Of a stretch of DNA of 48,308 nucleotides, positions 1 through 48,308 are shown one piece after another. The DNA is from Chloroflexota bacterium. Its GTDB lineage: Bacteria > Chloroflexota > Dehalococcoidia > Lucifugimonadales > Lucifugimonadaceae. The notes beneath the pieces are model-generated. The model worked only from the letters and a program-made list of their open reading frames with translations, was not told the DNA's origin and searched no databases. Each line of letters begins with the position of its first letter. Within the stretch, counting starts at the first letter, position 1. Where the stretch lies: the NCBI GenBank assembly GCA_027623655.1, contig JAQBVG010000006.1:1-48308 (forward strand), given 5' to 3'. A program made the translations under genes and the position numbers.

Positions 1-600
<600 letters not shown>

Positions 601-1072
601 CATTAAGGAATCATCTACCTGGTCTCGGAGAATGCGGAATCCACTGTTCGATTGTAAATGTACGCGCACCGCCAGTATTTAACCGGACGGGATTTGCCCC
701 ACAAGCACCGCTTGCGTTTGGGCGTAACCAAAAGTTTACCCCGCCAATTTCGACCCAGTCAACATGTATATGACGGATTTCGGCGCCTAAATATCGCTCC
801 GGGGAACTATTAAGACTCAGCCCAAAATAGCGACTCTTTTTTAAAGGCCCCGGACCGACCGAAATCCACCTCTCCCGGGCAAATGATTCCCGACGTTTGA
901 AACAGCTGATCCAGGACAAGTCCTAGAGGTGGCCCAGGTTGTTCCCGTCTCAATGTTGCTCCCCGAATGCGCAACCCTTGGTATACTTCATCGGCAACAG
1001 CTTGTTGCACATTTTCACCGGTCCGTCTGCCTCTGAGAAACGGGCCGGTAGCGCGTAACAAGGAGCTGAAAG
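601..1072. other. Divergent spacer between 23S rRNA and purA
   Basis: This 472-bp spacer carries no convincing coding sequence: the short minus-strand frames in it resemble no protein I know. It must hold the leader of the 23S transcript on the minus strand and the purA promoter on the plus strand. A TATACT box at 982-987 is a plausible -10 for purA, but no good -35 lies at standard spacing. No tRNA or 16S sequence can be seen. Confidence 0.6.
726..762 (-). promoter_or_regulatory. Predicted promoter of the 23S rRNA gene
   Basis: On the minus strand a TTGACT box (757-762) is followed by 18 bp and then TAAACT (733-738), a good sigma-70 type -35/-10 pair. Transcription would start near 726 and give a leader of about 125 nt before the 23S 5' end. 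This supports the idea that the 23S gene has its own promoter. It is a motif reading only, and other -10-like stretches exist in this AT-richer spacer. Confidence 0.5.
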
Positions 1073-2353
<1,281 letters not shown>

Positions 2354-2391
2354 AACCGACAGGGCGACCAGCCGCGGGGTGTTTGCGCTAT

Positions 2392-3399
2392 CTACGCGAT
2401 GCCTGTGCCAAGCGTCCTGGCGATCGGCGCGTCGATTACAGACATTAATGTCCCGGCCAGCCTTGCGGAGTGGTGTCTCACCTTGAGTCCATCGACCGCA
2501 GCCAGGTCGCTCAGCACGATGTTGTGCGCAAATTTTTCGGCGTCGCCATTGTCGAGCTCCACTGGAGCCGCGTTCTCAGCGGCGTAATTACTGATCACCT
2601 GCTCCGGAAACTGCACGGTATTTACCAGTAGATAGTCGAGTTTTCGCCCGCCGATGTAACGGACTATTTCCGAGGCAAATGTCGACACACCGTAACCGGC
2701 GGTCTCTCCTAATTTGGTCATTAGATTGCATGCGTAGAAGACAGGCGCCCCGGAGTCCCGGATTGCGTCACTAATCTCTTCGACAAGCAGGTTCGGGATA
2801 ATACTCGTGTAGAGGTCACCGGGACCGAGGAGGATTGCATCAGCAGACTTGATAGCGGCGAGCGCCCTCTCGTTCGCGCTGACTTTGGAATCGAGGTAAA
2901 CCTCGCTAATTCCGGGACCGTTGCTGCCGCGGAGATCAATGGCTGATTCGGTGCGTATCACTTGCCCGTTCACGAGCCGAGCGCACAGGTGCGCATGGCC
3001 CAGGGTCACGGGTACCACCTGACCCTCAAGCTGCATCATGCGTGACATTTCGTCAATGGCACCCTGTACTCCGTGAAACACAGTCGTCAGGGCCGCAAGC
3101 ACGAGATTGCCAACGCTGTGGCCGCGGAGGCTGGACTCTGAGTCGAATCTGAAGCCCAGTGCGCTGTTGAGTGCAGCGATCTGCTGGTTATCGTCCGGAC
3201 TCAGGGCCAGAAGGCACTGGCGCAAGTCGCCGAGCGAAGGGTAGCCGAACTCTTCACGCAGAATTCCCGTGCTACCGCCACTGTCGAACATCGTTACGAT
3301 AGCGGTCAGGTCCAGGTCATAGGCTTTAAGGCCTCGAAGGGCAACAGAAGAACCGCTGCCTCCGCCGATTACCACCACGCTTTTTCGGCTAATACTCAA
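2392..3399 (-). CDS. yvcK: YvcK/CofD-family protein (gluconeogenesis factor-like)
   Basis: This 335-residue protein belongs to the CofD/YvcK family, whose bacterial branch binds UDP-sugars and is needed for normal cell-wall growth and for growth on gluconeogenic carbon; its biochemical activity is not settled. Family marks are the N-terminal glycine loop GGGSGSS (residues 12-18), the MFDSGGSTG block near residue 36, and RGHSVGNLVLAAL near residue 93. The TTG start is backed by AGGAAA about 8 bases upstream. The gene is last in the minus-strand run after dapA, 153 bp behind it, so it may have its own promoter. The usual partners rapZ and whiA are not adjacent. CofD proper (2-phospho-L-lactate transferase) is the less likely alternative. 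Confidence 0.88.
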   Translation of the reverse strand: MSISRKSVVVIGGGSGSSVALRGLKAYDLDLTAIVTMFDSGGSTGILREEFGYPSLGDLRQCLLALSPDDNQQIAALNSALGFRFDSESSLRGHSVGNLVLAALTTVFHGVQGAIDEMSRMMQLEGQVVPVTLGHAHLCARLVNGQVIRTESAIDLRGSNGPGISEVYLDSKVSANERALAAIKSADAILLGPGDLYTSIIPNLLVEEISDAIRDSGAPVFYACNLMTKLGETAGYGVSTFASEIVRYIGGRKLDYLLVNTVQFPEQVISNYAAENAAPVELDNGDAEKFAHNIVLSDLAAVDGLKVRHHSARLAGTLMSVIDAPIARTLGTGIA

Positions 3400-3552
3400 A
3401 CAACCGTTTCCTGTTGGAACTGCTAGGCCTGATCAGTGCCGCGAGCGTGACACATTCCATGGTTAGGAATCGGACAAAACTGTGAAGAATCAGTGAATTC
3501 CGCTATCGATTTTGCCCGTTTGCATCATCCCGTACCAGCCATGACCGGAGTG

Positions 3553-4455
3553 TTACGCCTCGGAAAGATCGATTTCATACTGATCCATAATTGGGTCAAA
3601 ACGCTGGCTGAACGCTTTCAGTTCAGCAGCATCTGGAATCATCGGCATACGTGCAGACCCTACATTAAAACCGGATCGGTTAATCGCGTACCGGACCGGA
3701 ATCGGATTGGTGATAAAGAATAGAGCGTTGAACATTGGAAGCATCCTCAGATGCTCGGCAGCTGCAGCTTCGATGTCGCCTTCCAGCACCAGCCCCATCA
3801 TATTCCGGACCTGCCTGCTGATGATGTTTCCGGCAACACTGACAATCCCGTAACCACCGGTTGCCATGGTCGCAAACGTTTCATTGTCGTTTCCGCTCCA
3901 GACCTTGAAGCCTTCGGGCGAATCTTTGATAACGTATGCGATCTGATCGGGGTTGCTCGAGGCCTCCTTCACACCGACGATGTTGGGCACTTCAGCCAAT
4001 CTCAGAGTCGTCGCCGCGTCCATGTTCAGCGCAGTTCGTGTCGGCACGTTGTAGAGAATCCCTGGAATCGAAACGGCATCAGCTATCGCAGTAAAATGCT
4101 TGTACAGGCCGCCCATCGTCGGTTTGTTGTATGCAGGAACAGTCATCAAAATCGCATCGACGCCAACTTTTTCGGCCTCACGCGAAAGTGCAATCGACGC
4201 TCGGGTATTGTTATTAGTGGTTCCTGCGACCACGGCGCCATCGTCTCCGATGGCTTCTTTTGTTTCAGCGAACAACTGCAGCAGCTCGTCATCGTTCATC
4301 GACGGTGCCTCGCCGGTCGTCCCACCGATCACAAGGCCATCCGACCCCGACCTGATGACTGCTTTAGCAAGCTCTCTAGCTCGCGAGTAATCGACCTCAC
4401 CCTCCTCGGTGAAGGGGGTGACCATTGCTGTCAGAAGTCGTCCTAATGCTGCCAT
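3553..4455 (-). CDS. dapA: 4-hydroxy-tetrahydrodipicolinate synthase
   Basis: DapA condenses pyruvate with aspartate semialdehyde, the first step of the diaminopimelate/lysine branch. The 300-residue protein is a standard class I aldolase TIM barrel. The Schiff-base lysine is K163 in GVKEASS, the proton-relay threonines are in TTGE (46-49), the catalytic tyrosine is Y135 in YNVPTR, and R140 is the arginine that binds the substrate carboxylate. All key residues are present, in contrast to the paralogue at 35722-36633. It lies 115 bp downstream of asd in the same direction, so dapB-asd-dapA supplies three pathway enzymes together. No lysine riboswitch was seen. Confidence 0.96.
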   Translation of the reverse strand: MAALGRLLTAMVTPFTEEGEVDYSRARELAKAVIRSGSDGLVIGGTTGEAPSMNDDELLQLFAETKEAIGDDGAVVAGTTNNNTRASIALSREAEKVGVDAILMTVPAYNKPTMGGLYKHFTAIADAVSIPGILYNVPTRTALNMDAATTLRLAEVPNIVGVKEASSNPDQIAYVIKDSPEGFKVWSGNDNETFATMATGGYGIVSVAGNIISRQVRNMMGLVLEGDIEAAAAEHLRMLPMFNALFFITNPIPVRYAINRSGFNVGSARMPMIPDAAELKAFSQRFDPIMDQYEIDLSEA

Positions 4456-4570
4456 GTTCGACCGATCTTTCGTCGGAAATTCCTCGTTAGTGTGATCATG
4501 AGCCTGTCGGTCGGGCCCCTGGATATTTCCCGATCATTACTCGTTTCACCTGTGTGCGAACTGCCGCTCG

Positions 4571-5623
4571 TCAGACTCGCTGTGTGGCTGGCTTGAGTGC
4601 ATTCCTGCGCAAAGCTTCATCCATGATTTGCAGAGCGTTCAAGGCCGCACCTTTTCGCAAGTTGTCGCACGATAGCCACAGGGCCAATCCATTTTCGTGG
4701 GCAGTGTCTTTACGTATCCGACCGACCAGCACGTCGTCTTTACCGGCCGCGTCGAGAGGCATAGGGTATTCATTCCGACTCGGATCGTCTACAACCTTTA
4801 CGCCGGTGTAGTCGCTCAATGCGCGGGATGCGTCTTCGACGCTGATCGGCGATTCGAATTCGATTTGCAGCGACTCGCTGTGCGAAATCCGTACCGGTAC
4901 CCTGACGCAAGTGGCGGAGATGAGAAGTCGATCGTCGTGCAGGATTTTGCGCGACTCGTTGAGCATCTTTTGTTCTTCCTTGGTGTAGCCGTTCTCAAGG
5001 AAGTCGTCGACATGGGGAAGGACATTGAAGGCGATCTGGTGGGGGTACACCGCGTGAGATACGACGCCGCCTGCAGAAGCGGCACGAGACTGCTCCATTA
5101 ACTCATCGTCGGCAGCAACACCGGTGCCGGTCACCGACTGGTACGTGGCAACAGTCACTGCCTTCAATGGCGAAAGATTCCGCAACGCGTCGAGGACCAT
5201 TACAAACGGCGTGCTCGTGCAGTTGGGCGTCGACACGATTCCTGGGTGCCACTCGATATCTTCGCCGTTTACTTCGGGAACGACCAGAGGGATTGTCGGA
5301 TCCATCCGAAAAATCGACCCCTTGTCGATTACGAAAACACCCTGCTCCACTGCTTTGTGAGCCAACCGCCTGCTCACTAATCCTCCGGCTGCAAAAAGGG
5401 CGACATCTACGCCATCAAATGCACTGTGGTCCGCTTGAACAACCGTCAGTTCGGAATCCCCGTACTGGATTTTCCGACCTGCCGACCGTTCAGATGCCAT
5501 TGCGGTAATTTTGCTTGCCGGGTGGCCGCGCTCGGCAAGTATCCCGAGCGCAGTGCCCCCAGCTGCTCCGGTCGCTCCAACAATCGCGATATTAAGGTCG
5601 TTGCTGTTCATTATTTTTCTCAC
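4571..5623 (-). CDS. asd: Aspartate-semialdehyde dehydrogenase
   Basis: Asd reduces aspartyl phosphate to aspartate semialdehyde, the substrate of the neighbouring DapA. The NADP-binding glycine loop GATGAAGG lies near the N-terminus, the catalytic cysteine is in STPNCTS, and the active-site histidine is in the RISHSES segment. The length of about 350 residues is normal. The longest reading starts at a GTG at 5623; an ATG at 5611 starts only four residues later and places the Rossmann strand in the usual position. Neither has a strong Shine-Dalgarno, and I slightly prefer the ATG. It is cotranscribed in all likelihood with dapB (111 bp upstream) and dapA. Confidence 0.95.
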   Translation of the reverse strand: MRKIMNSNDLNIAIVGATGAAGGTALGILAERGHPASKITAMASERSAGRKIQYGDSELTVVQADHSAFDGVDVALFAAGGLVSRRLAHKAVEQGVFVIDKGSIFRMDPTIPLVVPEVNGEDIEWHPGIVSTPNCTSTPFVMVLDALRNLSPLKAVTVATYQSVTGTGVAADDELMEQSRAASAGGVVSHAVYPHQIAFNVLPHVDDFLENGYTKEEQKMLNESRKILHDDRLLISATCVRVPVRISHSESLQIEFESPISVEDASRALSDYTGVKVVDDPSRNEYPMPLDAAGKDDVLVGRIRKDTAHENGLALWLSCDNLRKGAALNALQIMDEALRRNALKPATQRV

Positions 5624-5733
5624 GCCATGATCCGCCGATCATGCCCCAACCTGTGCGTTGATCGGCATAAAACAGTAAAACAGGTAATTGAATATTCAGG
5701 AGGTGCCAGCGCAACCAAATAACTGGTCGCTGG

Positions 5734-6549
5734 CTACGGCTTCTGCTTGCTGAGGCCAAGAACATTGTCGAGACCGACGACGAGTTCTTTTTCCTCTACC
5801 ACGCGCCTGACCGCCAGCATAACGCCGGGCATGAAGCTATCGCGGTTGATCGAATCGTGGATCATTGTGAGGGTCTGGCCTGTGGCCCCGAAAACTACTT
5901 CATGCCGAGCGACTCGACCAGGCATTCGGGCGCTATGAACATTTATTCCGTTGAAGTTACCGCCTCGCGTTCCATCCAGGGTCTGCAGATCGGCAATATT
6001 TTGCACGAAAGCAGAGCCTCGGCCATTGATCATAGCCTGAGCAATAGAAAGTGCGGTACCCGAGGGTGCATCGACTTTGGCCTCGTGGTGGCTTTCTAGC
6101 AAATCCGCATAGTCGAAATACTTCGAAGCGATGCCGGCCAAGTGCATCATCACAACTGCCCCAAGAGCAAAGTTCGAAGCCGAAATGACACCGATGCCCT
6201 TTTCGGCAGCGAGTTGTTTGATGCGTTCCAAATTGTGTGGCGAAAGTCCGGTCGAACCTGAAACGACCCGCACACCCGCCTCGATACAGGTCACGATCGC
6301 GTCGCTCGCCGCCTCACCATTCGTAAAGTCGACGACCACATCAGGTTTTATCGTCTGGAACAGCGATTGCAAGTTGGGCGCAAGCGGAACTGTGATCGAT
6401 GTACCTGAAACAGTTACGGTGTCTGTTGCGGCGACGACATCCGCCCCGCCTACAGGCCTAATGCCATCCTGGGAAGCGGCAGCGGCCAGAACGGTTGATC
6501 CCATCCTGCCGAGCGCTCCATTTACCGCAACCGTAATTTCTGGTGACAT
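5734..6549 (-). CDS. dapB: 4-hydroxy-tetrahydrodipicolinate reductase
   Basis: DapB reduces the DapA product with NAD(P)H in the diaminopimelate pathway. The N-terminal dinucleotide loop is GALGRMGST, the VVDFTNGE strand follows, and the signature with the catalytic His and Lys is SHHEAKVDAPSGTA. The 271-residue length fits. It is the first of the lysine genes after pnp, with only 61 bp between the pnp stop and the dapB start, which suggests that pnp and the lysine genes share a transcript. Confidence 0.96.
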   Translation of the reverse strand: MSPEITVAVNGALGRMGSTVLAAAASQDGIRPVGGADVVAATDTVTVSGTSITVPLAPNLQSLFQTIKPDVVVDFTNGEAASDAIVTCIEAGVRVVSGSTGLSPHNLERIKQLAAEKGIGVISASNFALGAVVMMHLAGIASKYFDYADLLESHHEAKVDAPSGTALSIAQAMINGRGSAFVQNIADLQTLDGTRGGNFNGINVHSARMPGRVARHEVVFGATGQTLTMIHDSINRDSFMPGVMLAVRRVVEEKELVVGLDNVLGLSKQKP

Positions 6550-6610
6550 CGTGACTGTTTCGTTTTCATAGGAGTGGCTAAGGTGAACAGTCGCCCCTCT
6601 TCATCAGAAT

Positions 6611-9055
6611 CTAACGCCGACGCGGCGGGCCTGATCGTCGGCTTCCCCCATTATAACCGCCCGCTGGCCTTCGCGGACCGCGATCAGCTCCGCCCGAATC
6701 ATCTCGATCGCCGGCCGAGCCTCGCTGCTCGTCATCAAAATCTCGCCGCTGACCACTGTCTCGTCGTGGCCCCCTGTCGCCACCCCTGTCACCACCACGG
6801 TCGCCGCCTCTATCCCCGCCACGGTCGCCGCCACGGCCTCGTGGGCCGCGATCCCCGCCGCGGATCCCTCGGTCTCCATCTCGATCACCGTCACGTCGAC
6901 CCGCCCCGCGGTCACCCTGGTCATCACGGTCGTCTCTGTCACGGGACTCGCGACGTTCGCCGCCGCCCTCATTGCTCTCTTCGAGGACCGCTCGGTGGGA
7001 CAGGTCAATACGACCCATACCGTCAATGTTTATAACCATGACTTCGAGTTGATCACCAATGCTGACGACCGATTCAACATCCGGTACCCGATTTTGCGCC
7101 AATTCGCTAATGTGGACCATTCCGTCTTTTCCAGGAAGAATCTGAACGAACGCCCCAAACGGCATGATTCGCACGACCCGCCCGGTGTACCTGTCGCCAA
7201 TTTCAACGTCTTTTGTAAGAGCTGTTATGGCTGCTTGAGCCTTGTCAGCGTTTTCACGGTCGGGCGATCCAATGACAACTGTGCCATCGTCTTGAACATC
7301 AATTGTGACGCCAAATTCCGCGATCATTCCACGAATTACCGACCCGCCTGGACCGATGATTGCACCAATCTTGTCGGTAGGAATCTTGAGAGAGAGCATG
7401 CGTGGTGCGTACTCGCTGAGATCGTCGCGGCTGGCTGCGATCGTCGCCTCCATGTTGTCAAGAATCTGCAAACGAGCAATCCGAGCCTGCTCAAGGGCCT
7501 CGCTCATGATCGCGAACGTGATTCCCTTGACTTTGATGTCCATCTGCAGTGCAGTTACACCGTCCCGGGTCCCTGCGACCTTGAAGTCCATGTCGCCTGA
7601 GTGGTCCTCGGCGCCCTGTATATCGGTCAGAACCGCGTATTTACCGTCGTCGCCGGTAATCAAACCCATGGCGATTCCGGCCACTGGTGCCTTGATCGGC
7701 ACGCCGCCGTCCATCAACGCCAGCGAGCCAGCGCATACGCTGGCCATCGACGTTGATCCGTTCGATGCGAGAGCTTCCGACACCAGCCGGATCGTGTAAG
7801 GAAAATCTGCCTGGCCAGGAATTACCGGCTTCAGTGCGCGTTCGGCCAGTGCTCCGTGACCAATTTCACGACGACCGGTGAAACCGAATCGACCAGCCTC
7901 CCCCGTTGAGTAGGGGGGGAAGTTGTAGTGATGGATGAAATGTTTGTCGGTTTCAAGCGCGTACGTGTCAAGGCGCTGTCGCTCACCGGCCGAGGCCAGA
8001 GTCAGGACGCCAAGGATCTGGGTTTCGCCCCTTGTGAATATGCCTGATCCGTGGACACGTGGAAGATAGCCAACTTCAGAATTCAACGGACGCAACTCGT
8101 CAAGTTTCCGTCCATCGGGCCTGGTGCTGTCTTGAAGAATTGTGCTGCGGACAGCCTCGGTCTCAAGCGCGTAGAGTGCGGACTTTATATACCCCGGCTT
8201 ATGTTCCCCAGCAAGTTTTTCGATCGCGTTGTCCATTACTTCATCAATGCGATTCTGCCTGGCGACTTTGTCACCCGGTTCTTTCAGGGCCTTCACGAAG
8301 CCTTCCCCAACAAGTGCCCGGGTCGCCTTATCGGCGGCTTCTTCCTCGGGCGAAACCGCAGGCGCTTCCCACTTTTTCTTGCCGACTTTCGCCTGGATCT
8401 CCTGAATCTGCTCGACGATCGCACCGTTGACCTCTTGAGCAAGCTCCAGCGCATCAAGAAGTACTTCTTCAGACACAAAGTTGCCACCGGATTCGACCAT
8501 CATCGTGGCCTCTCCAGTACCGGCAACTAGCAGTTCGAGATCACTCGTTTGGAGCTCCTCGTACGTGGGATTGACCACCAACTCGCCGTCGACTAAACCG
8601 ATTACACAGGCGCCGACCGGGTCGTTGAAAGCGATATCGGAAATCGCGAGCGCGGCGGACGCACCGACGATTCCAAGAGCCGGGTACGGGTTAACCCTGT
8701 CGGACGACAGCACGGTGACAATGATCTGGATCTCGTTGTGAATCGTCTTTGCGAACAATGGGCGAATTGGCCTGTCGATCATTCGTGAAGCGAGAATCGC
8801 TTCGGTTGACGGTCGACCTTCTCTTTTAAAGAACCCACCGGGTAGTTTCCCTGCCGCGTACGCCTTTTCTGCCACGTCTACGGTGAGGGGCAAAAAATCT
8901 GCGCCCTCCACTGGCTTCTTAGAAGCGGTCGCTGTGGCGAGCAGCATCGTGTCGCCATACTGCACCGTTAGTGCTCCGCCAGCCTGTGCAGCAACTCTGC
9001 CGTGTTCAAATGCGAGTACTCGTCCGCCGACTTCCATTTCAAATTTACTGATCAT
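6611..9055 (-). CDS. pnp: Polyribonucleotide nucleotidyltransferase (PNPase) with Arg/Gly/Asp-rich tail
   Basis: PNPase degrades RNA from the 3' end by phosphorolysis. The 814 residues show two RNase PH domains (the second contains [14 protein letters not shown] and [11 protein letters not shown]), a KH domain with GPGG in [16 protein letters not shown], and an S1 domain that begins near [17 protein letters not shown]. After the S1 domain, residues about 695-814 form a disordered tail rich in Arg, Gly and Asp, including five consecutive GGDR units; typical family members end shortly after S1. It lies downstream of rpsO, the arrangement known from many bacteria. The overlapping frames on both strands at 6574-7035 are by-products of the repetitive tail. 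Confidence 0.97.
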
Positions 9056-9320
9056 TACTTCGATTTCTACTTCTTCTCTTGCTGGGTTCTGATCCCAGCG
9101 GCTGTTTCCCGTACGGAACTATTTTCTCTGGAAGTTCTCGCTTCGGTGCCGCTTCGGTGGGAGGCGTTTCATTTCGTGACTGTCGGGTGCCTTGTCTGGT
9201 TCCGTTACCAGGATTTCCTGAGTACCACAACGCTCTGGATTCAAGGTAGTGAATACCTCAAGTGAACCGGGAAGTGGCAAACCCTCACCTGTAGCGAACC
9301 TCAGAATCCGGGGTGCCGAA

Positions 9321-9584
9321 CTACTTTCGGAGGCCGAGCTTACTCACCAGCGTGCGGTAACGATTGACATCTTCACCATTAAGGTAGTTGAGCAATCGGC
9401 GGCGCTGACCCACCAGTTTCATCAGACCTCTGCGGGTACTGTGATCGTGTTTGTGCAAGCGAAGGTGTTCTGTGAGTTCAGTGATCCGAGCCGTCAGCAA
9501 CGCGACCTGAACTTCCGACGAACCGCTGTCACTCTCGTGTGTTCTGTATTCCTCGATGACCGCGGCACGCTCTGACTGATCCAA
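9321..9584 (-). CDS. rpsO: 30S ribosomal protein S15
   Basis: S15 is a primary binder of the 16S rRNA central domain. The 87 residues match the family over the full length: the [16 protein letters not shown] helix, [19 protein letters not shown], and the end [16 protein letters not shown]. It is the first gene of the minus-strand block and is followed 265 bp later by pnp. The long rpsO-pnp spacer holds short hairpins and no gene; in other bacteria this region is where PNPase controls its own mRNA, but I cannot show that here. Confidence 0.97.
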
Positions 9585-10032
9585 AATTTAGGGCTCTCCG
9601 AAATCGCAAATACCCGGCAAATTATGCCGACAATCCAGATAATGGGATTTTTACTTGTGCTTCTACTAGGTTCTTCAATTAGGTTCTTGTGGCTTCACAA
9701 CCTTTGAAGAATATCACGAAGGAACACAGTCCAACATCCGAAATATGCCGGTATGTTCTCTAAACCGTCAGGCAGGGAGTGATTCGAATGTCACGGAATC
9801 CACCCGAATATCGCCGGTCAAGAACAACGCGACAATGAAAATCTTCGTATAAGCCCCCACTGATTAGCTTGACACCGAAGAAATTCCCCGAATAACATGG
9901 CCTTCGGCACGCCACTGGCAACGGCAGTAACTTGCGCGTAATGCGTTAGAGCTAGGCTCACCAGTGTTAAATTGGTGAACGCCGTTGCTTTCGGCACGAA
10001 TATTGAAATTTTAGACTGGAGGACGGGGCCCA
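9585..10032. other. Divergent spacer between rpsO and the collagen-like gene
   Basis: No supported gene lies in this 448-bp stretch. On the minus strand it must contain the rpsO promoter; AT-rich candidates such as CATAATTT near 9625 exist, but none is convincing. On the plus strand a small hairpin, CACCA-N9-TGGTG, lies at 9959-9977, and a good ribosome-binding site TGGAGGA (10016-10022) precedes the collagen-like gene. A minus-strand frame at 9818-10033 overlaps the latter's start and is not believed. Confidence 0.5.
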
Positions 10033-10683
10033 ATGACAGGACTGCTCCGCGGAAAGCTAAAGGCTTTCCTATTGATTGGTACGATGTTCGCCCTCATGGC
10101 GGCAATCGCATGTCAGGGTGATCGCGGCGCGGCCGGTGCGGCAGGCGTTCCCGGACTCCCCGGCAACCCCGGTGCTCCCGGCGCTCCTGGCGAGCCCGGC
10201 ATTTCGGGTGAACCCGGTGCGCCTGGACTCCCAGGTAACCCAGGTAACCCAGGTAACCCAGGTAACCTTGGCGCTCGCGGCCCTCAGGGCCCTGAAGGTC
10301 CAGCTGGTGCAGCCGGCAAAGATGGCGCTGATGGCACGACGAAAGTCGCTGGCATTGTTGTCTTCGACGCTAGCGGCCCATCGACTGGCGCTGCTGAGGT
10401 TACGGGCGGGAACGCTTCTATCACCATCATTGGTGGTGGGTTCGCCAAAGAAGAGCGAGTTGCGGTTTCGGCCAAAAAGAATGGATTTGACGTCCTGCTG
10501 ACAGGCGACGAGGGAGCGCGAGACTCCAGGTCTAGCCTTAAGGCGAACGCCAACGGCGCGTTCACCATCACCGTCGACCTTAACGGTTGGCCGGTAGGCG
10601 GAGTGTTTACTTTGAGCGCTGCTGGCGATCAGGGTAACCGGGCCAATACCGCGTTCATTCTTGTCGATAAGGTCGGTGGCTAA
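10033..10683 (+). CDS. Collagen-like repeat lipoprotein
   Basis: The 216-residue protein starts with a charged N-terminus and a hydrophobic segment that ends in AIAC, a plausible lipobox with the lipidated Cys at residue 27. Immediately after it comes an uninterrupted Gly-X-Y run from Gly29 to about residue 103, some 25 triplets with many prolines in the X and Y positions, as in bacterial collagen-like stalks. Residues from about 105 on form a compact beta-rich domain ([31 protein letters not shown]) that looks like an immunoglobulin-type fold. The likely arrangement is a membrane anchor, a triple-helical stalk and a distal domain outside the cytoplasm. TGGAGGA precedes the ATG by about 10 bases, and a strong terminator follows. 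Function unknown. Confidence 0.85.
10231..10266 (+). repeat. Four perfect 9-bp tandem repeats in the collagen stalk
   Basis: The unit CCAGGTAAC occurs four times head to tail without a mismatch and encodes repeated Pro-Gly-Asn. The unit is a whole number of codons, so slippage would change stalk length without a frameshift. Surrounding triplets use different codons, which suggests recent expansion of this unit. Confidence 0.9.
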
Positions 10684-10704
10684 CGACCAGAATCGGTAGA
10701 TTCA

Positions 10705-10740
10705 GAAAAGCGCCTCGGTGTTCCGGGGCGCTTTTTGTTT
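10705..10740 (+). terminator. Rho-independent terminator after the collagen-like gene
   Basis: AAAGCGCC and GGCGCTTT arms enclose a short inner stem (CGG/CCG), and the hairpin is followed by TTTTTGTTT. It ends the collagen-like gene as a single-gene transcript. Confidence 0.9.
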
Positions 10741-10783
10741 AAGTCTCAAGTATGTATTCCGTCCAACTAAGTATTAGGACACA

Positions 10784-11290
10784 TTGGTGACACCCCCCTC
10801 CTCAAAAATTCGGCGCGCTAAACCAGACGACTACGAAGCCCTGGCGCGTTTACACTTTCTGAGTCACACCGTATCGTTCGCCCCGTTCGCATCAGACGAC
10901 TGGTTGTCGTCAAGACAATTAGACGAGTATCTGTCTAAATGGAACAGTGCCCTGGAACAGGCTGTGGACGATGACGCAACCATGGTTGCTATGGTTGGCA
11001 CTGACATCGTTGGCATGTGTCGGGTTTCCCCCCTGCAGGCATCAAATTACGATGCACAGCTTTCGAGCATGCACGTTGATCCCGAGCTAACGGGAAATGG
11101 CATCGGAACAATGCTGATGCGTCAGGCTCTCAAATTCATAAAAGAACGGGGCTTCGACCGCGTGCAACTCGGTGTAATAGCCGCGAATACCGGCGCAAGG
11201 CGATTCTACGAGTCACATGGCTGGGTGGTGGCCGAAGAGCATCCGACCGGAGTCGAAGGCGTCCCGGTAGCCGTCTACAGGTTGAGTTGA
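10784..11290 (+). CDS. GNAT-family N-acetyltransferase
   Basis: A 168-residue single-domain acetyltransferase of the Gcn5-related fold. The start (KIRRAKPDDYEALARLH) is the usual first strand and helix, and the acetyl-CoA loop is in VDPELTGNGIGTMLMRQAL, close to the R/QxxGxG/A pattern. The end, GARRFYESHGWVV, is the typical last helix and strand. The GTG start has TTAGGA about 8 bases before it. The substrate cannot be read from sequence. It stands alone after the terminator of the collagen-like gene and converges with the CorC-like gene. Confidence 0.9.
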   Translation: MVTPPSSKIRRAKPDDYEALARLHFLSHTVSFAPFASDDWLSSRQLDEYLSKWNSALEQAVDDDATMVAMVGTDIVGMCRVSPLQASNYDAQLSSMHVDPELTGNGIGTMLMRQALKFIKERGFDRVQLGVIAANTGARRFYESHGWVVAEEHPTGVEGVPVAVYRLS

Positions 11291-11345
11291 GCAGCTGCTC
11301 AGAAACTTGGTCAGCGACTGTCGATGACGAAACGACTGATCGTGT

Positions 11346-12656
11346 CTATGAATTGTCCGGTGGCCGCGCGTGCACAACCTCAACCTTGACGCGGCGTATC
11401 CGACGTCCAATGACGGACTGAACCGTGATTTTCACTCCATCTGTAGTCACGGTGTCGCCAGGCGACGGCATTTTTCCTAATTCTCGGAATACAAGCCCAC
11501 CGACGGTATCGAAGCCGTCAGCAACTATCGAACTGCCTATCGTTTGATTCATGGCGTCGATTGATGCGCCCGCGTCGGCGAACATTTCGCGCGATCCTGA
11601 AGGTTCGACCTCCGGTCCGTCGACATCGAATTCATCGACGAGTTCTCCGACGATCTCCTCGATCAGGTCCGTAATTGTAACCAGGCCAGAGACTCCCCCG
11701 TATTCGTCAACGACAATAGCGAGTCCGGTCCTGTGCTCCTGGAGCTGCCTGAGCAGTCGCTCAAGGCTCTGTGATTCTGGAACATGCAATGCGGGTCTGG
11801 CGAGAGCCTCGGCGGAGCTATCTACATCCAGGTCATTGTCAAGTGCGGAGAGCACATCACGAGCGAACACGACGCCCGCGATCGTGTCTGAATTTCCCTT
11901 GTAAATCGGAATTTTACTGTGACCACCCACCGACATCAGATCCGCCATCTGCCCGATAGTGGCCGTGGCCGGCGCGATATTCATGTCGACCCGTGGCACC
12001 ATTATCTCCCGCACCTTGACAGTGTCCATTCGCAGAATCCCCCGAATCATGCGCAGTTCATTTTGATCAGCAGGGATTACCGACTCCTCGAGGAAGTCCA
12101 GGCTCTCCTGGAGTGCCGCCGATACATCCTCATCTACTGCGTCTTCGCTCCGTCTGCGAGATAGATAAAATCCAAGAATCTGCGCCATACCCGGTGCTAC
12201 GCTGATCCACCGTAAAACAATGCTGGTTGGTCGGCTGATCATTCGAGCCCAGGATCTACGGTTCCCGGAAAGTCGTGACGCCGTCAGCTGAAGGACCATC
12301 ACGCCTGCACCAGCAAGCAAGCCACTCAGGGCAAGCTCAACTCCCGACCCAGGCGCTCTACCGCCCGACTCGAGCAATGCAAAGGACGCGAGAGCGGCGG
12401 CAATAAGCGAGGTCGCCTGCACGCTTCTTCCAACGAGCGTCGCCTCCACGCTGAGCCGACCCGTAACTCCATTTTCGTGATCGTGGTCTTGTTCGGTATT
12501 TCCGTTCCCGTTACCCGCAGGACCGCTGGTCGCGTTTCGAGACGTCGCGGGAAGAGGATTAATTCGAGTTCCGAGCGACCATATCGCCAGTGCGATCAAA
12601 AAGAACAACCCGCCTGAAAGAACGAGAATCAACAGTGACGTGAGTTCAGGTGCCAT
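11346..12656 (-). CDS. CorC/HlyC-family membrane protein with CBS pair
   Basis: The 436-residue protein has hydrophobic segments near residues 5-27, 80-100 and 107-125, separated by a charged linker, then a cytoplasmic part that is typical of the hemolysin C/CorC group: REIMVPRVDM at the start of a CBS pair, the second CBS with GLAIVVDEYGGVSGLVTITDLIEEIVGE, and a C-terminal CorC_HlyC domain with DTVGGLVF and GDTV. Members are linked to magnesium or cobalt efflux and stress tolerance, but substrates are mostly unproven. The membrane part is only weakly like the usual DUF21 domain. Its ATG overlaps the stop of a short upstream frame (TAATG). Confidence 0.88.
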   Translation of the reverse strand: MAPELTSLLILVLSGGLFFLIALAIWSLGTRINPLPATSRNATSGPAGNGNGNTEQDHDHENGVTGRLSVEATLVGRSVQATSLIAAALASFALLESGGRAPGSGVELALSGLLAGAGVMVLQLTASRLSGNRRSWARMISRPTSIVLRWISVAPGMAQILGFYLSRRRSEDAVDEDVSAALQESLDFLEESVIPADQNELRMIRGILRMDTVKVREIMVPRVDMNIAPATATIGQMADLMSVGGHSKIPIYKGNSDTIAGVVFARDVLSALDNDLDVDSSAEALARPALHVPESQSLERLLRQLQEHRTGLAIVVDEYGGVSGLVTITDLIEEIVGELVDEFDVDGPEVEPSGSREMFADAGASIDAMNQTIGSSIVADGFDTVGGLVFRELGKMPSPGDTVTTDGVKITVQSVIGRRIRRVKVEVVHARPPDNS

Positions 12657-12742
12657 TACGTTCGCACCGCCTCAAATAATTGTTGTCTGTTCTGATCGGG
12701 ACGTTTCCCCGTACTATCGGGGTCGTCTATGTCTTTCGTCAT
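12656..12742 (-). CDS. Possible short ORF coupled to the CorC-like gene
   Basis: A 28-codon frame (first residues MTKDIDDPDSTG, last FEAVRT) begins near 12742 behind GAGGAA and ends in a TAA whose last two bases are part of the ATG of the CorC-like gene, an arrangement typical of translational coupling. The same frame can be extended upstream into the 3' end of glmU to give 74 codons. No similarity is recognised. The overlap with glmU argues against the long version, and the short one may be chance. Confidence 0.25.
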   Translation of the reverse strand: MTKDIDDPDSTGKRPDQNRQQLFEAVRT

Positions 12743-12776
12743 TTCCTCATAATCCGGAACGCACAACGAAGCAGGT

Positions 12777-14120
12777 TCACTTCGATTTAATAGATTTCGC
12801 TGGAACTCCGGCGACTGTGTCACCCGGCGCGACATTGGATCGAACCACCGAACCAGCTCCTGTCCTGGCGGAACGACCAATGGTCACAGGTGCAATCAAC
12901 ATCGTACTGGAACCGATGAGTGCGCCATTCTCAATAATTGTACGGTGTTTATCCTTACCGTCGTAGTTGCAAGTGATGGTCCCTGCCCCGATATTCACAT
13001 TGTCGCCCACCGTCGCATCGCCCACATAACTGAAATGTGACACATGTGACCCGGAACCAATAACCGACTTCTTTATCTCAGCCAAATTTCCAACAATTGC
13101 GCCCGGTTTCAATTCGGTACCGGACCGCAGTAACGAATTGGTTCCTACACGCGCTCCATCACCGACGATCGAGTCGAACACCCGAGCGCCATCCACGCGG
13201 GCACCATCTCCGATCGTGCTCGAAGAAATTTGTGTGTTAGGCCCGATCACAACGTTCGTTCCGATGGTCACGCCCAGGCCAATGTGAGTACCGGTACCGA
13301 TTTCCGTATCACGCCCGATTCCGACATCCAGGTCGATATATGTCGTCGCCGGGTCAAATATCCTCACGCCGTTTCTCATATGAAATTCGTTAATTTTCCG
13401 GCGGATGATTCGTTCAACATTCGCCAGTTGCACCCTGTCGTTGATCCCCAGGCCAACTTCCGGGTCATCAGCTACGACCATCGTCGATCGCCCAACCCGT
13501 GCAGCAAGTTCTACAACCTTCGTCAGGTAAATCTCGCCGTTTTCAACAGGTTTGATAGATTCAAGTTGATCCCAAATCCACCGGTTGTCGAAGCAGTACA
13601 CAGATGTATTTACAAGATTGCTCCGACGCAGCTCGTCGTCGGCCTCATGATCCTCAAGAATTGAGATTGGTCGGCCGGTACCGTCGACAGTTATCCTTCC
13701 AAAACCTGAAGGATCGGCCACGCGGGCTCCTAGCACAGTGACTGCAGCACCCTTTTCAACATGAGTATCGATCAACGTCCTGAACAATTCTTCGGTGACT
13801 AGGACCATGTCGACGAGTGCGAGTAAGACAATGTCGGCACTTCTGGCGGCTTCGCTCGCCGCGATAAGCGCATCCGCTGTCCCTCTTTGTTCGGCTTGAA
13901 TCGCGATGCGCACACCCGGCGCGAGTGCAGCACGAAACTCTGACGAGTCAGCCATTTCCGGAGATGCGACCACAACCACTTCATCGACGCCAGCAGCTCG
14001 CATTGTGCGAATGACGTAGCCAACAAGTGGCAACCCGGCGATCTTGTGTAAAGATTTCGGGGTGTCCGACCGCATTCGCGTCCCTTTTCCAGCGGCGAGA
14101 ATGACACCTGTGGTAGTCAA
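12777..14120 (-). CDS. glmU: Bifunctional UDP-GlcNAc pyrophosphorylase / GlcN-1-P acetyltransferase
   Basis: GlmU makes UDP-N-acetylglucosamine for cell-wall precursors. The N-terminal uridylyltransferase shows LAAGKGTRMRSDTPKSLHK, QRGTADALIAA and the metal-binding Asn in GINDRVQL. The C-terminal left-handed beta helix (hexapeptide repeats from about residue 240) ends with SHFSYVGDATVGDNVNIG and AGTITCNYDG, with the catalytic His and the acetyl-CoA contacts. The usual GDxPL metal motif reads VDMVL: the Asp is kept but Gly and Pro are lost. At 447 residues it is close to the usual 450-460. It is followed by the CorC-like gene 120 bp downstream in the same direction. Confidence 0.96.
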   Translation of the reverse strand: MTTTGVILAAGKGTRMRSDTPKSLHKIAGLPLVGYVIRTMRAAGVDEVVVVASPEMADSSEFRAALAPGVRIAIQAEQRGTADALIAASEAARSADIVLLALVDMVLVTEELFRTLIDTHVEKGAAVTVLGARVADPSGFGRITVDGTGRPISILEDHEADDELRRSNLVNTSVYCFDNRWIWDQLESIKPVENGEIYLTKVVELAARVGRSTMVVADDPEVGLGINDRVQLANVERIIRRKINEFHMRNGVRIFDPATTYIDLDVGIGRDTEIGTGTHIGLGVTIGTNVVIGPNTQISSSTIGDGARVDGARVFDSIVGDGARVGTNSLLRSGTELKPGAIVGNLAEIKKSVIGSGSHVSHFSYVGDATVGDNVNIGAGTITCNYDGKDKHRTIIENGALIGSSTMLIAPVTIGRSARTGAGSVVRSNVAPGDTVAGVPAKSIKSK

Positions 14121-14429
14121 TTTCCAGCCATCCTCACTCGAAAATTCGTGGGATTTGGTCGTCTACAGCTGTCAGGGTAATTCACTATGACTGTGAACAT
14201 AACCGGTCGCCCCTCACGAATCGAGTTCGCAGGAAACGACGTGGGGTGTTGTAAGCAAGTACTAATAAGCGTGGATATTGGTCGACGATTGTTCAATCGT
14301 AAGTAGCAGTGTTCTCATTCGTCAACATGTTCAAGCGCGCCTGAATGCACATACACATGGCAAATACGCCCTATTTAGTAAATATGTGCACCCGAAATGG
14401 GTAGTTCGATTGCTATAGTTGATGAGTTC
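14121..14429. other. Spacer between glmU and the serine tRNA genes
   Basis: No gene is supported here. The stretch contains the divergent promoters for glmU (minus) and the tRNA genes (plus). A 16-bp palindrome with 7-bp perfect arms, ACGATTG-tt-CAATCGT, lies at 14285-14300 and could be a protein-binding site. Long frames drawn across this stretch and the tRNAs on both strands are artefacts. Confidence 0.5.
14412..14419 (+). promoter_or_regulatory. Extended -10 promoter of the tRNA-Ser genes
   Basis: TGCTATAGT is an extended -10 element (TGN plus TATAGT at 14414-14419). It would start transcription only a few bases before the first tRNA. No clear -35 is visible, which is common for extended -10 promoters. 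Confidence 0.5.
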
Positions 14430-14519
14430 GGAGAGGTGGCTGAGTGGCTGAAGGCGCCGGTCTCGAAAACCGGTATATGCATCCGCATATCGCGGGTTCG
14501 AATCCCGCCCTCTTCGCCA
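14430..14519 (+). tRNA. tRNA-Ser (CGA)
   Basis: The acceptor arms GGAGAGG and CCTCTTC pair (one G-U), followed by discriminator G and an encoded CCA. The anticodon loop CTCGAAA in the stem CCGGT/ACCGG gives anticodon CGA, which reads UCG. A long variable arm (TATATGCATCCGCATAT) shows the class II structure expected for serine. The T arm is GCGGGTTCGAATCCCGC. Confidence 0.97.
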
Positions 14520-14596
14520 AAATTCCGCCGGGGTTGGCCCATCGCTGGCCGACGCTGGGGCGGGATACTGCCGGAAAATACGCCGTGGCAATCCGC

Positions 14597-14686
14597 GGAG
14601 AGGTGCCAGAGTGGTTTAACGGGCACGCCTGGAAAGCGTGTGTGGGTGCAAGTCCACCGCAGGTTCGAATCCTGTCCTCTCCGCCA
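14597..14686 (+). tRNA. tRNA-Ser (GGA)
   Basis: The acceptor arms GGAGAGG and CCTCTCC pair perfectly, followed by discriminator G and an encoded CCA. The anticodon loop CTGGAAA in the stem CACGC/GCGTG gives anticodon GGA, which reads UCC and UCU. The long variable arm is TGTGGGTGCAAGTCCACC. It lies 77 bp after the first serine tRNA and is probably on the same transcript. Confidence 0.97.
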
Positions 14687-14840
14687 AATGCCAGTACAGG
14701 AATAACCTGTCGTTCCCGCCTCGGGTTCTTTGTGGCCCAGCAACTCCCGCTATTTTTCACGTCCTCATCCTCGCATTGCAGCCTTGCAGTGCGACAGCGG
14801 TACTTGCCAATTGTCATTTATTTAAGCCATTATTCGGCCC

Positions 14841-16007
14841 ATGAATGACTTGAAGTACTGGGTAGCCTTCCACCAGGTATCTGGGCTGGGTCCGGTCGCG
14901 TTTACGAAACTTGAATCGCGATTTGGCGATCTGGAATCAGCCTGGAACGCTCCAGTGGCTGAAATCATCACCGCAGGTATAGGTCCAAAAGTCGCCTCGG
15001 AAGCCAATCGATTCCGTGATGAACACGATCCCGATGAAGTGATGGAATCCCTCGAACGACTTGGCATTCGGGCAATTCACCTGCGTCATCCGGAATATCC
15101 TGAGCGACTGGCCGAAATCCCCGCGGCACCCAGCGTCGTCTATGTGAAGGGTCAACTGCCGGGTGCCGACGAACACGCTATCGCAATTGTCGGATCCCGC
15201 GAGGCAACGCCGTACGGGCTTGAGATGACCAGGCGCATTTCTTACGATCTCGCGAGAGCTGGTGTTATCGTCGTGTCCGGTCTTGCCAGGGGTATCGACA
15301 GCGCCTCTCACAAAGCTGCGCTTGAATCGGGCGGCCGCACCGTCGCGATTCTTGGTTCCGGGCTGGACCGCATCTACCCGCAACGGAATATACCTATCGC
15401 AGAAAAAATCGCCGAACGCGGCGCCCTGTTCACCGAATATCCACCCGGCGTAAGCGCCCTCCCTCAACACTTCCCGCGTCGCAATCGCCTGATCAGCGGG
15501 CTATGCCACGGGGTGCTGGTGGTTGAAGCAGCATTCAAGAGCGGCGCCATGTTGACGGTGAACTGGGCGCTGGAACAGGATCGCGAGGTATTCGCCGTCC
15601 CGGGAAGTGCCCTGAGTGAGAAAAGTAAGGGAACGAATTGGCTGATTCAACAGGGAGCCAAACTGACTACGTCCGCCGACGATATCCTGGAAGAACTCAG
15701 TATCGAATCGAGAGGTTCCGAACCACCCGAACGGAAGTCAATTGAGGTCGAGATTGAGTCCGATAAACGTAAAAACGCGCTTGACAACCTCTCGCGTGAG
15801 AACAATGTATTAAACATCGAGCAACGCGTTCTCGGTCTTCTGGAAAGCACGGAAGGGCCGATGTACGTCGATGACATCACAAGGACTCTGGGCGAATCCG
15901 CATCGGCGGTCAGTTCGGTCCTCGCGGTGCTTGAGCTTCGGGGTACAGCCCGACAGGTTGGCACGATGCAATTCATTGTTGACAGAGAACGACCGGTGGT
16001 CTCATGA
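14841..16007 (+). CDS. dprA: DNA-processing protein DprA (Smf)
   Basis: DprA loads RecA on incoming single-stranded DNA in natural transformation and is widely conserved even where competence is unproven. The 388 residues show an N-terminal helical part with a helix-hairpin-helix-like segment (VSGLGPVAFTKL), the Rossmann core with IAIVGSREATPYG, VSGLARGIDSASHKAAL, TVAILGSGLDRIYP and HFPRRNRLISGL, and a C-terminal winged-helix domain (about 325-380). The ATG start follows the tRNA genes by 154 bp. It opens the plus-strand block and is followed 28 bp later by topA, the common dprA-topA order. Confidence 0.96.
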   Translation: MNDLKYWVAFHQVSGLGPVAFTKLESRFGDLESAWNAPVAEIITAGIGPKVASEANRFRDEHDPDEVMESLERLGIRAIHLRHPEYPERLAEIPAAPSVVYVKGQLPGADEHAIAIVGSREATPYGLEMTRRISYDLARAGVIVVSGLARGIDSASHKAALESGGRTVAILGSGLDRIYPQRNIPIAEKIAERGALFTEYPPGVSALPQHFPRRNRLISGLCHGVLVVEAAFKSGAMLTVNWALEQDREVFAVPGSALSEKSKGTNWLIQQGAKLTTSADDILEELSIESRGSEPPERKSIEVEIESDKRKNALDNLSRENNVLNIEQRVLGLLESTEGPMYVDDITRTLGESASAVSSVLAVLELRGTARQVGTMQFIVDRERPVVS

Positions 16008-16035
16008 CGATCATCGTATTTGAGGTGTTGAGCAT

Positions 16036-18183
16036 TTGGCGAAAACGTCACGGCGAGATCTGGTTATTGTGGAGTCTCCTGCGAAAGCGCGAACCGTGGG
16101 CCGGTTCCTTGGCGACAATTACGTCGTCAAGGCGTCGATGGGGCACATCAGAGATCTCCCAAAGAACTCGCTGGGCGTAGATATCGATAATGATTTCGAA
16201 CCCAGCTACATAAACGTCACTGGCCGAGCAACGCTAATCTCGGAAATAAAGAAGGCTGCGAAACAGGCCGATTCCGTTTATCTCGCGACCGACCCGGATC
16301 GCGAAGGCGAAGCAATTTCCTGGCATCTTGTAGAAGCTGCTGACCTCGGGAAAGCCAAGAATCTCAAACGGGTTGTCTTCCACGAAATCACGAACTCCGC
16401 CGTTGCAGAGGCATTCGCAAACCCACGTGACATCGACATGGAGCTCGTCAACGCCCAACAGGCACGCAGGCTTCTCGACAGAATCGTTGGATACAAGCTC
16501 AGTCCGGTTTTGTGGAGCAAGATCAGGCGTGGGCTTTCTGCCGGAAGGGTCCAGTCGGTCGCACTCCGAATAATTGTCGATCGTGAGCGGGAAATAGAGG
16601 CGTTCAAGTCGGAAGAGTACTGGGTCATATCGGTCGATCTCGAGACTGAGTCTGGCGACAGTAAGTACGACTTCAACGCTTCACTGAGCGCTATTTCCGG
16701 CCAAAGCGGGAAACCAGTCGTCGATAACGAAACGACGGCTACGGCGATAAAAAATGATCTTGACGTTGCGTCGTACGTGGTTTCAAAAATCACCCGCAGA
16801 GAAGCCAGACAGACTCCGCGACCTCCGTTTACTACCAGCACACTCCAACAGCAGGCGGCGCGGTCCTTCAGGTTCAGCGCCCAGCGCACGATGCGCATCG
16901 CCCAGGATCTGTACGAAGGTATTGAACTGGGCAGCTCTGACACAGTCGGCCTGATCACCTATATGCGGACCGACTCCGTTAATCTTTCGCAAAATGCTCT
17001 TGATGAGGCACAGGCCTTCATAAAGTCAACTTACGGTTCGGAATACACGTCTGGCCCAAAGCGGTATAAGACCCGAAGTAAATCTGCGCAGGAAGCCCAC
17101 GAAGCTATCCGACCGACCTCTGCAGAAAACACTCCTGAAAAACTCGCGCCATTTCTCTCCAGCGAACAACTGCGGCTCTACACGATGATCTGGAAGCGGA
17201 CCATCGCCAGCCAGATGACCGACGCCATCGTCGATAACACAGGTGTCGACATCACGGCAACAGCCCCCAACAAGAACGCCTACACCGTCCGGGCTACCGG
17301 ATCTGTTATCAAATTCGATGGGTTCCGAAAGCTATACATAGAAACTCGCGACGAGGATGTTGACGAGGAAGACAGCAGGCAATTGCCTCCAATGACCGAA
17401 GGCGATCTGGCGAAGAAGATTTCGGTAATCACCGATCAGAAATTCACCCAGCCACCTCCGCGTTACACGGAGGCGAACCTGATCCGATTTTTGGAAGAAC
17501 AGGGAATCGGCCGCCCTAGCACCTACGCGTCGATTGTCGGCACAATTGAGAAAAGGCAGTACGTTGATCGAGATAAGACGCGTTTCATGCCGACTCCGCT
17601 CGGCACTGCCGTGTCGGATCTACTGACTGCACATTTCTCGAACATCATGGACACGGGGTTCACCGCCGGAATGGAGGCGAAGCTCGACTCCGTTGCCGAA
17701 GGTGAGCAGGACTGGGTCGAGATGCTGCGCGAATTCTACGGTCCGTTTGACTTAGCTGTAGAAAAAACAATTGAAGAAGCTGATCGAGTTGATCGTAAAA
17801 CGCTCGTCCAAAAAAGCGATGAAAAGTGCGAAGGCGGGGACGATCTTGTTATCCGTACCGGCCGTTTTGGTAAGTTCCTTTCGTGTGGGAGATTTCCGGA
17901 GTGCCGGGTTTCTATCTCCACCCGACCGGGTGAGCGCGCCACCGGTGAGGTCAAAGAAAACTGGGAGATTGCCTGGAAGACCGCCATGGAAAAATGTGCG
18001 ATCGTGCACCCCGAAGCCGCCGCGGCAGCGGCTGCAGAGGCCGAGGCAAAACGTGGAGCACGGCGAAAGGTCTCTACAAACGGGAAGACCGCAGCCAGCT
18101 CTGGTGGCAAGGCAAAGACCAGGGCGAAAGCCGGTTCTGGCGCCAACTCCAGGACCCGAGCTAAAGCAAAGAGCTCCTCGTAA
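16036..18183 (+). CDS. topA: DNA topoisomerase I (type IA)
   Basis: TopA relaxes negative supercoils through a tyrosine-DNA intermediate. The Toprim domain is at the N-terminus (LVIVESPAKARTVGRFLG; acidic DPDREGEAISW), and the catalytic tyrosine is Y309 in LITYMRTDS. The TTG start follows GAGGTG by 8 bases. After the core, the zinc-ribbon region keeps only three of the four cysteines expected (KCEGG, LSCGRF, PECR), and a lone later cysteine is at MEKC. The last 70 residues are an Ala/Lys/Arg-rich tail, probably a nucleic-acid-binding extension. The 715-residue length is normal. Confidence 0.97.
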   Translation: MAKTSRRDLVIVESPAKARTVGRFLGDNYVVKASMGHIRDLPKNSLGVDIDNDFEPSYINVTGRATLISEIKKAAKQADSVYLATDPDREGEAISWHLVEAADLGKAKNLKRVVFHEITNSAVAEAFANPRDIDMELVNAQQARRLLDRIVGYKLSPVLWSKIRRGLSAGRVQSVALRIIVDREREIEAFKSEEYWVISVDLETESGDSKYDFNASLSAISGQSGKPVVDNETTATAIKNDLDVASYVVSKITRREARQTPRPPFTTSTLQQQAARSFRFSAQRTMRIAQDLYEGIELGSSDTVGLITYMRTDSVNLSQNALDEAQAFIKSTYGSEYTSGPKRYKTRSKSAQEAHEAIRPTSAENTPEKLAPFLSSEQLRLYTMIWKRTIASQMTDAIVDNTGVDITATAPNKNAYTVRATGSVIKFDGFRKLYIETRDEDVDEEDSRQLPPMTEGDLAKKISVITDQKFTQPPPRYTEANLIRFLEEQGIGRPSTYASIVGTIEKRQYVDRDKTRFMPTPLGTAVSDLLTAHFSNIMDTGFTAGMEAKLDSVAEGEQDWVEMLREFYGPFDLAVEKTIEEADRVDRKTLVQKSDEKCEGGDDLVIRTGRFGKFLSCGRFPECRVSISTRPGERATGEVKENWEIAWKTAMEKCAIVHPEAAAAAAAEAEAKRGARRKVSTNGKTAASSGGKAKTRAKAGSGANSRTRAKAKSSS

Positions 18184-18192
18184 CTGTCGAAA

Positions 18193-19194
18193 ATGGTCGA
18201 TCACCTGATTATGACGACCACAAAAAGACTTCCATCACCCGCGATGGAGAACGCTCTCAAGCGGCCGAACCTCGCCAACTATTCGAACCACATACATGAC
18301 TACGCCGACCACGTAATAGCGACACGTCAACTCGCAGAACATACGGTCCGCAACTACATCAACGACCTCGTTCCGCTGGTCGAATACATCGGTGAACGTG
18401 AAATCACGAACCTCGAAACCGTCGACCGATCGTTCCTCCGGGGGTACCTTGCATCGCTGATGTCGAGCGGGTTCAGTCGGAGCAGCGTTTCGCGCAAGCT
18501 GTCAGCAGTGAGATCGTTCTTCCGATTCCTTCGACTGTCCGGAGAGATCGAAATCGATCAAAGCGATCTCGTATCTGGTCCTCGACCCGAAAAAAGACTG
18601 CCCACAGTCGCATCAACATTTGAGATTGATCGGTTGATGGGCGAACCCGATATCAACAACGATGCGGGGATACGCGATCGCGCTCTGCTCGAGCTTCTGT
18701 ACGCAGCAGGTCTGCGTGTTTCAGAAGTCAATACCATGGACCTCGACAGTCTCAACTTGAAGTCCAGGGAGGTAAGGGTCGTTGGCAAGGGATCTAAGCC
18801 CAGGGTAGCCCTGATTGGCGATCAGTGCGTTCGCTGGATCGAGAGATATCTGGTCGATGTCAGGCCGAAGTTCACCGGGCGTCGGTCCGAGGTTGCGCTC
18901 TGGATGAATCAATTCGGGGGAAGATTGTCGACCAGGTCTATACAGCGGATCGTAAAAAAGTACGCATTGGCCGCCGGACTGGATCCGCATTTTCACACGC
19001 ACTCCCTTCGCCACAGCTTTGCCACGCACATGCTTGACGGTGGCGCCGATTTACGAGTTGTGCAGGACCTGCTGGGACACAGCAGCCCCGCGACTACGCA
19101 GATTTACACCCAGGTTTCAGCCGAGCAATCTCGGGCTGTCTACCTCGTTGCACATCCGAGGGCTAACAGGACGCAATCTAACAACACAACGTAG
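18193..19194 (+). CDS. xerC: Xer-type tyrosine recombinase
   Basis: A 333-residue site-specific recombinase, most likely the chromosome dimer resolvase. The N-terminal SAM-like domain (YADHVIATRQLAEHTVRNYINDL) is followed by a catalytic domain with the first arginine in LLYAAGLRVSEV, the HxxR motif in HTHSLRHSFATHML, the second histidine in LLGHSSPATTQ, and the nucleophilic tyrosine in IYTQV. It follows topA by 9 bp. XerC versus XerD or XerA cannot be told from one sequence. There is no integrase context (no att duplication or cargo), so a housekeeping role is preferred. Confidence 0.9.
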   Translation: MVDHLIMTTTKRLPSPAMENALKRPNLANYSNHIHDYADHVIATRQLAEHTVRNYINDLVPLVEYIGEREITNLETVDRSFLRGYLASLMSSGFSRSSVSRKLSAVRSFFRFLRLSGEIEIDQSDLVSGPRPEKRLPTVASTFEIDRLMGEPDINNDAGIRDRALLELLYAAGLRVSEVNTMDLDSLNLKSREVRVVGKGSKPRVALIGDQCVRWIERYLVDVRPKFTGRRSEVALWMNQFGGRLSTRSIQRIVKKYALAAGLDPHFHTHSLRHSFATHMLDGGADLRVVQDLLGHSSPATTQIYTQVSAEQSRAVYLVAHPRANRTQSNNTT

Positions 19195-19275
19195 TACGCT
19201 TATTAAATGGGTCGTGACGGTCGGCCCTGCTCAACCAGTATCACCAGCTCGCAACCCGGGTACCGGGAGTTCAAA

Positions 19276-19716
19276 TTGCCCGCAACGATTCTTGTCATTA
19301 ATGGACCGAACCTGAACAACCTCGGCAAGCGAGACACCTCGCTCTACGGCAATAAAACACTGGCCGACATCGAGAGCGAGATCTCCGCACTCGCCTCCCA
19401 GTTGCAAATTGGCGTGAAATTCTTTCAGTCCAACCACGAAGGTGCGATAGTTGATTTCATCCAGCAGTTTTCATCAGAAGCTGCCGGCGTGATCATCAAC
19501 GCGGGTGCCCTGACACAGGTCGGCTACTCCATTCTCGACGCCCTGCTGGACACTGGCCTGCCGTTCGTCGAGGTCCACCTGTCGAACATCCATGCGCGAG
19601 AAGAGTTCCGCCAAAAGTCTGTATTCGCCGCCAGGGCCGTAGGCCAAATGGCGGGTTTTGGGTCTTCCGGGTACATTTACGCGCTCGACCATCTCAGTTC
19701 GATAATAGACAACTAG
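19276..19716 (+). CDS. aroQ: Type II 3-dehydroquinate dehydratase
   Basis: AroQ converts 3-dehydroquinate to 3-dehydroshikimate in the shikimate pathway. I start it at a TTG at 19276 behind GGGAG, which gives 146 residues, the family's normal length; the longer reading from 19207 adds 23 unlike residues. The N-terminal motif NGPNLNNLGKRDTSLYG with the catalytic Tyr, SNHEGAIVDFIQ, and EVHLSNIHAREEFR with the catalytic His are present. The usual INPGAYTHTS loop reads INAGALTQVGYS, so three normally strict positions differ. It is tightly followed by the M24 peptidase (23 bp). Confidence 0.92.
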   Translation: MPATILVINGPNLNNLGKRDTSLYGNKTLADIESEISALASQLQIGVKFFQSNHEGAIVDFIQQFSSEAAGVIINAGALTQVGYSILDALLDTGLPFVEVHLSNIHAREEFRQKSVFAARAVGQMAGFGSSGYIYALDHLSSIIDN

Positions 19717-19739
19717 TTGCCGCACGGAGTTTTTCCGCA

Positions 19740-20825
19740 TTGAGTGAATTCCGATTTCCTTCGCGCGTCCAGAAGCTTCGAGAGCGACTGGTCAAAGACG
19801 AGCTCGACGCACTTTTCGTGAGTAATGGCGAGAATCGGCGCTACATTTCCGGCTTCATAAGCAGCGCCGGTTATTTACTGATCACCCAGACTGAAGCAGT
19901 GATCTGCACCGATTTCCGCTATACCGAACAGGCGGCGCAACAGGCTCCAGGGTGGAGGGTCGACAGGATAGGCGGAAAGCCCGAATGGCTGCCGAAGCTG
20001 GTAAAAGAATTCGGTATCAAAACACTCGGTTTCGAGGCCGACGACATGACGGTTGACTCGCTAGAACGCTTCAAAAAGGCGTTCAGCGAAACTGATGTCG
20101 ATCCTGACTTGAAGCCAACAAATGGGATCGGTGTTGATCTTCGCGCCTACAAAGATCCCGAGGAACTGACGCTCCTGCAACGTGCCATCGACATCGGCGA
20201 CCAGGCGTTCGAGGAGACACGACAGCTAATGAAAGTCGGGATGACCGAAAAAGAGGCCGCCTGGATTTTCGAGAAAGCAGTCCGAGAGCGGGGTGCGGAG
20301 TCGATTTCGTTCGACACTATCGTTGCGGTCGGACCGAACGCCGCACGTCCCCACCATTCGACGGGCAATACAAAGCTGGTTGAGGGGCAGACGATTGTTT
20401 TCGATTGCGGCGCACGATACCAGGGGTACTGCTCAGACCTGACACGCACAATTGTTCTCGGAAAGGCCGACGCCGAGATCAAAAGGATCTACGACATCGT
20501 GTTGGCCGCCCAGCTCGCTGCAATCGACATGGCTAGACCCGGAATGACCGGCGAAGAATGTGATGCGATCGCACGCAAGATCATCGAGGAAGCCGGACAC
20601 GAGAACGATTTCGGCCACAGCCTTGGTCATGGGCTCGGCCTCGAGGTCCACGAAAACCCGGGCGTAGGACCGAACGCCAAAGGCAAACTCGAAAACGGCA
20701 TGCCGTTTACGATTGAACCCGGTATTTACATCCCCGGCTGGGGCGGCGTGCGGATTGAAGATGTTGTTGTTCTCGAAGATGGCAGGGCTCGCGTGATGAG
20801 TCATGCCGCTAAAATGGAGTTCTAA
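19740..20825 (+). CDS. pepP: M24-family Xaa-Pro aminopeptidase
   Basis: The 361-residue protein has an N-terminal creatinase-like domain and a pita-bread metallopeptidase domain. All five metal ligands can be seen: Asp in VFDCGARYQGYCSD (two), His in FGHSLGHGLG, Glu in FTIEPGIY and Glu in GVRIEDVVV. The length and layout fit the small Xaa-Pro dipeptidase/aminopeptidase group often found directly before efp, as here (75 bp). The TTG start has CGGAG about 11 bases upstream. Exact specificity (aminopeptidase P or prolidase) is not decidable. Confidence 0.93.
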   Translation: MSEFRFPSRVQKLRERLVKDELDALFVSNGENRRYISGFISSAGYLLITQTEAVICTDFRYTEQAAQQAPGWRVDRIGGKPEWLPKLVKEFGIKTLGFEADDMTVDSLERFKKAFSETDVDPDLKPTNGIGVDLRAYKDPEELTLLQRAIDIGDQAFEETRQLMKVGMTEKEAAWIFEKAVRERGAESISFDTIVAVGPNAARPHHSTGNTKLVEGQTIVFDCGARYQGYCSDLTRTIVLGKADAEIKRIYDIVLAAQLAAIDMARPGMTGEECDAIARKIIEEAGHENDFGHSLGHGLGLEVHENPGVGPNAKGKLENGMPFTIEPGIYIPGWGGVRIEDVVVLEDGRARVMSHAAKMEF

Positions 20826-20900
20826 TTTCTTTGTTTCTGGGTTTACCAGACACAGGCAGCACAAGAAAACAGGCAAAGCTGAAGGGCAATCGACAACGCA

Positions 20901-21464
20901 ATGACTATTTCTTCGGGTGAAATTCGCCGGAACATGACAATCATCTTGGATGACGACGTTTATCAAATCCTCGATTGGCAGCACCGCCAGGCGCCGAAAG
21001 CTCCACCAACTCTAACGTTGAAGGTGAGGCAGGTCAGGACCGGAAACGTCTACGAGCGAAAGCTGCCGGGCAACCAGAAGCTAACCCGTGCCGAAGTCGA
21101 ATCGCCGACCGTGCAGTATCTCTACCCCGATGGCGATATGCATAACTTCATGAACACCGAAACCTTCGAGCAGTTCGCAATAACCGAGGAAATCCTTGGC
21201 TATGCGCTAAAGTATATTTCCGAGGGCGACACCCTCGTCGTGACGATGTTCGAGGGCGTCCCGCTATCAGTCGAAGTCCCGCCATCGGTAGTACTCGAAA
21301 TTGGCGAGACTGAACTGGGCTTACGCGGCGATACTCAAAGCGGCGCGACTAAGCCGGCCACGACCACCACCGGCCTGACGCTACAGGTCCCGCTGTTCAT
21401 TTCGGTGGGTGACCGAGTGGCAATCAACTCGACTACAGGCACATACACCGGGCGCGCGGACTAA
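20901..21464 (+). CDS. efp: Elongation factor P
   Basis: EF-P binds between the P and E sites of the ribosome and relieves stalling at proline runs. The 187 residues show the KOW-like N-domain, the FMNTETFEQF middle block, and the C-terminal OB domain ending in PLFISVGDRVAINSTTG. The tip loop that carries the functional Lys (Lys34 in E. coli) reads QAPKAPPT here: the tip lysine, K33, is kept but the flanking glycines are replaced by Ala and Pro. No gene for a known loop-modifying enzyme (EpmA/EpmB, EarP) is in the window. Confidence 0.96.
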   Translation: MTISSGEIRRNMTIILDDDVYQILDWQHRQAPKAPPTLTLKVRQVRTGNVYERKLPGNQKLTRAEVESPTVQYLYPDGDMHNFMNTETFEQFAITEEILGYALKYISEGDTLVVTMFEGVPLSVEVPPSVVLEIGETELGLRGDTQSGATKPATTTTGLTLQVPLFISVGDRVAINSTTGTYTGRAD

Positions 21465-21525
21465 CGCCGGTTTATTCCGCGAAATCGCATAAGTAGAGAA
21501 CTACCGCCGGGAAGGGTTTGGGCTA

Positions 21526-21542
21526 TCGGAACCAGGTTCCGA
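21526..21542. promoter_or_regulatory. 17-bp palindrome upstream of xseA (possible operator)
   Basis: TCGGAACC-a-GGTTCCGA has 8-bp perfect arms around a single base and lies 44 bp before the xseA start. Its core, GAACCAGGTTC, is reminiscent of Gram-positive-type SOS boxes (GAAC-N4-GTTC), but the spacer is 3 rather than 4. It may equally be an RNA hairpin. No such palindrome was noticed in front of ruvC or dprA. Confidence 0.3.
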
Positions 21543-21586
21543 CGGCCGACCTGGTCGCCTACAGGTAGTTGTGGAAGAATGCATGT

Positions 21587-22822
21587 ATGACGACCGCAGA
21601 TGATCGCGATACTCGAAAGACCGCTTATACCGTAAGTGCGGTTGCCGAGTATCTGAAAGCCAGCCTCGAATCAGATCCCCGCCTCGCTGACCTGACGGTA
21701 ATAGGCGAGGTGTCGGGGTACCGCAAACCATCGTCCGGGCATCATTACTTTGCGCTGCGGGACGAACAGTCGGTGTTGCGTTGCGTGATGTTCCGGTTTG
21801 GCCGTGGCGGAGACTTCCTCTCCGATGGATCGCAGGTGATCTGTCACGGAAACATCTCGATTTACCCGGCCAGGGGTGACCTGCAATTCTACGTCGACCA
21901 GGTCGACCCCGATGGAGTCGGCGCCCTTCAGAAGGCGTTTGAAGAGATGCAGCAGCGCCTCCGGGCCGAAGGTCTTTTCGAGAGCGGACGGAAACGCCAA
22001 CTGCCTGATCTTCCCGCCCGAATCGCAGTCATTACGTCACCCACAGGTGCCGTAATCCAGGACATCCAGAATGTACTCACTCGCCGATATCCGCTGGCAG
22101 AGATCATATTGATCCCCACCTCGGTTCAGGGCGAGCGAGCAGCGCCTGAAATCGTCCAGGCCTTCCGGGCTCTTAACGCGCTGAATTCCGTCGACCCTGT
22201 CGACGTTGCAATCGTAGCGAGAGGCGGCGGTTCGCTCGAGGATCTGTGGTCGTTCAACGAGGAGATCGTAGCGCGGGCGATTTTTACCTGTGCAGTCCCG
22301 GTTATCAGCGCAATCGGCCATGAAACGGATACGACTATCGCTGATCTCGTGGCTGACGTACGGGCGCCGACCCCTTCGGCGGCGGCCGAAATTGTTGCAC
22401 CGGACAGGCGGGACCTTGCAGATGACGTCGCCGGTTACGCCAACCGCATCGACGAGATTATCGGCAGAAGCATGAGAGACCACCGTTCCCGGTTCGAACT
22501 TGCGGTAGATCGGATGAACCAGAAACTGCCCGATACGGCGAGCCCGCGCCAACGTGTCGACGATTTGTTGTTGCGCGCCAGCCTGGCCGGACAACGACTC
22601 GTCGAATCGTCCAAACTGCGGTTGGCTACAGTCGAGGCATCGCTAAGCGCCCTCGGGCCGACGAAAATTCTTGGTCGTGGCTACGCAATCGCCAGGCTGG
22701 CGAACGGGAAGGCGGCGACCAGTGCTTCGCAGTTCGCTGCAGGCGACAAATTGGGAATCACGTTTGGGGACGGACAGGTCAATACGAGAGTTGAGGACGT
22801 TGAACTCAGATCGAACCGCTGA
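21587..22822 (+). CDS. xseA: Exodeoxyribonuclease VII large subunit
   Basis: XseA is the catalytic subunit of the ATP-independent single-strand exonuclease ExoVII. I choose the ATG at 21587, which has GGAAG 9 bases before it; an in-frame TTG at 21569 would add six residues. The N-terminal OB fold (LTVIGEVSGYRKPSSGHHYFAL) is followed by the catalytic region with ARGGGSLEDLWSFNEE and ISAIGHETDTTIADLVAD, then PTPSAAAE and a coiled-coil region, and a short C-terminal beta segment (LGRGYAIARL). The 411 residues are normal. xseB follows 104 bp later. Confidence 0.96.
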   Translation: MTTADDRDTRKTAYTVSAVAEYLKASLESDPRLADLTVIGEVSGYRKPSSGHHYFALRDEQSVLRCVMFRFGRGGDFLSDGSQVICHGNISIYPARGDLQFYVDQVDPDGVGALQKAFEEMQQRLRAEGLFESGRKRQLPDLPARIAVITSPTGAVIQDIQNVLTRRYPLAEIILIPTSVQGERAAPEIVQAFRALNALNSVDPVDVAIVARGGGSLEDLWSFNEEIVARAIFTCAVPVISAIGHETDTTIADLVADVRAPTPSAAAEIVAPDRRDLADDVAGYANRIDEIIGRSMRDHRSRFELAVDRMNQKLPDTASPRQRVDDLLLRASLAGQRLVESSKLRLATVEASLSALGPTKILGRGYAIARLANGKAATSASQFAAGDKLGITFGDGQVNTRVEDVELRSNR

Positions 22823-22926
22823 ACCAATCGTAATTATCTCGCTACAATTAGCAGGCACGCCGTTATTTCATCGAGAATTCTGCCTTCAAATCCTTGCGAA
22901 ATACGACCGTTATACCCGGAACAACA

Positions 22927-23202
22927 ATGGCTGACCCGACCGAACACAAAAACACTAAACCCCCGGCAAAGTCCTTTGAAAGCGCGTTCGCGAGCCTCGA
23001 GGAAATCGTGCGTAAGCTCGAAGTCGGAGGGCTGTCTCTCGACGAAGCGACGCAGCTGTTCGAATCGGGAATGAAACTGGCGACCAGGTGCAATGAGATC
23101 CTGTCGACTGCAGAGCTGAAGATCACACGGCTGCAGGCCAATTTCGCTGAGCAAATGAGCCTTGTTCCCGGAGATGAAGATACGGAAGACGAGGACGCTT
23201 AG
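22927..23202 (+). CDS. xseB: Exodeoxyribonuclease VII small subunit
   Basis: The small helical subunit packs in several copies on XseA. The conserved part is FESAFASLEEIVRKLEVGG, LSLDEATQLFESGMKLA and the second helix CNEILSTAELKI. I start at the ATG at 22927 (91 residues, usual length 70-90); an in-frame TTG at 22894 would add 11 unlike residues. The C-terminus is acidic. It follows xseA, as usual. Confidence 0.93.
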   Translation: MADPTEHKNTKPPAKSFESAFASLEEIVRKLEVGGLSLDEATQLFESGMKLATRCNEILSTAELKITRLQANFAEQMSLVPGDEDTEDEDA

Positions 23203-23262
23203 CACGTGCCAGCTACAGCCAGTGGCGCACGTACCCAGAACGGTTTTGGCGCAGGAAAACCA

Positions 23263-24027
23263 ATGCGGATCGGCTGGTTTTCGACGGGACGAGGTGAAGG
23301 GTCTTACGGTCTTCTTCGATCTGCACTGGACGCGACCGGTTCCGGAGACCTCGCTGCCAGCATTTCGTTTGTTTTCGTTAATCGAAACCACGGTCAAACA
23401 GAGCAGACTGACCGTTTTTTACGACTGGTCGAGTCTCACGACATTCCGCTCGTAACGCTTTCGTCCCGTGATTTCAGGCGTTCCCACGGCAATCGACAAT
23501 GGGCAGAGCTTCGCGAGGATTTTGACAGGGCCGTGATCGACCTGCTGAAGCCGTACAGCACCGATATCGCCGTCCATGCGGGATACATGCTCATCGCTCC
23601 ACTACTCTGCTCTGAGTACCTGACACTAAATCTGCACCCGGCTCTCCCGGGTGGAACTATCGGAATGTGGCAACAGGCAACCTGGGACGTAATCGCCGGG
23701 AACATGATCGAAACCGGGGCGATGATCCACGTATCGACAGAGGATGTCGATGAGGGTCCAGTACTGGCAACAACCCGGTTTTCCGTGCGTGGACCGCGCT
23801 TCGATGCGTTCTGGTCACAGATTGAAGGGGCTGACCTCGAACGGCTAAAGCAGGATCAAGGTGAAGAATTGCCATTATTCTCCGCGATACGCAAAGCCGG
23901 CCTGCTCAGGGAACGACCGCTTCTGATCGAGACACTCAAAGCCGTGGCTTCGGGCCGGATCGATCCTTCAGGTGCCGCTCCAGCGATCGATCTCACCCGG
24001 GAAGTCGAGTTGGCTGTCGCCGGATAA
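23263..24027 (+). CDS. Formyltransferase-fold protein, PurN-like
   Basis: The protein has the folate-dependent formyltransferase fold: the N-terminal strand MRIGWFSTGRGEGS, the catalytic NLHPALPGG (Asn and His of the N-x-HP motif) and the later Asp region IHVSTEDVDEGPVLATT. This pattern fits glycinamide ribonucleotide transformylase (PurN), but the phosphate loop differs from the usual SGxGSN and there is a C-terminal extension of about 50 residues. I start at the ATG at 23263, which has AGGAAA in front; an in-frame GTG at 23206 (with GAGGA) would add 19 residues without similarity. The substrate is therefore uncertain. It is the last gene of the plus-strand block and is followed by a strong terminator. 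Confidence 0.82.
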   Translation: MRIGWFSTGRGEGSYGLLRSALDATGSGDLAASISFVFVNRNHGQTEQTDRFLRLVESHDIPLVTLSSRDFRRSHGNRQWAELREDFDRAVIDLLKPYSTDIAVHAGYMLIAPLLCSEYLTLNLHPALPGGTIGMWQQATWDVIAGNMIETGAMIHVSTEDVDEGPVLATTRFSVRGPRFDAFWSQIEGADLERLKQDQGEELPLFSAIRKAGLLRERPLLIETLKAVASGRIDPSGAAPAIDLTREVELAVAG

Positions 24028-24105
24028 AGGCGATTCGACGTCACAGGTCAGAGCGGACAATCCACCGTCATCAGCGCGGGTCAGGTTCGATTCCGTCAGG
24101 CAATC

Positions 24106-24140
24106 AAAAAGGCCTCAGTTGATCGCTGAGGCCTTTGTTT
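24106..24140. terminator. Two-way terminator between the formyltransferase gene and clpX
   Basis: AAAGGCCTCAG and CTGAGGCCTTT form an 11-bp perfect stem around a short loop, with an A run on one side and TTTGTTTT on the other. It can stop the plus-strand block and the clpX transcript, which ends at 24161. Confidence 0.93.
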
Positions 24141-24160
24141 TCCACCAGTTCGCTCGCTGT

Positions 24161-25483
24161 TTATGCAGCCGCAGAACTCTTTTTGCTGCTCGGCAATTTA
24201 TCGTCGACACGATTGCCAGTCTCATCAAGGAGAATCGGCCATTTGTTGTCGATAACCGTGTCTTCACCGACGATGCACTTCGCGACATTGTCCATCGAAG
24301 GCAATTCATACATAACATCGACCAGCAGTTCTTCCACAATGGCTCTCAGGCCACGGGCACCGGCCTTGCGGTCGCGCGATAGCATGGCCGTTGCATTGAG
24401 CGCCGGCTTGTCGAATTTAAGCTCTATTCCGTCCATTTTGAACAACGCTTCGTACTGGCGAATCAACGCGTTCTTGGGTTCGGTGAGTACCTGGATCAGC
24501 TCCTCGTGGTTCAGGTCCGACAGACCAACTACGAGAGGCACTCGACCAACGAATTCTGGAATAAACCCGAACTTGAGAAGGTCTTGAGACTCAACTGCGG
24601 TGTAGTCCGCCATCTGTTCTTGCTGACTCCGACCGATCGACTTGAAGCCAATATTGGTCGAGTCTTTGGTTTGTCGCGCCTGGATTATCTCTTCCAGACC
24701 GTCAAACGCTCCACCCAGGATGAACAAAATGTTCGATGTGTCGATCTGGATGAATTCCTGGTGCGGATGCTTTCGGCCACCCTGCGGCGGCACGTTTACA
24801 ACGGCACCCTCTAGAATTTTCAGGAGGGCCTGCTGCACGCCTTCGCCAGATACATCCCGGGTGATAGACGGATTTGCGGATTTGCGCGCAATTTTGTCGA
24901 TTTCATCGATATAGATAATGCCCTGCTCGGCTCGTGGGATGTCGAACTGAGCGTCCTGGATAAGGCGAAGAAGAATATTTTCTACGTCCTCACCGACGTA
25001 ACCGGCCTCCGTCAACGAGGTCGCGTCCGTGATGGCGAATGGCACATCCAGGATGCGCGCCAAGGTTTGTGCCAGGTACGTTTTGCCACAACCTGTCGGC
25101 CCCACCAACATGACATTAGTTTTCTGTAGCTCCACATCGGGGTCTTCAGTGCCGAACCAGATTCGCTTGTAGTGGTTGTAGACGCCTACCGAAATGACTC
25201 GCTTGGCTCGTTCCTGTCCAATTACATACTCGTTGAGCAGCTTGAACATTTCGCGCGGCGTAGTCGGCTTCATGTGGGGCTTAACAATCGGTTGATCGTC
25301 CGCAATGATCTGCTGACATCTGCCAACGCACTCGTTGCAGATGAAGATCTTCGAGGGTCCGGCGATTAGCCTGCGAACACTTTCCTGTGGCTTTCCGCAG
25401 AACGAACATGAATATGCGTCACCGGTCGAGTTCCCGCCACCGCCGTTTTTCTTGTCAGTCGTCATTTGTCGCGTGCCTGCCAT
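24161..25483 (-). CDS. clpX: ATP-dependent Clp protease ATP-binding subunit ClpX
   Basis: ClpX unfolds substrates and feeds them to ClpP. The N-terminal zinc-binding domain has the C4 set in SCSFCGK and ICNECVGRC. The AAA+ core shows Walker A GPTGCGKT, Walker [12 protein letters not shown], and the sensor/arginine elements, with [20 protein letters not shown] and [10 protein letters not shown]. At 440 residues it is normal, with a Ser/Lys-rich end. The longest start is used; an ATG seven codons in is equally possible. It lies 38 bp behind clpP and two genes after tig: the tig-clpP-clpX order is a classical conserved one. Confidence 0.97.
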
Positions 25484-25521
25484 GTAACGAGTTTATCGAA
25501 TTTCTATACGCCGAGAAGGCA

Positions 25522-26133
25522 CTATTTGGAAGCTGGTGAATCAGGCGTCAGAACCTCGTCGATGAGTCCGTATTCGGCCGCCTGCTCTGCATTCAACCAG
25601 AAATCACGATCGGAATCACGAGCGATGCGCTCATAAGATTGACCCGTATGGTCAGCGATAATTTGACGCAGCCGATCCTGGATTCGCAGGGTCTCCCTTG
25701 CGTGAATCTCAATATCGGATGCCTGGCCCTGGGTCCCGCTTAGTGGCTGGTGCATGTGAATCGTTGAATTCGGCATCGCGTATCGCTTCCCTGCTGTGCC
25801 TGCAGTTAGAAGCACCGTTCCCATACTTGCACACAGGCCCACCGAGAACGTTGCCACATCGCACGGCACCCACTGCATCGTATCGTAAATGGCCATACCT
25901 GAGTAAACCTCACCGCCGGGCGAGTTGATATACAGGTTAATGTCTTTATCCGAGTCTTCCCGAGCCAGGAAAAGGAGTTGGGCCACAATCAGATTCGCAA
26001 CCTGAGCATTGATCGGTGTGCCAAGGAAAACGATTCGTTCCTTCAGCAACAAGGAGTAGATGTCGTAGGCACGCTCGCCCCGGGCACCGGTCTCAATCAC
26101 CATCGGGACGACGCTTTCGGGAAGATGCAGCAT
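25522..26133 (-). CDS. clpP: ATP-dependent Clp protease proteolytic subunit ClpP
   Basis: ClpP is the serine peptidase of ClpXP. I start at the ATG at 26133, which has AAGGAG 6 bases before it and gives 203 residues, the usual length; a longer frame from 26214 adds 27 unlike residues. The catalytic serine is in GLCASMGT (the usual GQAASMGA motif with Cys and Thr variants), the His is in IHMHQP, and the Asp is in DSDRDFW. The oligomer-contact [15 protein letters not shown] and the [13 protein letters not shown] block are standard. It sits between tig and clpX. Confidence 0.96.
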
Positions 26134-26233
26134 CGAGTTCTCCTTATTCATTGAGTTTTCAAACATATCGGTGCCAGCTGAGTTCGAGCCGGCTGTTGTG
26201 AATCCAAAGTCCATTACTGATGCCTTTTACGCT

Positions 26234-27637
26234 TTATTTGTCGCTCGTGGTCGCTCTACGCGGGGTCTTGGTTCTTTCTCTGGCGGTCGGTTTTTTCGTG
26301 GCAGTTTCCGGCGTGCTTGCATCCGCACTTGACGCCGTCTTTTTCACCTTCGAATTAGATGTGGACGAACCATTGGCAATTTCGATCACATTGTCTATCG
26401 CAGCGCGGCGTCGAAGAACACGCCGAATAGCATCGCGGGTTTCGTCTTTATCCAGATCTTCGTTCGCATACTGAGGCTGCTCCTTCATGAGCGCGATCTC
26501 CTCAGCAATTTGTTCATCGGTAATCGTTGTATTGTCTGCATCCGCAAGCGTGTCGATCACCAGTGAACGCTTCAAGCGTAACTCAGCGGAATCTTTCGCC
26601 TCAGATACTACTTCCTCGGTTGTCTTACCCATGCCCTGGATGTATTGCCGGAAATCAATGTTGTACCGGGCTAATTGTTGTTGCTGATCTTCGAGGACGT
26701 GTTCCGCCTCGTGGTCGATAATCATCGGTGAGATCTCGAACACCGCACCGTCTACCAGAGCATCGACGATTTTTTGCTCTAGCGATCTTCGCAGATCGTT
26801 TTTTGCCTGCGCTTCGAGGTTTTCACTAATCCGTGTTCGCAATTCCGCAACGGTTTTAAAGTTTTCACCGAGTGACGCCGCCAGTTCGTCGTTCAATTCC
26901 GGCAGGTTCTTTTTCTTCACGGTTATGACATCAACACTGAACGTGGCAGTTTTACCGGCATATTCCTCGTTCGGATAGTCTTCGGGAATCGGGAGATCGA
27001 ATTCCTTCGTGTCACCCTCTTTCAGATCCGTCAGTTGCTCTGCAAACCCCGGAACCGGATTCATGCTGCCAGATGTGACAAGGTAATCGCCGCCATCGAC
27101 GTTTGCGAAATCCTTACCCTCAACCAGGCCTTTCGCGTTGATCGTCAGCAAATCGTCCATTTTGGACGCCCGTGTCACCGGCTCCCATGTGGCTTGCGAC
27201 TCAAGAATCTGAGCGATCTGGTCTTCTATCTTGTCTTCAGTAACCTGTTCGAGCTGCTGGTCAAATTTGAGCTTGGTATAGTCACCAAGTTTGGCAACTG
27301 GAGGTAAGGCCACGGTCGCGTCGATTTTGACAACCGGGTGGCGCTCGACAACGTTCACCCTGGGTGGAGTGTGGGTGCTCTCGATATCCGACTCTTTCAC
27401 TGCCACTCCGACGGCCTCCGGAACAAGCGTTTCCATCGCCTCATCCAGCAGGTATTCCCTGCCGACGAACTGTTCGACGATTCGCCTCGGGGCTTTGCCC
27501 TTTCGAAATCCCGGAATGTTTACTCTTGCGGCAACTTTTTGGTGCGCTCGCTGTAGATGGCGCTCGACACGGTCGTCTTCGACTTCAATGTGGAGGATGG
27601 CCTGCCGATTTTCTGCATCGTCGCGCGTAACTTTCAA
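26234..27637 (-). CDS. tig: Trigger factor
   Basis: Trigger factor is the ribosome-bound chaperone and peptidyl-prolyl isomerase. The ribosome-binding signature GFRKGKAP is in the N-domain, the PPIase FKBP-like domain covers about residues 155-240, and the C-terminal helical chaperone domain follows; the last 50 residues are Lys/Ser/Thr-rich. I prefer a TTG start at 27637 with CGGAG 6 bases upstream, which gives the family-like beginning MKVTRDDAENRQ; the frame also opens at a TTG at 27658. It is followed by clpP, so chaperone and protease are made together. Confidence 0.95.
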   Translation of the reverse strand: MKVTRDDAENRQAILHIEVEDDRVERHLQRAHQKVAARVNIPGFRKGKAPRRIVEQFVGREYLLDEAMETLVPEAVGVAVKESDIESTHTPPRVNVVERHPVVKIDATVALPPVAKLGDYTKLKFDQQLEQVTEDKIEDQIAQILESQATWEPVTRASKMDDLLTINAKGLVEGKDFANVDGGDYLVTSGSMNPVPGFAEQLTDLKEGDTKEFDLPIPEDYPNEEYAGKTATFSVDVITVKKKNLPELNDELAASLGENFKTVAELRTRISENLEAQAKNDLRRSLEQKIVDALVDGAVFEISPMIIDHEAEHVLEDQQQQLARYNIDFRQYIQGMGKTTEEVVSEAKDSAELRLKRSLVIDTLADADNTTITDEQIAEEIALMKEQPQYANEDLDKDETRDAIRRVLRRRAAIDNVIEIANGSSTSNSKVKKTASSADASTPETATKKPTARERTKTPRRATTSDK

Positions 27638-27688
27638 CGTGGACTCCGAAACACTCAACTGGAATACCCGGCACTGCCGTGCAATATA

Positions 27689-27710
27689 AGGAGCGCCACA
27701 GGGCGCTCCT
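27689..27710 (-). terminator. Strong hairpin between aspS and tig
   Basis: AGGAGCGCC and GGCGCTCCT form a 9-bp perfect stem around four bases. In the minus direction it is followed by TTATATT, a weak U tract, so it may terminate aspS incompletely, or protect or attenuate the tig mRNA, whose start codon lies about 50 bases further on. Confidence 0.6.
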
Positions 27711-27787
27711 CAACTACCTTCAATTGTAACTCAGAGTGGCGAATTCGGGCCGTCAGTCTCCAAGAGTAAGTACACGTTTGCGTGAGG

Positions 27788-29587
27788 TTATGACCTGGGC
27801 ATAACGACACGCACGTGAAGTTCTTCAAGCTGTTGATCCGTTATTGGCGACGGAGCCTCGAATAGCGGATCGACGGCCGACTGGGTTTTCGGAAATGCGA
27901 TTACTTCTCTGATCGCCTGCTCCCCCACCAGGATTGCAACCAACCTGTCCAGTCCAAGTCCCATGCCACCGTGAGGCGGTGCCCCGTAACTGAACGCAGT
28001 GAGCAGCTGCCCGAACCGCTCACTGATCTGGTCCTCGGTGTACCCGATGATGCTAAACATCCTTGCCTGCAGGTCCCTGTCGTGGATACGAATGCTTCCC
28101 GATCCCATTTCTGAACCGTTGCAGACGAGGTCGAAAAGGTTGGCCAGCACCTTTCCAGGATCGGTATCGAGGTACTGCATATGTTCTGGTTTTGGCGACG
28201 AGAATACGTGGTGGGCAGGTTCCCATTTCTTCAGGTCTTCATCCCAATCGAATAGCGGAAAATCGTAAATCCAGGCAAAGGCAAAATGTTTTTCGTCGAC
28301 AAACTCTAACCGTCGAGCCATTTCGTTGCGCAGATTCGAAAGAACGGTATTTACCAGCCTGTTCGCACCGGCAACGATCAGCATCAGGTCGCCCGGCCCT
28401 GCTCCCATTTTCGTGGCGAGTTCCCGAACAATTTCTACCGACAGGAACTTTTTCAGCGGTGACTTGATATGGTCGTCTTCGAGCTTCTCGATCGATTCGG
28501 CGCTTTCGTCAAGCGCGATAAATACCAGACCCTGGGCGCCACTTTGTTTGGCGAATTCAGTCAACTCGTCCGTTTGACGCCGTCCGTAATTCCCGCAACC
28601 AGGCGCAATAAAACCCCTGATTGACCCACCTGAACTCGCAACCGACTGGAATACACGTGCATCCGAGCGTGCAGCGATCTCCGTCACGGTCGACAACTCC
28701 ATTCCAAACCTGAGATCCGGTTTGTCGGTGCCAAAACGATCCATTGACTCGGCATAAGTCAGCCGGACGAATGGTGCAGAAATCGTCCCGTCCGGAACAG
28801 TTTCATGGACGATCCGTGAGTACAGCTCTTCAACTATCGCCATCACGTCGTCCTGGTGGACAAACGACATCTCAAAGTCGAGCTGCGTGTGCTCGGGTTG
28901 GCGGTCCGCTCTGAGGTCTTCATCTCGGAAACAACGAGCGATCTGAAAGTATCGCTCGAGGCCGGAGACCATCAACAGTTGCTTCAGTTGCTGGGGCGAC
29001 TGAGGAAGCGCATAGAACTCACCGGGGTGGATCCGACTCGGAACCACATAGTCTCGTGCACCTTCAGGCGTGCTTTTAATGAGAATCGGTGTTTCAACCT
29101 GAGTGAAACCTTTAGCGGTTAGAAAGTCCCACATGATGTGGGTGACTTCGTGGCGCAGCTTCAGGGCCCTTTGCATTCGCGGGCGACGAAGGTCGATGAA
29201 TCGATACTTGAGTCGAGTGTTCTCGTCGACTTCAATGTCGTCAGCAATCTCGAACGGCGGAGTCAAAGCGCGATTGAGCACAACAAGATCGGTTGCTGAA
29301 AGCTCGACTGCACCCGTTGGCAGGTCCGGATTCTCTGCGCCAGGCAGCCTCCTTACAACTTTGCCGGTAATCTGTACGACCCACTCGGAGCGCAGGCTAC
29401 CGGCCAAATCGTGGGCGGTCTGCGAGTACTCAGGATTGAACACAATCTGAAGTAGTCCACTGCGGTCGCGCAGATCAATAAAAATCAGGTTCCCGTGATC
29501 GCGACGCCGATGAACCCAACCGGCGACGGTGATTTGTGAGCCAACCGCCGATTCACGCGGCTCGCCGCAGTTTGTGTCTTTGTACAA
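27788..29587 (-). CDS. aspS: Aspartyl-tRNA synthetase (bacterial type, probably non-discriminating)
   Basis: The 599-residue class II synthetase has an N-terminal OB anticodon-binding domain, motif 1, motif 2 with FRDEDLRADRQPEHTQLDFE, the bacteria-specific GAD insertion (about residues 290-410), and motif 3 with GLGLDRL. His31 in RRRDHG and Gly83 are the residues associated with relaxed tRNA recognition in the Pseudomonas aeruginosa enzyme, where discriminating enzymes have Leu31. It may therefore charge both tRNA-Asp and tRNA-Asn, which would require a GatCAB amidotransferase elsewhere. It lies 63 bp behind bioY in the same direction. Confidence 0.97.
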   Translation of the reverse strand: MYKDTNCGEPRESAVGSQITVAGWVHRRRDHGNLIFIDLRDRSGLLQIVFNPEYSQTAHDLAGSLRSEWVVQITGKVVRRLPGAENPDLPTGAVELSATDLVVLNRALTPPFEIADDIEVDENTRLKYRFIDLRRPRMQRALKLRHEVTHIMWDFLTAKGFTQVETPILIKSTPEGARDYVVPSRIHPGEFYALPQSPQQLKQLLMVSGLERYFQIARCFRDEDLRADRQPEHTQLDFEMSFVHQDDVMAIVEELYSRIVHETVPDGTISAPFVRLTYAESMDRFGTDKPDLRFGMELSTVTEIAARSDARVFQSVASSGGSIRGFIAPGCGNYGRRQTDELTEFAKQSGAQGLVFIALDESAESIEKLEDDHIKSPLKKFLSVEIVRELATKMGAGPGDLMLIVAGANRLVNTVLSNLRNEMARRLEFVDEKHFAFAWIYDFPLFDWDEDLKKWEPAHHVFSSPKPEHMQYLDTDPGKVLANLFDLVCNGSEMGSGSIRIHDRDLQARMFSIIGYTEDQISERFGQLLTAFSYGAPPHGGMGLGLDRLVAILVGEQAIREVIAFPKTQSAVDPLFEAPSPITDQQLEELHVRVVMPRS

Positions 29588-29650
29588 CGCTAGCTTCCTG
29601 TCAGTTCAGCTGGGTATAACGGCCATTGGTGCGGCCGGAGGAGAGCGGGA

Positions 29651-30283
29651 CTACCGCCTCCTATCCACTATGCGCCACAGTGCACCGGTAGCTGCAGCAG
29701 CAGCCATCAGCTTCACAACATCACCCGGAATGAACGGATACATCGCCGCGGTGAACAGTTCGCCTTCAGCCGGCCAGGGAAAATCGAATACGGAGAGCCA
29801 GATCAGAGCTGGCAGGTAAATCAGCAAAGAGCCGATCAGCATCGGCCACAGCCCACGACCACGGTTCCAACCACGTTGCGACAAATACCCAACAACCCCG
29901 GCCGAAACTACGAATCCCAACAGGTAACCGCCGGTCACACCGTGAATGACATAGTTCCAGCCCTCATTGCCGTTGGCAAAGACCGGGAGTCCGGCCATGC
30001 CTGCAAGGTGGTAACCAACCGCCGTTACAAGACCGAGCCGCCAGCCCAGGACGCCACCGATCATCAACACCCCTAACCCCTGAAGGGTGATGGGGACAGG
30101 GTTACCTGGCAAATAAAATCGTGCCTGTGCAAGCAGCGAAACCAACAAAATACCGGCGAGGACCGCCGCCGTTTTTTGCCAGATGCTGATTCCCGGCATC
30201 AGGTTTTCAAGCAGCGACGGCTCCGACGGTCCCAGCAAGATCAATGAGTTCGACGAGCGCTCAGTCGCCGCAGTTTGTTGCAT
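29651..30283 (-). CDS. bioY: Biotin transporter BioY
   Basis: BioY is the substrate-binding membrane subunit of biotin uptake of the ECF class. The 210 residues contain about six hydrophobic segments, with the family blocks ARFYLPGNPVPITLQGLGV, GWRLGLVTAVGYHLAGMAGLPVF and the GVTGGYLLGFVVSA helix. No EcfA or EcfT genes are near, so it either works alone, as proposed for some BioY proteins, or uses shared energising subunits coded elsewhere. A TATAAT box at 30389-30394 lies in its 5' region. Biotin scavenging suggests auxotrophy, but that is inference. Confidence 0.93.
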   Translation of the reverse strand: MQQTAATERSSNSLILLGPSEPSLLENLMPGISIWQKTAAVLAGILLVSLLAQARFYLPGNPVPITLQGLGVLMIGGVLGWRLGLVTAVGYHLAGMAGLPVFANGNEGWNYVIHGVTGGYLLGFVVSAGVVGYLSQRGWNRGRGLWPMLIGSLLIYLPALIWLSVFDFPWPAEGELFTAAMYPFIPGDVVKLMAAAAATGALWRIVDRRR

Positions 30284-30388
30284 CGTGTTCTCCGCGAATC
30301 GTTGGAGAGCCTCAGTCGGCCCTCGCCTCTAATTGTTCGCACAGTTGTGCATTCCGTCGTCGCCTTTTTTTTCCGGCGTCCGATCTTG

Positions 30389-30394
30389 ATTATA
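30389..30394 (-). promoter_or_regulatory. Consensus -10 box upstream of bioY
   Basis: On the minus strand the sequence is a perfect TATAAT, lying directly after the terminator of the Lrp gene and about 105 bp before the bioY start. No matching -35 is seen. It implies that bioY-aspS start a separate transcript. No BirA-type operator was recognised. Confidence 0.5.
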
Positions 30395-30417
30395 TTTCGA
30401 ACGGCAGGAAAGGGCTT

Positions 30418-30449
30418 AACAGAAACGAGGCACCTCTGGAGGTACCTCG
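30418..30449 (-). terminator. Rho-independent terminator of the Lrp/AsnC gene
   Basis: On the minus strand CGAGGTACCT pairs with AGGTGCCTCG (10 bp with one G-U) around CCAG, followed by TTTCTGTT. It separates the regulator from bioY. Confidence 0.75.
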
Positions 30450-30477
30450 ATATTTCTTCCTGCGCCTGGGTCCCCGC

Positions 30478-30918
30478 TTATGCTGGAATCCCGAACTCGC
30501 GCTTCATCACCTGGAGGTTTACGAAGGTCTCGGTGCGACGAACACCATCAATCGCGCCCACTTTGTCTCTCAGAAAGCGTCCGAGAGCCTCGGCATTTGG
30601 GAGTGTGGCCCAGGCAAACACGTCGTATGTGCCCGTGGTGATGGTCACCCACCGGGTGTGTTCCAGGTTCGCCATCTTGGCCGCTACAACGTCGATCTTG
30701 TCGGGATCGACCTGCACGCCGATCAGGGCTTCAGATTCGTACCCCAGCTTTCGTGGGTCGGGAAGGGCAATTACGTTAATGATCTGTTCGCTGATCAGAC
30801 GCTTGAGGCGTCGGCGGACCGTGCCCTCGCTTACACCGACATCACGAGCAATACGAGCATTAGACGCGCGCCCGTTCCGTTCAAGCAAGGCGATAATTTT
30901 TCGATCAAGTTCATCCAT
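30478..30918 (-). CDS. Lrp/AsnC-family transcriptional regulator
   Basis: A 146-residue regulator with an N-terminal winged helix-turn-helix (DELDRKIIALLERNGRASN, then ARIARDVGVSEGTVRRRLKRL) and a C-terminal RAM ligand domain (EALIGVQVDPDKIDVVAAKM, GTYDVFAWA). The family senses amino acids or related metabolites. It has its own terminator, so it is a single-gene unit, divergent from the Fe-S carrier gene 320 bp away. The target is unknown; autoregulation or control of the divergent gene is possible. Confidence 0.94.
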   Translation of the reverse strand: MDELDRKIIALLERNGRASNARIARDVGVSEGTVRRRLKRLISEQIINVIALPDPRKLGYESEALIGVQVDPDKIDVVAAKMANLEHTRWVTITTGTYDVFAWATLPNAEALGRFLRDKVGAIDGVRRTETFVNLQVMKREFGIPA

Positions 30919-31238
30919 TCGAGGTTATTCCAGTTTTCTTAGCGAGGTTCTTGGTACTACACTGAACGCGTAAACGTTCGAGCAGAACATTTCCATAAAT
31001 GGTCGGGGGCCGATCTCTATTCGCAGCGTAGCGTCCGGCTCAATCGCTGGCGAACAATATTCGACCCGTCAGATGATACCGCCGAATATCGCTTGATGGG
31101 ATGGCGGAGATGTGTGGTTTTCATAAGTAATTTGCCTGAATCGGTACGTATTCGTAAATTTCACATTTCACCGCAAACGCGCGTAAAGTAGTTAGTATGG
31201 TTCGACTATGCACAGAAGCGAACAATCTGGAGTAAGTA
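30919..31238. other. Divergent spacer between the Lrp-like gene and the Fe-S carrier gene
   Basis: This 320-bp stretch contains no credible gene. It must hold two divergent promoters. For the plus strand, TAGTAT near 31193 or TAAAGT near 31186 are possible -10 boxes, and GGAG lies 7 bases before the ATG at 31239. It is unusually long for this compact genome, so binding sites for the divergent Lrp-type regulator are plausible but not recognised. Confidence 0.45.
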
Positions 31239-31658
31239 ATGGTCATTGCAAAGACCGTTGTAGAGTTCACCGATGCAGCGACGACAAAGTTGCTTGCAGT
31301 TCTAAAAGAACAGGATGCGGAAGGTCAGTACCTTCGTATCGCCGTGACTACAGGCGCCCACGGTGGGATTGAGTACGTATTTGGCCTCGAAGAAACCCCG
31401 TCGGAAGACGACAGGATCATCGAGGGTACAGTCAAAGCGCTGGTCGATGATGAAAGTGCCCCAATGCTCGAAGGATCACGCATCGACTACGTTGAAGGCT
31501 TTGAGCGCTCAGGGTTCGTCATTTCAAATCCGAATTTTTCATCTGGCTGCGCATGCGGCGGTGGGGGTTGCGGCGGCGGTGGCGGCGGTTGTGGTGGTGG
31601 CGGTGGCGGTGGCTGCGGTTGTGGTGGTGGCGGTGGCGGTGGCTGCGGCGGGCACTAA
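31239..31658 (+). CDS. A-type Fe-S carrier (HesB/IscA-like) with Gly/Cys tail
   Basis: Residues 1-106 follow the HesB/IscA fold: the start VVEFTDAATTKLLAVLKEQ, LRIAVTTGAHGG, ALVDDESAPMLEGSRIDYVE and SGFVISNPN before the paired cysteines C104 and C106. In IscA proteins three cysteines bind the cluster; here the first (in GGCSG) is replaced by His41 in GAHGG. After C106 an extra tail of 33 residues is only Gly and Cys apart from a final His139, with cysteines at 111, 118, 126, 128 and 136. The tail codons include a 30-bp tandem duplication. An Fe-S or metal carrier or storage function is inferred. A ferredoxin gene follows 183 bp later. Confidence 0.88.
   Translation: MVIAKTVVEFTDAATTKLLAVLKEQDAEGQYLRIAVTTGAHGGIEYVFGLEETPSEDDRIIEGTVKALVDDESAPMLEGSRIDYVEGFERSGFVISNPNFSSGCACGGGGCGGGGGGCGGGGGGGCGCGGGGGGGCGGH
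31590..31649 (+). repeat. 30-bp tandem duplication in the Gly/Cys tail
   Basis: Two adjacent 30-bp copies (31590-31619 and 31620-31649) differ at one base (GGT/GGC) and each encodes Cys, seven Gly, Cys, Gly. Copy number is in register with codons, so the tail can grow or shrink by ten residues with two cysteines at a time. Confidence 0.9.
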
Positions 31659-31840
31659 TAACTCCTCCGCTTACGTAGCGACAACAATTAGCACTTAACG
31701 ACCAACAGGCTGTCACCACCGTGCAAGTACGGTGCTGACAGTCTTTTCACTGTGAGTTTTGGGAACGTATACTCCGCGGTGTATTCGCAATAGAAACGGC
31801 CAGATTGGAACTGGTCGTAGCTTTACAGGAGCTCCAACGG

Positions 31841-32107
31841 ATGACCTACATCATCGCCAAGGATTGTGTTGACGTAATGGATGGCGCGTGCGTCGATGTC
31901 TGCCCGGTCGACTGTATTTATTCGAAGCCGGGCGACAACCAGTTGTTCATCAGCCCGGATGAGTGCATTGACTGCGCAGCCTGCGAACCTGTTTGCCCTG
32001 TGAACGCTATATTCCCGGAAGACCAGGTTCCCAAGGATCAGCAGGAATTCATCAAGTTGAACTACGAGTATGACTACGCATCTTCGGAACCCGGCGCCAA
32101 CGCCTAG
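31841..32107 (+). CDS. 7Fe-type ferredoxin (FdxA-like)
   Basis: A small acidic electron carrier with one [3Fe-4S] and one [4Fe-4S] cluster. I start at the ATG at 31841, which has AGGAG 9 bases in front and gives 88 residues; a longer frame from 31805 is not needed. The cysteine pattern is C9, C17, C21, C25, then CIDCAACEPVCP, where the x7 spacing between C9 and C17 is the mark of the 7Fe group known from Thermus and actinobacteria. It is a possible electron donor for the sulfite/nitrite reductase at 33594-35384, which belongs to the ferredoxin-dependent type; that link is inference. Confidence 0.95.
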   Translation: MTYIIAKDCVDVMDGACVDVCPVDCIYSKPGDNQLFISPDECIDCAACEPVCPVNAIFPEDQVPKDQQEFIKLNYEYDYASSEPGANA

Positions 32108-32123
32108 TTCCTGATGAGAACAC

Positions 32124-32162
32124 TAAAACGCCCAGATGTCCGTAAGCTGGGCGTTTTTTAGT
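32124..32162. terminator. Two-way terminator after the ferredoxin gene
   Basis: AACGCCCAG and CTGGGCGTT form a 9-bp perfect stem around a loop of about 10 bases, with AAAA before and TTTTTTAG after. It can end both the ferredoxin transcript and the opposing hemQ-like transcript. Confidence 0.92.
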
Positions 32163-32198
32163 TTGGATCGGTGAGCGCGTACCAGGGGTGCCGGGCTA

Positions 32199-32870
32199 CT
32201 AGACCATCGCGTCGAGCGCCTCAGCAATCGGCATACGAATACTGGTGAAAATCGGTATTTCAGTGGCTGTGTACTGGGCGGCGGGCACCTCTCGCAGGTC
32301 CATCACAAGCGAAACGAAGTCCGACGGATCGTCCATTTCGAACCCCAGTACAAACTCGGTGTCGTCCAGGCCGAATGCGTAGGTGGTGTTGATCTTCACC
32401 ATCGGGTATTTTTTCCCGACCCTGAAGTGATCATTCATCATTTTCTGGCGATCTTCCATCGATTGCGCGTACCAGGGCCTGGTCTTCGTCATCGGGTAGA
32501 TCACCAGGTACTTATATTCTGTCTTGAGCTCAGGTGCGCCACCGCCATGCTTGTATCGGCTCTTTCGCCTGATCGACAGGTACGAATACGGTTGCTCCAG
32601 ATACCGTCCCATCAATGTGCCGTTCAGTCGCTTTGACACTTCGTGAAACGTCCCAATCGACGGAGAATTTTGGACGAGCATGAAGTCAGCGTCGGCACGT
32701 GTTCCGACCGTGCTGTAGCTCAAGATCTCGTTCTCTGCCGAAAGCTCTTCGATCACGGCAGTGAAGTCTCGTTTGCCACGTTCACGCTCATCGGCATCGA
32801 GCATTCGAAAGCCCGGGCTCAACTTATACAGGTTGATCTTAACAAAGTTGTCGTATTCGATATCTGGCAT
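32199..32870 (-). CDS. hemQ: Chlorite dismutase-fold protein, coproheme decarboxylase-like
   Basis: The 223 residues match the Cld superfamily branch that includes HemQ/ChdC, which converts coproheme to heme b in the last step of the monoderm heme pathway. Visible marks are YKYLVIYPMTKTRPWYAQS with the Tyr and Lys of the active site, the MMNDHFRVGKKYP segment with the proximal His, and TTYAFGLDDTEFVLGFEMD. The residue set is not that of true chlorite dismutases, which carry an active-site Arg. No other heme genes are in the window. It converges on the ferredoxin gene and shares a two-way terminator. Confidence 0.88.
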   Translation of the reverse strand: MPDIEYDNFVKINLYKLSPGFRMLDADERERGKRDFTAVIEELSAENEILSYSTVGTRADADFMLVQNSPSIGTFHEVSKRLNGTLMGRYLEQPYSYLSIRRKSRYKHGGGAPELKTEYKYLVIYPMTKTRPWYAQSMEDRQKMMNDHFRVGKKYPMVKINTTYAFGLDDTEFVLGFEMDDPSDFVSLVMDLREVPAAQYTATEIPIFTSIRMPIAEALDAMV

Positions 32871-32993
32871 GAATTCGTTTGAAAGTACTACAGAAGAGTG
32901 GGGTTGTGCGCGATCATTACCGAGGTGACCGATGATGATTTCGGCGTTTCGAGTATAGCAGCGTGATTTCTTCTTATCAGTCTGTTGTCGACA

Positions 32994-33497
32994 ATGCCCA
33001 ACAAATCAAAATTTGAGCGCGAAATAGACGAAATCCTGGAAAAGTCCGAGAACGGCCCGGAATCGCCTGTCCCCAAAAAGCGCAATTTCGAACCATTTTC
33101 ACCGACGGTCTCCAGGCGGGTACCGCCCCGACATCCCCTCCCGTCGTCCATTAACCCGGGCAACCTGGTCATCGTTGGAGTGCTCATTCTCACCGTTGCT
33201 GCCTTCGTTCCAACCGGCACGCTGCCGCTGGCCATTGTCGGTTTCGCCATTGGCGCAGCGGGATATGTGTTGTGGTTTCGCACAGGCGGTCGGGGACCGA
33301 ATGTCGCCGGATGGCGCGGGAGATCGAGCGGTTCTAGTGGCGCTCAGGACAAGGCAGAGCCCGAGGTCAAATACTGGCGTGGTCGACGGATAGAAGAGAA
33401 GCCAACTCCCCGGAGAAGTAAATCGGCCAATCGTGAAAAAGGCAAAATAATCGAATTTGGCCCTCCCGTCGACGATCAAAACACCGATAAGAAGTAA
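32994..33497 (+). CDS. Small membrane protein of unknown function
   Basis: I do not recognise a named family. The N-terminal part (MPNKSKFEREIDEILEKSE) is charged and helical, followed by a proline-rich linker, then two hydrophobic segments at about residues 58-75 and 79-94 (VIVGVLILTVAAF; AIVGFAIGAAGYVLWF) and a basic, hydrophilic C-terminus with WRGRRIEEKP. It is probably an inner-membrane protein with both tails in the cytoplasm. The ATG at 32994 is preferred over a TTG at 32985. It is divergent from the hemQ-like gene with 123 bp between, and a terminator follows. Confidence 0.75.
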   Translation: MPNKSKFEREIDEILEKSENGPESPVPKKRNFEPFSPTVSRRVPPRHPLPSSINPGNLVIVGVLILTVAAFVPTGTLPLAIVGFAIGAAGYVLWFRTGGRGPNVAGWRGRSSGSSGAQDKAEPEVKYWRGRRIEEKPTPRRSKSANREKGKIIEFGPPVDDQNTDKK

Positions 33498-33524
33498 TCT
33501 TTCACCGGGTCACATGGGTGATAG

Positions 33525-33562
33525 CAAAAAGGGCGGCCACATCTCTGCAGCCACCCTTTTTT
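33525..33562. terminator. Two-way terminator between the membrane protein gene and the reductase gene
   Basis: AAAAAGGG(C)GGC pairs with GCC(A)CCCTTTTTT with one internal mismatch. The A and T runs on both sides make it usable for the plus-strand gene ending at 33497 and for the reductase transcript ending at 33594. Confidence 0.85.
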
Positions 33563-33593
33563 AGTATCTGGTAATCAAGGTATAGGACTCAGC

Positions 33594-35384
33594 CTAAACT
33601 GCGCACTCACCTTCACCGCGTTCCAGCTTGTAGACCACCGTTTTGCCCCAGTCCATGTACGTCTGGATGTGGTCTCGATCAAGCGGACCGACCTCGTCCT
33701 TCAACTTTTTGAACTCGGTTTCAAACTGCTCCACTCCAACCCGTTCGATGTACTGGCTGAATTCTTCGCCTTCATTACGGTTGGTGGTGTAGTTATCCAG
33801 CACTGTCTTCAAGGCTGCCGGAGCAAGTTTCGCGGGGATTCGTGCCTTGACCCGCTCACCGATCTTTGTGCCTCCGGCTTCTGTCGAACGCCCGCCGAGG
33901 AACAGTTCATATGCCGGGACCTGACCGCTGGGGCCCTTCATTACTGCACCGTGGAATCCAATGCTGGCAATGTGGTGCTGCCCGCAGGAGTTCGGGCAAC
34001 CGCTCGCCTTAATGTGCATTTTCTCAACCAGCGGGTCGATATCCTGCATCTGATCAATTGCCTCACCGAGGGCCTTGTTGAGGCCCATCGACGAAGTTAT
34101 TCCAAGTTTGCAGGAGTCAGTTCCGGGGCAGGTGACGATATCTCGAATGGTCTCGCGACCGGCAACACTGAACCCTATGTCGCCCAGCGCCAGGTAGGTG
34201 TCGTAGATCGACTCTGTCCGGACCCAGCGGAACACAATATTCTGCTGCTGGTCTATCCGGGCCCGCCCCCCGCCGAACTTCCTGGCGATAGTGGCGAGTT
34301 GGGACCACTGGTTTGCGTACACATCGCCACGTTCAATACGAACGTAGACCATGTTGAATCCTGTCTGCCTCTGCTCGACAACGTTTGTTCGTTTCCAGTT
34401 GTCATATGCAGCATCATTTGTAGGCTCCGGGGTTGCACCGGTTGGAACCGCAGGAGCGTCGGCAAGTTCGTCTTCGATAAACATTAGAGAATCGAGATCG
34501 ATCTCTTTTTTCGCCCAGTCGCCCTGCAACTCTTCATCGACCATTTCACGGAATTTCTCGATTCCAAGCCGCTCAATCGTGAATTTGATGCGGGCTTTCA
34601 TGATGCTCTTACGCTCTTCGTCCTGTCGGTTGAAAATACGGAGCACCGCTTCGCAATGTTTGATGAAATCTTCGGCGGGTACAAACTCGGATAAAGTCTT
34701 CGCCATTAACGGGTTGGTCGATAGCCCGCCACCGACAACAATTTTGAACCCACGTTTTCCGTCACGTACACGAGCGACAAGTCCGACGTCGTGCATCAGG
34801 ACCATCGCTTCGTCTTTTTCCGAACCGCTAAACGCTACCTTCGACTTACGTGGCATGTTCTGTGTGGTTGGATGACGCAGGAAGTAGCGTGCGTAGGCTG
34901 CGGAATAAGGGGTCACATCGAAGACTTCGTCTGGGGATACACCAGCCGACGGATGTGCGACTACGTTGCGTACTACGTTGCCACAGGCCTCACGCGTCGA
35001 CATTCCGGCGTCGCCAAGCATTCGAAGAAGCTCGGCGGTTTCAGCAAGGGGAACGTGGTGTAACTGAACGTTCTCCCTGGTTGTGAAGTGCCCTTTTTTT
35101 AGCGGTGTGTACTTTTCGACCACGTCGCCCAGCACATCCATCTGAACTGCAGTCAGGCCGCCAAATGGCAGCTTAATCCGGATCATCTGGCGATCGGGTT
35201 GCCGTTGCCCGTACACACCCTGCCGGAGCCGGAAGCGTAAAAATTCTATCTCGCCCTTTTCACCGGCCTGGAACAGCTTTACCTGATCCTCGAAGTCTGC
35301 GATTTCAGGACCGTCGATCTTTAGAACGCGAGCGTTTGCCGGGTTTGGAACCCAGTTCGTCGCACTAGCACTTCCTGTGGTCAC
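33594..35384 (-). CDS. Siroheme sulfite/nitrite reductase (probably assimilatory sulfite reductase)
   Basis: The 596-residue enzyme has the two-fold repeat of the NIR/SIR family: a first ferredoxin-like half (FRLRQGVYGQRQPDRQMIRI, then FTTRENVQLHHV), the siroheme-binding block, and the second half. The four cysteines for the coupled [4Fe-4S]-siroheme centre are in CPGTDSC and CPNSC. There is no flavin domain, so the donor is likely ferredoxin. The GTG start has GAGG about 9 bases before it. Sulfite and nitrite reductases of this family are hard to tell apart by eye; the cysteine-codon leader upstream argues for sulfite reduction in cysteine synthesis. No other sulfur genes adjoin. Confidence 0.92.
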   Translation of the reverse strand: MTTGSASATNWVPNPANARVLKIDGPEIADFEDQVKLFQAGEKGEIEFLRFRLRQGVYGQRQPDRQMIRIKLPFGGLTAVQMDVLGDVVEKYTPLKKGHFTTRENVQLHHVPLAETAELLRMLGDAGMSTREACGNVVRNVVAHPSAGVSPDEVFDVTPYSAAYARYFLRHPTTQNMPRKSKVAFSGSEKDEAMVLMHDVGLVARVRDGKRGFKIVVGGGLSTNPLMAKTLSEFVPAEDFIKHCEAVLRIFNRQDEERKSIMKARIKFTIERLGIEKFREMVDEELQGDWAKKEIDLDSLMFIEDELADAPAVPTGATPEPTNDAAYDNWKRTNVVEQRQTGFNMVYVRIERGDVYANQWSQLATIARKFGGGRARIDQQQNIVFRWVRTESIYDTYLALGDIGFSVAGRETIRDIVTCPGTDSCKLGITSSMGLNKALGEAIDQMQDIDPLVEKMHIKASGCPNSCGQHHIASIGFHGAVMKGPSGQVPAYELFLGGRSTEAGGTKIGERVKARIPAKLAPAALKTVLDNYTTNRNEGEEFSQYIERVGVEQFETEFKKLKDEVGPLDRDHIQTYMDWGKTVVYKLERGEGECAV

Positions 35385-35451
35385 TGGTCGGAACCTCTTT
35401 TTCTGTGAATCATCTCGGAATCAGTCGATTGTTGGCGGGTCAGCGAGTAAT

Positions 35452-35485
35452 AAAAAGACCCTGCCAGATCATTTGCGGGCAGGGT
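35452..35485 (-). terminator. Intrinsic terminator in the reductase leader (segments 3:4)
   Basis: On the minus strand ACCCTGCC (35485-35478) pairs perfectly with GGCAGGGT (35465-35458), followed by C and TTTTTATTA. It faces the reductase gene from its own leader, 67 bp before the start codon, and there is no minus-strand gene upstream that it could serve. It therefore must act inside the leader as an attenuator. Confidence 0.85.
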
Positions 35486-35531
35486 TAAAACATACGAGCA
35501 CCAACACCCAGCCCACTTCAGTAGCGTGGAC
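35477..35531 (-). promoter_or_regulatory. Alternative leader pairings: 1:2 and antiterminator 2:3
   Basis: Segment 1 is GTCCAC (35531-35526, over the second Cys codon), segment 2 is GTGGGCTGGGT (35516-35506), and segment 3 is ACCCTGCCC (35485-35477). Segment 1 pairs with GTGGGC of segment 2 (6 pairs, one G-U), and GGGCTGGGT of segment 2 pairs with segment 3 (8 of 9). The 2:3 pairing uses the 5' arm of the terminator and so excludes it. The 1:2, 2:3, 3:4 order is that of the trp attenuator. Confidence 0.65.
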
Positions 35532-35565
35532 AGGAGCAGTCGTTTGCTGAATATATGAAGACCAT
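35518..35565 (-). CDS. Leader peptide with Cys-Ser-Cys (sensor ORF of the reductase attenuator)
   Basis: A 15-codon ORF, MVFIYSANDCSCPRY, ends in TGA. Two of fifteen codons are Cys (codons 10 and 12), far above the usual share of about one percent. The stop codon lies in the loop of the 1:2 hairpin, and the antiterminator strand begins 4 bases after it, so a ribosome at the stop would cover segment 2, while a ribosome stalled at the Cys codons would cover segment 1 and leave segment 2 free. There is no Shine-Dalgarno; the predicted transcription start is at or within about two bases of the ATG, so translation would be leaderless. Confidence 0.6.
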   Translation of the reverse strand: MVFIYSANDCSCPRY

Positions 35566-35573
35566 TGCCGGAT

Positions 35574-35582
35574 ATTTTAGCA
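35574..35582 (-). promoter_or_regulatory. Extended -10 promoter of the reductase leader
   Basis: On the minus strand TGCTAAAAT combines a TG motif with TAAAAT (35574-35579). Eight bases separate it from the ATG of the leader ORF, so transcription would begin right at the ORF. No strong -35 is seen, as usual for extended -10 promoters. The serine tRNA promoter in this window (TGCTATAGT) has the same form. Confidence 0.55.
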
Positions 35583-35721
35583 AATTACAGCGGACGGCTG
35601 GAGCAACAGGGGTATCTGGATTGATCCGAGAGCGATTCGACGATCACTTGCACGGGAACAAATACGAGATCACCATACGAGAAAGTCACACGCTTGCACG
35701 AACAGTCAGGAGCATCTCGAT

Positions 35722-36633
35722 TTGGCAGCGAATAGAAATCTCGACGGTATTCACTTTATGCTGCCGACCCCGTTCGATTCGAACGGTGAGGTCGATACTT
35801 CTTCGTTTGCCCGTTTGGTCAACTGTGCACGAAATGCCGGTTGCACCGGCGTGGTGACCCTCGGTGTGATGGGTGAAGCACACCGGCTGACTGACACTGA
35901 GCGAGGACCGATCATCGACGCTGTGGTTGCAGCATGTGGAGACGATTTGACCGTGACCGTCGGAGTCAGCGCGGAAAGTGGACGGGCGCTCGGCTCCCGG
36001 GTCAAAGAAGCTCAGACGGCCGGAGCTACAGCCGTCATGGCCGCACCCGCCAAAATGGCAAAGCCGAATTCGGCTTCAACGTTCGCCTACTATGCCTCCG
36101 CACAGGAAGTAACCCGGATTCCGATCGTGGTCCAGGACTTGCCCGAGCAGACAGGGGTGCACCTCGATCCTGCATTTATCGGGAAGTTGCACAAAGAACT
36201 CCCCGATGCCAGATATCTGAAACTGGAAGATCCGCCAACACCGCAAAAAATATCGCGCGTAATTGAAGCTACTGGCGGCACCATGGGTATTTTTGGTGGA
36301 CTTGGAGGAGCATTCCTTTTCGAAGAACTTCGCAGAGGTGCGGTCGGCACAATGACGGGCTTCGCCTATCCTGAAGTGCTGGTCGCTATTCATAAATATC
36401 TGGGCGGCGGCGACATCGAAAAGGCCCGAGGGATTTTTTATTCGTGGTTACCACTGATCCGGTATGAGAACTCGGCGGGCATAGGTCTCGCCATCCGGAA
36501 GGAAATCATGAAGCGCAGAGGTCTGGTAGAAACCGCCGACGTCAGACCGCCAAGCCCCTCCATTGACGACCTCACCAGAGCCGAACTGGACGACCTGATG
36601 CACGCGCTCGATCTCAACGTCTCAAATCTGTAA
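35722..36633 (+). CDS. DapA-superfamily aldolase/lyase paralogue (not DapA itself)
   Basis: A 303-residue TIM-barrel protein of the dihydrodipicolinate synthase superfamily. The Schiff-base lysine is kept (K167 in RYLKLED), so pyruvate or an oxo-acid chemistry is likely. The TTGE motif of true DapA reads VMGE (49-52), the catalytic Tyr of YNVP is replaced (QDLP, 138-141), and the arginine that binds the substrate carboxylate is Gln143. A true dapA with all residues lies at 3553-4455. Possible roles are other oxo-acid aldolase or dehydratase reactions. The TTG start has AGGAG 9 bases before it. It is divergent from the sulfite reductase leader and ends 105 bp before the zinc-ribbon gene. Confidence 0.88.
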   Translation: MAANRNLDGIHFMLPTPFDSNGEVDTSSFARLVNCARNAGCTGVVTLGVMGEAHRLTDTERGPIIDAVVAACGDDLTVTVGVSAESGRALGSRVKEAQTAGATAVMAAPAKMAKPNSASTFAYYASAQEVTRIPIVVQDLPEQTGVHLDPAFIGKLHKELPDARYLKLEDPPTPQKISRVIEATGGTMGIFGGLGGAFLFEELRRGAVGTMTGFAYPEVLVAIHKYLGGGDIEKARGIFYSWLPLIRYENSAGIGLAIRKEIMKRRGLVETADVRPPSPSIDDLTRAELDDLMHALDLNVSNL

Positions 36634-36738
36634 CAATACAATCGGGATCGGTCCCGCTCTCGAAAAGTCGTGTACATGCGCGTTGGCGTGTACGTTTGTG
36701 CAGCGCGGAGATTCGAACACCTCTACACTTATACAGGC

Positions 36739-37527
36739 ATGGCTGACCAAACAGATCAATCGATTGCAGACGATCACGTCTTCTGCGCTCACTGCGGAAT
36801 TGAAAACGCAAAGGGCGGGTATGCGTGTAACCGTTGCGGTGAACGGCTAATCGAGGTAAACACCGAAACAGCTTCATCGTTCGGTCTGGTGTCCTGTGCA
36901 AGGTGTGGCGGTGCGAACAACACACGCGCCGCGTATTGCTGGGTCTGCGGCACCGAAATGAACGATGCCGTGCGTCTCTCGCCGGCAGCTCAACCTCAGA
37001 GACAACGTAGTTCGTCGTCGCGACCCACCGCCCAAGCCTACAGGCCCGATCTTAACCCGGTTTCCGTGCCTTCAGGCAAGCCGAAGGATGATCGGTCCGA
37101 TTTGCGGGGATCGTCGCCCATGCCTGACGCCAGCATCGAGTCGTCACGAGGGAACCCTCAGTTCAGAGATGAACCGGAGGCGAATAATTCCGGCACAAAA
37201 GATGCCGAGGTCCCGGCAGAAGTAAAGGGATGGAACTGGGCAGCGTTTTTGGTACCGGCAATCTGGGGACTGTTCTCCGGAGTTCCGCTTACCGCACTGC
37301 TGTTTGGGGCGGTATTTTTACCGCCACTCGTCCAGTATCCAGTCATGATCGGTGCCAGCCTGTTTCTCGGAATTCGGGGGAATGAACTGGCATGGCGTGG
37401 TAAAAAGTGGCGGTCGGTCAGGCACTTCACCGCGTTCCAGAAGCAATGGGGTAACTGGAGCATCAAATTCACAGCTGCAGTTTTTGCCCTGTTTATCGTC
37501 TACGCACTGATCATTTCGGGCGGTTAG
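36739..37527 (+). CDS. Double zinc-ribbon membrane protein
   Basis: Residues 16-80 hold two zinc ribbons, CAHCG with CNRCG and CARCG with CWVCG. A long Ser/Pro/Arg-rich linker follows, then a hydrophobic region (about 165-262) with several segments starting at WNWAAFLVPAIWGLFSG, which resembles the DUF2628-like domain found in small bacterial membrane proteins. The function is unknown; the ribbons may bind another protein rather than nucleic acid. I start at the ATG at 36739; a longer frame from 36670 adds 23 unlike residues. TACACT lies about 10 bases before the ATG, so a leaderless mRNA is possible. Confidence 0.8.
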   Translation: MADQTDQSIADDHVFCAHCGIENAKGGYACNRCGERLIEVNTETASSFGLVSCARCGGANNTRAAYCWVCGTEMNDAVRLSPAAQPQRQRSSSSRPTAQAYRPDLNPVSVPSGKPKDDRSDLRGSSPMPDASIESSRGNPQFRDEPEANNSGTKDAEVPAEVKGWNWAAFLVPAIWGLFSGVPLTALLFGAVFLPPLVQYPVMIGASLFLGIRGNELAWRGKKWRSVRHFTAFQKQWGNWSIKFTAAVFALFIVYALIISGG

Positions 37528-37606
37528 CCCACCGGTGACACATGGCGACAGGCGTCGGCCTTTTCAACGGTGGTATTCTCAGCAATCAGTGAGTTTCGTG
37601 GAGCAG

Positions 37607-38386
37607 TTAGGCGGGGCGTTTCACCTCGCCCCATTTCGCGGCATGTAAATCTCGAAGGGTGTTGAAATGCTCCAGGTAATCGTCGCTGTGTATGGGCGGC
37701 GTTGTCATGATCAAAGCGTCCTCACCGTTGTCGGAGTAGTACCTGCGACGTAAGCCGACTTCCTGGAATCCGTACTTCCTGTACAACTCGATTGCCGGCC
37801 TGTTCGATCGCCGCACTTCAAGTGTGACCACTCGAGATCCGTTCTCAAGCGCGTGTTCCAGGCCGTTTATCAACAGTAGCTCACCGATACCCTTTCGCCG
37901 GTCGATTTCCCGAAGGCCGATAATTACGACGTGAGCTTCGTCCAGCACAAGCCAGAGACCGATGAATCCTGCAATGTAGTCGGCGGGTAGAGTGGGTGTG
38001 TGGATGCGATCGAGCAGGTATTTGTCGACGCTTCGCTTCAGCCGCGCGACAAGTCCGTCTGCCTCTTTCTCGGCCCTCGTGGCAATTGCGAATCGTGCGC
38101 CAAGCTCGAGTTCGTCCGGATGCCATTGCCGGGCCGCAACAAGATAAATTCCATTTTCGCGAGTCAGGTCACGCGAAATTTGCGTAACCGGGGTCATCCC
38201 AGGAAACGCTTCCCGTTCGATTTTCTCCAGCATCGTGGAGTCGTCGAGAGTCGCCCTGCGGATCAGGAGTTCGTTTAGGGGCAGGCCGTTCAACTGCTCA
38301 CTCAGGTGCGTATCGCCATGAGTGGAGCCGGATTCAATATCGGCGAGTAGTCTGGCAGTCTGGTTTCCAGGATTGGGGAAGCTCAT
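37607..38386 (-). CDS. RimI-like GNAT acetyltransferase
   Basis: The core (about residues 40-220) is a GNAT domain: IRRATLDDSTMLEKIEREAF, the central AHVVIIGLREIDRRKGIGELLLINGLEHAL with the acetyl-CoA loop RRKGIG, and the end EVRRSNRPAIELYRKYGFQEVGLRRRYYSDNGEDALIM, which is typical of RimI, the acetyltransferase of ribosomal protein S18 (and of others). There is an insertion of about 35 residues in the middle and about 40 extra residues at the N-terminus compared with RimI (about 150 residues). I start at the ATG near 38386; a frame from 38419 is longer. The substrate is not certain. Confidence 0.85.
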   Translation of the reverse strand: MSFPNPGNQTARLLADIESGSTHGDTHLSEQLNGLPLNELLIRRATLDDSTMLEKIEREAFPGMTPVTQISRDLTRENGIYLVAARQWHPDELELGARFAIATRAEKEADGLVARLKRSVDKYLLDRIHTPTLPADYIAGFIGLWLVLDEAHVVIIGLREIDRRKGIGELLLINGLEHALENGSRVVTLEVRRSNRPAIELYRKYGFQEVGLRRRYYSDNGEDALIMTTPPIHSDDYLEHFNTLRDLHAAKWGEVKRPA

Positions 38387-38604
38387 AAAATTCGGTCGTC
38401 GTACCCGCCTGCATCCCAATTAGTATTCTTCCAGTCGGGTCTACACGGCGATGATACGAGACAATACGATTATCGCGGATCAGCGAATTCAATGCACACT
38501 TATGAAAATTCATGGTTGAAATAATGAGCAGAACCCGTGAGCCTGCGCGATCCTTACAGGCTGTGAATAATTAGTGCGGAGGAATTGTTACGGCTATCGG
38601 CCAA

Positions 38605-40452
38605 GTGGCCCCGGTGGGCAAAGCGGCAGGAACATCATCGAGACCCATTGAAGGGTCGAACTCTGTCGAAATATTCATGCGCATCACGCGCATGGCGTTG
38701 CGGTACCGGGCTCGACTGACTATCGGGACACTGGCGATTTTTCTCGCTGCAGCTTTCCAACTTTGGATTCCAATCCTGATTGGCAATGCCGTTGACGCTG
38801 CCAGCAACCTCCTCGATGGGGTCGAATCGACCGACGAAAAAGCCAGGGCCGCACTGGTTTTGACAGCCATCTTGCTGTTATTCGCATCCGTGGGCCGTGG
38901 ATTTAGTTCCATGATGCAGAGCTACATGGGTGAGTCGATCGGTCAGGGTATCGGTTATGAACTACGGATGCTGTACTACGAAAAATTGCAGAGACTTTCG
39001 TTCAGCTACCACGCTGGCGTCCACACCGGAGATCTGATCACCCGCGGAATTCTCGACGTCGAAGGCGTGCGTATGTTCGTGCAGACAGCACTCCTACGGA
39101 CGGTATTCCTTGTGGTCCTGATCGGCACCGGGATGTACTTGATGCTCAGCAGAGACCTGACTCTGGGCCTAGTTAGCCTCAGCTTCGTGCCCTTTGTTGC
39201 GTGGCGTGCCACGAGATCACAACTCCGACTACGTGCTAACTGGTATTCACTGCAGGAAAAACTGTCGGCATTGACCAAAGTTATGGACGAAAACCTGGGT
39301 GGAATTCGGGTAGTTCGTTCATTTGCATCTCAAAAATACGAAATGAATAAGTTCGACGACGCGTCGAACGAGGCATTTGCTCTTGCCAATACACAGGTCG
39401 GCATTCGGGCATCAAATATCGCTCAAATGGGCGCGGCATTCCTGCTGTCGATGGGCGGGGTGCTGTGGATAGGCGGTCAACAAGTTATTGAAGGTGAGAT
39501 GACTCCAGGCGAGTTGACTCAATTCCTGGCTTTCATGAGCATATTGTTGGAACCGGTTCGGCAAATTGGAATGCTGGTAAACGGCTTCGCCCGCGGTTCG
39601 GCCTCGGGCGGGCGCCTGTTCTCTGTCCTCGATCTTGTGCCAGCAATCCACGACAAGCCCGATGCCAAAGATCTAGAAATAAGTAAGGGTATTCTGGAGT
39701 TTCACAACGTAAGTTTTGGCTACGAAGACGACCACACTTTGAAAGGTGTCTCCTTTAAAGTTGAACCCGGTCATACCGTCGGGATAGTGGGCCCCCCGGG
39801 CAGCGGAAAATCGACGATCGCACACCTCGTTCCGCGTTTTTATGATCCGAACGAAGGCTACATAACGATCGACGGCCAAGACCTGCGCGACGTGACACTC
39901 GATTCGATACGCAAGGCTGTGGGCGTCGTCGAGCAAGACACATTCCTGTTTACCGCCTCAGTCGAGCAAAATGTCGCCTACGGAAATCCCTGGGCGCCAG
40001 ACAACCTTGTAACAAGCGCTACGAAAAGTGCACAACTTGGTGAATACATCGAACGACTACCTGGCGGTTACGACACGATGGTCGGCGAACGAGGAGTGTC
40101 GCTTTCCGGGGGTCAGCGGCAGCGGCTGTCAATTGCTCGCTCGATCATGTTGCGGCCTCAGTTGATCGTGTTTGACGACTCTACAGCTGCTATCGATGCA
40201 GCGACAGAGCAGCGGATCCGTTCGGCTCTGAAGGACCTGACAAAGGACCGAGCAACGATCATTATTTCTCACCGTCTCAGTTCACTGATGCACGCTGATG
40301 AAATCCTGTTTATCGACGCTGGAAAAATAGTGGAACGCGGTACACACGAGGAGTTGCTGGCCCTACACGGGCACTACAACGAACTCTACGAGCTTCAAAT
40401 TCGGCCCAGCGATGAAAATCGCTCTGGCGAAGACCATGGGAGCGCATCGTAG
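38605..40452 (+). CDS. ABC exporter half-transporter, degenerate-site subunit
   Basis: A 615-residue fusion of six membrane helices and an ATPase domain (multidrug/lipid exporter type). The ATPase shows Walker A GPPGSGKST, Q-loop VVEQDTFLF, signature LSGGQ, Walker B LIVFDDSTAAID and H-loop ISHRLSS. The catalytic Glu after Walker B is Asp, which marks the impaired ATP site in heterodimeric exporters. The GTG start at 38605 is weakly supported; an ATG at 38677 is possible. The stop overlaps the GTG start of the next gene by one base, so the two subunits are translationally coupled and surely form a pair. Confidence 0.94.
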   Translation: MAPVGKAAGTSSRPIEGSNSVEIFMRITRMALRYRARLTIGTLAIFLAAAFQLWIPILIGNAVDAASNLLDGVESTDEKARAALVLTAILLLFASVGRGFSSMMQSYMGESIGQGIGYELRMLYYEKLQRLSFSYHAGVHTGDLITRGILDVEGVRMFVQTALLRTVFLVVLIGTGMYLMLSRDLTLGLVSLSFVPFVAWRATRSQLRLRANWYSLQEKLSALTKVMDENLGGIRVVRSFASQKYEMNKFDDASNEAFALANTQVGIRASNIAQMGAAFLLSMGGVLWIGGQQVIEGEMTPGELTQFLAFMSILLEPVRQIGMLVNGFARGSASGGRLFSVLDLVPAIHDKPDAKDLEISKGILEFHNVSFGYEDDHTLKGVSFKVEPGHTVGIVGPPGSGKSTIAHLVPRFYDPNEGYITIDGQDLRDVTLDSIRKAVGVVEQDTFLFTASVEQNVAYGNPWAPDNLVTSATKSAQLGEYIERLPGGYDTMVGERGVSLSGGQRQRLSIARSIMLRPQLIVFDDSTAAIDAATEQRIRSALKDLTKDRATIIISHRLSSLMHADEILFIDAGKIVERGTHEELLALHGHYNELYELQIRPSDENRSGEDHGSAS

Positions 40453-42344
40453 TGGCAACCGGCGCGAACCATGAACGCAGTCACGAGATCCCGCCGAAAG
40501 CGTCAATTCGTCTCGGTCCGACCATCGATGAGGAAGTGTTCGGTGAGGCGTTTAATGGCCAGATAATCGGGCGTTTTATCAAATACGTGGCCGCGTATAA
40601 GGCCCTTCTTGCAGTCGCAATTGTCGCCGTGACTGTATTCACACTCTCTTCCATCGCCATTCCGTTGATCGTCCGCAATGTCTACGACCACGCTCTGGAC
40701 GCGAGTTCCCCGGACCGAGCTACGCTCGGACTAATGGTGATTATCTTCATGGCCGCCGTCGGATTCAATTTCGTAGCGAACTACCTGCAGGAACTGATCG
40801 TCGGGCGAGTAGCAGAACGCATTCTTGTCGATATGCGCCGGGCAATGTATGAACACCTGCAGCGCATTTCACTCTCATTCATGGACAAGACTGAAATTGG
40901 CAAATTGATGTCGCGACTCCAGGGTGATGTCGGCTCTCTGCAAGAGTTCCTTCAAACCGCCGTTTTCGCTATCGGTGATCTTGTATTGCTAGTCGGAATC
41001 ACAGCGGCGATGCTCTGGCTAGATTGGCGACTCGGGCTGATGACGCTGGCAGTATTGCCGGTGCTGCTGATCGTCCGGATCATCTGGTTGCCATACGCCA
41101 GGCAGTCGTTCCTGAGAGCACGGGTTACGTCTTCAATCGTCAGCGGGGCACTGGCCGAAAACATCAACGGTATCCGAGCGGTTCAAGGCATGTCCCGTGA
41201 GTACGTGAACTACGACCTGTTTGACATCCGAGCCACAGACAACCTCCGCGCTGCAAACCGAGCCACCAAATTCGGTGTGATCATGTTGCCGATAGTCGAC
41301 TCTCTAACCGGCGCTGCAATGGCAATAATTGTGATCGTCGGTGGATTTTTCGTGCTGGGCGGAACGATCGAGACCGGTGTGATGGTTGCTTTCGTGTTGT
41401 TTGTACAGCGGTTCTTCGACCCGATCCGAGCACTGACCATCCACTACAACGTGTTACAGCGCGCTATGGCCTCCGGCGAGCGAATTTTCGAGGTTATCGA
41501 TGTGCCGGTCGACATCGCGGACAAACCGGATGCGGTCGACCTGGAAACCATCGATGGTTCAATCGAATTTGATCACGTGACGTTCGGATACTTGCCGAAC
41601 CAGCCGATTTTAAAGGACATCAATTTCAAAGTTAAGCCGGGAGAAACGGTGGCCCTGGTTGGTCCAACCGGATCCGGGAAGACCTCCACCACCGCTCTTG
41701 TCCACCGCTTTTATGACGTGTGGGAAGGATCGGTCAAGGTCGGCGGCCACGATGTCCGAGATGTCACCCAGGAGTCACTCGGCCGACACGTCTCGATGGT
41801 GCTTCAGGAACCGTTCCTGTTTTCGGGAACGATTTTCGAAAACATCAAGTACTCGAAAGCAGATGTTACTCGGGAGACCGTGGTCGAAGCAGCGAGGGCC
41901 GTCGGTGCGCACGAGTTCATCATGAAGTTGCCCGAAGGCTACGAAACGCAACTCGAGCAGCGGGGTGGCAACCTGTCACTCGGACAGCGTCAATTGATTT
42001 CGTTCGCTCGGGCTATCGTTGCCGATTCGAAAATTCTGGTTCTGGACGAAGCAACCGCAAGCATCGACTCGTACACCGAGATGTTGATACAACAGGCCCT
42101 CCATCGACTGATGGAAGGTCGCACGGGTATGGTGATTGCCCACCGACTTGCGACCATTCGGGGCGCAGACCGGATAATCGTTCTGCAGGATGGCTCGATC
42201 GTCGAAGTGGGCAATCACGACGAACTGATGGAGCTCGGCGGACTTTATGCTCGGCTCTACTCGATGAACTACGCTTCGTTCGACGACATTCCGGACGAGC
42301 TAATCCAGCAGGCCATGAAGGCGGCACGGGATTCAGCCACGTAG
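40452..42344 (+). CDS. ABC exporter half-transporter, catalytic-site subunit
   Basis: A 630-residue partner of the preceding subunit: six membrane helices, then Walker A GPTGSGKTS, Q-loop VLQEPFLF, signature LSLGQ, Walker B ILVLDEATASID with a normal catalytic Glu, and H-loop IAHRLAT. Its non-standard signature LSLGQ would face the Asp-containing site of the partner, and its own Walker motifs would face the partner's normal LSGGQ. That is the distribution known from heterodimeric exporters such as TM287/288 and BmrCD. The substrate is not known. Confidence 0.95.
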   Translation: MATGANHERSHEIPPKASIRLGPTIDEEVFGEAFNGQIIGRFIKYVAAYKALLAVAIVAVTVFTLSSIAIPLIVRNVYDHALDASSPDRATLGLMVIIFMAAVGFNFVANYLQELIVGRVAERILVDMRRAMYEHLQRISLSFMDKTEIGKLMSRLQGDVGSLQEFLQTAVFAIGDLVLLVGITAAMLWLDWRLGLMTLAVLPVLLIVRIIWLPYARQSFLRARVTSSIVSGALAENINGIRAVQGMSREYVNYDLFDIRATDNLRAANRATKFGVIMLPIVDSLTGAAMAIIVIVGGFFVLGGTIETGVMVAFVLFVQRFFDPIRALTIHYNVLQRAMASGERIFEVIDVPVDIADKPDAVDLETIDGSIEFDHVTFGYLPNQPILKDINFKVKPGETVALVGPTGSGKTSTTALVHRFYDVWEGSVKVGGHDVRDVTQESLGRHVSMVLQEPFLFSGTIFENIKYSKADVTRETVVEAARAVGAHEFIMKLPEGYETQLEQRGGNLSLGQRQLISFARAIVADSKILVLDEATASIDSYTEMLIQQALHRLMEGRTGMVIAHRLATIRGADRIIVLQDGSIVEVGNHDELMELGGLYARLYSMNYASFDDIPDELIQQAMKAARDSAT

Positions 42345-42451
42345 GAGTTTTATCCGGGTATTCGCTCGGCGCAGACTGCTTCCGATCAGAGACTGTGTCT
42401 ACGGCATCGTTACGATGCAGCCCTGTTCACCAGGGACCCCCGGGGTAACGC

Positions 42452-43588
42452 CTAAAGCAGTGTTCCCTGCCCTGCAGGGCCATTGAGCCGCGGCGGAAGG
42501 CCGAGGTGCTCAAAACCTTCGAGCGTTGTGCGTCGCCCCTGTGGGGTGCGGACAATAAAGCCAATCTTCAGTAAAAATGGCTCAACGACATCTTCGAGTG
42601 TTTGCTGATCTTCGTTGATCGTCGCCGCCAGGGCCTGTATGCCAGCTGGGCCACCGTTGTAGTTCTTGGAAAGAGTCGTCAGGTACAGTCGGTCGAGGCG
42701 ATCGAGCCCCAACGAATCGACTCCCTCGATCTCGAGAGCCACGGAGGCGATGCTCTGATTTACTCTGCCGTCATGACGGACTTCCGAGAAGTCCCTCACT
42801 CTCCTGAGTAGGCGGTTCGATATTCTCGGGGTACCGCGCGAGCGCTTCGCGATTTCCAGCGCGCCGTCTTTGTCAATCTCAACCTTGAGTATGCCAGACG
42901 ATCGGGTAACGACCTGGGCCAGTTCTTCGGTGGAATAAAAATCCAGGTGATATGCGAGCCCAAATCGCTCGCGGAGCGGCGCGCTCAGCATCCCCGCACG
43001 TGTGGTGGAACCGATCAGCGTGAAGGGTTGAAGCGGAAGATTAATACTCTTCGCGAATGCCCCCGATCCGGTCATGAAGTCGACTCGGAAATCCTCCATA
43101 GCCGAGTAGAGGTACTCCTCGACCGCATGCGAAAGTCGATGAATCTCGTCGATAAAGAGGACATCACCCGCCTTGAGATTCGACAGCAGTCCAACAACGT
43201 CCGCGGGGCGCTCGAGCGCTGGGCCTGAAGTGTGAATCAACTGGGAGTCAAGCTCCCTGGCAATGATGTGCGCAATGGTAGTCTTGCCGAGTCCGGGAGG
43301 ACCGTGAAATAGCGCATGGTCGAGCGTGTCACCGCGTTGCCTGGAGGCCATGACCGCTATCGAGATGCTGTCAACTACTGGCTTCTGACCCACATATTCA
43401 CGAAACTCACGGGGACGCAGGTCCTGGGACATCCTGGATTCTGACTCTACCGACGATCGATTCTGTGCAGCAATCTCCAGGGCTTGATCCTCAAGCGACC
43501 TGCCTCCTGCGCCGGTCTCAGCCCCGTCGTCAGGTGGATTCGCCTGGACTATCCTCTCGCGCCCATTCTCATCTGATCGAGAAGCCAA
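42452..43588 (-). CDS. ruvB: Holliday junction branch migration helicase RuvB
   Basis: RuvB is the AAA+ motor that drives branch migration with RuvA. The 378 residues contain FREYVGQKPV, Walker A GPPGLGKTT, Walker B VLFIDEIHRL, the sensor IGSTTRAGMLS and ARG finger LRERFG, and the C-terminal winged helix with GFIVRTPQGR. About 50 residues at the N-terminus precede the usual start (near SRMSQDLRPREF), so the real start may be at an internal ATG. It lies 62 bp behind ruvA. Confidence 0.97.
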   Translation of the reverse strand: MASRSDENGRERIVQANPPDDGAETGAGGRSLEDQALEIAAQNRSSVESESRMSQDLRPREFREYVGQKPVVDSISIAVMASRQRGDTLDHALFHGPPGLGKTTIAHIIARELDSQLIHTSGPALERPADVVGLLSNLKAGDVLFIDEIHRLSHAVEEYLYSAMEDFRVDFMTGSGAFAKSINLPLQPFTLIGSTTRAGMLSAPLRERFGLAYHLDFYSTEELAQVVTRSSGILKVEIDKDGALEIAKRSRGTPRISNRLLRRVRDFSEVRHDGRVNQSIASVALEIEGVDSLGLDRLDRLYLTTLSKNYNGGPAGIQALAATINEDQQTLEDVVEPFLLKIGFIVRTPQGRRTTLEGFEHLGLPPRLNGPAGQGTLL

Positions 43589-43650
43589 TCAACCGCTCCG
43601 ATAATCGTGTGGCGAAAACCTGGACCGCAAATCACCAGGAACCTTTCGGG

Positions 43651-44295
43651 CTATTCCTGTTGCGAAACGTGCGCTCTGAAAACCTCGCGCATTAAATCCT
43701 GCAAATCGTCGACCGCCGTCGGTGAACGGCGAATCGCATCGTCGACTTTGTCCTGCGCCTCTGTCGGACGATACCCGAGTGTAACAAGCGCTTCAACAGC
43801 TTCAGATCGTACGTCTGACAGGGGTGTGGTTCGACCCTGTTCTGAAACGCCCAGGTCCTGTAACAACGCGGTTGCAGCAACTTTACCTCGAAGGGTAGCG
43901 ACGATCTTTTGTGCAGCGCGGCTGCCGATTCCCGGAAGCCGCTGAAGAGATCCCAGGTCTTCGGTTTCGATCGCCGCGGCGATAGTCGACACCGGGAATA
44001 CAAGCGCTGCGGCAGCCTTCGCCGGACCAATGCCTTCGACCTGAATCAACTGCTCGAAAAAGGCTTTTTCGCTCGGATGTCGGAACCCAACAAGCATCGG
44101 CCTGGGTTGCCGCTCCGTTACGTGGTAGTAGATCTCCAGCTCAATTTCTGAACCTGCTTTAATCCCGTCGTTTGCAAGTGACTGGTACACGTAAGCGGGC
44201 AGGCTGACCTCGTATCCAACGCCGCCGGCGACGACTACCGCGCGTCCCGGTTCCCGGGTAAGCGAACGTATGGTTCCAGTGAGGTAGTTGATCAT
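43651..44295 (-). CDS. ruvA: Holliday junction DNA helicase subunit RuvA
   Basis: RuvA binds the four-way junction and guides RuvB. The 214 residues show the N-terminal OB domain (MINYLTGTIRSLTREPGRAVVVAGGVGYEV), the double helix-hairpin-helix domain with VEGIGPAKAAAAL and LPGIGSRAAQKIV, and the C-terminal RuvB-binding domain (VEALVTLGYRPTEAQDKVDDA). It starts 28 bp after ruvC. The ruvC-ruvA-ruvB order is common. Confidence 0.97.
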   Translation of the reverse strand: MINYLTGTIRSLTREPGRAVVVAGGVGYEVSLPAYVYQSLANDGIKAGSEIELEIYYHVTERQPRPMLVGFRHPSEKAFFEQLIQVEGIGPAKAAAALVFPVSTIAAAIETEDLGSLQRLPGIGSRAAQKIVATLRGKVAATALLQDLGVSEQGRTTPLSDVRSEAVEALVTLGYRPTEAQDKVDDAIRRSPTAVDDLQDLMREVFRAHVSQQE

Positions 44296-44323
44296 CTTCA
44301 GAGAGAATTCAGCAGTACGTGAT

Positions 44324-44845
44324 CTAGCCAGCAGCAGCCGCGATTGCCGCTACAGCCGGACTCTCTGCCATGATCGCATGGCAGATGGCGATAGAAAAGG
44401 CGTCGGCCACATGCTCATTCTTCGCTGCATCGGGTGATCCCAGATGAGTCGATACGGCCATTTTTATCTGATCTTTTCCAGCTTTACCCGACCCTGTCAC
44501 GATGTTCTTTGCACGAGTCGGCTGGTAGCTGAAGACTGGTAGACCGGCCTCTCCCGCCGCCATCACGGCCACTCCGCGGGCATGCCCGAGCAAAATCGCC
44601 GTTTTTACGAAGCGTGCGTGTGAATGGAGGTCCTCAATTGCCACGGCGTCCGGTTTAAATTCAACTATGACATCCCGGACTGCCGAGTAGATCGTGAACA
44701 GGCGTTGTTCCATCGGTATATCTGAACTTGTCCGAACAATCCCGCCTTCAACTGCTCGATATTTCCGGTCGATGATGTCGATCAGGCCGTATCCAGTGTT
44801 CGTCAGACCGGGATCGATCCCGAGTATTCGCAAATGGCAGTCCAA
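44324..44845 (-). CDS. ruvC: Holliday junction resolvase RuvC
   Basis: RuvC cuts the junction processed by RuvAB. The 173 residues start with RILGIDPGLTNTGYGLID, which carries the first catalytic Asp; the second acidic residue is the Glu in AIEDLHSH, and the last acidic pair is in the C-terminal EHVADAFSIAICHA. The length is normal. It opens the minus-strand ruv operon, divergent from the acyl-CoA dehydrogenase gene. Confidence 0.97.
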   Translation of the reverse strand: MDCHLRILGIDPGLTNTGYGLIDIIDRKYRAVEGGIVRTSSDIPMEQRLFTIYSAVRDVIVEFKPDAVAIEDLHSHARFVKTAILLGHARGVAVMAAGEAGLPVFSYQPTRAKNIVTGSGKAGKDQIKMAVSTHLGSPDAAKNEHVADAFSIAICHAIMAESPAVAAIAAAAG

Positions 44846-45046
44846 TCGATAGAGGGCGAGCGAAGCGTATGAAATCTCAAGAGTAAATAGCGTTGATTTC
44901 AGTTGCGGAGTTTAGCCCTATCCCCGCAATATCTCGAAAAAAGCATGACACCTGCTCCGCGATCGATTTTACCCTTCGCCGGTGTATCGTTACGAATCAA
45001 TCTTCAAAGCTTGAACAACCAACAAAGATTCTAGAAAAGGCCCGTT

Positions 45047-46192
45047 ATGCAGCCGTTCTACAACGAACAGCAGACCATGTTGGCGATCACCGTCCGGGAT
45101 TTTGCAGCCCGAGAACTCGCACCTCGTGCAAACGAGGTAGACGAAACAGAGATGTTCCCGTTCGATCAGTTCCGAGGCCTTGCAGAACTGGGTTTGACAG
45201 GCATGACCGTGTCGGAGGAGTACGGTGGCTCTGGTGGCGAGTACCGGGATTTCATGGTGGTACTCGAAGAGGTCGGAGCGGCCTGCGGATCGACCAGCAC
45301 GGTGCTGATCACCCACGTTTCGCTCGGATCGCAGACCATATTTCACGGTGGCTCAGAGGAACAACGCCAGAGGTGGCTGCCATCCCTGGCTTCAGGCGAA
45401 AAAATCGCAGCGTTCGCGCTCACCGAGCCCGGGACCGGATCTGATGCCCTGGCTCTCGAAACATCGCTGACACGTGATGGCGACGAGTACATCCTGAACG
45501 GCACAAAGCTGTTCTGCACGAACGGCGCTGTTGCGGATGTCTTCTCTGTTTTCACCAATCACGACAAAAGCGCAGGTCACCGCGGTGTCACCGCTGTCGT
45601 GGTCGAAAAAGGAACACCTGGCTTCACGGTCAATCCGCAGCATGGCAAGATGGGTATGAAAGGTTGCGCGACGGCCGAGCTTGTGTTCGACAACTGCCGC
45701 ATCCCGATCGAAAACCGATTGGGAGAAGAAGGCGAAGGTTATCGGCTGGCCCTGAAAATTCTCGACTCAAGTCGAATCATGATCGCAGCCCAGTGCCTGG
45801 GACTTGCAAAAGGCGCGTTCGAAGCCGCCCTCTCATATTCGAAACAACGTCACACGTTCGGTCGGCCGATTGCGACTCGACAGGCAATCCAGTTTTCGCT
45901 CGCGGATATGGCGATCGAGCTGGACGCGGCACGGCTATTGACCTACCGCGCTGCTGCCCTCTACGACAAAGGATTGCCCCACGGTAAAGAGGCGGCCATG
46001 GCAAAGGTTTTCGCTTCGGAATCGGCTGGCCGAATCGCAAGCAAGGCCCTTCAAATTCACGGCGGAGTAGGCTACTTCAAACCATCAGCCGTGGAACGGA
46101 TATACCGGGATCAGAGAGTGACCGAGATTTACGAAGGCACATCGGAGATTCAGCGCCTGGTGATATCGAGAGCATTAATCGGCGATTTGTGA
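45047..46192 (+). CDS. Acyl-CoA dehydrogenase
   Basis: A 381-residue FAD flavoprotein that oxidises acyl-CoA to enoyl-CoA. Both family signatures are present: AFALTEPGTGSDA in the middle and the C-terminal QIHGGVGYFKPSAVERIYRD. The catalytic Glu is in ITEIYEGTSEIQR-like TEIYEGTSE, as in short- and medium-chain enzymes. AAAGG lies before the ATG. No other fatty-acid genes are adjacent, so the substrate (straight-chain or branched) is open. A partner electron-transfer flavoprotein would have to be coded elsewhere. Confidence 0.95.
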   Translation: MQPFYNEQQTMLAITVRDFAARELAPRANEVDETEMFPFDQFRGLAELGLTGMTVSEEYGGSGGEYRDFMVVLEEVGAACGSTSTVLITHVSLGSQTIFHGGSEEQRQRWLPSLASGEKIAAFALTEPGTGSDALALETSLTRDGDEYILNGTKLFCTNGAVADVFSVFTNHDKSAGHRGVTAVVVEKGTPGFTVNPQHGKMGMKGCATAELVFDNCRIPIENRLGEEGEGYRLALKILDSSRIMIAAQCLGLAKGAFEAALSYSKQRHTFGRPIATRQAIQFSLADMAIELDAARLLTYRAAALYDKGLPHGKEAAMAKVFASESAGRIASKALQIHGGVGYFKPSAVERIYRDQRVTEIYEGTSEIQRLVISRALIGDL

Positions 46193-46246
46193 ATCGACAG
46201 CAGCAGCTCCGGCAGCGGACAATTCTCGAGTCAATTCAGATTCAGT

Positions 46247-46783
46247 ATGGGATTCAAAATGAAGTACACCCTGAGTTCCCGTAATTTCGCAGAAACAATC
46301 CCGATGCCCTGGGGGCTGATGGCGATTTTCTACGGGTCCACGCTGGCGATGGTGATTGGTCTAGTCCTTCCTGCATTCCTCGGGGACGAGGATGTCACGG
46401 GTTGGGTGATCTGGGTGTACTACCCCGGAATGGCGGTCGGCCTTATCGTCATCAGCGCCGTCTCAATCTGGTTTCGTAAACTCGTGGTGTTCGTCGACGA
46501 AAGGTATCTGGCGTTCGGCTACGGCAGGTTCCGCAAGCGCTTCGAGTTCGCACAGATCGCCTCTGTAAAGGTGACGCCCTACTCGTTCTACAAGTACGGC
46601 GGTGCAGGGATTCGATACGCTCGCCACGGTCACCGGGCATGGTCGATCCCGTTCCTTCACACCGGCGTCGAAGTCCAATTACGAGAAGGCACTCACGACC
46701 GCACCTATTACATCAGTTCACGCCGGGCGGATGAGCTGGCAGAGGCCATTCAAAATCGAATCCCCACCAGCGGGCGCGCCTAG
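46247..46783 (+). CDS. Small membrane protein with PH-like domain, unknown function
   Basis: I do not recognise a named family. Two hydrophobic segments (about residues 23-43 and 55-75) are followed by a beta-rich cytoplasmic part (LVVFVDERYLAFGYGRFRKRFEFAQIASVKVTP, then GVEVQLREGTHDRTYYISSRRADELAEAIQ) that looks like a bacterial PH domain. The ATG at 46247 is the longest start, and an ATG four codons later is possible. Its stop codon shares CTAG with the stop of the convergent methyltransferase gene, leaving no room for a terminator. Confidence 0.75.
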   Translation: MGFKMKYTLSSRNFAETIPMPWGLMAIFYGSTLAMVIGLVLPAFLGDEDVTGWVIWVYYPGMAVGLIVISAVSIWFRKLVVFVDERYLAFGYGRFRKRFEFAQIASVKVTPYSFYKYGGAGIRYARHGHRAWSIPFLHTGVEVQLREGTHDRTYYISSRRADELAEAIQNRIPTSGRA

Positions 46784-47637
46784 ACCGTCTGCAGGTTCGG
46801 CGTAAAGCCAAAGCACTCCGGCGCGTATTCAGCAAGTCGCTTCGCCGCGACCTGGACAGCCTCGGGGTTCGAGTCGATCAGCACGTACCGCCGACCATTT
46901 TTTGCTGCAGCAACGCCGGTAGTACCTGACCCTGCAAAGAAATCCATCACCAGGTCTCCCCGACTCGAGTGCACATTCACGATCCGCTCGAGAATCGCCA
47001 GCGGTTTCTGCGTCGGGTAGCCCGTTCGCTCCTTGCTGTTGGTCGGCACTATCGTCTGCCACCAAACGTCCGTCGGCACTTTACCTCTTGCCGCCTTTTC
47101 TTCGCCTACGAGCGATGGTGCCATGTAAGGGATGCGATCGATAGCGTCAATGTTGAACGTGTAGTCCGCCGGATCTCGGGCGTACCAGAAAATCGTGTCG
47201 TGTTTGGTCGGCCATTTTTTCTTCGATCGACCACCGTAGTCGTACGACCAGATTATCTCGTTGATGAAAGATCGACGGCCGAATACCCGGTCGAGCAGCA
47301 CTTTGCAGTAGTGCGATTCTCGTTGGTCGACATGCAAAAATAATGAACCGTTGCCAGCCAGCACTCGGTGCGCCTCGACAATACGCGGGGTAAGGAATCC
47401 CACGTAATCGTCAAAACTGTCGAAGTACGAGTTGCTGCCTCGTCGCTCGGTCCGGTACCTGTTGCCACCGAAACCCGTTCGATCGCCGTTTTCGTCACGC
47501 ACTGTCTTGATCCTTGTAATCGACTGCTGGCTACCGGTGTTAAATGGCGGGTCGACGTAGATCAGGTTTACGGTGTTGTCTGGTACTCCCCGGAGGTACT
47601 CGAGATTGTCGGCCAGGTTGATTGAATTGGATTTCAT
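46780..47637 (-). CDS. Beta-class N4/N6 DNA methyltransferase, solitary
   Basis: The order of motifs is DPPFNTG (catalytic motif IV) near the N-terminus and DFFAGSGTTGVAAAKNGRRYVLID (motif I, SAM binding) near the C-terminus, which defines the beta class; DPPF suggests adenine-N6 or cytosine-N4 methylation. The middle contains the target-recognition region (FDDYVGFLTPR, SLFLHVDQRE, EIIWSYDYGG, PTQKPLAILERIV). I start at an ATG at 47637 (285 residues) rather than at 47664. No restriction enzyme gene is adjacent within the window, so an orphan, possibly regulatory or cell-cycle, role is possible. The recognition sequence cannot be read. Confidence 0.9.
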   Translation of the reverse strand: MKSNSINLADNLEYLRGVPDNTVNLIYVDPPFNTGSQQSITRIKTVRDENGDRTGFGGNRYRTERRGSNSYFDSFDDYVGFLTPRIVEAHRVLAGNGSLFLHVDQRESHYCKVLLDRVFGRRSFINEIIWSYDYGGRSKKKWPTKHDTIFWYARDPADYTFNIDAIDRIPYMAPSLVGEEKAARGKVPTDVWWQTIVPTNSKERTGYPTQKPLAILERIVNVHSSRGDLVMDFFAGSGTTGVAAAKNGRRYVLIDSNPEAVQVAAKRLAEYAPECFGFTPNLQTV

Positions 47638-47820
47638 ATGGTCAGGCGGTTCGTGACCGGGCAAAAATCACACAAGCGGAAACATCGAAGCCGCGAATAC
47701 CCGGGAGAAAGTTAACACACCCCCGCGGGTTTGCGTTGTGTGACTGCTCCTTCGACTATCATCTCGAGGGCAAAACTCGGCGGAGTCGAGCACAAAAAAG
47801 CGGATAAAACCTGAAAAAAT
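47638..47820. other. Spacer upstream of the methyltransferase gene
   Basis: No gene is supported in this stretch. It contains the methyltransferase promoter on the minus strand. A plus-strand frame at 47622-47807 has no recognisable features. Confidence 0.4.
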
Positions 47821-47821
47821 A

Positions 47822-47992
47822 CTCTCATTACGAGATCATCCGGTAAAACTGGATTAGCGACCGTCGCCGAGCTGATCGGGCACGGCTATGGGGTAACGGC
47901 GGCCGATCTTGTGAGACCGGTCGCGCCTGACAGTGCGAACACGGTAATCGCCAACTTTACCGATCCTGGCGAGATGGTCGACTGGAAGCCGA
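47822..47992 (+). pseudogene. Decayed N-terminal fragment of an NAD(P)-binding epimerase-like gene
   Basis: In one frame the sequence reads like the first 55 residues of a short-chain NAD-dependent epimerase/dehydratase: TLITRSSGKTGLATVAEL with the glycine motif spoiled by Gly-to-Arg, then IGHGYGVTAADLVRPVAP, the acidic residue that ends strand 2 (DL), and VIANFTDPGEMVD. There is no start codon: TGA directly precedes the frame. After MVD the similarity stops and the frame ends at a TGA about 10 codons later. It is therefore a truncated remnant, not a gene. The identification rests on pattern reading of a short stretch. Confidence 0.45.
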
Positions 47993-48168
47993 GGGCCGAA
48001 TTTCAGTCGTGACAGAGGGCAGCCGACAAGTTCTACAAGTTCATCCTCAAGGTGAACCGCAGGGGATACGGTGATGGCCGGTGGTAGGACTGAGGTGGAT
48101 CTCAAGGCAGATGAGCTCATCCAGGTGATTACGAAGAAGCTCATCAGGAACAAGGCGGTTGTCAGGGT
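47993..48168. other. Unassigned stretch between the pseudogene remnant and the inverted-repeat element
   Basis: No complete gene is seen. One plus-strand frame (from about 48073: MAGGRTEVDLKADELIQVI, continuing TKKLIRNKAVVRVL) looks protein-like and could be a second gene remnant or the tail of one, running into the inverted repeat. The minus-strand frame 47854-48153 is opposite both remnants and is not believed. Confidence 0.3.
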
Positions 48169-48304
48169 TCTGTCAGAACTCAGCGCTCAACCTTGTTTAA
48201 TGGCATTGAGTCCGCAAGAAACGTCGACTCCTTGAGTATGAAATCGAACATCAGACGGACTTGATCGGGCATCAATTTACGTCAGAGCGCTGAGTTCTGA
48301 CAGA
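48169..48304. mobile_element. Small element with 20-bp perfect inverted repeats (MITE-like)
   Basis: TCTGTCAGAACTCAGCGCTC at 48169-48188 is repeated exactly in inverted orientation at 48285-48304, around 96 bp without coding capacity. This is the form of a miniature inverted-repeat element or of the ends of a deleted insertion sequence. AGG precedes the left arm's first T region and CCT ends the right one, so the similarity extends a few bases outward with an offset of one. The window ends at 48308, so a target duplication or a larger element beyond the edge cannot be judged. Confidence 0.55.
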
Positions 48305-48308
48305 TCCT

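Follow-up and report, generated by a model that had tools for sequence, protein, structure and literature searches.

The region preceding a ferredoxin-type sulfite/nitrite reductase gene in a Chloroflexota genome is interpreted here as a ribosome-mediated transcription attenuator in which charged tRNA-Cys serves as the measure of cysteine, a reading to which a probability of about 0.9 is assigned and which rests on sequence comparison, no RNA or reporter data being at hand. Three sequence characteristics of a trp-type attenuator (codons for the end product in a uORF, an intrinsic terminator and competing 1:2 and 2:3 pairings) are present. The gene and its leader lie on the minus strand of the window, which is the whole stretch of 48,308 nt that was analysed and forms part of a genome of 2.77 Mb (G000). 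Among named records the nearest (15 loci) come from metagenome genomes labelled SAR202, Dehalococcoidia or Chloroflexi and from the cultured Candidatus Lucifugimonas marina JH1073 (CP046147.1).

The reductase leader and its surroundings

The leader as a whole occupies positions 35582–35449 of the minus strand, and the predicted parts are listed below with the gene and with the basis of each assignment in brackets.

35582–35574, minus strand: extended −10 promoter element TGCTAAAAT (sequence; TANNNT placement across leaders)
35565–35518, minus strand: near-leaderless uORF of 15 codons, ATG to TGA, putative leader peptide MVFIYSANDCSCPRY (sequence and genus comparison)
35538–35530, minus strand: Cys-Ser-Cys codons 10–12 (TGC TCC TGT), proposed stalling site (genus codon table)
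35531–35526, minus strand: segment 1, GTCCAC, partner of segment 2 (fold and aggregate 1:2 swap test)
35516–35506, minus strand: segment 2, GTGGGCTGGGT, antiterminator 5' arm, immediately past the uORF stop (aggregate 2:3 swap test and folds)
35485–35477, minus strand: segment 3, ACCCTGCCC, common to antiterminator and terminator (swap test and folds)
35465–35458, minus strand: segment 4, GGCAGGGT, terminator 3' arm (fold and swap test)
35457–35449, minus strand: T tract of the intrinsic terminator, CTTTTTATT (sequence)
35400–35394, minus strand: AAAGAGG, Shine-Dalgarno-like site of the reductase, some 50 nt beyond the T tract (sequence)
33594–35384, minus strand: regulated gene, ferredoxin-type sulfite/nitrite reductase (NirA-like), GTG start at 35384 (NCBIfam and nearest structures)

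All the elements claimed in a preliminary description of this DNA (the −10 element, the ORF, segments 1–4 and the T tract) were found at their places on the minus strand. The gap between the −10 element and the ATG of the uORF is 8 nt, and the encoded peptide ends in DCSCPRY before the stop. Within segment 2, the stretch GTGGGC at 35516–35511 is the one that pairs with segment 1, and GGGCTGGGT at 35514–35506 begins 4 bases past the uORF stop; its pairing with segment 3 in 8 of 9 positions, as claimed earlier, was borne out. Any of the 1:2, 2:3 or 3:4 hairpins is possible in this leader. The predicted fold energy of the window leader alone is unremarkable (z = −1.75, with 11 of 200 shuffled sequences equally stable), and the case for an attenuator is built on comparison, not on that energy. 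When both strands of the 48 kb window were scanned for a Cys ORF followed by a terminator, the reductase leader was the sole match, and the same scan of 400 kb of the relative G001 (20 pieces of 20 kb) returned 10 places, a −10 element being present in one only, the G001 reductase leader.

On the far side of the leader lies a dapA-like gene (35722–36633, a match below cut-off) that reads away from it. Since this gene diverges, it has no need of a terminator here, in agreement with the earlier remark that the terminator has no upstream gene to serve. The reductase itself matches the NCBIfam models for NirA and for ferredoxin-nitrite reductase, both below cut-off, and its nearest solved chains are nitrite reductases, followed by Mycobacterium tuberculosis NirA (1zj8), an enzyme that reduces sulfite. 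That sulfite rather than nitrite is the substrate is an inference, made although the nearest solved chains are nitrite reductases; should the cysteine attenuator be real, sulfite would be favoured as the substrate of this NirA-like enzyme.

Conservation and coordinated change in the order

The reductase was present in all 19 genomes of the genus (including a fragment in G016 and a broken copy in G013), in 45 of 76 genomes of the family and in 181 of 250 genomes of the order. Upstream regions were read for 123 of the 181 order genomes, 43 in the family and 80 beyond it, chosen for family coverage. A short ORF carrying two or more Cys codons close to its stop, which according to the preliminary description should recur in related genomes, was seen by eye in 18 of the 18 genus upstreams read, G016 offering no such region. 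An automatic rule (ORF of 7–26 codons with two or more Cys among the last 10, and a terminator 15–60 nt past the stop) was passed by 13 of these 18. Four of the failures (L010, L011, L014 and L016) keep the Cys ORF with no terminator that passes, and the fifth, L048, is located upstream of the broken reductase. In this genome (G013, contig C49; L018, L020, L021 and L048) the reductase is in pieces with in-frame stops; the Cys ORF of its leader persists and the terminator fails the rule.

Across the order the rule was met in 74 of 123 upstreams, in 19 of the 30 families sampled (tallied by hand), and 18 of 29 relocated family loci were positive. On the reverse strand, used as a control, 2 of the 123 upstreams passed, and 20 dinucleotide shuffles yielded a mean of 0.30 passes per 123 (maximum 2). 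With other residues put in place of Cys in the same rule, the next-best count was 25 of 123, for Thr. No automatic call was obtained in 49 of the 123 order upstreams, nor in 11 of the 30 sampled families, where a Cys ORF was still seen in f9 (L071) and f41 (L055). In the genus g2 (six upstreams, L025–L030) there is no reductase leader and the gene is preceded by a different sequence. Loss of the ORF from leaders that keep the terminator had been named beforehand as grounds for refutation; this situation was encountered in one genome, that of L032 (genus g3), in which the terminator and antiterminator arms are kept (by eye) with no adjoining Cys ORF. Outside the order, where 40 of the 121 class genomes matching the reductase at 1e-100 were sampled, the rule was met once (1/40; L156). 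The leader peptide of this locus, from genome G254, ends in LCSCTCWP before the stop. Judged from these upstream sequences, the reductase leader is mainly an order-level trait; the leaders share ancestry and the counts do not represent independent events.

The codons of the uORF were tabulated for 15 of the 18 genus leaders (L011, L014 and L016 were omitted). The fifth codon from the end, counting the stop as 1, encodes Cys in 15 of 15 (TGT in 14, TGC in one), and three consecutive Cys codons occur in 9 of 15. At the codon after the last conserved Cys, 14 of the 15 leaders have Thr, and all four ACN codons are in use. This synonymous variation at Thr beside a conserved Cys supports translation of the uORF.

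A TANNNT element precedes the uORF start by 6–12 nt in 74 of 75 leaders, and by 8–10 nt in 57 (mode 9). A stricter form of the −10 element occurs in 50 leaders, compared with 6.2% at random places, while a Shine-Dalgarno-like 4-mer precedes the uORF in 5 of 74. Both the count and the spacing are favoured by the procedure, as starts lying about 8 nt from the −10 were preferred wherever several were possible. The arrangement points to a leaderless or near-leaderless uORF, with a transcription start inferred from sequence alone. Leaderless genes have been predicted in 4 of 12 Chloroflexi genomes (PMC3160421; this paper and those cited below were available only in part). A search of four genomes with the promoter pattern TGCTARAATN{4,13}ATG recovered the reductase leader in all four, plus two further places in G000.

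Coordinated change between segments was evaluated with a partner-swap test instead of a covariance model, because the leader sequences differ much between families. Each segment was paired with its own mate and with the mates of other leaders in a set of 75 (74 in the order plus L156) and 20,000 permutations; L035, which passed the scan but has its terminator oddly placed, 7 nt past the stop, was excluded from the tests on this set. The own-mate mean for the 2:3 pairing was −11.47 against −10.44 after permutation, and for the 1:2 pairing −16.28 against −13.99, values that none of the 20,000 permutations reached in either case. The 3:4 pairing gave −20.47 against −11.89 (0/20,000), which is no test since 3:4 was selected by the scan. 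No own-mate advantage was seen for the two control pairings, 1:3 (10,329/20,000) and segment 2 with the sequence past the terminator (16,924/20,000). The 2:3 advantage is modest, about 1 kcal/mol on average, with 10 of 75 leaders among the best 5% of swaps (median 0.42); for 1:2 the corresponding values are 10 of 75 and 0.26. The 2:3 pairing is weak in f33 (L102, L118, L121 and L125) and in part of f36 (L105, L107, L123, L126 and L127). The covariation expected between segments 2 and 3 is consequently present in aggregate, with null controls, but few leaders are significant on their own, and the swap result supports a shared 2:3 design for the set and not for every single leader. At the level of sequence, the parts of the leader, their conservation and their coordinated change can be regarded as established.

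Proposed switch and alternative explanations

In the proposed mechanism, transcription would begin either on the ATG of the uORF or a few bases ahead of it. When charged tRNA-Cys is scarce, the ribosome would stall at codons 10–12 and cover segment 1, so that the 2:3 hairpin could form once segment 3 has been made, no terminator would arise and the reductase gene would be transcribed. When cysteine is ample, the ribosome would arrive at the stop and cover segment 2, 3:4 would form and transcription would end at the T tract. Without a ribosome, 1:2 would form and leave the terminator free to form. The transcription start, translation of the uORF, stalling, termination and the response to cysteine are all inferred.

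Folding of the window leader with a ribosome in place, whose footprint was assumed to reach 13 nt past the first base of the A-site codon, is consistent with such a switch. With the ribosome on either Cys codon the full-length minimum (−24.0) is the antiterminator and the terminator is broken, while with the ribosome at the stop the terminator fold is obtained (−14.4), as the preliminary description had anticipated. Its trp-like 1:2, 2:3, 3:4 logic likewise gains support from this change of fold together with the swap tests. In the window leader, the probability of finding the terminator 5' arm already paired by the time arm 4 is made was 0.93 with the ribosome at the first Cys compared with 0.43 at the stop. 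Averaged over the 75 leaders, the same probability was 0.64 at the first Cys, 0.57 at the last Cys, 0.41 at the stop and 0.49 with no ribosome. It was higher at the first Cys than at the stop in 62 of 75 leaders; the difference was larger than 0.2 in 42, and a difference of this size in the opposite direction was seen in one leader. Among seven leaders examined in detail, some, for example L008, L062 and L120, have the terminator as their minimum-energy fold at every ribosome position, so that a switch there would be kinetic. Kinetic switching is usual for trp-type attenuators.

Three other explanations may be considered. Translational attenuation in the mycobacterial manner, with the ribosome on the uORF gating the ribosome-binding site of the reductase and the hairpin being incidental, is regarded as unlikely. 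The leaderless Cys ORFs of mycobacteria (Shell 2015, PMC4633059) are reported to act on translation (Canestrari 2020, as cited in PMC9031893 and PMC13236596), and no terminator was found behind the Cys ORFs before cysDN described below (10 of 10). However, the Shine-Dalgarno-like site of the reductase is situated about 50 nt beyond the T tract and outside all the segments; among the 123 order upstreams, 74 have a terminator behind the Cys ORF, and in aggregate the swap test shows segment 2 to be matched to the terminator arm. Less probable still is a riboswitch or T-box, in which the RNA would bind cysteine, another metabolite or a tRNA and the ORF would remain untranslated. Two alternative folds and a terminator would suit the expression platform of a riboswitch equally well, but a search of the window against Rfam detected, at gathering score, rRNA and two tRNAs only and no riboswitch, T-box or leader family, new aptamers beyond Rfam being outside its scope; moreover, the Cys codons of the ORF are kept with synonymous variation, and in the 57 of 74 leaders whose −10 element is 8–10 nt from the start codon an aptamer could hardly be accommodated before the ORF. 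Finally, an ordinary terminator combined with a chance ORF is ruled out by the order-wide recurrence of the leader, for although short ORFs containing two Cys close to the stop turn up fairly often when no terminator is demanded (mean 20.8 of 123 shuffled regions), their combination with a terminator (74 of 123 against a mean of 0.30 in shuffles) is not reproduced by chance, and the diverging neighbour has no use for a terminator there.

The preferred reading, a cysteine-sensing transcription attenuator, can be compared with several known systems. Classical trp-type attenuators are proteobacterial. With the trp type the reductase leader shares a leader peptide containing regulatory codons, the 1:2, 2:3 and 3:4 hairpins and a terminator before the structural gene; it would differ in sensing cysteine, in its near-leaderless uORF and in its occurrence in Chloroflexota. 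In actinobacteria, trp and ilv attenuators are known, as are cys leader peptides without obvious terminators (PMC1262725). The ilvBNC attenuators of Corynebacterium (PMC11857589, PMC10272879) likewise consist of a leader ORF, a terminator and an antiterminator, but they sense branched-chain amino acids, unlike the Cys leader. The polycysteine sORFs of mycobacteria, which are leaderless as the reductase uORF is predicted to be, resemble the reductase leader in their clustered Cys codons and in preceding cysteine-related genes, and they are cysteine-responsive; they are reported to act translationally and, in the part of PMC1262725 that was available, no conserved terminator hairpin is associated with them, whereas the reductase leader has a terminator.

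A further parallel is uORFC-8-2, predicted before cysS of Rhodobacterales (PMC8632094), in which a Cys-codon uORF is also followed by an intrinsic terminator, so that a terminator-coupled cysteine attenuator is in itself no novelty. It differs in that it regulates cysteinyl-tRNA synthetase and is confined to Rhodobacterales, while the reductase leader does not stand before cysS; furthermore, it has two tandem Cys, usually at codons 14–15, and no 2:3 antiterminator is described in the accessible text of PMC8632094.

No cysteine leader attenuator in Chloroflexota was found in the literature, just as the preliminary description knew of none, which is weak evidence given that open-licence papers alone were covered. 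Within the same literature, no paper was found that combines 'Chloroflexi', 'transcription attenuation' and 'leader peptide', and nothing was found on the control of sulfur assimilation in SAR202 among the matches listed. The cultivation paper on strain JH1073 (PMC10444878), in its available portion, contains no mention of sulfite, cysteine, methionine, 'assimilatory' or 'transcriptom'. If the attenuator is real, the leader would unite two traits known separately, leaderless uORFs and trp-type terminators, and, as far as the searches show, these would be the first leaderless ORFs tied to intrinsic terminators for cysteine. Much of an order would then gauge its cysteine supply by the speed of ribosomes on tiny leader ORFs, amino-acid attenuation would extend to a phylum where none was found described, and in RNA-seq of the cultured strain the amount of short leader relative to full transcript would report cysteine limitation.

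Cysteine-codon leaders at other sulfur genes

Besides the predicted near-leaderless nature of the ORF, comparison of upstream sequences adds a second point to the preliminary description, namely that the predicted design is not confined to the reductase gene. The cysH gene was found in five of six genomes searched, and that of the window genome (contig C108, L193/L209) has a putative leader of its own, with a −10 element TATACT, the ORF MNLRLNMVCNKARLCICTENHICGGS and a terminator. With a relaxed rule (two Cys within the final 16 codons), a leader with terminator was called at 19 of 30 loci located by tblastn, with one of 30 on the reverse strand. When 20 regions cut at approximate starts (L239–L258) were included, 33 of 50 regions were positive, again with one on the reverse strand; the 50 regions were drawn from 82 order genomes with a cysH match. 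No leader was called at cysH of G001 (L214). Five genomes of g2, the genus without a reductase leader, have a cysH leader call (L241, L242, L245, L246 and L248), and the 2:3 pairing in these is mostly weak.

The layout at cysH is different. When the stretch between 24 nt upstream and 18 nt downstream of the ORF end was searched, 26 of 31 leaders had their best antiterminator arm within the ORF, and 17 of 31 have an ORF that extends 8–9 codons beyond the last Cys. The own-mate pairing was reached in one of 20,000 permutations (n = 31), the two controls in 748 and 18,084; as the first of these is not wholly flat, the test is weaker than that for the reductase.

For cysDN, represented by a 310-aa cysD and a GTPase gene in L195, a match was obtained in 12 genus genomes. 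A Cys-rich ORF of 31–43 codons, with 6–10 Cys and ending in Cys, precedes 10 of 13 loci (L259, L261–L266, L268, L269 and L271), and no terminator was found behind any of these ten. L270 has no Cys-rich ORF, and L260 offers too little sequence. The region upstream of cysD in the window genome (L199/L267, contig C96) is apparently interrupted by a transposase-like gene, as judged by eye, and the Cys-rich ORF was not seen there. Among the 9 best of 30 cysKM loci there was no Cys leader with a terminator. ATP-sulfurylase PF01747 gave no match in six genomes, and the search for cysE gave sub-cut-off matches only.

At least three predicted layouts can be distinguished, with the antiterminator starting from the uORF stop (reductase), lying inside a longer uORF tail (cysH), or with an ORF of 31–43 codons and no visible terminator (cysDN). 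The reductase attenuator is probably part of a cysteine regulon in the order, through which SAR202 bacteria would probably switch on sulfate assimilation when cysteine is short. It is considered likely, with less assurance than is attached to the attenuator itself, that in the SAR202 bacteria of this order the individual genes of sulfate assimilation are each controlled by independent Cys-codon leaders of three or more layouts, instead of or besides a sulfur regulator protein, which as far as the searches show would be the first such regulon in Chloroflexota.

Elsewhere in the window, on the plus strand, positions 31239–31658 encode a Fe-S protein of the IscA/ErpA type (above the cut-off of TIGR00049) that bears an unusual tail, rich in Gly and Cys and about 35 residues long. 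The two additional places in G000 that matched the promoter pattern were rejected by eye as further targets of Cys leaders, L149 since no Cys ORF is visible and L148 since it resembles a leaderless enoyl-CoA-hydratase-like gene. At L148 (contig C82, near position 1500), TGCTAGAAT is seen by eye 6 nt before the ATG of the latter gene, an arrangement consistent with other leaderless genes in this genome.
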